Notes: a model not told the origin generated them from the sequence alone. 37,115 nucleotides of DNA from Pseudomonadales bacterium RIFCSPLOWO2_12_59_9 (GCA_001830395.1 MHZN01000049.1:1-37115); one strand, 5' to 3'; positions 1 through 37,115 are shown, numbered from the stretch's first letter. Translations and numbers: made by a program.

Positions 1-2003
1 GCCATGCCGATCGGGATCAGGTTGCCGATAAAGCTGGCCAACCCCAGGCGCCAGGCGCCGAACACCAGCATGACGAACAGCGACTCCATCAACAGCGAGC
101 CGAGCATGCCGCCGAACATGCCGGTGATGGAGCGCTCGCCAATATGGGCGAACATCAGCGACAGCGAGGCGCCCTCAACCTGCATGGGCGCCGGCGCATG
201 CTGTTGCAGCCAGGCCTTGGCGGCGGCATCCACGGCGATGATCTGCTGCCCGCTGGAAGTGCCGACCGCGACCCGTACCCGCGACTCGGAACGGTCGAAG
301 CGGATCAGGTAATTGAGGTCCATGCCAAACGGCATCGACAGCTCGTATTGCAGCAGGTATTGGGCAATTTCCTCACGGGAATCGGGGATCCGATAGAAGG
401 CCGGATCGTCGCCATGCATCACCTGATTCATCCGTTTGATGATGTCCACCAGGGAGTTCACCTGGGTCACGTCGGCCTGGGTTTTCAGCCACTGCTGGAA
501 GGCATCGACGGTCTTCAGGTAGGCCGGATCGCTGATCTGCTCCGGGCCGCCGGCCGGCAACGAATAGTTGAGTTCGGAGATGCCGGTCAGGTGCTGGTTA
601 ACGAACTCCATGTCCTGGCGAAAGGTGGTGTCGGGGGTGTAGTACTTGACTATGTCGTCGTTGATTTGATTGCGCGGCACACAGCTGATCAGCAACCCCG
701 CCAGCAGCAAAAGGGTGGCGAAAATCGGGTAGCGGCGCTTGATCACAAAGTCGGCCAGGCGACCCATCTGTGGCGAGTCGGAGGTCATCAACGGGGAGAT
801 TTTTTTCGGCGCCTGGCCCGGCAATATGGCCAGCAGCGGCGCGGTGAAAAACAGGGTGATCAGCAGGGCGAAAATCACCCCGGTGGCGACTATGTAGCCC
901 ATCACCCGAAACGGCGGTGAGTCGTTGAAGTGCAGGGTCAAAAAGCCAATCGCGGTCATCAGCGAGGTGACGCTCATGGCGCCCATATTGGTGCGCAGGC
1001 TGTCGACCATGGCCGTGCGCTTGTCGCGCCCGCCGTGCATGCCCTGAATCCAGTTGACCACCAGGTGAATGCCGTCGGCGAAGGCCATGGACAGAATCAT
1101 GATCGGCGCCACTATCACCGAATCGTTGATGGTCGGGGCGAAGAAACCGATCAGCCCGGCGCCGCCGAACACCGCCAGCAGGCAGGCGACAAAGGTCACC
1201 AGCATGGCTTTGACACTACGGAAGAAATACACCAGCAGCAGCATCATGGTCAGCATAAACCAGGGCCAGACACGCACCGCGTCGGCCTGGGATTCCTCCG
1301 GGAAGGCCTGGTTGGCGATGGTCTGCCCGGCCAGGTGCACCTCGATATCCGGATGGGCTTTTTGCAGCTCGGCGACCAGGGCGCGGATGGCGAATACCAC
1401 CTCTGGCACTTCCTTGATCTGCTCGACACCCGGCATATTCAGGGTCACCCGCACCCCGGCGACTGTGCCTTCGGGATTGACCAGGGCATTGACCAGGAAC
1501 GGCTCGGCCAGGGCCGCGCGGCGAATCTCGGCCAGGGCGGGGCCGTCCAGGGCGGCCGGATTAGCCACCAGATCGGCGCTGTCGATGCTGTCGCCGGCCA
1601 CCTGTACATATTGGAAGTTGGTCAGGGACTCGACCCGCTGGGAGTAGGGCAACTGCCAGCTTTTTTCGGTCAGCTCGCGCAGCACGCCGAGAAACTCGCG
1701 GCTGAATACCGAGCCGGACTGCGGGGCCAGGGCGATGATCACCGCATCGGTTTTCGCGTAGTCCTGGTGCAGCTTCTCGAAGGCCTGCAGTTGCGGATTT
1801 TCCGCGCTGAAAAACACCCGATGATCCAGCGAGTAGTGATAACCACCCAGGCCGCCGGCACCGGCAATCACCAGCAACAAACCGAACAGCATGGAGAGCA
1901 GCGGATGGCCGACTATCCAGCGCGACAGCCGGTCGATCTGCCGATCACTCCAACTCTTTTGGGGGCTCAGCTTTTGCAGGCCGGCGGGGGGGTCAGGGGT
2001 CAT
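1..2003 (-). CDS. MMPL/HAE3-type RND superfamily permease (3' end cut by window)
   Basis: Reading the minus strand from an ATG at 2003 gives an open frame to the window edge, about 667 residues. It begins MTPDPPAGLQKL and is followed by a first hydrophobic helix (WIVGHPLLSMLFGLLLVIAG). A large periplasmic loop follows. Then comes a block of membrane segments with the RND-type sequence MILSMAFADGIHLVVNW, and a second loop with more helices near the edge. This duplicated layout fits the HAE3/MMPL branch of the RND superfamily, which moves lipids or hydrophobic compounds across the inner membrane using the proton gradient. The substrate cannot be told from the sequence. It is the last gene of a minus-strand operon after a LolA-like protein and a barrel-like protein, which suggests a trans-envelope lipid or hydrophobe route. 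The C-terminal membrane segments lie outside the window. Confidence 0.85.
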   Translation of the reverse strand, partial: MTPDPPAGLQKLSPQKSWSDRQIDRLSRWIVGHPLLSMLFGLLLVIAGAGGLGGYHYSLDHRVFFSAENPQLQAFEKLHQDYAKTDAVIIALAPQSGSVFSREFLGVLRELTEKSWQLPYSQRVESLTNFQYVQVAGDSIDSADLVANPAALDGPALAEIRRAALAEPFLVNALVNPEGTVAGVRVTLNMPGVEQIKEVPEVVFAIRALVAELQKAHPDIEVHLAGQTIANQAFPEESQADAVRVWPWFMLTMMLLLVYFFRSVKAMLVTFVACLLAVFGGAGLIGFFAPTINDSVIVAPIMILSMAFADGIHLVVNWIQGMHGGRDKRTAMVDSLRTNMGAMSVTSLMTAIGFLTLHFNDSPPFRVMGYIVATGVIFALLITLFFTAPLLAILPGQAPKKISPLMTSDSPQMGRLADFVIKRRYPIFATLLLLAGLLISCVPRNQINDDIVKYYTPDTTFRQDMEFVNQHLTGISELNYSLPAGGPEQISDPAYLKTVDAFQQWLKTQADVTQVNSLVDIIKRMNQVMHGDDPAFYRIPDSREEIAQYLLQYELSMPFGMDLNYLIRFDRSESRVRVAVGTSSGQQIIAVDAAAKAWLQQHAPAPMQVEGASLSLMFAHIGERSITGMFGGMLGSLLMESLFVMLVFGAWRLGLASFIGNLIPIGM

Positions 2004-2097
2004 CTCAAAGCCTCTTGCGGTTCAGGTGGCGAAGGCTGCGCGAGCGGCCTTTCTCGGCATCGGTGGGCAGCGTCAACAACGTGGGTCTGGGGTGTGG

Positions 2098-3408
2098 TTA
2101 GAAAAACCAGCTCAACTCCAGGCGTAAAAAATCGTCCTGCAGCAAGGGCCGCAATTTGTTTTGCGGGTCCGCGCTACTGAGAAACTCGACGGCGCTCTGC
2201 GGCTGCGGGCTGCCATTGGCGAACACCCGCAGCTCCAGGGCCAGCAACAGCTCATCGCTGAGCCGCCGCTCGGCCTCGACGCTGAACAGCCGCTCGCCGC
2301 TGTAGCGATCGATAATCACGCTGGTCAACAGGCTGCTGCTGGCCGCATCGTTAAACCCCAAGCGCCAGCCCAGCAGAATGTCGTGCTCGAACGGCCCGCT
2401 GGCCCGTTCATCGCGGCTGTCGTAGAGGTATTCCGCCAGCCAACCCAGATCCAGCGGGCTGTCGAAGACGCCGACCTGGGTGTATTCCAGCCCGGCGTCG
2501 GCGGCCTGGTAATTCTCCAGGCCGCCATTGCGCTGGATCGCTTCCAGCTTCCAGAGCAGATCGCCCTGGGTAACCTGCAGATCCAGCCCCAACTGATTAA
2601 TCAGCGGGTAGTAGGGCGCCAGCACCGGTGCATAGCCGGGGGCGAAGCCGCTGAGCTGGCCGTCACTGAACAGCAGCTGGCTGTAGTCAACCACCGGCAG
2701 CAGTTCCGGTTCACGGGCGGTGCCGGAGTAACCGCTGAGGCCCAGGCGCAGCGCCGGCAGATTGAGCTGCCAACGCGCGGCCAGGTCTAGGCGGTGGTTC
2801 TCGCGCGCGGATTCATAGCTGGCCAGGTCCTCATCCACCACCAGTGGCAAACGCAGCCGGCCGTCGGCGTCCGGAAAGCGCCGTTCACGGGAGCCAGTGA
2901 GCACAAACAGATCGAGCATCTGTTGCTCGCCTTCCAGCGCCAGGTTGATCATCGGTTGGCCGAGCTTCTGCTCGCCGTCGAGGCTTTCCACTTGGTCGGT
3001 CTGGTTGATGATGTCCACCAGGTGCACGCCTTCGGTGACCCCCCAAAACACTTGGCAAATCCCGCTGCGCAGCTCATAACCATCGCCCAGATGGTTCCAG
3101 CTGGCCTCGCGCAGATCGAAATGGCTGCGCTCGGCGTCGCGGCTGTCGCCCCGCACGAAGGGGCTGAGGGCGAAGCGATCACTGCCGTTGTTCAGGTCGT
3201 GCCAGAAGTTACTCAGCAGGCTCAGGGAGGTATCGCTCTGGGCTTGGCTCTGGGCGCCCTCGTCGGCGAAACCCCAGAGTTCCAGACTCAACTCGTAGCG
3301 TTGCTCCAGTGCCGATACCGGCAGGCTGGGCAGTAGGGCGAGCAGGGCAACGGCGAGGCGACTGGTGCTGTTAGCGGACACGGAGCAAGGCGTTCTGGCT
3401 AAAGTCAC
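2098..3408 (-). CDS. Predicted outer-membrane beta-barrel protein (DUF1302-like)
   Basis: A 436-residue exported protein. The N-terminus has a signal peptide (LAVALLALLPSLPVSA, cleavage after about residue 33). The mature part is rich in alternating aromatic and charged strands and ends in FLRLELSWFF, the terminal-aromatic pattern of outer-membrane barrels. The sequence ELSLELWGFADEGAQ and the aromatic strand pattern recall DUF1302-type proteins that accompany RND permeases. I infer an outer-membrane partner of the RND protein. The listed start is a GTG overlapping the end of the LolA-like gene by 38 bp. A second GTG at 3381 would still leave a full signal peptide and an 11-bp overlap, so the start is uncertain. 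No specific substrate can be assigned. Confidence 0.7.
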   Translation of the reverse strand: MTLARTPCSVSANSTSRLAVALLALLPSLPVSALEQRYELSLELWGFADEGAQSQAQSDTSLSLLSNFWHDLNNGSDRFALSPFVRGDSRDAERSHFDLREASWNHLGDGYELRSGICQVFWGVTEGVHLVDIINQTDQVESLDGEQKLGQPMINLALEGEQQMLDLFVLTGSRERRFPDADGRLRLPLVVDEDLASYESARENHRLDLAARWQLNLPALRLGLSGYSGTAREPELLPVVDYSQLLFSDGQLSGFAPGYAPVLAPYYPLINQLGLDLQVTQGDLLWKLEAIQRNGGLENYQAADAGLEYTQVGVFDSPLDLGWLAEYLYDSRDERASGPFEHDILLGWRLGFNDAASSSLLTSVIIDRYSGERLFSVEAERRLSDELLLALELRVFANGSPQPQSAVEFLSSADPQNKLRPLLQDDFLRLELSWFF

Positions 3409-4141
3409 GCTCGCTCAGGCCGCTGTTAAAACTGAAGTCGCGCCACTGCAGACGGGTCTGTTTACCGGTCTGCTGATTGACCATCAGCATCTGCCCTGGC
3501 CGCCAGTGTTTGCCGGCGTATTGTTGGAAGTCCGTGGCGTTATAGGTTTTCAGCAGGGTGTTTTTGCGGTCGAAATACTCGATACGGCGGATCAGGTACT
3601 GCTGTTTGTCGATCCACAGCCGCTGGCGGGCATAACCCGAGTAGCTGTCGTTGGGAATTCGCTCCAGGCTGAAGCAGGGCAGACCGTCCAGGCTCTCTTC
3701 GGTCAACGTCTGATAGTGAAACTTTTGCCAAAAAGGCGTGACAATATCTTCGAAAGCGAACTCAGAGCCCATGAAAGGGCCGGACTTGTTGCGGGCGCCA
3801 ATCTGCTTGATCCGTTTCACCGCCGGCAGGTACAGCCACTGCTCGTCTTCACCGCTGGCCCGGTTATGGGAGAGCAGGCCGGAGCCGGCCAGATCACGCG
3901 GGGTGTCGAAGGTCATCAGGGTTTGATCGCTGGCGTCGGCGGCCTCACGGCTGCGCACCCGCAGGCTGCGGCTGGCGGTTTCACCGCTGGGGCTGATCAG
4001 GGTCATCTCCAGCTGCATCTGCACATCGCCATAGCCGCGCAGATTGTCGTCCGCACGCATGGCCACCTGCTCAGCCGTTTGCGCCTGAGCAGGCAGTGAC
4101 AGGACAAAAACCAGGGGCAGCAGCAGCGCATACAGGCGCAT
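3371..4141 (-). CDS. Outer membrane lipoprotein-sorting protein, LolA-like
   Basis: A 256-residue periplasmic protein. The ATG at 4141 is chosen because AAGGA sits 6 nt upstream; a GTG six codons earlier is the longer alternative. The signal peptide MRLYALLLPLVFVLSLPAQA ends at AQA. The mature protein reads as a LolA/LolB-like half-barrel: SRSLRVRSREAADAS, LMTFDTPRDLAGSGLLSHN, WLYLPAVKRIKQI and IEYFDRKNTLLKTYNA are typical of the family annotated as outer membrane lipoprotein-sorting protein, which is usually encoded beside MMPL-type RND permeases. It may act as a periplasmic carrier of a lipid or lipoprotein between the RND pump and the outer-membrane partner. It is first in the operon, and a tandem operator-like repeat lies about 180 bp upstream. 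Confidence 0.8.
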   Translation of the reverse strand: MRLYALLLPLVFVLSLPAQAQTAEQVAMRADDNLRGYGDVQMQLEMTLISPSGETASRSLRVRSREAADASDQTLMTFDTPRDLAGSGLLSHNRASGEDEQWLYLPAVKRIKQIGARNKSGPFMGSEFAFEDIVTPFWQKFHYQTLTEESLDGLPCFSLERIPNDSYSGYARQRLWIDKQQYLIRRIEYFDRKNTLLKTYNATDFQQYAGKHWRPGQMLMVNQQTGKQTRLQWRDFSFNSGLSERDFSQNALLRVR

Positions 4142-4580
4142 GGCAGTTCCTTCTGGCACATGACCAGATTAGGGGAAAGAAAAGGGGGGCTGAAAATGCG
4201 TGCTGAGCGCGGCGCGCGGCGAACTGGCGGCAGCTGTATATCGCTGTATTTGCGCCGTTGATGGTTACAAAAAGTATCAGCCTTGACTGTTTTGGTAGGC
4301 CTTACTAAAGGTGGGTGACCGTTCGTACTTGAATATGACTGTTCGTATTCGAACATTTAAGGCGCTGCTGAATTTTGCTGCATGGCCCGCCGCCAGTGCC
4401 TCGCCCACGGACCTGGGTGGCCGTTAAGGGCTTGGGGCGGCGGGAAAGAAAATCTGCCCGATCGGCAGTTTGGTTGCGGCGATGCGCCCCAGGGCCCCAC
4501 CGAAGCGCTGTTCGAGAACCTCTGCGAACCTTACGAAAACCTGCTGGCGAGCCTGAATGGCGCCTTTATGATCAGCTCTT
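4142..4580. other. Non-coding upstream region of the LolA/RND operon
   Basis: About 440 bp between the LolA-like start and the gene fragments at 4581. It holds the tandem operator-like repeat at 4321-4354. I find no convincing protein here: the open frames at 4375-4632 resemble nothing I recognise. No clear sigma-70 promoter with correct spacing is visible on the minus strand. Confidence 0.5.
4321..4354. promoter_or_regulatory. Tandem operator-like repeat upstream of the LolA/RND operon
   Basis: Two 14-bp boxes, GTTCGTACTTGAAT (4321-4334) and GTTCGTATTCGAAC (4341-4354), are spaced 20 bp start to start, two helical turns. The second is a perfect inverted repeat, GTTCG-N4-CGAAC, and the first is a degenerate copy. 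This is the pattern of a dimeric repressor (TetR-like, for example) binding cooperatively. No regulator gene is visible next to it. The link to the minus-strand operon is inferred from position only. Confidence 0.4.
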
Positions 4581-4700
4581 TCAAGGTGTTTTCCCCTCAT
4601 TGGCCTTAATCACCCGGTCCGTTGATGCGTGAGCATGCGCCGCCTTGCCCTCCAGCCATTCCTTGGGTTTGGCTTTTTTGGGGCCGGCTACTTGCTTGGG
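4581..4700 (-). pseudogene. 3' fragment of an unidentified gene cut by the IS3 remnant
   Basis: The minus strand reads about 40 codons with natural-looking composition, including PKKAKPKEWLEGKAAHAH and ASTDRVIKANEGKTP followed by TGA. The frame meets a stop just beyond 4706, exactly where the plus-strand IS3 transposase similarity begins at 4700. I read it as the C-terminal tail of a chromosomal gene whose 5' part was displaced by the insertion. I do not recognise the family. Confidence 0.4.
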
Positions 4701-4882
4701 AGCGGATCAAGCGAAGGATCTATGGCGCACGGCAGGATGCCCGGGCTGTTGTGTTCGATTACATCGAGATGTTTTACAACCCAAAACCCCAGCACGGCTT
4801 CAACAACCAGCTATCCCGGGTAGAGTTTGAAAAGCGACATTTATTGAGCTTGGAAAGTGTCTAGGAAATCCGCGGCGATTCA
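4700..4882 (+). mobile_element. IS3-family (IS51-like) remnant: OrfB C-terminus plus terminal repeat
   Basis: From 4700 the plus strand encodes ERIKRRIYGARQDARAV, then VFDYIEMFYNPKPQHGFNN and LSRVEFEKRH, with a stop at 4862-4864. This is the extreme C-terminus of IS3-family OrfB integrase-transposases, whose usual motif is FDYIE-FYNPKRRH. The 27 bp at 4856-4882, read on the opposite strand, begin TGAATCGCCGCGGATTTCC, resembling the terminal inverted repeat of IS51-group elements (TGAACCGCCCCGG...). So the right end of the element is preserved, while OrfA, the DDE core and the left end are gone. The element cannot transpose by itself. Confidence 0.7.
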
Positions 4883-4999
4883 AAAAATGCCGGCCGTGCT
4901 TCGGATATAAGTCGGGAAAGTCTTCATCAGTAGTTTCGTTACTTTAAAATTTAGGCGCATTAGCGAGACACAAGAAAAAATATTAAGACTTGTCATCTC

Positions 5000-5389
5000 T
5001 TAACTTTTAATCAAGGCTCTGACTTCGCCGTGCTTATCCACGCGGCCTGTTATTGTCCTGGTTATGGTATAGCTACCGCCATCGTCATTTGTGTTTTTAT
5101 CGTCGAATTCAACTGTCAGTTTTTCTCCATGCGCGTAACCCTTCGTTTTTATTAGAAGGCCAACAGTATCTCCGGCGGAAATATTTGTTATTTCGACAGA
5201 GAAATCACTCTTCATCCACTGGATTGCTATAATTTCCTTATCACTGCCTTCCAAAGATTTCGTCATGTTTTTTGTGGTCGCCGGAATCGGGCCTGGATAA
5301 TGGGGACAACTACAACCTGCCATCAGCAGGTTCAGCATAAAAAACATTGCCAGCCACTTTAGTGTCGTCATTTTATATACCGACCTCAC
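5000..5389 (-). CDS. Small predicted lipoprotein
   Basis: A 129-residue protein. The N-terminus carries a short basic stretch, a hydrophobic core (WLAMFFMLNLLMAG) and a lipobox LMAG-C, predicting a lipid-anchored cysteine at about residue 26. MTTLKW, six codons in, is an alternative start. The mature part is short and beta-rich (VEITNISAGDTVGLLIK, EKLTVEFDDKNTND, YTITRTITGRV). It could be an envelope or surface domain, but I recognise no family. Base composition is clearly AT-richer than the flanking core genes, like its neighbour at 5479-7011, which points to acquisition by transfer. A function cannot be given. Confidence 0.65.
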   Translation of the reverse strand: MRSVYKMTTLKWLAMFFMLNLLMAGCSCPHYPGPIPATTKNMTKSLEGSDKEIIAIQWMKSDFSVEITNISAGDTVGLLIKTKGYAHGEKLTVEFDDKNTNDDGGSYTITRTITGRVDKHGEVRALIKS

Positions 5390-5478
5390 TGCAGTATCAG
5401 AATTTATTTTATTTGTATCACAGTTATTTTTGAATAATTACACTGCTTGGAAAGTCTTGGTGTGCGTCTTTCCGAACT

Positions 5479-7011
5479 TTATAGGTTTTCAGAAAGTTGG
5501 TTGGTTTCATTTTGTGGCGTATTGGTCATTCGGATCAAGGTATCAATTATTCCGATCATATTTTCAAAAACTTCTTCCTGGGCTACTGCCGCGGCTTTGA
5601 ATTTCTCAGGATCTTGAAATTTTCCTCCTTGTGAAAGGGGGGCAGTCCAGCGTTGAGTTTTCCTATTTTCGTAACCGATGCTGAAATAAAAATAAAGTTG
5701 GTAAAAGAGCCAGCCTCGATCGTTAGGGTAGCGCTGCGCGAGCTGTGACATCTGTCGCTGTGCGTCGATGTATGAGGTTAATGCCTTATCATTCATTGCT
5801 CTGTTAATGTAAAAGTCGGCCATTGTTTTGTGGCTGGCGACTAAATCCATTTGCCACTCTGTGTTCCTCGGATTCATCTGAATTAGGTTGGCTCGTATTT
5901 TTAATGCTTGGGCATAATGAGCTAACACTTCGCCTTCTAGTTTTTCACCTGGCCCATTGTTATCGTCTTTAATAGCAGCGAACTCCATATGTGCCGCTGC
6001 CAGGTCGTGTTGCCATTCCATGTTGGCTGGGTTCATAGCAGCCAAATCTTGGTACAAGCCAAATTCATCGGTCACTGCGTCGTGAGCCGCTTTCCATTTC
6101 CCCCTTATAGCCAAGGCTTCCCCGATCTTACCGAAGGTCACTGCCAACTCGCGAACGAAGAGCGCATTAGTCTCATTGCTGCTGAACAGTTTCTTTCGTA
6201 TCGTCAATGCCTCATGGTATTCAGCAGGCAATGCGCCTGTCATGGAGTTCACTTGGTCTGCAATTGTCTCGTATGCCGTAGCGAGATTGCGTTGAAACTC
6301 ATTATTGCCAGGCTCTAACTTTACCAGGCGAAGGAGAATATCCAGTGCAGGCTGATAGTAAACTCTGACTTCTTCGATCCCCACATGGCCCGGAGTTGTT
6401 TTTGTATAATTCAGTGCGAGAGCACGATGCCATTTATTGTTGTCGGGCTGCAATGTGACGAGACGTTGATATAAGGCACGTGCTGTGCCGTAGTAACGCC
6501 GGGCGGTATCACGAAACTCCCACAGCGCTTGTTCCGAATCCGCTGCCGCGGTTGCTTCAAGGCGCGCCACCTTTCCTATGAGATCGGTGTGCGGGTGGGA
6601 CTTAAGGTTGTTACGCGCCAGTTCGAGGGCTGCCCTGTATCCTGCACTGTAGGGGAATTTGTGCCTGGCTCTCAGCGTTTGAAGGTCCCCCATCCGATCT
6701 AGCGCCAGGGCTAGAGCATACTGTGCATCAGTACTGCCGGGATGCTTTTCGGCGTCGGTGTACGCCGAGTTCACCTCCGCAGTAGCGCGCTCGAGGTCGT
6801 TGTTTGTTTGAAAGACTTGATTATCCCCAAGGTTGCTGGATTGAGCGACTGCCAGCGTGTCCGTCATCAGGCAACCAACTACGACTGTTGCCGTAAAAAT
6901 ACGTTTTTGCCATTTCCCAAAAGCGATGACTATATAGCCCCTGGAGAGCAAAAAATTGACTTTTAATGCGCCCAACAGAGACGTGGCAATTGCTTTTGTT
7001 ATGAAATGCAT
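5479..7011 (-). CDS. Exported TPR-repeat protein
   Basis: A 510-residue protein. The ATG at 7011 is preceded by a GGGAAG purine stretch. An N-terminal hydrophobic stretch (RIFTATVVVGCLMTDTLAVA, about residues 37-56) looks like a signal peptide, so a later start is possible. The rest is helical with TPR-like units whose linkers read LVTLQPDNNKWHRALA, LVKLEPGNNEFQRNLA, LAAMNPANMEWQHDLA and LIQMNPRNTEWQMDL, a roughly 55-70-residue period ending in NP-N-EWQ. Such repeats mediate protein-protein contacts and often belong to larger signalling proteins, but no enzymatic domain is attached here. It lies between two transposon relics and is AT-rich, so it is probably transferred cargo. Partner and role are unknown. 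Confidence 0.65.
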   Translation of the reverse strand: MHFITKAIATSLLGALKVNFLLSRGYIVIAFGKWQKRIFTATVVVGCLMTDTLAVAQSSNLGDNQVFQTNNDLERATAEVNSAYTDAEKHPGSTDAQYALALALDRMGDLQTLRARHKFPYSAGYRAALELARNNLKSHPHTDLIGKVARLEATAAADSEQALWEFRDTARRYYGTARALYQRLVTLQPDNNKWHRALALNYTKTTPGHVGIEEVRVYYQPALDILLRLVKLEPGNNEFQRNLATAYETIADQVNSMTGALPAEYHEALTIRKKLFSSNETNALFVRELAVTFGKIGEALAIRGKWKAAHDAVTDEFGLYQDLAAMNPANMEWQHDLAAAHMEFAAIKDDNNGPGEKLEGEVLAHYAQALKIRANLIQMNPRNTEWQMDLVASHKTMADFYINRAMNDKALTSYIDAQRQMSQLAQRYPNDRGWLFYQLYFYFSIGYENRKTQRWTAPLSQGGKFQDPEKFKAAAVAQEEVFENMIGIIDTLIRMTNTPQNETNQLSENL

Positions 7012-7426
7012 TTTGATACTTCCCGCCAGACGAATATTAGACTACGAACAAAGGTGGGGGCTGGCCAACCCCTAACCTTGGATGAGCAATTCGAACTTTA
7101 AACAGAACTTACGCTGATTTCACTGCCGCTGCCACCTACATTAAAGCAATCCTCGTTTCCATGTTTAAAATATCGAAATGCTGATATGACTTACGATTTT
7201 TTAGAATCGTGTATGCGCCCACACTCAAGTATATAGGTGCGGTTTAATTACAGATTTCCTGGCGGTCAGAATTCTTTAGGCGCGCCAGTCAATATGTGCA
7301 CTCATATAAGGCTTGTTTAATGTTCCGTTTTGAACCGTATTGGCCTCATGGATGATTTTTTTGTTGACTAGAAAAAGGCCATGGCTCTCATTGGCAGGAT
7401 ATCGAATGCGACCTTTTAGGGATTTA
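7012..7426. other. Non-coding AT-rich gap
   Basis: About 415 bp upstream of the TPR gene and before the TnpA relic. I see no credible reading frame, RNA gene or strong repeat. It probably holds the TPR gene promoter and degraded transposon sequence. Confidence 0.5.
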
Positions 7427-7707
7427 AGCTTCGAACAACAGCACTACCGGGCCAGCGGCTTCATCTGGTGAATGTCGCGATTGCGCTGTGGAATACGGTC
7501 TACCTGGAGCGGGCAACTCAAGTGCTGACGCACGCCGGAAACTCGGTGAATCCTGACATGTATCAATACCCGTCGTCGCTGGGCTGGAAGCACGTCATCC
7601 TGACCGGAGATTACGTCTGGCGGCAGAGCCGCAAGCTGAAAAATGGGAAGTTCAGGCCGCTCGGCCAGGTCGGAAACTTTAGCGTACGATTTTTCCGAAT
7701 TCTGTAG
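7427..7707 (+). pseudogene. Tn3-family transposase TnpA, C-terminal relic with frameshift
   Basis: [11 protein letters not shown] (7427-7459) continues, after a one-base frame change near 7456-7459, into [18 protein letters not shown], then [18 protein letters not shown] and LKNGKFRPL. The [19 protein letters not shown] and [14 protein letters not shown] blocks are hallmarks of the last 100 residues of Tn3-family TnpA. Everything upstream is missing, including the catalytic DDE region. I see no intact 38-bp Tn3 end after the stop. This is a dead fragment. Confidence 0.85.
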
Positions 7708-7767
7708 GCTCCCCACGCTTGCAATCGGTAAATACAGGGCGCGCTAATGCGCGCCTAAGCCCAGCGC

Positions 7768-7808
7768 TAAAAAGCCGAGGCCCGCTAGATGCGGGCCTCG
7801 GCTTTTTT
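7768..7808. terminator. Strong bidirectional intrinsic terminator
   Basis: AAAAGCCGAGGCCCGC and GCGGGCCTCGGCTTTT form a perfect 16-bp stem around the loop TAGAT, with A-rich and T-rich tails on both sides. It sits 24 bp beyond the stop of the minus-strand PstS/OmpA gene and beyond the TnpA relic, so it probably stops transcription from the former and can act both ways. Confidence 0.9.
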
Positions 7809-7831
7809 ATGGCGATTGCGCTGCGGTTAGG

Positions 7832-9226
7832 CTAGTAAACCCACACCTCAACCCGGCGGTTTTTAATACGCCCCTCATCGCCCTGGTTATTGGCGACCGG
7901 CAATTCGGCGCCGAAACCGATGATCTTGTCGATGATCAGCTGGCCTTTGCTCAGCTCCCGGCGGACCACCTGGGCGCGCCATTTAGACAGAATCAACGCA
8001 TGGGCTTCATCGACCTTGGGGTCGCCAAAGCCAACCAGCACCACCTTGTGCTGGGTTTTTTGCTGTTTTTCCAGGTACTCAAGCACCCGCTCGACGTCGC
8101 GCAGGGCCTTGTTGTCCAGGTTGGCGCTGCCTTGCTGGAAGCGGAAGTTGACGCTCAGGCGCTGCGCCTGATGGGCCAGTTCGCGGTAGATCGGCGGCAT
8201 GCTGGAGCTGGCGTTAACGTTAACGGCGCTGACCGTCTGGGGCACGAAGCCCGCTTTCTCGACCAGTGCCTGGCCTTTATCGCTGTGAGCGAACTGCACC
8301 AGGGCTTGTCCCCAGGGGTTGTTGGCGCTGGGCGGGGTGTAGAAAAACAACCGGCGCGACAGCGGATAGTCTTCGGTCGCCACCAGGGTGGCGGTCGGCA
8401 ACATCGGCCGCGATTGGCCATCGGTTACCGCCAGGGCCTTGGCTTGGCGAATATAGGGCAGCCCGATAAAGCCGATGCCTTGCGGGTCCTGGCTGACGGC
8501 GTCGGACAACTGCTCGCTGGACTCGAAACGCCTGCTGCTGGCCGCCAAGGTCTTGCCGTTAGCCGTCAGCACCAGTTCCTTGAAGGTATCAAAGGTGCCG
8601 GAGTTGTCGTCGCGGGCATACAGATGAATAGGCCCACCACTGCCGCCGAGTTCCTCCCAGGTTGTAATCTCGCCGCTAAACACCTGGGCAATTTGGCTGG
8701 TGGTGAGGCTGCTCACTGGGTTTTGCTGGTTAAGGATCACGGCCAAGCCGTCGATGGCGATGATGTGCTCGGCCGCGGCGCTGTGAAAGTCGCCCAGGGC
8801 CGACAGGCTTTGCGCTTCGGCGGCTTTAATCGGCCGCGAGCTGGCGCCGAGCTGCGCGCTGGCATCTTTCAAGGCGACAAAGGCGGTGCCTGAGCCGTGG
8901 GCCGCCACCTCGATAAATACCCGCTGCTTGGCGGCGTTAATGCCCGACACGCGCTGTTCATTGGCAACCTTGGCTGCCTCGATGCGCACTTCCTGAAAAC
9001 CTTGTTCTTCCAGCAAGCCCTTGACCAGGGCCGGCCCCAAGCGGGCGCCTATGGTATTGGAACCCTGGATCTGTAACGCCGGCTGGCCCTCGGGCGGCAA
9101 GGGCAGGGCGGCGAACACCCGCCAAGGCAGGGCGTAGCAGAGAAAGCCAAGAATCAACCAGCCGCTGGTGCGGCCCCAGGTGTCGTTATCAGTGGTAGAC
9201 GGGTTGCGCAGCATGCGGGCATGCAC
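7832..9226 (-). CDS. PstS-like substrate-binding domain fused to an OmpA-like peptidoglycan-binding domain
   Basis: A 464-residue exported protein. The N-terminal hydrophobic segment (WLILGFLCYALPWRVFA) serves as a signal peptide. Residues of about 45-330 form a periplasmic phosphate-binding-protein-like domain: LQIQGSNTIGARLGPAL, SGEITTWEELGG and the ligand-loop-like YARDDNSGTFDTF. Residues of about 350-464 are an OmpA-like domain (FRFQQGSANLDNKA, VLVGFGDPKVDEA, GEGRIKNRRVEVW-type ending) that normally binds peptidoglycan. The fusion suggests a cell-wall-tethered scavenger or sensor of phosphate or a related anion. No pst transport genes lie beside it, so a transport role is not supported. 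The start could also be the ATG at 9214. A strong terminator follows. Confidence 0.85.
   Translation of the reverse strand: MHARMLRNPSTTDNDTWGRTSGWLILGFLCYALPWRVFAALPLPPEGQPALQIQGSNTIGARLGPALVKGLLEEQGFQEVRIEAAKVANEQRVSGINAAKQRVFIEVAAHGSGTAFVALKDASAQLGASSRPIKAAEAQSLSALGDFHSAAAEHIIAIDGLAVILNQQNPVSSLTTSQIAQVFSGEITTWEELGGSGGPIHLYARDDNSGTFDTFKELVLTANGKTLAASSRRFESSEQLSDAVSQDPQGIGFIGLPYIRQAKALAVTDGQSRPMLPTATLVATEDYPLSRRLFFYTPPSANNPWGQALVQFAHSDKGQALVEKAGFVPQTVSAVNVNASSSMPPIYRELAHQAQRLSVNFRFQQGSANLDNKALRDVERVLEYLEKQQKTQHKVVLVGFGDPKVDEAHALILSKWRAQVVRRELSKGQLIIDKIIGFGAELPVANNQGDEGRIKNRRVEVWVY
9101..9108 (+). other. KOPS-like octamer pointing to dif
   Basis: GGGCAGGG on the plus strand, left of dif and directed towards it, matching the GGGNAGGG motif read by FtsK. 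It lies inside the PstS/OmpA gene. Confidence 0.35.
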
Positions 9227-9331
9227 CTTAGGTTAGGGAGGAACGTGCTGCGCAGATTAAGTCAGATAGATTACCGAAAGATGACAGTGACTGGCCGGCC
9301 ATGGCTCTAGTGCGGGCCTTAGCGAAGCTGG

Positions 9332-10144
9332 CTAGCTCAACTGCAGCCAGATCGGGGCGTGGTCCGAGGGCTTCTCCATGCCGCGCAGTTCATAGTCGAT
9401 ACCGGCCGCCTGGATGCGATTCTGCAGCGCCGTGCTGGCCAGTATCACGTCGATGCGCAGGCCGCGTTTGGGTTGGTCCTCGAAGCCACGGCTGCGGTAA
9501 TCAAACCAGCTAAAGCAATCATTCACCTCGGGATAGAGCTGCCGGTAGCTGTCGTGCAGGCCCCAGTCCTTCAGGCGTTGCAACCACTCGCGCTCCTCGG
9601 GCAGAAAGCTGCATTTACCGGTTTTCAGCCAGCGCTTGGCATTCTCCGGGCCAATGCCGATGTCGCAATCTTGCGGGGAGATATTGATGTCGCCCATCAC
9701 TATCAGCGGCTGGTCCGGCTGGAACTGGCTTTCGAGCAGCGCTTGCAGGTCGGCATAAAACTGCGTCTTGGCCGGGAACTTGGTCGGGTGGTCGCGGTTT
9801 TCGCCCTGGGGAAAGTAGCCATTCATGATGGTAATGGGCTGGCCATTGGCATCGGCGAAAGTGCCCCAGATAAACCGGCGCTGGGACTCTTCATTATCAT
9901 CGGCAAAGCCTTTATGCAGGCTCAGGGGCGCCTGGCGCGACAACAAGGCCACGCCGTAGTGACCTTTTTGCCCGTGGTAGTGCACCTGGTAGCCAAGCGC
10001 TTCAACCATTTCCAAGGGGAATTGCTCATCGCTGACTTTGGTTTCCTGCAGGCCTATTACATCGGGTTGATGCTTGTCGATCAGCGCCGCCAACTGATGG
10101 GGGCGGGCGCGCAGGCCGTTGATATTGAACGAAACAATCTTCAT
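9332..10144 (-). CDS. xthA: Exodeoxyribonuclease III
   Basis: A 270-residue AP endonuclease / 3'-5' exonuclease of the exonuclease III family, acting in base excision repair. The start [15 protein letters not shown] at 10144 is chosen by family alignment (E. coli XthA has 268 residues); a longer frame to 10204 is not needed. Visible motifs are LQETK with the metal-binding Glu34, the [13 protein letters not shown] block, and the C-terminal PSDHAPIW with the catalytic Asp-His pair. The substrate-loop sequence ([23 protein letters not shown]) is intact. The gene is divergent from the GNAT gene with a 145-bp gap. Confidence 0.95.
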
Positions 10145-10289
10145 GGGTGGCTGTCCTGGGGATTGGGCTGGCGTGGCTGCGATGCTAGCCGATCTGCTCT
10201 GCACTCGACCAGTGATCTGGCAGCCACACAGCTGCGGTGCTAACGTGCCAGAACCGACCCATAACCTAAAAGATATAAGAGGTCAGCCC

Positions 10290-10931
10290 ATGCCCACATC
10301 GCCCGTTGAAGTTCGAATGCTCGACAGCGGTTACGCCCGCGAGGCGCGTTCCCTGCTGTATCACGCGTACCGCCACGAACCGACCTTCGCCTACTTGTTT
10401 GAAGCCCAGCGCGCCGGCTACGACCAGCGGGTGCGCGCCACGGTGCGCGAGTTGGTGCAGCGACACTTTACCGAGGAGCTGCCGGCGATTGGCTTGCTGA
10501 TCGATGATCGTTTAGCGGCGATAGTGCTGGTGGCACCGCCCATGCGCCGTCTGGAGGTCACTGAAAGCTGGAGCTGGCGCCTGCGCATGTTGTTGAGCGC
10601 AGGCTTTCGCGGTACGCGGCGCTATCTGGACTATCACGCCGCGGTGGCCGCCTGTTTGCCCGAGGGCCCGCATCACTTGTTGCCGCTGATGGGCGTGCAT
10701 CCCGAATTTCAGGGCCAGCACCTGGGTGAACAACTGCTGGCGGCGCTGCATGACTGGTGCGCGCAAGACCCCAATTCGCAAGGCATAGTGCTGGATACCG
10801 GCAATAGCCGGTATCTGGAGTTCTACCAGCGCCATGGCTACCGCAAGATCGGCGAGGTGGCCGTCGGGCCTATCGTTGAGCACGTGTTGTTTCACCCAGC
10901 CCCGCAGGTGTTGGCGAAAGCCAGCGCTTAA
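10290..10931 (+). CDS. GNAT-family N-acetyltransferase
   Basis: A 213-residue acetyltransferase. The ATG at 10290 is used; the longer frame upstream overlaps xthA and lacks family similarity. The acetyl-CoA-binding motif A is clear: LLPLMGVHPEFQGQHLGEQLL, with Q-G-Q-H-L-G fitting the Q/R-x-x-G-x-G/A signature. It is followed by IVLDTGNSRYLEFYQRHGYRKIGE, the typical C-terminal strand-helix of GNAT enzymes. The substrate is unknown; this subtype is common in Pseudomonas as a single gene. No operon partner is visible. The next gene, tpx, has its own leader. Confidence 0.85.
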   Translation: MPTSPVEVRMLDSGYAREARSLLYHAYRHEPTFAYLFEAQRAGYDQRVRATVRELVQRHFTEELPAIGLLIDDRLAAIVLVAPPMRRLEVTESWSWRLRMLLSAGFRGTRRYLDYHAAVAACLPEGPHHLLPLMGVHPEFQGQHLGEQLLAALHDWCAQDPNSQGIVLDTGNSRYLEFYQRHGYRKIGEVAVGPIVEHVLFHPAPQVLAKASA

Positions 10932-11054
10932 TACGCATTATTCAAGGTGTTATTGGGGCACTATTTTGTTGCCCATAAAACCTGACTTTGACGACAAACT
11001 TTAATTCAGGCGTGTTTTACTAGGCCTTGTCCATCGACCTATAAAGGAACTCTC

Positions 11055-11555
11055 ATGTCTCAAGTAACCCTGCACGGCAACCCGGTTCAAGTGGCCGGCG
11101 CTTTTCCTCAGGCGGGTCAAACCGCCCCGGCCTTTACCCTGGTCGGCAGCGATTTGTCGGATATTTCGCTGAGCAAGTTTGCCGGCAAACGCAAAGTGCT
11201 GAACATTTTCCCAAGCGTTGACACGCCAACCTGCGCCACCTCGGTGCGTAAATTCAATGCTGAAACCAGCACCCTGGCCAACACCGTGGTGCTGTGTATT
11301 TCTGCTGACTTGCCCTTTGCCCAGTCGCGCTTTTGTGGCGCCGAAGGCCTGGTCAATGTGGTTAACCTGTCCACCATGCGTGGCGCGGCGTTTCTGCAAG
11401 ACTACGGCGTGGCCATCGCCAGTGGTCCACTCACCGGCGTGGCTGCCCGTGCCGTGGTGGTTCTGGACGAGAACGACCAGGTGCTGCACAGCGAGTTAGT
11501 CGCCGAGATCGGCAACGAACCCGATTACGCCGCAGCCACCGCCGTATTGTCGTAA
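11055..11555 (+). CDS. tpx: Thiol peroxidase Tpx
   Basis: A 166-residue atypical 2-Cys peroxiredoxin that reduces hydrogen peroxide and alkyl hydroperoxides using thioredoxin. The peroxidatic cysteine is C60 in [10 protein letters not shown] and the resolving cysteine is C94 in SRFCGAEG, matching Cys61/Cys95 of E. coli Tpx. The N-terminus [18 protein letters not shown] and the length fit the family. A Shine-Dalgarno AAGGA lies 7 nt before the ATG. An intrinsic terminator follows the stop, so it appears to be monocistronic. The cytoplasmic or periplasmic location is not settled here because no signal peptide is present. Confidence 0.95.
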
Positions 11556-11571
11556 GCCTGCAGCGCTAGCC

Positions 11572-11604
11572 CAACGGCTCGCCTTGGCGGGCCGTTGCTG
11601 TTTT
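11572..11604 (+). terminator. Intrinsic terminator after tpx
   Basis: CAACGGCTCGCC and GGCGGGCCGTTG pair around a two-base loop with one mismatched pair, followed by CTGTTTTAAG. It begins 16 bp beyond the tpx stop. Confidence 0.75.
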
Positions 11605-11669
11605 AAGTTCGGCCATTTGGCTGTGGCCCGGGCAAGGCAAAACGTTAAATACTCAGTGAGTACCGCCTT

Positions 11670-12719
11670 ATGAAAAACTGGCTTATTTATGGCGCCAACG
11701 GCTACACCGGGCGCTTGATTGCATTGCACGCCAAGAGCCTTGGCCTGCAGCCGATTCTGGCCGGGCGCAGCGCGGACATTCATCAGGTGGGCGCTGAAAC
11801 CGGCTTGCCGGTGCGCCAGTTTGATTTGTCCAACTCAATCGCCTGCGCCAAAGCCTTGGCCGATGTGCAATTGGTGCTCAATTGCGCCGGGCCATTTTCC
11901 GCCACCGCCGCCCCCATGCTGCAGGCCTGCTTGGCGGCAGGGGCGCACTATTTGGATATCACCGGCGAATACCGCGTGTTTGAACACGCCCACAGCCTGC
12001 ATGCGGCGGCCAAAACCGCCGGTATAGTGCTTTGCCCCGGGGTCGGTTTTGACGTGGTGCCCACCGATTGCCTGGCCATGGCTCTCAAGGCCGCCATGCC
12101 GGACGCCATCGAATTGAGCCTGGGCTTTGATACCGCCAGCGGCTTGAGCCCGGGCACCAGCAAAACCATGCTGGAAAATCTCGCCGATGGCGGCAAGGTG
12201 CGCGAGCAGGGTGTGCTGCGCAGTGTGCCCAATGCCTACCAAAAACGTATCTGTGATTTTGGCTACGGTCCCAAATGGGCCATGAGCATTCCCTGGGGCG
12301 ATGTGGTCACGGCGTTCTACAGCACCGGTATTTCCACCATCAGCGTGTATGTGCCAACGCCCAAGCCAGTCATTCAGTTGCTGCGCGCCCTCGATGGACT
12401 GCGCCCGGCTTTTGCCTGGCCGTGGCTGCAGCGCCTGCTCAGTGGGGCCATCACTCGCTGGGTTAAGGGCCCCACGGCGGAGCAGCGGGCAACCCTGCGC
12501 ACTGCGGTGTGGGGCGAAGCGCGCAACGCCCAAGGCCAGGTTAAGACCGCCCGGATTGAAACCAATAACGGTTATGAGTTGACCATCCACAGCGCCGTGC
12601 ATGTGGCCCAGTGGCTACTGAATAATCCGGTGGAAGGCGGTTATTACACCCCGGCCCAGCTGCTTGGCTGGCAGTTGGTTGAGCAATTACCCGGTTCGAG
12701 CAAGCTCTATATCAGCTGA
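11670..12719 (+). CDS. Saccharopine-dehydrogenase-like NAD(P)-binding oxidoreductase
   Basis: A 349-residue protein. The N-terminus holds a Rossmann nucleotide-binding motif, YGANGYTGRLIALHA, followed by ILAGRS, VLNCAGPFS and HYLDITGEYRVFE, the conserved blocks of the saccharopine dehydrogenase / trans-acting enoyl reductase family. LCPGVGFDVVPTDCLA is the second family hallmark. In bacteria most such proteins are orphan reductases of unknown substrate, not lysine-pathway enzymes. A genuine saccharopine pathway partner is not nearby. The gene stands alone between tpx and the mux operon, with about 140 bp before muxA. Cytoplasmic; substrate not assignable. Confidence 0.8.
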   Translation: MKNWLIYGANGYTGRLIALHAKSLGLQPILAGRSADIHQVGAETGLPVRQFDLSNSIACAKALADVQLVLNCAGPFSATAAPMLQACLAAGAHYLDITGEYRVFEHAHSLHAAAKTAGIVLCPGVGFDVVPTDCLAMALKAAMPDAIELSLGFDTASGLSPGTSKTMLENLADGGKVREQGVLRSVPNAYQKRICDFGYGPKWAMSIPWGDVVTAFYSTGISTISVYVPTPKPVIQLLRALDGLRPAFAWPWLQRLLSGAITRWVKGPTAEQRATLRTAVWGEARNAQGQVKTARIETNNGYELTIHSAVHVAQWLLNNPVEGGYYTPAQLLGWQLVEQLPGSSKLYIS

Positions 12720-12860
12720 GTTGGCTGGCGGTGGCTGAGCAGGGCAGTTGGCGGCTGTTGTCGGCCGGAAATGCCCAGTAAGTAAAAAGCCGGTAAAGAG
12801 GCTTTGCTTGGCGGCCTGAAATGCATATGGTTCCGCGCACATTCCCGCACTGTGAAACCC

Positions 12861-14090
12861 ATGTCCGCGACCTCCAAGCAAAACAGCCTATTTCTAACCC
12901 TGCGGCCGTGGCTGATCAGCACCTTGGTGCTGGTTGGCTTGGTGCTCTTGGTGCAGCAACTGGCCAAGCCCAATGCCGTTGAGCGCGAGGGCCGCAAGTC
13001 CGCCGCCGCCGGCGACTTTTTAATCAGCGCCGCCGCGGTGGTGCGCACTGACTTGCCGGTGTACTTCAACGGTTTAGGTACGGTAACGGCCTATAACACC
13101 GTGACAGTGCGCAGCCGGGTCGATGGCGAATTGCTCAAGGTGCTGTTCGAGGAGGGCCAGGAGGTCAAAGCCGGCGACCTGTTGGCGCAGATCGACCCGC
13201 GCAGTTTTCGCGTCGCCCTGCAGCAGGCCGAAGGTGCGCAGCAGCGCGATCAGGCGCAACTGCAAAACGCCCTGATCGATCTTGAACGCTACCGCGGCCT
13301 ATTTGCCCAGGACTCCATTGCCAAACAGACCCTCGACACCCAATTGGCGCTGGTCAATCAATACCAGGGCACCCTCAAGGCCAATCAGGCGGCGGTCGAT
13401 CAGGCCAAGCTCAACCTGCAATTCAGCGAGGTGCGCGCACCGATCAGCGGCCGCCTGGGCTTGCGCAAAGTCGATGTGGGTAATCTGATCAGCGCGGGCG
13501 ATACCACCGGCATAGTGGTGATTACCCAGGTCAAACCCATAGCCGTGGTATTTAGCCTGCCCGAGCAGCAGCTGCCGTTGATTCGCCAGCAGATGGCCAG
13601 TGGCAAACCCTTGCCGGTGGTGGCCCTGGATCGCAACCAGAACCTGCAATTGGCCGAGGGCGTGCTGGCCACCCTCGACAACCAGATCGACATCACCACC
13701 GGCACCCTGAAGCTCAAGGCGCGCTTCGATAACAGCGATAAGGCGCTGTTTCCCAATCAGTTCGTCAATGTGCGCTTGCTGGCGCAAACCCTGAGCGATG
13801 CCCTGGTCATCCCGGCGAATGCGGTGCAGCGCGGCACCCAGGGCAGTTTCGTCTATGTGCTGGATGCCGAAAACCGCGTGCACCTGCGCAATATCAGCGT
13901 CGGTGCCACCACCGGCGAACAGCTGCAAGTGCTCAGCGGTCTGGCCGCGGGTGAGCGAGTGGTGACCGAAGGCGTCGACCGTTTGCGCGAAGACATGCAG
14001 GTCAAGGTCGCCGAACCGACGGCGGTCGCGCCGGCATCGAAGCCTATTGCGCCAGTGCCAACGACGGCTAACCCCGGCTCCGCGCAATGA
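12861..14090 (+). CDS. muxA: RND efflux periplasmic adaptor MuxA/MdtA-like
   Basis: A 409-residue membrane-fusion protein of the tandem-pump tripartite system. The start [11 protein letters not shown] at 12861 is preferred because it directly precedes the N-terminal anchor ([18 protein letters not shown]). A TTG at 12804 and a GTG at 12852 are alternatives. Domains in order: lipoyl half ([22 protein letters not shown]), a coiled-coil hairpin (residues about 110-170), the second lipoyl half ([20 protein letters not shown]), then the beta-barrel and membrane-proximal domains. It links the inner-membrane RND pumps to OpmB. The stop overlaps the muxB start as ATGA at 14087, so translation is coupled. 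It corresponds to MuxA of P. aeruginosa and MdtA of E. coli. Confidence 0.9.
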
Positions 14091-17000
14091 ACCCATCACG
14101 GCTGTTTATCTTGCGGCCGGTGGCCACCACCTTGTTGATGCTGGCCATTCTGCTGGCGGGCTTGATTGCCTATCGGATCTTGCCGGTGGCGGCCTTGCCC
14201 GAGGTCGATTACCCGACCATTCAGGTGGTCACCCTGTATCCCGGCGCCAGCCCGGAGATCATCACCTCAACGGTCACCGCGCCGCTGGAAAGCCAGTTCG
14301 GGCAGATCGCCGGCTTAACAGAAATGAGTTCCAGCAGCTCCGGTGGCGCCTCGCTGCTGACCCTGAGGTTTGGCCTGGCGACCAATCTGGATGTGGCCGA
14401 GCAAGACGTGCAGGCGGCAATTAACGTGGCCGCCAGCCTGTTGCCCAAAGACCTGCCGACCCCGCCGGTGTTCAGCAAGGTCAACCCGGCCGATGCGCCG
14501 ATCATGAGCCTGGCAATCGTCTCGGACAGCCTGCCGCTGGCGCAGATCCAAGACCTGGTGGACACCCGCCTGGCGCAGAAAATCTCGCAAATATCCGGCG
14601 TCGGCCTGGTCAGCATTGGCGGCGGCCAGCGCCCGGCGGTGCGTATCCGCGCCAACCCGAATGCCTTGGCCTCATATGGCCTGAGCCTGGAAGACCTGCG
14701 CAGCGCCGTCACCCGCAACAACCTGAATGGCCCCAAGGGCAGCTTCGACGGCCCCAATCGCGCCTCCAGTCTGGATGCCAATGACCAGCTGGAAAAACCC
14801 GAAGACTATCGCCAGCTGGTGATCGCCTATAAAAACGCCGCGCCGGTGCGCCTGCAAGATGTCGCCACTGTCGACAACGACGCCGAGAACCTGCGCCTGG
14901 CCGCCTGGGCCAACCTGACCCCGGCGGTGATTGTGAATATCCAGCGCCAGCCCGGCGCCAATGTGCTGGCCGTGGTCGAGAGCATCAATGCCTTGCTGCC
15001 ACAGTTGCAGGCCAGCCTGCCGAGCACGGTGGAGGTGCAGGTGCTGACTGACCGCACCACCAGCATCAGCGCGGCAATTGCCAGCGTGAAATTCGAGTTG
15101 ATGCTATCGATCGTCCTGGTGGTGATGGTCTGCTTCCTGTTCTTGCGCAATGCCTCGGCCACCTTTATCCCCAGCTTGGCGGTGCCGCTGTCGCTGATCG
15201 GCACCTTCGGGGTGATGTACCTGGCCGGGTTTTCCATCAACAACCTGACGCTGATGGCGCTGACCATAGCCACCGGCTTTGTGGTCGATGACGCCATCGT
15301 CATGCTGGAGAACATCAGCCGTTACCTGGAGGAGGGTGACTCGCCCCTGACCGCCGCCCTGAAAGGCTCGCGGCAGATCGGCTTCACTATTATTTCCCTG
15401 ACCCTGTCGCTGATCGCGGTGTTGATTCCGCTGCTGTTTATGAGCGATGTGGCGGGGCGCTTGTTTCGCGAATTTGCCATCACCCTGGCGGTGGCGATTT
15501 TAATCTCGGCGGTGGTTTCCCTAACCCTAACGCCGATGCTCTGCGCCAAGTTGCTGCGCCATAAGCCCGAAGCCGAGCAAGGGCGATTTGCCCGTGGCGC
15601 CGGGCAGTTTATCGAACGGATGATTGAGCGCTATGCCGGCGCCTTGCAATGGGTGCTGCGCCATCAAACCCTGACCTTGCTGGTCGCCCTCGCGACTCTG
15701 GCGTTGACCGTGCTGCTCTATGTACTCAGCCCCAAAGGGTTTTTTCCCGAGCAAGACACCGGGGTGATTCAGGGCATCAGCGAAGGGCCGCAGTCGGTGT
15801 CGTTTCAGGCCATGGCGGTGCGCCAACAACAATTGGCCGAGCTGATTTTGCGTGATCCGGCGGTGGCCAGTTTGTCGTCCTACATAGGTGTGGACGGCAA
15901 CAACGCCACCTTGAATACCGGGCGTTTGCTGATCAATCTCAAGCCCTTTGCTGAGCGCGATGTCAGCGTGCAACAGGTGATCCGCCGCTTGCAGCCGCAA
16001 CTGGCGCAGCTGCCGGGCACCAAGCTGTACCTGCAGCCGGTGCAAAACTTGAGCATCGAAGACCGCATCACCCGTACCCAGTATCAGTTCAGCCTCGAAG
16101 ACCCCAATCAGGACAACCTGCGCTACTGGGTGCCGAAACTGGTGGAGCGCTTGCAGCAATTGCCGGAACTGGCCGATGTGGCCAGCGACCTGCAAGACCA
16201 GGGCCTGCAAGCCTATTTGCAGATCGACCGCGACCAGGCCGCGCGCCTGGGGGTAAGCCTGGCCTCGATCGATAACGCGCTGTACAACGCCTTTGGCCAG
16301 CGGCTGATTTCGACCATCTTTACCCAGTCGAGCCAATACCGGGTGGTGCTGGAAGTGGCCGCGCCTTTCCAGTTGGGGCCCCAGGCGCTGGAGCAACTCT
16401 ATGTGCCGAGCAGCGATGGCACCCAGGTGCGGCTGTCCAACTTGGCCCGGGTCGAGCAGCGTTCGACCCTGCTGGCGATCAATCACAGCGACCAGTTCCC
16501 GGCCGCCACCCTGTCGTTCAACCTGGCGCCGGACACCTCCCTGGGGGCTGCGGTCACGGCGATTCGTGGGGTGCAGGCCGAGCTGAATTTGCCGCCGAGC
16601 ACCAACAGCCGTTTTCGCGGCGCGGCCCTGGCCTTTGAGGCCTCGCTGGGCAACACCTTGCTGCTGATTCTGGCGGCGATAGTGACCATGTACATAGTGC
16701 TGGGGATTCTTTACGAGAGCTTTATCCACCCCATCACCATCCTATCCACCTTGCCGTCTGCCGGGGTCGGCGCCTTGCTGGCGTTGATGCTGGCCGGTGA
16801 GGAGCTGGGCATGGTGGCGATTATCGGCATCATCTTGCTGATCGGCATCGTCAAGAAAAACGCCATCTTGATCATCGACTTCGCCCTGGAGGCCGAGCGC
16901 AACGCCGGCAAAAGCCCGGAGGAGGCGATCTATCAGGCCTGTTTGCTGCGCTTTCGACCTATTCTGATGACCACCATGGCGGCCTTGCTCGGTGCCTTGC

Positions 17001-17191
17001 CGTTGATGCTGGCCAGCGGTTCCGGCGCCGAATTGCGCCAACCCCTGGGGATTACCCTGGTCGGCGGCTTGCTGCTCAGTCAGCTGCTGACCCTGTTTAC
17101 CACCCCGGTGATCTACCTGGCCTTTGACCGCCTGGCCCGGCGCCTGAATAACTGGCGCCAGCCTGCCATCGCGTCTGAGCCTGCTGCATGA
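14087..17191 (+). CDS. muxB: RND efflux permease MuxB/MdtB-like
   Basis: A 1034-residue HAE1-type RND permease, close to the 1043 residues of P. aeruginosa MuxB. N-terminal [19 protein letters not shown] begins helix 1. The proton-relay Asp pair is present in [16 protein letters not shown] and the conserved lysine of helix 10 in [12 protein letters not shown]. Two large periplasmic porter loops separate the helices. Known MuxABC-OpmB/MdtABC systems use two different RND subunits in one heterotrimer and export compounds such as novobiocin, aztreonam and bile salts. This gene and muxC next door form that pair. ATGA overlaps at both ends show tight translational coupling. Start codon ATG at 14087. 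Confidence 0.93.
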
Positions 17192-20100
17192 GCTTCTCCA
17201 CGGTGTTTATCCGCCGGCCAGTCGCTACCCTGTTGCTGACGGTGGCGCTGCTGCTGGCCGGCGGGCTGTCCTTTAGCCTGCTGCCGGTAGCACCGCTGCC
17301 ACAGGTCGACTTTCCCTACATAGTGGTCAACGCCGCGATGCCCGGCGCCAGCCCCGAGACCATGGCCAGCTCGGTGGCCACGCCCCTGGAACGGGCGCTG
17401 GGAAGGATCGCCGGGATAGTCGAAATGACCTCATCCAGCACCCTGGGCAACACTCAGGTGGTGCTGCAGTTTGACCTGGAACGCAATATCGACGGCGCCG
17501 CCCGCGAGGTGCAGGCTGCCATCAATACCGCCATGAGCCTGCTGCCGACCGGCATGCCGCGTAATCCCAGTTACCGCAAGGCCAACCCGGCCGATATGCC
17601 GATCATGATCTTGTCGCTGACCTCCGAGACCCTGAGCCGCGGCCAATTGTATGACTTGGCCTCCACGGTGCTGGCGCAAAAAATCGCCCAGGCCGAAGGC
17701 GTCGGCCAGGTCAGCGTCGGCGGTAGTTCGCTGCCGGCGGTGCGGGTCGACCTCAACCCGGATGCGCTCAACCAACACGGTTTGGCCCTCGATGATGTGC
17801 GCCAGGCCATCAGCGACGCCAACAGTGACGGCCCCAAGGGCGCGGTGGAGCAGGGCAGCCAGCACTGGCAAATCGATGGCAGTGACCAACTGCGCAGCGC
17901 CGCCGAATTTATCCCGCTGATCATCCGCCACAACAGCCTGGAGGGCGGGCAGGTGCTGCGCCTGGGCGATGTCGCCGAGGTCAGCGACTCGGTGGAAAAC
18001 GTGCGTAACTCCGGTTTTTCCGGCGGTTTACCTGCGGTACTGCTGATCATCACCCGCCAACCTGCGGCCAATATCATCGCCGCCACCGATGCCATTCATG
18101 GCCTGCTGCCGGCGCTGCGGGAAACCCTGGGGCCGGCGGTCAAACTCAAGGTCATGGATGATCGCAGCCCGAATATCCGCGCCTCCCTGCATGAGGCCGA
18201 GTTCACCCTGATGGTATCGGTGGCGCTGGTGATCCTGGTGGTCTTCGCCTTTTTGCGTAACGCCCGCGCCACCTTGATCCCTAGTGTGGCGGTGCCGGTC
18301 TCGCTGATTGGCACCTTTGTGGTGATGTACCTGTGCAATTTCAGCCTGAACAATTTGTCCCTGATGGCGCTGATTATCGCCACCGGTTTCGTGGTGGACG
18401 ATGCCATCGTCATGCTGGAGAACATCGCCCGGCGGATCGAGGAGGGCGAGACGCCATTGGCGGCCGCGCTCAAAGGCGCCAGTGAAGTGGGCTTTACCGT
18501 GCTGTCGATGAGCCTGTCGCTGGTGGCGGTGTTTATTCCCTTGCTGCTGATGGGCGGCATTCCCGGCCGACTGTTTCGCGAGTTTGCCGTGACCCTGTCG
18601 GCGGCCGTACTGATCTCGCTGCTGGTGTCGCTGACCCTGACGCCGATGCTCTGCGCCAAGCTGTTACAAGCCAAACCGGCGCTGCTGGTGGCGCCACGCC
18701 AGAAGCGTTTTGCCCGGCTGTTTGCGCAACTGGCCCAGCACTACCGCGCCAGCCTTGAGTGGGCGCTGGACCACTCACGCTTGATGCTGGTGATCTTGCT
18801 CTCGACCATAGTGCTGAACTTTTACCTGTTCGCCATAGTGCCCAAGACCCTGTTCCCCCAGCAGGACAGCGGCCGTTTACGTGGCCAGGCGGTGGCCGAC
18901 CAGAGTATTTCCTTTCAGGCGCTGCAAGAAAAACTCGCGGACTTTCGCCAGATCCTCGCCGCCGACCCGGCGGTGGCCAACGTGGCCGGTTTCAGTGGCG
19001 GCGGCGGGCGCGGCTCGGGTGGTGGCGGGGCCAACACCGGCTCGTTCTTTATCACCCTGAAACCCATAGACCAGCGCGAACCCATGACGGTGGTGGCCAG
19101 CCGCTTGCGCAAAGAGTTGGCCAAGGTCGCCGGCGCGACCCTGTACCTGAACCCCGGCCAGGACCTGCGCATTGGCGGGCGTGAGGGCAATGCCCAGTAC
19201 CAGTTCAGCCTGAAAAGCGATGACCTGGAGCTACTGCGCGCCGCCACGCCACGGGTCGAGGCGGTCATGCGCCAGTTGCCCGAGCTGGTCGATGTCAGCG
19301 GCGATGAGCAAAACAAAGGCCTGCAAACCCGCCTGGTGATTGATCGCACCGCAGCCGCCCGCTATGGCGTCGATATCGAGATGATCAGCGCGCTATTGAA
19401 TAACTCCTTTGGCCAGCGCCAGGTGTCGACCATCTATAACCCCTTGAACCAGTATCGGGTGGTGATGGAAGTCGGCCAGGCCTACCAGAGCAGCCCGGAT
19501 ATTCTCGAACAGGTCTATGTGATCAGTGGCGACGGCGCACGGGTGCCCATCTCGACCTTCGCCCGGATCGAACCGAGTAACGCCCCCTTGGCGGTCAACC
19601 ACCTGGGCCAGTTTGCCGCCACCACCTTCAGCTTCAATCTGGCCCCCGACATTCCCCTGGAAACCGGCCAGGCCGCCATCCTCAAAGCCTTGCAACCGCT
19701 GCATCTGCCGGTGGCCGTGCAAGCCAGTTTTGCCGGCACCGCGGGGGCGGCCCAAGACACCCAAAACGACATGCCGATCATGATTCTGGCCGCCTTGCTG
19801 GCGGTCTATATAGTGCTGGGCATGCTCTATGAGAGCTATGTGCACCCGCTGACGATCATCTCCACCTTGCCGTCTGCCGGGGTGGGTGCCTTGCTGGCCT
19901 TGCTGTTGTGCCGTACCGAGCTGTCGCTGATTGCGTTGATTGGCATCATCTTGCTGATCGGCATCGTCAAGAAAAATGCCATTTTGATGATCGACTTTGC
20001 CCTGGATGCCGAACGACGCCTGGGCATGAGCCCGCGCGAGGCGATTCTGGAGGCCTGCGTGAAACGCTTCCGGCCGATCATGATGACCAGCCTGGCCGCG

Positions 20101-20316
20101 CTGCTCGGCGCCTTGCCGCTATTGTTTGGCACCGATGGCGACGCCGAACTGCGCCGGCCTTTGGGCATCACCATCGTTGGCGGCCTGATCGGCAGCCAGC
20201 TGCTGACCCTTTACACCACGCCTGTGGTTTATCTCTATCTCGATCGACTGCGCCACTGGGCTTTGCGCCGCTGGCATGGCCGCGCCAAACCTTTACCGCT
20301 GGAGAGTCAGCTATGA
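17188..20316 (+). CDS. muxC: RND efflux permease MuxC/MdtC-like
   Basis: A 1042-residue HAE1-type RND permease and partner of MuxB. It has [19 protein letters not shown] at the N-terminus, the relay aspartates in [19 protein letters not shown] and the lysine in [20 protein letters not shown] glycine-rich loop, [17 protein letters not shown], lies in the second periplasmic half, a feature of the MdtC/MuxC type that separates it from MuxB. The gene shares ATGA junctions with muxB (17188) and opmB (20313). In homologous systems the B and C subunits assemble as a 2:1 heterotrimer. The two pumps are clearly paralogous, so the pair is a conserved duplication and not an assembly artefact. Confidence 0.93.
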
Positions 20317-21797
20317 ACCCGCATCCACTTCGCCACTTGCCCATGGCTCGTTTGGCGCTTGCCGTGTTGCTGCTCGGTGGCTGTGCGGTTGGGCCGGATT
20401 ACCAACGTCCCGAGTCGGCCACCTCCGCGCAGTTCAAACAGGCCGCCGGCTGGAAAACCGCCACGCCGGCCGACGCGGTTCTGCGCGGCGCCTGGTGGGA
20501 ATTGTATGGCGACAGCGAGCTAACTCAGCTGATTGGTCGGCTGAATCTATCCAATCAAAATCTGGCCGCCGCCCAGGCCCAATATGCGCAAGCCCGGGCA
20601 CTGGTCAGCCAGGCCCGCGCCGGCTTTTATCCAACCCTCTCAACCAACGCCTCAGTGAAACGTGCCGGGCAGGGGGGAGGAAGCAGCACCCTAAGCACTG
20701 CCGATGGCATCAGTGTAAGCGGTGCCAATGCGGCGAAAATCTCGAAAAGCTACGACCTCAGCCTGAACGCCGCCTGGGAGCTGGATGTCTGGGGCAAACT
20801 GCGCCGCAGCCTGGAATCCAGCGATGCCAGCTTCCAAGCCAGCGCCGCCGATTTGGCCGCCCTGCAGCTGAGCCTGCAGTCGGAGCTGACCCAAAGTTAT
20901 CTGCAATTGCGCGTGCTGGATGAACAGAGCCGGCTGCTGGAGGCCACGGTAGCCGCGTATGCCCGCGCCTTGAAGTTGACCGAAAATCAGTACTCGGCCG
21001 GCATCGTCGCCAAGTCGGATGTCAGTCAGGCGCGCACCCAGCTGTACAGCACCCAAGCCCAGGCCATCGACCTGCAATGGCAACGGGCCCAGTTCGAAAA
21101 CGCCATCGCCGTATTGGTTGGCGTGGCGCCCAGCGAGTTCAGCATTGCTGCCCGTAAAGAGCTGCCCAGCCTGCCGGAGATTCCGCTGGGCTTGCCGTCA
21201 GAATTGTTGGAACGGCGCCCGGATATCGCCAGCGCCGAGCGCAAAATGATTGCCGCCAACGCCGAGATTGGCGTTGCCGAAGCCGCCTGGTATCCAGACC
21301 TGAGCCTGTCCGCCAGTGGGGGTTACAACGGCAGCAGCTATGCCGACTGGATCAATGTGCCCAATCGGGTTTGGTCGATTGGCCCGCAACTGGCCCTGAC
21401 CCTGTTCGACGGCGGCGCCCGCAGCGCCCAGGTCGACAGCGCTGAGGCCGGCTATCAGCTGACCGTCGCCCAGTACCGGCAAACCGTGCTCGACAGCTTT
21501 CGCGAAGTCGAAGACGCCCTGGTTCAGTTGCAGGTATTAGGACAAGAAGCTCAGGTTCAGCAACAGGCCGTCAACTCAGCCCGTGAGTCGCTGCAACTGC
21601 TGAGCAACCAATATCAAGCCGGCACCATCGATTACAACAGCGTGGTCAGTGTGCAAACCAGCACCCTGGGCAACGAACGTACGGCGCTGACCTTACTCGG
21701 CAACCGCCTGACCGGCAGCGTGCAACTGATCGCCGCGCTGGGTGGTGGCTGGCAAAACACTGCATTGGAACCACGTCAGCCGTCTGCGCAGCAATAG
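20313..21797 (+). CDS. opmB: Outer-membrane efflux channel OpmB-like (NodT family)
   Basis: A 494-residue outer-membrane factor. The ATG at 20313 overlaps the muxC stop as ATGA; a much longer frame starting inside muxC is not used. It is a lipoprotein: signal peptide ending LLLGGC, with Cys24 as lipid anchor, followed by [10 protein letters not shown], the standard start of NodT-type factors. Two structural repeats ([24 protein letters not shown] near residue 90 and [16 protein letters not shown] near residue 330) form the TolC-like alpha-barrel. ILVG-type VGVAPSEF and [16 protein letters not shown] are family signatures. It completes the tripartite exporter with MuxA and MuxB/MuxC. P. aeruginosa OpmB has 498 residues. 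Confidence 0.9.
20667..20674 (+). other. KOPS-like octamer pointing to dif
   Basis: GGGCAGGG on the plus strand inside opmB, 3.5 kb left of dif and directed towards it. Confidence 0.35.
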
Positions 21798-21946
21798 CCG
21801 CGGTGTTGCGCAGGCGTTTCAGCGTTTTGCGCACGCGAGGGGCAAGGGCTTTTTAAGCCTTGATTGCAGTTTTTTTAATTGTGATCAAAAACTCGGCAAA
21901 AAAACGGCGGCATGCTCATCACTCTGCCCATGCCAAGGCCGTAGCG

Positions 21947-22630
21947 ATGACAAACCATCAAGTGCTGGATATTCCAATTGCCAACCGTGCGGTCGCAGGC
22001 CGTGCCTTGGCCCATTTACTGCAGGACTATCGCGCCCGGACGGATACCTTGGTGTTGGCCTTGCCACGGGGTGGGGTGCCGGTGGCGTATGAAATCGCCG
22101 AGACCTTGCACGTCCCCTTAGACCTGCTCCTGGTGCGCAAGTTGGGCGTGCCGGGCTATGCCGAGTTGGCCATGGGCGCCATCGCCAGCGGCGGGGTGCA
22201 GGTGTTCAACCCGCAGGTATTGCAACTGCATCGGATTGATCAGGCCTGCATCGACTCGGTCGCCGCGCGTGAATATCGCGAGCTGCAACGTCGCGAGCAG
22301 GCTTATCGCGGCACCCGGCCAGCACCGAAAATCGCTGGACAGCAGGTCATTCTGGTGGACGACGGGGTCGCCACCGGGGCCACCATGCAGGCTGCGGTGC
22401 TGGCGGTTCGCAAGCAGGCGCCGGCGCGCATTCTCATCGCCATACCCGTGGCCGCCACCGACAGCCTGGACGCATTGCGACCGCTGGTGGATGAGATCGT
22501 TTGCCCGTGCCGACCGGAAATGTTGTTTGCCATTGGCCGCTGGTACTTGGACTTTTCCCAAGTCAGTGATGAGCAGGTCTGCACCTTGTTACAGCGCGCC
22601 TGGCTGCGCGAAGACCAGGACCGGCGCTGA
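21947..22630 (+). CDS. Phosphoribosyltransferase-family protein
   Basis: A 227-residue type-I phosphoribosyltransferase fold. The ATG at 21947 (MTNHQVLDIP) is chosen over the longer frame at 21860, whose first 29 codons are unlike the family. The PRPP-binding loop is VDDGVATGAT at residues 137-146. The pyrophosphate loop region reads LALPRGGVPVAYEIAE (residues 38-53). Proteins of this class are often encoded beside, or fused to, dienelactone-hydrolase-like alpha/beta hydrolases, exactly as here (14-bp gap to the next gene). The transferred base, if any, is unknown. It is a separate unit from the mux operon, about 150 bp beyond opmB. Confidence 0.85.
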   Translation: MTNHQVLDIPIANRAVAGRALAHLLQDYRARTDTLVLALPRGGVPVAYEIAETLHVPLDLLLVRKLGVPGYAELAMGAIASGGVQVFNPQVLQLHRIDQACIDSVAAREYRELQRREQAYRGTRPAPKIAGQQVILVDDGVATGATMQAAVLAVRKQAPARILIAIPVAATDSLDALRPLVDEIVCPCRPEMLFAIGRWYLDFSQVSDEQVCTLLQRAWLREDQDRR

Positions 22631-22644
22631 GGGAGGAGAGGCGG

Positions 22645-23304
22645 ATGAAGATAACCGCGCGCTCCTTGCGGTTGCCGGTAAACCAGCTGCAACTGGCCGC
22701 CGACCTGCACCTGCCCGCTGCGGCAGTGGGCTTGGTGGTGTTTGTGCATGGTAGCGGCAGCGGTCGCCTAAGTCCGCGTAACCAACAGGTGGCCGGCTAT
22801 TTTAATCAACGCCACTTGGCGACCCTGCTGTTTGATCTGCTGAGCGAACAAGAACAGCCATTCGACGAACTGACCCGTGCCTTGCGTTTCGACATTCCCT
22901 TGCTGAGTCAGCGCCTGATCGAGGTGCTCGATTGGCTGAGCCACGAGCCGGACTTGGCGCACTTCGCCGTTGGCCTGTTTGGTGCCAGCACCGGGGCCGC
23001 GGCGGCATTGTTTGCCGCGGCAGAACGGCCACAACTGGTCCGTGCGTTGGTCTGCCGGGGTGGGCGCTCAGACCTGGCCCAAGCCGCCGCGCCCAACGTC
23101 AGGGCGCCAGTTCTGCAGCTGGTGGGGGAGCGGGACCCCGTGGTGTTTGAACTCAACCGCCAAACCAGTCGTAGCCTGCATTGTGCGCAGCAGTTGCTGG
23201 TAATCCCGAATGCCACGCACTTGTTTGAGGAGCCGGGGGCACTCGAAGCGGTGGCCCGCTACTCGGCCGACTGGTTTTGCCAATACCTTGGCGTTGCCGC
23301 TTAG
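22645..23304 (+). CDS. Alpha/beta hydrolase, dienelactone-hydrolase-like
   Basis: A 219-residue alpha/beta hydrolase. The oxyanion region is FVHGSGSGRLSPRN (residues 33-46). The nucleophile elbow is GASTG with Ser115, the acid is likely Asp164 in GERDPVV, and the base is His192 in NATHLFEE. A strong GGAGG lies before the ATG. It follows the phosphoribosyltransferase by 14 bp and is almost certainly co-transcribed. This partnership occurs in many proteobacteria without known biochemistry. Its stop overlaps the stop of the converging PyrR-like gene by 4 bp. Cytoplasmic, since no signal peptide is present. Confidence 0.85.
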   Translation: MKITARSLRLPVNQLQLAADLHLPAAAVGLVVFVHGSGSGRLSPRNQQVAGYFNQRHLATLLFDLLSEQEQPFDELTRALRFDIPLLSQRLIEVLDWLSHEPDLAHFAVGLFGASTGAAAALFAAAERPQLVRALVCRGGRSDLAQAAAPNVRAPVLQLVGERDPVVFELNRQTSRSLHCAQQLLVIPNATHLFEEPGALEAVARYSADWFCQYLGVAA

Positions 23305-23870
23305 TTACCGCTGGGGCCGCGGCGCAAAAGATCAATGCGAAAGTCCGCTTCATAGGGCGGCACGTTGCATTCAATGACATCGCTGCCTGCGATTTGCAGG
23401 CGCAGACCAATAATGTCGGCATGGACAGGTTGCTGGCTGATACAGCGATCGACCAACACGGCCGTACGGATTTCACGGGCACCAAGCCGCGCCAGATATG
23501 CGCAGGTACGCAGCAGCGAGTGGCCCTGATAGAGCACGTCATCCACCACCAGCAAGGCTGTGTTTTGCAGATCAAGGGCGGCAAGTTCAGGGCTTTCGGT
23601 CAGCGCTGTTTCAGCGTGCAACAGCGTCAGGTCATCGGCATAACGCTTGACCTTGAGTGGGTAGATCGGCAACGCGGCTTGGCCGCTTTGGAGCATTATT
23701 TGTTGTTGCAGCATGCGCGCCAGCGGCTCACCCCGGCGCAGCATCGCCACCAATACGCTACGCCCGCCAGGCAGCAGGCTAATGGCCTGACTCGCCATGC
23801 GCGCTATTACTGGCTCCAGTTCCGCCGAACAATAAAGGCAGAGGCGCTGGCTTGGAGCTGTTGCCTGCAT
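23301..23870 (-). CDS. PyrR-like phosphoribosyltransferase-fold protein
   Basis: A 189-residue protein starting at the ATG at 23870, with a perfect GGAGGT four bases upstream; the longer frame to 23948 is not needed. The PRPP loop VVDDVLYQGHS at residues 108-118 and the following TAVLVDR match the PyrR/uracil-phosphoribosyltransferase group (family pattern VDDVLYTGRT). YQGHS in place of YTGRT is a divergent loop, so the enzymatic activity may be altered or lost. The N-terminal half (LYCSAELEPVIARMASQAI, SVLVAMLRRGEPLA) also fits the fold. It faces a second phosphoribosyltransferase across the hydrolase gene, giving two PRTase folds in 2 kb. A regulatory or salvage role is possible but unproven. 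Confidence 0.65.
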   Translation of the reverse strand: MQATAPSQRLCLYCSAELEPVIARMASQAISLLPGGRSVLVAMLRRGEPLARMLQQQIMLQSGQAALPIYPLKVKRYADDLTLLHAETALTESPELAALDLQNTALLVVDDVLYQGHSLLRTCAYLARLGAREIRTAVLVDRCISQQPVHADIIGLRLQIAGSDVIECNVPPYEADFRIDLLRRGPSGN

Positions 23871-24967
23871 GCAGACCTCCAGAACGAAGTAAGCGGGCGC
23901 AACATTCGACACTGCACGATCTTGAGGGGCTAAATCAAAGCGTGCCAATCAGAGTTAAAGCCTAGCGCACTCAATCGAACATTTTTGCTAAAACTCCTGG
24001 GTTGACCGACCAGAGGGTATTTTCACTGTCGCTGAAAACGCATGACCTGCCTGCATTCGGTCGGGCCGACCGAGGAACGAGGCGGTACGGCTGGCGGCGC
24101 AGTAGCCGATCGCCATTTGACGGTTATCAACTAGGGCAAGCCAGGACTGCTTTGGTAGGATCAAATGCTTCGCATAATGTATATTATGTTAAATAGCTTA
24201 TGCAAGGCACAACCCCTCTCTGAAAATGCACGCCGCGTCTATGCTTATGTGAGAGTCGGGATTTAAAGATACTCCTGACCTCTGAGGGGTTTCCTTCTCT
24301 CTAGTTCGGGCATCTGAGGCATCCTTGGCTGCTGTCCTCGCGCAGCGTGTTACAGGAATAGATGAGACTAGCCTCCGCATATATAAATTCTAACTATCTG
24401 ATATGGCTCGTTTTTCAGAGTGGAAGATCTGTCGCAAGCTGTTGTGAAATTAGTAGATCGATCCGGTAAACGATTGAGGGGATTATTTGCTGTAACACAA
24501 GCTGGACGCGGCTTTCAGGAGGGTTGAACGTATTTTGGATACTCCATTAAGCAATTGGATTTCGGTGAATTGGAGATACTCCAACTGGGCACCTTCGGTT
24601 TACGAGTCAAATGTAGCGAAAAACTAATGATTTCACCGTCATTTTGCGAGTGAAACTACCTGTGGTGTCCAAAAATTGGGAGACTTCGAACGACAGGCTT
24701 TTCGGAGAATGCTAAAGCAGTAGGCTTATGGCGATCGCCAAAATAAAGGAGACTCGGTAAGGCGGAGTATCATTTTCGTTAAAAAAGAGACTTCTTCTCA
24801 GAAAGGCTTACGGCTTCCCATAGGAGATATTTGAAAGGGTTCGTCATTGAGTCTTTTCGATCAGGCTCCAAGCCGCCGGCAGAGTTAAAGCCATCTGCGC
24901 TTTGGCAGAAAATCACGACAAGCGCTCTCCCCCTTAACCTCGGCCGTTAATTTAGTCTGCTCGCCTG
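23871..24967. other. Roughly 1.1-kb non-coding terminus region containing dif
   Basis: No credible gene is visible. The only clear element is the dif site at 24167-24194. Left of dif the sequence is probably the PyrR-like promoter region. Right of dif it is AT-richer with stops in every frame, consistent with the decayed start of an island. A palindromic patch around 24545-24585 (TTGGATxx and GGAGATACTCC) is too imperfect to name. Confidence 0.6.
24167..24194 (+). other. dif: Chromosome dimer resolution site dif (XerC/XerD)
   Basis: A 28-bp site made of an 11-bp XerC arm GCTTCGCATAA, a 6-bp centre TGTATA and an 11-bp XerD arm TTATGTTAAAT. The centre and XerD arm are identical to E. coli dif. 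The XerC arm shares the inner CGCATAA and differs only in its outermost bases, as is usual between species. XerC and XerD recombine here under FtsK control to resolve chromosome dimers at division, so the site marks the replication terminus. Orientation is given by the XerC-to-XerD direction on the plus strand. Confidence 0.93.
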
Positions 24968-25259
24968 TCATGCCACTTGCGAATGCGGGTCGACGAACGC
25001 CCAGGCACGCCGCCAAGCTTTCCATGCGCTGAAATTCCAGCCAAGACCACCCTCGGCGATAGGCGCGTTAATCATTTCTGCCCAGCCCGAAAAGCCACGC
25101 AGCGCGCGATAGCAACACTGCTTGGCCTTCCAGGAGTACCCGAAGGACTGTCGCCATATACGCCATCCATAGCGCCTTGTTCGATTTGACACCAAGCTGG
25201 AAAAGCATCTCATAACGAGCGTCCACTACTAGCGGGGACTGATCCAAATACCTACCCAT
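24968..25259 (-). pseudogene. Frameshifted small gene of unknown function behind the Toprim pseudogene
   Basis: The frame starts ATGGGTAGG at 25259, overlapping the stop of the Toprim frame by 8 bp, a coupled-operon arrangement. It reads MGRYLDQSPLVVDARYEM and then LWMAYMATVLRVLLEGQAVLL, ending early at 25068. A shifted frame continues the natural-looking sequence with GFSGWAEMINAPIAEGGLG and AWKAWRRAWAFVDPHSQ to a stop at 24968. The composite, about 95 residues, looks like one protein broken by an indel near 25105-25120. I do not recognise it. It probably belonged to the SMC/Toprim system upstream. Confidence 0.45.
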
Positions 25260-26042
25260 GAACCCACACCCTCAACCCCTTCCACATCATCGACTCTTGC
25301 GAAAACCCCGCCTTGTGCGTCTTGATAATATTGGCCAATGGATGCCCTCCGGCAAGCAGTGACGGCATCAGGTGCTGTTGCTTAATGTGGTCCTGCGGCT
25401 TATCAAGGCCGGCATCAGCGAGCGCCTGAAAGGCCTCCAGCTCGCATGACAATATCCCGCAGCAATTGTGGGCGCCCCAAGGCTGTTGGCCAAGCCCTGC
25501 GGGTCGGTGTCCGGGAAGTAGATGACCTTTGGGATGAGCTTGGCTAATGCCGTCACCGGTGCCGGTGAGAATTGGGGTGAGCCCCGGAACACGAACGGCA
25601 CGCCGACAAGCTCAACGGGCACGCAGTAGTTATGCGCTTGCAGCATCACCTCAAGGTTCTCGACAGCAATGATGCAGGCCAAGCCCTCTAATAGGCTTGC
25701 AGGCATGGCCATAGCGCAGCCAGGCATGATCTGTTGCTGCCGATCGCCGATCGTAAGCACGCCACTGGGAGCTGCCACCAGAACCATGCTCTTGGCAACA
25801 GCCTCACCCGACAGCTTTTCGTTCCGTGTCTTGCTGGCCAGCTCGCTTCGCGATCCCACTACCTTGGCCCCTTCAATAAAAGGGTCCCAGCCTGAATGCT
25901 TTTTCAGTAGCCCTCGCAAGGCTTTGCGATCGTCAGCGTCGAGCAGCAGGATGCGGCCAAAAGCCCGGCCAACGCCGTGAGCGTGATGGATCTTCGACCA
26001 GGCATCACCTAGCACCACTTCTGTGGCACCTAAACGGATAGC
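25252..26042 (-). pseudogene. Toprim-domain protein (JetD/DUF7281-like), frameshifted and 5'-truncated
   Basis: The first frame (to 25368) contains RAFGRILLLDADDRKALRGLLKKH, then IIAVENLEVMLQ and VIYFPDTDPQGLA. These are Toprim features: an acidic Glu in VEN-E and the Asp-x-Asp motif DTDPQG. The frame drifts into nonsense after GAPTIAAG near 25460. A one-base shift restores LSCELEAFQALADAGLDK and LMPSLLAGGHPLANII to the stop at 25252. The 5' end begins directly at the broken end of the SMC gene without a start codon of its own. Toprim proteins of this sort act as the nuclease partner of SMC-like ATPases in Wadjet/Mks-type plasmid defence. This copy should be inactive unless frameshifting rescues it. 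Confidence 0.6.
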
Positions 26043-27433
26043 CTTACCCTAGAGTTTTCCTCGATCAATTTCGAGCGCAAAGCTTCTTCAGCAGACAGTT
26101 CTGCCGTGTGCGAAACCGTGGCCTGCTGGATTGCTTTAGCGGCCTGAGCGTTATGGTCGTCAAGGCACTTCTGCGCCTCTCGCGCTTTAATCTGTGATTC
26201 CGCTCTTCGCCTTTCACGACGCTCGGTGATCGAGTCCTTTACGCCCTCCTTCATACTGGCGAAGCGTGACTGAATATCCGTCCCCTGGATTGTCAGAGTC
26301 TGCAACTGTGTCTTTTTCGATGCCAGCTCCTCTTGCAAACCCGGAAGTGTCTTGATCTCAATAAGCGTCCCGGCAAGGCCAGCAGCATAACTATCGCGTT
26401 GCTTTTCTATCTGCTGGACACGTTCAAAAAGCTGCTGCGCCTCAGCCACAGCGGAGCCAAGCCGATTTTGAATTTCCATCTGTTTCTGGTTCGATTTCTC
26501 TTTAGCAGCAACTTCCTGCTCCCGAGCTTCCGTCATAGCATCAGAGACCTTTTTAAGCTCCGCAGAAAGTTCGGCAGTTTTTCTTGTGGCCACAGACTTT
26601 AATCGGCCTTGCTGCAATTCGTTACCCAGCAGAATGTTACGCATCTGCGAGAGTTGAAGTATCTTGGGCTTGGTTTCGCGCTCCATAACCAAAAAACTGG
26701 CTCGGCTATTGATGGCACCTGCAAAGGCGTGCGCATCAACGCCCGACAGGTCAATGTCGCTACGCATTACCTCTTGCTGGAGGATCTCGCCTACAGCGGC
26801 CTCCATTGAATTGAAGGTGCCTTTGGACTCAAGGAGCGAGAACATCAAATTGTCGATGCCCGCAAAGTGATGCTTTGGCGGGGCCAGGGAATAAGAGCGC
26901 CGATACAGCGTGATCATCTTTTTACGACTGACATCCTCTACGCCATCAAGGTCGCCTGAGCCTGTGTTGTATTGAATGATCTTCCGGTAATGCAGGGTCA
27001 ACAGCTCTGGCGTGCAGTCAATGCCCATGGCAGCCACGTGCCGTTGCACGTCTTTTGGTAGCACCAGCTCACCTGACTGCTGGTCTTTGTAAAGCAGCTC
27101 GGGCCTCCATCCGGAGGACAGCAGCTGATACGCATAACCCGAAGATGAGCGGTGCAGAATCGCGGTTCGCAACTCATTTTCGTGATTGAGGTATTCGTAG
27201 ACGATGTAGCTGGAAGCGTTCGGCAGATAGTGGTCGGCAAACCTCACGGTGTTCACCCCGCCTTTCACCATGCGACCAGCTGAAGCACCGAAGAAGAGCG
27301 GGATCAACTTCAAGAACGTGGACTTGCCAATGCCGTTCGTACCGGTCAGGCAGGTGTTTTCATCGACCTTCACCTCGACCAGAGCACCCTGGCATAGAGA
27401 GTCGATCAGTACGACGCGGAGCAGTTTGGCCAC
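26030..27433 (-). pseudogene. SMC/MukB-like ATPase, N-terminal half only
   Basis: A 467-residue frame from a GTG at 27433, with GAGGA 8 nt upstream; the frame is open to an ATG at 27493. The Walker A motif is GTNGIGKST at residues 31-39, and the ATP head continues with VRFADHYLPNASSYIVYEY. From about residue 260 the sequence becomes a long coiled coil (AELSAELKKVSDAMTEARE, LQEELASKKTQLQTL). It stops abruptly at 26030 inside the coil: the return coil, the signature motif and Walker B are missing, and 12 bp later the Toprim fragment begins. A deletion therefore fused the two genes. Intact relatives load on DNA and, with a Toprim partner, cleave invading plasmids. Function is inferred from the family; this copy lacks a complete ATPase. 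Confidence 0.6.
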
Positions 27434-27503
27434 AAAAAGAGTCCTCGATTGCGCAGAAGTGTGGATAATCGTTGTTGCCGACGCATTACCCATTGCATGG
27501 TCA

Positions 27504-27533
27504 AATCATATTGATCGCACTACACAATCATAT
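27504..27533. promoter_or_regulatory. Direct repeat in the divergent SMC/WYL promoter region
   Basis: AATCATAT occurs at 27504-27511 and again at 27526-27533, 22 bp apart (two helical turns), in the 129-bp gap between the SMC-like and WYL genes. It is a candidate operator for the WYL protein, as BrxR/CapW-type regulators bind near their own divergent promoters. No convincing -35/-10 pair could be fixed. Confidence 0.3.
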
Positions 27534-27562
27534 ACGCACATCGGCAACTGAGGATTTATCCA

Positions 27563-28450
27563 GTGTCTGAATCGATCACCTTGAGCGAGCTACCCCGCAA
27601 GCAGCGAGACCGACTGGCTTTCATTGAAATGCAGGCGTGGTTTTGCGGTGACGTGTCCCGTCAAAACGTGGTTTCTCGCTTTGCCGTAAAGACGGCGGCG
27701 GCAACCCGAGACCTCGCGCTGTATCGGTGCTTGGCACCGCAGAATCTGGCGTTCAATGACAATAGAAAGTGCTATCACCCAACGACTGGCTTCACGCCGC
27801 TGTTCGACTTCAACACAGAGCGTGTTTCGACCTGGCTAAGCCACGGCTTTGGCGATGAAGAGCCGCTGGCATGGAATACCGGGATTGAGTGCTCGATCAC
27901 CGAGCAGTTATCACGACCAAAGCTGAACCACTTGGCTGCAATCTGCCGAGCGATTAAGCAAGAGCAGCCCGCTGAGATTGAGTACCAATCACTGAACGGC
28001 AAGAGCACTCGGGTGATCGTTCCTTTTGCACTGCATAACAACGCACAGCGCTGGCATGTCCGGGCCTTTGATCGCAAGGCGAACGAGTTTCGTGACTTTG
28101 TGCTGACCCGTATTACCTCGGTGACACCGGCTGGCGATGCCGCCGCCCACGAGAAATCGGGCGAGGATGATCAATGGAACAGGAAGGTTGAACTCGAACT
28201 GGTTCCTCACCCAAATCTTGAGCGCCCAGAGCCGGTAATTTTGGATTACGACTTCGATGACACCTTGGTTAAAAAGGTCAAAGTGCGCGCGGCTGTAGCG
28301 GGTTATGCGCTACGCCAGTGGGGCGTGGATTGCTCCGAAAGCCACACGCTAAACCCGAGAGAGCACCAGCTATGGTTGCGCAACAGGGCTGTGCTTTACG
28401 GCGTACCCAACCTCAAGCTGGCGCACGGATATGAAGATGCAACCGAATAG
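27563..28450 (+). CDS. WYL-domain transcriptional regulator (BrxR/CapW-like)
   Basis: A 295-residue protein with GTG start at 27563, after AGGA. Residues of about 10-75 form a winged-helix-like DNA-binding region (RLAFIEMQAWFCGDVSRQNVVSRFAVKTAAATRDLALYR). Residues of about 125-195 are a WYL domain: EIEYQSLNGKSTRVIVPFAL, WHVRAFDRKANEFRDFVLTRI. The C-terminal part (VKVRAAVAGYALRQWGVDCSES) fits the WCX extension. This three-part layout is that of BrxR/CapW-type repressors that control BREX, CBASS and other defence loci in response to a ligand. It is divergent from the SMC-like gene across 129 bp, so it probably regulated that system. The gene is intact even though its presumed target is broken. 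Confidence 0.75.
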   Translation: MSESITLSELPRKQRDRLAFIEMQAWFCGDVSRQNVVSRFAVKTAAATRDLALYRCLAPQNLAFNDNRKCYHPTTGFTPLFDFNTERVSTWLSHGFGDEEPLAWNTGIECSITEQLSRPKLNHLAAICRAIKQEQPAEIEYQSLNGKSTRVIVPFALHNNAQRWHVRAFDRKANEFRDFVLTRITSVTPAGDAAAHEKSGEDDQWNRKVELELVPHPNLERPEPVILDYDFDDTLVKKVKVRAAVAGYALRQWGVDCSESHTLNPREHQLWLRNRAVLYGVPNLKLAHGYEDATE

Positions 28451-28462
28451 CCGCCGCAACCT

Positions 28463-28627
28463 ATGCAGCTGAGTCGGAAACTCGCAAAAACTTGCTGCTA
28501 CGACCTGCTGGGTGACGAGGGTTACGCAGCATTCCGGCAAGAACTAGCTGACCGCCCGGAAGTCGTTAATCTAATCGAGGGACGGGCGGCATCCGTAAGC
28601 TTCGCGCCGCCGCTAGGGGCACTCTGA
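28463..28627 (+). CDS. Small hypothetical protein (54 aa)
   Basis: A 54-residue frame starting 12 bp after the WYL gene: MQLSRKLAKTCCYDLLGDEG, then YAAFRQELADRPEVVNLIEG, ending in ALGAL-type residues before TGA. Composition is protein-like, and position suggests co-transcription with the WYL gene. There is no clear Shine-Dalgarno sequence. It could be a genuine small protein or the head of a longer gene lost by rearrangement. I do not recognise it. Confidence 0.35.
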   Translation: MQLSRKLAKTCCYDLLGDEGYAAFRQELADRPEVVNLIEGRAASVSFAPPLGAL

Positions 28628-28910
28628 AAAAGACTTCCTGATTTTGGAAGCCATACTCCACCGGCTGAATTCTCCGATGAAGAAAATTACCAAAGAGCGC
28701 CTCGTTCGCCTTCGATATAAGCGCCGGCCGGCCCTCGCGAGGCCGGGCTTGAACCGTGCTCCATTCTGGTCTGAGCTCCACTTCCATCATCGATACGTCG
28801 TGCGAATGGTCGCCCTCCTGATGATGCAGATAGCCACCAAGCAATGGATGAGCTAGCCGCTCAAGCCCAAGAGCTGCAGATGGGATACGAGTAAAATCTT
28901 CGCAATCCAT
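28566..28910 (-). CDS. Hypothetical protein (114 aa), doubtful
   Basis: An open minus-strand frame, MDCEDFTRIPSAALGLERLAHP onward, with plausible composition and no recognisable domain. It overlaps the tail of the small plus-strand frame at 28463-28627, so at most one of the two is likely to be real in the overlap. No strong ribosome-binding site was seen. Listed because nothing else explains this 300-bp stretch. Confidence 0.25.
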   Translation of the reverse strand: MDCEDFTRIPSAALGLERLAHPLLGGYLHHQEGDHSHDVSMMEVELRPEWSTVQARPREGRPALISKANEALFGNFLHRRIQPVEYGFQNQEVFFRVPLAAARSLRMPPVPRLD

Positions 28911-28970
28911 GGTGGCTGTGCATTACACCTATTTCAACCTATTGCTTGTCCTGATGATTAGTTTACGAAT

Positions 28971-29558
28971 TCAGTTCGGGCGTGGTGTTTCTAGTACGCC
29001 AAGTAAGACACTTAGGAGAGACTGCCCTAACCCACGGTCAAGTAATCGAGCAGACATTCCAAACGCTTCTGGGCCTTCAAGGTCAGCCTTCTTGCTGTCA
29101 CCTACGAACAGAACATCCCGCGGGCGACATGACATACGCTTACACACATCAAAATAGATTTCAGGATCAGGTTTAGCTGCGCCCACCTCGCAGCTAAAAA
29201 TATACTCGTCGACTGTGGGCAAAATAGTTCGTACCGCGGCACAGTACTCAAACGCCAAATTACTGCAGACCGCAACTCTATATCCGGCACCTTTTAGCTG
29301 AGCCAGAGTTGGCGCGACATCTGGATAGAGAGTCAGCCCATCAATTTCTTGCTGGATTTCTCTGCGAAGGATCGGCACCAAATAGCCAACTCCGAGCTCC
29401 TCTGCGAAAACATCAATTGCGACATTACGCGTGAGGATTGGCATGCGAGTTGGTTTCTCACCACTCCCGAGGCCAATTAGTCGACTGTATGGATTTGCAC
29501 GCCTCCGAGCCTTTGGGATCAGGGTGCCGAAAGCATCAAAAACGACTACGGATACCAT
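28971..29558 (-). CDS. HAD-superfamily hydrolase (haloacid-dehalogenase-like, subfamily IA)
   Basis: A 195-residue HAD enzyme. Motif I is VVVFDAFGTLI with nucleophile Asp8. The second position is Phe rather than Asp, as in the haloacid dehalogenase branch (FDAYGT) and unlike most phosphatases. Motif II is CSNLAFEY (Ser99), motif III is GAAKPDPEIY (Lys129) and motif IV is VLFVGDSKKADLEG (Asp154). The helical cap lies at residues of about 15-80. The substrate is unknown. It lies in a minus-strand run with the BPSL0761-like and phosphatase genes but is separated from them by about 240 bp, so co-transcription is uncertain. HAD genes are frequent passengers in defence islands. Confidence 0.85.
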   Translation of the reverse strand: MVSVVVFDAFGTLIPKARRRANPYSRLIGLGSGEKPTRMPILTRNVAIDVFAEELGVGYLVPILRREIQQEIDGLTLYPDVAPTLAQLKGAGYRVAVCSNLAFEYCAAVRTILPTVDEYIFSCEVGAAKPDPEIYFDVCKRMSCRPRDVLFVGDSKKADLEGPEAFGMSARLLDRGLGQSLLSVLLGVLETPRPN

Positions 29559-29801
29559 GCTTACTCTCGGCTCTGACGATTAGCAGTGCGCACCGCCGCA
29601 CATTGAAAACTGGTCGATCCAATTTGAATCTCACAAAAAGGAAAGACCCGATAAACCTGCATCCAAGCAATGGAAAAGGCTCCGGAAGCAGTCACAGTAG
29701 ACCCTCACTTGGAATTTCCGCCTTACTCGGCCAATGCATCAAGCCTAGTCATCTACTCAATGCGGCGAGTGTTGGCGCAATTGGTAGTCCCATGTGCTAG
29801 A

Positions 29802-30083
29802 TCAGGTTCTGATTTCACTATCTTCCGCAATCAGTTTCTGAATACGACCAGTTTCATCCAGCCTGGCGGTAATGAGCAGGTTATATGGAATGGTTCCGCC
29901 TATCCTGCGGATGTATTCCTCTTTTTCAGCGAGCATGTTCACCTCGCTTGCAGAGGGATAATGACGCAGAGCGCGCGTGGCCTGGCGTTTTATCTCATCG
30001 CTGACCTCGCTGCTGGTAGTCAGGCTGTTGAGGAATTGGCGCACTTCCATGAGTGCGGCAGTGCGTTCGATCGGCATAGTCAC
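29802..30083 (-). CDS. BPSL0761-like protein
   Basis: A 93-residue protein. The GTG at 30083 gives MTMPIERTAALMEVRQF, preceded by GGAGG five bases upstream; an ATG at 30095 is open but poorer. MTMP-ERT-A and the later RALRHYPSASEVNML match the small family named after Burkholderia BPSL0761 (pattern RxLLRHYPSAxEI), which is found on genomic islands. Function is unknown; the fold is probably helical. It lies between the HAD and inositol-phosphatase-like genes on the same strand. Confidence 0.7.
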   Translation of the reverse strand: MTMPIERTAALMEVRQFLNSLTTSSEVSDEIKRQATRALRHYPSASEVNMLAEKEEYIRRIGGTIPYNLLITARLDETGRIQKLIAEDSEIRT

Positions 30084-30202
30084 GGCTGCCTCCATTAAAT
30101 CGCTCCGGGTTTCGTAGACATCTCCAGGCCTAAGCCGGAGCGTAGTCGTTTATGGTTCCGCCTCTAGGACATTGTTCAGACGCATTTAGCTCCGCGGCGT
30201 GA

Positions 30203-31066
30203 TCAAGCCCCGTCATTACTGAGTAGAAGCTGCCAATCTCGTGAGACAAGTGTTTCGCATGCCTGAGGAGCACCACCAAAGCAGCGCTCTGAAACTGCGT
30301 CCATCACAGCTGCAGTGCGATAACTGATTGCCACGCCATCCTGGTTTACCAAGGTGCCGCCTGAAGCGCGTAACAAGGCGTGCCCGGCAACAACGTCATG
30401 CGCAGAAACCGGGTACAAGGACACTGCACATATGCCGTCGCCGGCGGCGACTCGGGCTAAACGATAAGCGATGCTGGGCATTGCAACGAAACGCCCAGGG
30501 GCACAAAGCTCTGCATTAAGCAGAGACTTTTTCACAGCAGCGGCGCTAACCATTACGTGATCGGAATCAGTCAGTTTTCGGTCCGTCAGATCCAAGTTTA
30601 CTGGCAGGCCGTTACGCAGTAATTCAGGCAATCCTTCAGCCCACGCAATGCAGTCAGCTCCGCGCGCCTCGGTAACAGGTGCATAAACAACACCGAGTAC
30701 AGGAATGCTGTTGCGCAGCAAGCCTACAGACACGGCAGACCCTTTCAAGCCTCTAAGAAAGTCGGAGGTTCCATCATTTGGATCGACAACCCAGCAGTAG
30801 GCGTGGCCCGATAGTATGTGGCCGGTTTCTTCGCCCCAAAAATCACACGGCAATAGCGTCAAAAGTCGCTGACGCAAAATAAGCTCGATCTCAACATCAA
30901 CGTCCGCTTTGTCGCCTTGACCACGAGGGCCACCTGCACGCGCCCACTCCGCTTCGATCAGCTTTCCAGCAGACTCGACTACATCCATAACCTGGATCAA
31001 CAGTTGCGGAAGGATAACGTCACCCATCTGAGTCGACCGGCTGTCCCTACTTGTCTGCTTACTCAC
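30203..31066 (-). CDS. Inositol-monophosphatase/CysQ-family phosphatase
   Basis: A 287-residue metal-dependent phosphatase. Metal-binding motifs are WGEETG (Glu79-Glu80), WVVDPNDGTSDFLRG (Asp95, Asp98, Gly-Thr) and the C-terminal SAHDVVAGHALLRASGG, with Asp224 replacing the usual WD-AG as HD-AG. This superfamily includes inositol monophosphatase, fructose bisphosphatase and the 3'(2'),5'-bisphosphate nucleotidase CysQ/pAp phosphatase. The sequence alone does not decide among them. The GTG start at 31066 overlaps the stop of the AbrB-like gene by 8 bp, so the two are translationally coupled. An AbrB-coupled IMPase in a helicase operon is not a sulfur-metabolism context. Confidence 0.8.
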   Translation of the reverse strand: MSKQTSRDSRSTQMGDVILPQLLIQVMDVVESAGKLIEAEWARAGGPRGQGDKADVDVEIELILRQRLLTLLPCDFWGEETGHILSGHAYCWVVDPNDGTSDFLRGLKGSAVSVGLLRNSIPVLGVVYAPVTEARGADCIAWAEGLPELLRNGLPVNLDLTDRKLTDSDHVMVSAAAVKKSLLNAELCAPGRFVAMPSIAYRLARVAAGDGICAVSLYPVSAHDVVAGHALLRASGGTLVNQDGVAISYRTAAVMDAVSERCFGGAPQACETLVSRDWQLLLSNDGA

Positions 31067-31271
31067 GGTCCCATTGCTCGACTAACTCATCAATGCGATT
31101 GGGAATGCGCGGGATTTTTGAAATGACAAGGACCCGAGTAGTACCTATGAACTCCTCAACCAGGTAAACCGTGTCACCGACATCCCCCCCCATTTCCTGC
31201 AAAACCTCATCCGGTATTCGGATGCCGCCATCACCATCCCAGTCCTCAATCGTAATCGGCTGGTTGTACAT
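31059..31271 (-). CDS. AbrB/MazE-like DNA-binding protein
   Basis: A 70-residue protein. The ATG at 31271 (MYNQPITIEDW) is chosen because AGGA lies upstream; the longer frame to 31406 is not family-like. The segment GIRIPDEVLQEMGGDVGDTVYLVEE is the swapped-hairpin AbrB/SpoVT fold typical of MazE-type antitoxins and transition-state regulators. The C-terminus (IPRIPNRIDELVEQWDRE) is antitoxin-like, but no mazF or other RNase toxin follows; instead its end overlaps the phosphatase gene by 8 bp. It may autoregulate this pair. Confidence 0.75.
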   Translation of the reverse strand: MYNQPITIEDWDGDGGIRIPDEVLQEMGGDVGDTVYLVEEFIGTTRVLVISKIPRIPNRIDELVEQWDRE

Positions 31272-31335
31272 GCTGTCCTCACTCCACCTGAAAAATGATG
31301 TGCGCTCACGCTTATAAGCGCTGTCGATACCACAT

Positions 31336-32736
31336 TTAAAAGCAGGCCAACAACTGTTGCCGATAGTGCTTGGAAAAGCTGACCTGATAGCTTGACTCAG
31401 CCACAAAGTCCGCTTGAGAGTAAGTGCTCATAGCGCCTAAGCCGACAGCCTGTTCGGCTCCTCCTGCAATACTGCCGCCGTGGCCATCGATATTACCGGC
31501 AGATCCAATCCAGCCGATATCTGAACCTGAAGAGACGACAGGCATCTGCACCGCGCTCCATACCGCCAGGTCATCCGGCAGATCATCCGCAATTCTCTCC
31601 GCTAAGCGCTGTAGCGTTGGCTCCGCCAGCATGAAAAGCCATGCGCGGTCATCGGTCTGACCAGTACGCCGAAGCACTCGGCCCAGCACTTGCCGGTAAT
31701 GCAGTTCGGTACGGATGCGGCTGAGGTAGCAGCACACCTGTAAGCGGGGGATGTCGGTGCCTTCACTGATCATCCCCACGGCAACAATCCACCGGCAGGC
31801 GCTGTGCCTGAACACATTAATCACTTGCTGCGCATCCGGAGTTTTGTTGGTCACGATGCAGCAACCTTCACCCCTGGTGACGAGAGCCTGGGCTATTTGC
31901 TGAGCGTGCTCAATGTCGGTGGCAACTACCAAACCGGCTGCATCAGACTTGATAAGACGAAGCTCATTGAGCTTGTTACAGCCAAGATCGAGCAGTTGAT
32001 CAATCACCTCGTCATGGCGTAGCAGTTCTTCATAGGTGACAGGGGATTCCCCCAAGAGCTTGGCAATGCTGGAAAACAGCTTCACAGAGCTATCACCACC
32101 CAGTTCTTCCGTGACTTTCACCTTCTCATTGTCGAGCAGGACAATGCGCGGGGATCGACACACGCCGTCAGCTACGGCGTCTTTCAGGCTATAGCGGTAG
32201 TCACAGATCAGGTGCCCCTCGGGTGTCGAATAGCGTGCCAAGGCAATGGCCCGGTCATCCGAGCGCCATGGTGTGCCGGAGAGAGCCAGCGTGAAGGCAG
32301 CCTGATCCTGTATCCGGAGCAGTATCTGCTGCCCCCAAGCGTTGCTAAGAAGCGGATCATGACCTGCGCAATGGTGGATTTCATCGAAGACCACGAGCAC
32401 ACGGTAGTCATCAAGAAGCTGCCAAAACCCCTCATCTCGGTACTCCATAGCCTGGTAGGTAGACGCTTCCCCCACTGCGCCAATCTGGCCATCAAAACGC
32501 CGGCCAAGTACCGTGACAAAGGTTGAACGAAGGCCATCAACAACTTGGCAGGATGGTGCGAAACACAACACTAGATCGATCCTGTCCTGCTCAAGCAGTC
32601 TGCTAGCCAATTCTGCCGCCATGCGCGTCTTGCCGGCACCCGGTGTTGCCTGGCAGAAGAAATGCGGCGTAACGGCAAAGTGCGCCAACGCCGTATTGAT
32701 GCAGTTGTTTTGCCAGTCTCGTAGCGATCTGGTCAT
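31336..32736 (-). CDS. Superfamily 2 DEAD/DEAH-type helicase
   Basis: A 466-residue helicase. Motif I is ATPGAGKT (residues 30-37), motif II is DEIH (118-121), motif III region is SGTPWR (153-158), and motif VI is QVLGRVLRR (349-357), with GMISEGTDIPRL as motif V. The N-terminus LRDWQNNCINTALAHF is the Q-tip-like region of ResIII/UvrB-type helicases. The C-terminal 90 residues (GSDIGWIGSAGNIDGHGGSIAGG) are Gly-rich and not helicase-like. The gene begins as ATGA overlap with the upstream 196-aa gene (32733-32736), so they are coupled. It is compact compared with Hachiman or BREX helicases and lacks a nuclease domain. A defence or DNA-processing role is inferred from the context only. Confidence 0.88.
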   Translation of the reverse strand: MTRSLRDWQNNCINTALAHFAVTPHFFCQATPGAGKTRMAAELASRLLEQDRIDLVLCFAPSCQVVDGLRSTFVTVLGRRFDGQIGAVGEASTYQAMEYRDEGFWQLLDDYRVLVVFDEIHHCAGHDPLLSNAWGQQILLRIQDQAAFTLALSGTPWRSDDRAIALARYSTPEGHLICDYRYSLKDAVADGVCRSPRIVLLDNEKVKVTEELGGDSSVKLFSSIAKLLGESPVTYEELLRHDEVIDQLLDLGCNKLNELRLIKSDAAGLVVATDIEHAQQIAQALVTRGEGCCIVTNKTPDAQQVINVFRHSACRWIVAVGMISEGTDIPRLQVCCYLSRIRTELHYRQVLGRVLRRTGQTDDRAWLFMLAEPTLQRLAERIADDLPDDLAVWSAVQMPVVSSGSDIGWIGSAGNIDGHGGSIAGGAEQAVGLGAMSTYSQADFVAESSYQVSFSKHYRQQLLACF

Positions 32737-33323
32737 CGTGCGGCGGCAAGCGTCTTACGTGTATTCTCTATGGCGCGAAGATGACCCATCAGGATAGAGC
32801 TTTGATTTCTAGCCTTTAGATACTCGCCCTCAACCTTATCGCGCAGATGCGGCATATCATCCAGTAGCTGTTTGTAGCGCGCCGCCTCGCCCATCAAAGA
32901 CAGGAAATCCAGCTGAATCTCATTTTCGAGCGTTTCCAAGTAGTGATCCGTATCCGGTAAAGGACTAAGCGGTAAAGCCGAATTATCGGACACTGATAAC
33001 TCCTGCTCTGCCTCAAAAACAGGCTTAAGGCTGTTCTCGAAGCCGTTGTCGATCAGCTCCAACTGCAAATGCGCCGGAATGGGTTGCAGGTGATAGACCT
33101 GCCCACGCACACGGCGTTCCTTATCGTGTACTAGCCAGTCCATGCGCAGCATTCGGCGGATCTGCTCATACACATAGCGACGTACATCGGCGATACGGAA
33201 ATTCATGCCATTTAGCTGTTTGGCATAGGCGTCGCGTAGTTCACGGGTCGTGAACTTTGTACGCCCTTCCTCCTGAAGCAACCCATACAGGCGCCTGTCA
33301 AAGATGAACGAGGCCGATTTCAT
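32733..33323 (-). CDS. Helicase-partner protein, unknown (196 aa)
   Basis: First gene of the minus-strand operon. The N-terminal half resembles a winged-helix fold by inspection: FTTRELRDAYAKQL, MNFRIADVRRYVYEQIRRML, RMDWLVHDKERRVRGQVYHL. A central acidic linker (SVSDNSALPLSPLPDTDHYL) leads to a C-terminal helical region (YLKARNQSSILMGHLRAIEN) likely to be a coiled coil. I do not recognise the family. ATGA overlap with the helicase argues that the two proteins form a functional pair. A consensus promoter lies directly upstream, overlapped by the C-box-like operators. Confidence 0.7.
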   Translation of the reverse strand: MKSASFIFDRRLYGLLQEEGRTKFTTRELRDAYAKQLNGMNFRIADVRRYVYEQIRRMLRMDWLVHDKERRVRGQVYHLQPIPAHLQLELIDNGFENSLKPVFEAEQELSVSDNSALPLSPLPDTDHYLETLENEIQLDFLSLMGEAARYKQLLDDMPHLRDKVEGEYLKARNQSSILMGHLRAIENTRKTLAAAR

Positions 33324-33354
33324 TAAGGCACCAGAAGAGTAATAGCGTAAAAAT

Positions 33355-33383
33355 ACGGATTATAGTCCGTGGATCGTGCGTCC
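33355..33383. promoter_or_regulatory. C-box-like operators between the helicase operon and the controller gene
   Basis: GGATTATAGTCC (33357-33368) and GGATCGTGCGTCC (33371-33383) are two inverted-repeat half-operators separated by GT. The core TATAGTCCGTG is the hallmark of C-boxes bound by restriction-modification controller proteins such as C.Esp1396I (GACTTATAGTCCGTG). They overlap the divergent promoter, so a controller dimer here could both repress and activate. Confidence 0.7.
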
Positions 33384-33387
33384 GCAA
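33359..33387 (-). promoter_or_regulatory. Sigma-70 promoter of the 196-aa/helicase operon
   Basis: Minus strand: -35 TTGCGG (33387-33382), 17-bp spacer, -10 TATAAT (33364-33359), a perfect consensus -10. It starts transcription about 30 bp before the ATG at 33323. The -10 and spacer are covered by the C-box-like operators, so the controller protein should act directly on this promoter. Confidence 0.7.
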
Positions 33388-33426
33388 ACGCTGGATAGTG
33401 CCGCCTCAAGTAGAATTGAGACGGTC

Positions 33427-33657
33427 ATGGATAAGTTGGCGCAGGCGTTAGGGGAACGCATCCGGGCACAGAGGAAGACCTGCGGGATGTCTCAGGATGC
33501 GCTAGCACTGGCCTGCAGTATCGACCGCAGCTATGTGGGGCGAATCGAGCGGGGTGAAGTAAATATTACTGTCGAGAAGCTATATCGCCTCGCTGCTGAA
33601 CTCGCCTGCGAGCCGTCCTGCCTTCTGCCTACAACATCTGATTTGCAGCCCAGCTGA
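33427..33657 (+). CDS. Controller-type (C-protein-like) XRE regulator
   Basis: A 76-residue single-domain helix-turn-helix protein. The ATG at 33427 (MDKLAQALGERIRAQRK) is chosen because the family starts there. The HTH covers residues of about 19-47: MSQDALALACSIDRSYVGRIERGEVNITVEKL. IDRSYVGRIERG...NIT aligns by eye with controller proteins of restriction-modification systems (DRTYISGIERNSRNLT in C.Esp1396I). Divergent from the helicase operon with C-box-like operators in between. Controller proteins time expression by positive and negative autoregulation. No restriction enzyme or methylase is present here, so it would be timing a helicase/phosphatase operon. Confidence 0.8.
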   Translation: MDKLAQALGERIRAQRKTCGMSQDALALACSIDRSYVGRIERGEVNITVEKLYRLAAELACEPSCLLPTTSDLQPS

Positions 33658-33751
33658 TCGATAGCACTGGCGCGCGATAAAGCCGGCACCAGACGACAGT
33701 CTGTCTAGGGAAAGTGAATAGCCCCGACTTACATCGTGAATGTACGACTGC

Positions 33752-34140
33752 TCAGTCCTTACTGACTTTTCTCGCACGCGGTTTGCGCTTAGGCGGCGAC
33801 GGTTCCCGAAGTTGAGTGATCTGGTGCTCCAGCGTGTCACCCCTTGCCAGCTCCGCTGCTGCTCGCCGCTCTGCCTGACTGAGTTCGACCTGCGTCGACT
33901 CCAACCGACGATGCAGCTGTTCCAGTTGGCGGTTCACCCACTCATGCGCGCCACTCTGATGTTCTTTCCTTTAACGAAAAGCTCCAGCGCCATACGCATT
34001 TCGTCAATCGCACGCGCTGCATGGTGATGAAACATAACGATTTCATCGTCGCCCTCTCGAAGGATTGCTTTATCTTGGTGGAATCACACAAGCATTGCTA
34101 ATGCGACCCCCATCTGCTCAATAGTCACTTGCGTTTCCAT
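33752..34140 (-). pseudogene. Decayed coiled-coil protein gene (nonsense plus frameshift)
   Basis: From an ATG at 34140 the minus strand reads METQVTIEQMGVALAMLV, an in-frame TGA, and then continues in the same frame with FHQDKAILREGDDEIVM and AARAIDEMRMALELFVKGKN. A one-base shift near 33958 leads to EWVNRQLEQLHRRLESTQ, VELSQAERRAAAELARG and the basic tail PPKRKPRARKVSKD, stopping at 33752. The reconstructed product is about 128 residues with a coiled coil and a Lys/Arg-rich end, which could bind nucleic acid. I do not recognise the family. Two independent lesions show it is no longer functional. Confidence 0.55.
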
Positions 34141-34398
34141 GGCGGTCTTTTCCACTTGATGGCGTTGATTACGTCGTTGCTGAAGTTTCGGGCGAATAGT
34201 CAGCAACACTGAGTGCTGTCGATCCACAGACCTATGATGAAGCAGAATGGTTAGAGCTCTGCACTAGGCCCCGCCGTAGAGGCCTCGCGCTGATTGTTCG
34301 TCTAATATCAGGATATACGGCTAGCGCTTCTACAGCCCAGTAAACACGCTGAAACCCGATATAGTATTTGAACGCCATCTACCCCACCTCGGGCTAAA

Positions 34399-34710
34399 TC
34401 ACCGCACCTGCCAAAGCTCATCCAACCGAGTAGTAAAACTTGGACTCTTGAGTTCCTGCCGCATACCCCAGTCTGGCGTTGCCGGAACCCCACCTGGGCG
34501 CAGCGTTCCCCTTCCCCATTTCGCATTAATCTTGTCCATCACTCCCATGACCCGCTCGCTCGTCGCGGGCTGCACTAGGGCGAACAGATCGTCGGTGAAG
34601 ATCCACCAGCAGCACTTCGGCCTTGCTGAATTTGAATCCCTCCCTGAACACTTCGTCCAGGCCGGCCATGGCCGCCTTCGTGATGATTCGGGTGTCGTCG
34701 GTTGGATATG
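34399..34710 (-). pseudogene. umuC: UmuC-like DNA polymerase V subunit, C-terminal relic (frameshifted)
   Basis: Two frames together spell the end of UmuC. First, DDTRIITKAAMAGLDEVF and FKFSKAEVLLVDLHR (about 34710-34595). Then, after a shift, FTDDLFALVQPATSERVMG, VMDKINAKWGRGTLRPGG and DWGMRQELKSPSFTTRLDE to the stop at 34399. The WGRGTLRP and TTRLDELW blocks belong to the DUF4113 tail of UmuC/RulB. The polymerase core is absent. umuC/rulB genes are known insertion points for mobile elements in pseudomonads, so this relic may mark one island end. Confidence 0.8.
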
Positions 34711-34906
34711 GTATCTATCCGCGTAGAACACAGCACGAGCATAATCAAGCGTCTATAGAAGTGGTAGATGGCGCGATAGTCCCTGCGCCAAAGCGCAGTA
34801 CATCCCCCTCTCCCTGAACTCTGCCTTACCGAATTTCACAACTTAAATTCCCGGCGGGCTTACTCGGACGCCAGCTTCTCGAAAGCGGAGATGGGCAGAA
34901 GCTGCG

Positions 34907-34914
34907 CCCTGCCC
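34907..34914 (-). other. KOPS-like octamer pointing to dif
   Basis: GGGCAGGG on the minus strand, right of dif, points leftward towards it. With the plus-strand copies at 9101 and 20667 left of dif, polarity is that expected for FtsK-orienting sequences. Three sites found by eye only. Confidence 0.35.
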
Positions 34915-34927
34915 GTTTACCGGCCAC

Positions 34928-36553
34928 TCAGAAGATGTAATCGGTGGTGATGAAGCTCGACTCCCGGTTGCGGATGATCTCGCTGATCAGCGCTTTGTTG
35001 TCCGCCTGGAACTTGGTCGCCACCAGGGTGCGGATGGAGAACACGCGCAGCGCGTCATGCACCGACAATGTCCCTTCGGCCGAGTTCTTGCGGCCGTTGA
35101 AGGGAAAGGTATCGGGGCCGCGCTGGCACTGCGCATTGATGTTGATACGGCCGACCTGGTTGGCGAAGGCATCCACCAGCCGACCTACTTCCTTGGAGTT
35201 GTTGCCGAAGATGCTCAGCTGCTGGCCGTAGTCGGAATGCAGCACATAGTCGATCACCTCCTCCACCTCGCGGTACGGCACCACCGGGATCAGCGGGCCG
35301 AACTGCTCTTCGTGATAGAGGCGCATCTCGCTGCTCACCGGGCTCAGCACGGCCGGGTAGAAGAAGCTTGCGCGGTGCGTGCCGCCACCTGGGTTGACCA
35401 CCCGCGCGCCCTTGGCGACGGCGTCTGCCAATAGCGCATTGAGGTAGTCGACCTTGCCGGGCTCGGGCAATGGCGTCAGCGACACTCCCTCCTCCCAGGG
35501 CATGCCCTGCTTGAGCTCGGCCAGCGCGGCACAGAACTTGTCGAGGAAGGGTTGCAGCACCTGCTCGTGGACGAAGAGGATTTTCAGCGCCGTGCAGCGC
35601 TGGCCGTTGAACGACAGTGCGCCAGTGATGGCCTCGCTCACCGCGTTATCCAGGTCGACCTGGGGCAGCACTATGCCGGGATTCTTCGCATCCAGGCCCA
35701 GCGCCGCGCGCAGGCGGTGCGGCCGCGGGTGCAGCTTCTTCAGGTCGCTGGCGCCTTTGTTGGTGCCGATGAAGGCGAACACGTCGACCTTGCCGCTGGC
35801 CATCAGCGCGCTGACCGTGTCGCGGCCACGGCCGTAGATGATATTGATCACCCCCGGCGGAAAGCTGTCGCGGAAGGCTTCGAGCAGCGGACGGATCAGC
35901 AGCACACCGAATTTTGCCGGTTTGAAGATCACGGCGTTGCCCATGATCAGCGCCGGAATCAGCGTGGTGAAGGTCTCGTTCAGCGGGTAGTTGTAGGGGC
36001 CCATGCACAGTGCCACGCCCAGCGGCGCGCGGCGGATCTGGCCGAGGGTGCCCTGCTCCAGCTCGAAGCGGCTGGAGCAGCGGTCCAGTTCTTTCAACGC
36101 CTCAATGGTGTCAACCATGTAGTCGCAGGTGCGGTCGAACTCCTTCTCCGAGTCCTTGAGGTTCTTGCCGATCTCCAACATCAGCAGCTTGACCACCGCT
36201 TCGCGCTGTTCGCGCATGCGGGCGAGGAAGGCCTCGACATGCTGGATCCGCTCGGCCACGCGCATGGTCGGCCAGACACCCTGACCGTGATCGTAGGCCT
36301 GTACCGCAGCGTCCAGCACGCTCAGTGCGGCGTCGGCATCCAGCAGCGGCGTGCTGCCGAGCACTACCTGCTCGTCGCCTCGCTCGGTAGCGAAGAAGAT
36401 CGGGCTGCACACCTTAGCTAGCGGCCCGTCCCAGCGGATCAGCTCACCGTTCACCAGGTACTCGCGCTGTTCGATGGGTTCGCCTGGACTATAGCGCTCG
36501 GGAATCTCGGCGGCAGTAGGAAACAGGGTGTCGAGGTTCTTGTCGTGGCTCAT
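34928..36553 (-). CDS. gapN: GapN-like NADP-dependent glyceraldehyde-3-phosphate dehydrogenase (aldehyde dehydrogenase family)
   Basis: A 541-residue aldehyde dehydrogenase. Visible features are the substrate/oxyanion Asn in MGPYNYP (Asn188), the NADP-binding Lys in IFKPAKFG (Lys211), the catalytic cysteine in FNGQRCTALK (Cys320) and EEQFGPLIPVVPY. The GAPN group oxidises glyceraldehyde 3-phosphate to 3-phosphoglycerate without making ATP, yielding NADPH. It lies 48 bp after eda on the same strand, so both probably form one operon in the Entner-Doudoroff branch: eda releases glyceraldehyde 3-phosphate and GapN would use it. The segment equivalent to the ELGGK motif reads ALGLDAKN, so the usual general-base Glu is replaced by Ala284. 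The substrate is inferred from family and neighbour. Confidence 0.75.
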   Translation of the reverse strand: MSHDKNLDTLFPTAAEIPERYSPGEPIEQREYLVNGELIRWDGPLAKVCSPIFFATERGDEQVVLGSTPLLDADAALSVLDAAVQAYDHGQGVWPTMRVAERIQHVEAFLARMREQREAVVKLLMLEIGKNLKDSEKEFDRTCDYMVDTIEALKELDRCSSRFELEQGTLGQIRRAPLGVALCMGPYNYPLNETFTTLIPALIMGNAVIFKPAKFGVLLIRPLLEAFRDSFPPGVINIIYGRGRDTVSALMASGKVDVFAFIGTNKGASDLKKLHPRPHRLRAALGLDAKNPGIVLPQVDLDNAVSEAITGALSFNGQRCTALKILFVHEQVLQPFLDKFCAALAELKQGMPWEEGVSLTPLPEPGKVDYLNALLADAVAKGARVVNPGGGTHRASFFYPAVLSPVSSEMRLYHEEQFGPLIPVVPYREVEEVIDYVLHSDYGQQLSIFGNNSKEVGRLVDAFANQVGRININAQCQRGPDTFPFNGRKNSAEGTLSVHDALRVFSIRTLVATKFQADNKALISEIIRNRESSFITTDYIF

Positions 36554-36601
36554 TGCTTATCCCTCTGAAACGGACGGGTGATGGTGGAGCGGTCGACCCT
36601 T

Positions 36602-37115
36602 TTAGGGGGCAAGGTTGGCCAGGGCCTCAGCGCTGCAGGCGGCGATGCGCTGCCAGTCGCCCTGGCGTATCCAGTGGCTGTCCAGCATCCAGGTGCCGCC
36701 CACGCACATCACATTGGGCAGCGCCATGTAGCTCTGCACATTAGTCGCATTGACGCCTCCGGTCGGGCAGAAACGGGCGCTGGCAAACGGGCCGCCGAAT
36801 GCCTTCAGTGCCGCGACGCCGCCACTGATCTCGGCAGGGAAAAGCTTGAAGCGGCGGTAACCCAGCGCGTAGCCGAGCATGATTTCCGAGGCGCTGCTGA
36901 TACCCGGCAGCAGCGGCAGCCGGCTTTGCACACCGGCCTGCAGCAGTTCGGTCGTGCAGCCTGGGGTGACGATAAACTGCGCCCCGGCGGCCTCGGCCTC
37001 GGCCAGCATCTGCAGGTCGAGCACAGTGCCGGCACCGACGCACAATTGTGGGCGCTGCTCGCGCAACAGGCGGATGGCGGTCAGGCCGTGCTCCGAGCGC
37101 AGGGTGATTTCCAGC
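36602..37115 (-). CDS. eda: KDPG aldolase (2-dehydro-3-deoxy-phosphogluconate aldolase), 5' end outside window
   Basis: The minus-strand frame is open to the window edge. It includes LEITLRSEHGLTAI (the catalytic-Glu region), CVGAGTVLD, FIVTPGCTTELLQAG and FKLFPAEISGG, which carries the Schiff-base lysine, then FCPTGGVNATN, the phosphate-binding loop. These are the signature blocks of KDPG/KHG aldolase, which splits 2-keto-3-deoxy-6-phosphogluconate into pyruvate and glyceraldehyde 3-phosphate, the final step of the Entner-Doudoroff pathway. The first few dozen residues are missing from the window. It precedes the GapN-like gene, with a 48-bp gap. Confidence 0.9.
   Translation of the reverse strand, partial: LEITLRSEHGLTAIRLLREQRPQLCVGAGTVLDLQMLAEAEAAGAQFIVTPGCTTELLQAGVQSRLPLLPGISSASEIMLGYALGYRRFKLFPAEISGGVAALKAFGGPFASARFCPTGGVNATNVQSYMALPNVMCVGGTWMLDSHWIRQGDWQRIAACSAEALANLAP

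Follow-up and report, generated by a model that had tools for sequence, protein, structure and literature searches.

C proteins are known as timers of restriction enzymes, and they can activate as well as repress. The published C-box of one of them, C.Csp231I, is a pair of CTAAG-N5-CTTAG repeats with a spacing of about 18 bp (PMC3115060, PMC4824078). The Xre proteins of I-F3 CRISPR transposons (CASTs) are reported to act through zygotic induction, with a transposition burst upon entry into a new cell (PMC11406308), and regulators of Shewanella CASTs cluster with C.Csp231I (PMC12452197). The CBASS of VSP-1 is under negative control by VspR (PMC10653837). We report here a locus in which a C-protein-type switch is coupled to genes for a DNA-binding protein and a helicase, both in defense islands of Gammaproteobacteria and in CRISPR transposons. 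Our reading is that a controller-switched pair of winged-helix protein and helicase has been conserved as a module of mobile defense islands and of some CRISPR transposons. Its biochemical role is putative; our literature search found no paper describing this combination of an XRE gene, a gene for a 196-aa protein and a helicase gene.

The window that we analyzed is a stretch of 37,115 nt from Pseudomonadales bacterium RIFCSPLOWO2_12_59_9 (GCA_001830395.1, MHZN01000049.1:1-37115), within which the locus under study spans 30,203-33,657. A plus-strand gene (33427..33657) encodes a 76-aa XRE controller, a probable C-protein-like repressor, which we class as R-M-controller-like from its match to PADLOC Control_protein (3e-13) and from its nearest solved chain, C.AhdI (2e-10). 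Its start is most likely ATG 33427 rather than GTG 33376, since homologs (61-85% identical) begin there and the spacing to the start of the 196-aa gene is then fixed at ~100 bp. Divergent from it, on the minus strand, are the 196-aa protein gene (32733..33323); an SF2 helicase gene (31336..32736; 466 aa) whose ORF overlaps the preceding one by 4 bp (ATGA); a gene for an AbrB/MazE-like small protein (31059..31271; MazE 0.003, below cut-off); and an IMPase/CysQ-like phosphatase gene (30203..31066; Inositol_P 1e-26) whose ORF overlaps the AbrB stop. A sequence-only reading of this DNA had already recognized these ORFs and the divergent controller-type XRE gene; its gene placements stand, while the starts of the XRE and AbrB genes have been revised, the latter most likely to ATG 31271. 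Farther along the minus strand are genes for a BPSL0761-family small protein (29802..30095; NF041728 2e-18), frequent cargo after the helicase, and for a HAD-family phosphatase (28971..29558), cargo that profile match and neighborhood comparison show to be common to the window and locus L077. A WYL-domain gene, a truncated DUF3584 (MukB/JetC-like) ATPase gene and a DUF7281 protein gene, side by side at 25368-28450, look like a broken SMC/Wadjet-like defense locus. Beyond the XRE gene, a KfrA-like remnant (33752-33937; 46% to L028:8318-9190) and a remnant of the UmuC C-terminus (34402-34714), in shifted frames, indicate a decayed island edge.

The 196-aa protein occurs in 19 of 200 same-genus genomes and on 18 plasmid records, and a scan of GTDB contigs returned 80 loci, which together with six plasmid loci form the 86 related loci over which the unit was counted. 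A divergent XRE gene lies 80-125 bp from the 196-aa gene in 81 of the 82 loci with upstream sequence (a count that includes L025 after anchor correction); it is thus present wherever its position is readable, the sole exception being a contig-end fragment (L071). The helicase gene directly follows the 196-aa gene in all 83 Pseudomonas-group loci, the two ORFs overlapping or abutting. The conserved unit is therefore XRE, 196-aa winged-helix protein and SF2 helicase. Under the refuting condition that the sequence-only reading had set, a gene set not conserved as a unit, this three-gene part holds and the four-gene operon is rejected: of the 86 related loci, only one (L077) has AbrB and roughly 12 have IMPase close to the module, both being variable, optional cargo outside the unit, the latter recurrent. 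The BPSL0761-family protein is found in 32 of 87 loci. Concerning type II toxin–antitoxin (TA) membership, no toxin domain was found in the window proteins, and the sub-cut-off MazE-like match of AbrB belongs to a gene that is not conserved.

Median dN/dS values of 0.11 for XRE, 0.17 for the 196-aa protein and about 0.11 for the helicase indicate purifying selection on all three genes. This selection persists in a Pseudomonas peli/Pseudomonas marincola clade in which the module stands by itself at a single chromosomal site; the flanks there are conserved, and no recombinase was seen nearby. Many copies are chromosomal, and plasmid copies are frequent. Phage origin was rejected, given that no relatives were found in viral contigs and that the best phage helicase match (Saccharomonospora phage, 34%) occurs as an isolated gene. 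At one locus (L153:1239-1515) the XRE gene and operator survive without the 196-aa and helicase genes, with a Sir2-like gene just downstream; at another (L022:2398-4063), a second XRE gene on the same plasmid has as divergent partners a hypothetical gene and one for IMPase, which gives IMPase an XRE-type divergent promoter to itself.

A near-consensus promoter, TTGCGG-17-TATAAT, drives the 196-aa/helicase pair. Its −35 box (33382..33387, minus strand) lies 17 bp from TATAAT within GTTTGCGGA-N-gCCACGGAYTATAATCCGcATTT, and its −10 box (33359-33364) is contained in the palindrome CGGAYTATAATCCG, represented in the window by CGGACTATAATCCG (33356..33369, minus strand). The consensus TGAGgCgGcAcTATC-tGcGTTTGCGGAcg-N-gCCACGGAYTATAATCCGcATTT is common to 68 distinct upstream sequences, and the operator is kept 28-42 bp 5' of the start codon in nearly all Pseudomonas and Halomonas relatives. 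It is effectively unique in the genome: across 200 Pseudomonas genomes it has 22 sites, all beside the module XRE (including one operon-less remnant that keeps XRE and one contig end), as compared to 3 sites for the reversed control pattern. The same operator search retrieved no XRE regulon outside the module in these genomes; within the loci themselves, further sites were weak, with 2 mismatches. The earlier proposal of a consensus promoter overlapped by C-box-like operators, ahead of an operon that is not R-M, is upheld by the 68 upstream sequences and the 22 specific sites. Just 5' of the XRE start, an imperfect dyad, CCGCCTCAA-N6-TTGAGACGG (33401..33424, no strand), has a mean score of 5.1 over the 68 sequences versus 2.5 in shuffles, and is a candidate second operator or leader hairpin.

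In distant versions of the module, carried by plasmids of Enterobacterales and Vibrio, the XREs are C.Csp231I-like. The operators are palindromes of the form CTTAG-N5-CTAAG (or CTAAG-N5-CTTAG), paired at a distance of 34 bp, and direct reading places a −35 box, TTGTCT, inside the first palindrome and a −10 box, TATACT, touching the second. We class these CTTAG-N5 operators as a match to the published C-box site, and the CGGAYTATAATCCG operators, by comparison, as C-box-like only. Because the operators cover the core promoter (the −10 box and, for the distant versions, the −35 box as well), bound controller should block it; accumulated controller should then repress the operon, so that expression would be highest on first entry and later shut down. 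This geometry predicts an early burst followed by repression, the opposite of the delay circuit put forward in the sequence-only reading, which is not borne out.

Two Vibrio I-F3 CASTs, L111 and L178, carry the module between tnsC and tniQ. Directly 5' of tniQ in each of them is a third C-box, of C.Csp231I type (L111:11280-11294 and L178:13239-13253), so that the C-box is shared with tniQ. An XRE operator in this position was found in these two loci only, and the window holds no I-F3 CAST. The helicase frame of L111 has an internal TAG. Two Vibrio plasmids carry an XRE/196-like pair without an adjacent helicase (L184:7340-8281 and L185:8657-9531); both pairs are close to defense and recombinase genes, that of L184 being near adenosine deaminase, SIR2 and ATPase-S8 peptidase genes. 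An E. coli chromosomal copy (L107:9425-12978) is split by IS2 and lies close to gorA, rlmJ and rsmJ, the last a reported I-F3 CAST insertion site.

The helicase has an intact Walker A (ATPGAGKT), FDEIHH and motif VI (QVLGRVLRR), motifs that are invariant in 28 homologs. Profiles for RadD (6e-13) and PbeA (4e-13) match its ResIII/RadD-like core; against the RadD equivalog it scores 47.9 bits where the cut-off is 720, which places it outside that family. Its structure prediction was of low confidence (pLDDT 55) and was left out of the analysis. Eight large Pseudomonas plasmids (hits H69-H76) share a 77% identical helicase cut down to residues 166-466, which appears to be one fixed broken module copy.

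For the 196-aa protein, the AlphaFold2 model (mean pLDDT 82) has an N-terminal winged helix, a disordered linker and a C-terminal helical hairpin. The best solved structural match to this model is PadR (E 4e-4, with a low TM-score of about 0.25); a fold search against viral models gave no match below 1e-3, and profile searches of the family against solved structures gave no significant match. Searches of Pfam, NCBIfam, PADLOC and PHROG assign the protein to no family, sub-threshold noise apart. PADLOC 2.0 gives the helicase weak generic matches only (PbeA being the best), and Pbe, Dnd or Ssp partners were not found. The earlier view that the composition fits no known defense system is supported to this extent, that the pair is a conserved unit of no recognized type. 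One Vibrio homolog of the 196-aa protein carries the depositor annotation VspR, and the class-wide search in the VspR comparison gave two weak matches outside its own genome. Identity with GmtX and with the small fourth gene of a recombinase cluster was rejected in each case for lack of similarity. On the simplest reading of the model, the 196-aa protein would bind DNA and act as the helicase's partner, guiding or loading it.

The enrichment near known defense genes that the sequence-only reading anticipated is found: at 1e-15, module neighborhoods matched 166 PADLOC families, as compared to 13 for integrase neighborhoods and 3 for random regions (21 non-overlapping loci, about 110 proteins per set), a contrast that is qualitative because the figures count families and one protein may match many related models. 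HsdR lies directly before XRE in 12 loci, where type I R-M genes abut the module; the earlier statement that there is no R-M locally is accordingly right for the window, but not for these relatives. Elsewhere the neighbors include Gabija, CBASS and DUF499/DUF1156 anti-phage genes, and in many loci recombinase genes or clusters adjoin or neighbor the module.

We tentatively favor, at a little under even probability, an entry-timed establishment module of mobile defense islands. In a resident cell, XRE bound to the core-promoter palindromes would keep the operon low. When an island enters an XRE-free cell, the near-consensus promoter would fire at once and give a burst of 196-aa protein and helicase, which XRE accumulation would then end, a form of zygotic induction like that reported for the I-F3 CAST Xre proteins. 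During that interval, the two products probably work on DNA jointly: the winged-helix protein would provide the target, which the helicase would remodel, and this may help the incoming island to integrate, survive or displace competitors; if so, it would help to explain how mobile defense islands survive arrival in hostile cells. This reading is favored by the invariant unit under purifying selection in more than 80 loci; by an operator that contains the −10 box and is module-only in 200 genomes; by the distant paired C-boxes that overlap −35 and −10, with their C.Csp231I-like XREs; by CAST-internal modules with a C-box before tniQ, alongside I-F3 Xre zygotic induction (PMC11406308); and by recombinase neighbors with defense cargo (type I R-M, Gabija, CBASS and others). 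Against it, solo copies under purifying selection in the P. peli/P. marincola clade suggest that the module is valuable after establishment, C proteins may activate too, and the two Vibrio plasmid pairs lack the helicase. A broader form of the proposal, which we consider unlikely, is that of a portable entry module for mobile DNA, common to tyrosine-recombinase islands, plasmid defense islands and CRISPR-guided transposons, that would fire only on arrival and open or strip DNA for establishment; the I-F3 CAST Xre switches may derive from such modules.

Defense proper, as the sequence-only reading had it, is plausible, although the regulation agrees no less well with establishment of a mobile element. 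The 196-aa/helicase pair would be an uncatalogued anti-phage or anti-plasmid system, possible but rather doubtful in our estimate, with XRE limiting basal expression, perhaps relieved on infection; in such a system, the winged-helix protein would recognize foreign DNA or an intermediate, which the helicase would unwind or strip. If this were true, the system would be one absent from PADLOC 2.0. The excess of PADLOC families among the 110 neighbors speaks for it, but such enrichment may be hitch-hiking on mobile islands. The persistence of solo chromosomal copies under purifying selection, the lack of relatives in viral contigs and the status of RadD/ResIII-like helicases as a common defense part also fit, whereas no nuclease, toxin or other effector domain was seen, the operator geometry would give peak expression on entry and not in residents, and modules inside CASTs with tniQ co-control point to mobility. 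By sequence alone, establishment and stand-alone defense are close rivals.

On a further reading, which we judge improbable, the 196-aa protein would be chiefly regulatory: a second transcription factor for the genes of the island, in the manner of VspR, with the helicase as an accessory. The PadR-like winged-helix and coiled-coil fold, the VspR annotation of one Vibrio homolog, the helicase-less pairs that adjoin defense genes and the negative regulation of CBASS by VspR (PMC10653837) are consistent with such a role, but the helicase follows the 196-aa gene without exception in the Pseudomonas group. Very improbable is an addiction (TA or plasmid-maintenance) module with a toxic helicase operon and a continuous need for XRE, for although XRE accompanies all but one of the readable copies, can outlast operon loss, and belongs to a module frequent on plasmids, the proteins fall outside known TA families with no small toxin, many copies are chromosomal, and regulators generally stay with their operons.

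Compared to known systems, the module shares a helicase core with RadD/ResIII-type SF2 helicases and PADLOC PbeA, but its helicase falls far below the family cut-offs (48 of 720 bits for RadD) and has no Pbe, Dnd or Ssp partners. In V. cholerae VSP-1, the XRE protein VC0176 and VspR (VC0177) by CBASS likewise set an XRE and a DNA-binding regulator beside defense genes, a likeness to VspR that one depositor annotation also draws, whereas a helicase gene is not described for VSP-1 in the literature found. The I-F3 CAST Xre regulators (RtaC/RtbC) are closer in having a C.Csp231I-class XRE and a C-box before tniQ, with the module itself in the CAST core of L111 and L178; they differ in that most module loci are without a transposon, the operon encodes the 196-aa protein and helicase, and the Pseudomonas module XRE is C.AhdI-like with another operator. 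With the type II R-M C proteins (C.AhdI and C.Csp231I), the module shares XRE fold and sequence and palindromic operators at a divergent promoter, including, in the distant class, the CTAAG/CTTAG-N5 C-box pair of C.Csp231I. It differs from them in what is controlled, as profile searches of the loci found that the operon encodes a winged-helix protein and helicase in place of a cognate endonuclease and methyltransferase, and in the position of the operators, which cover the core promoter and predict early rather than delayed expression.
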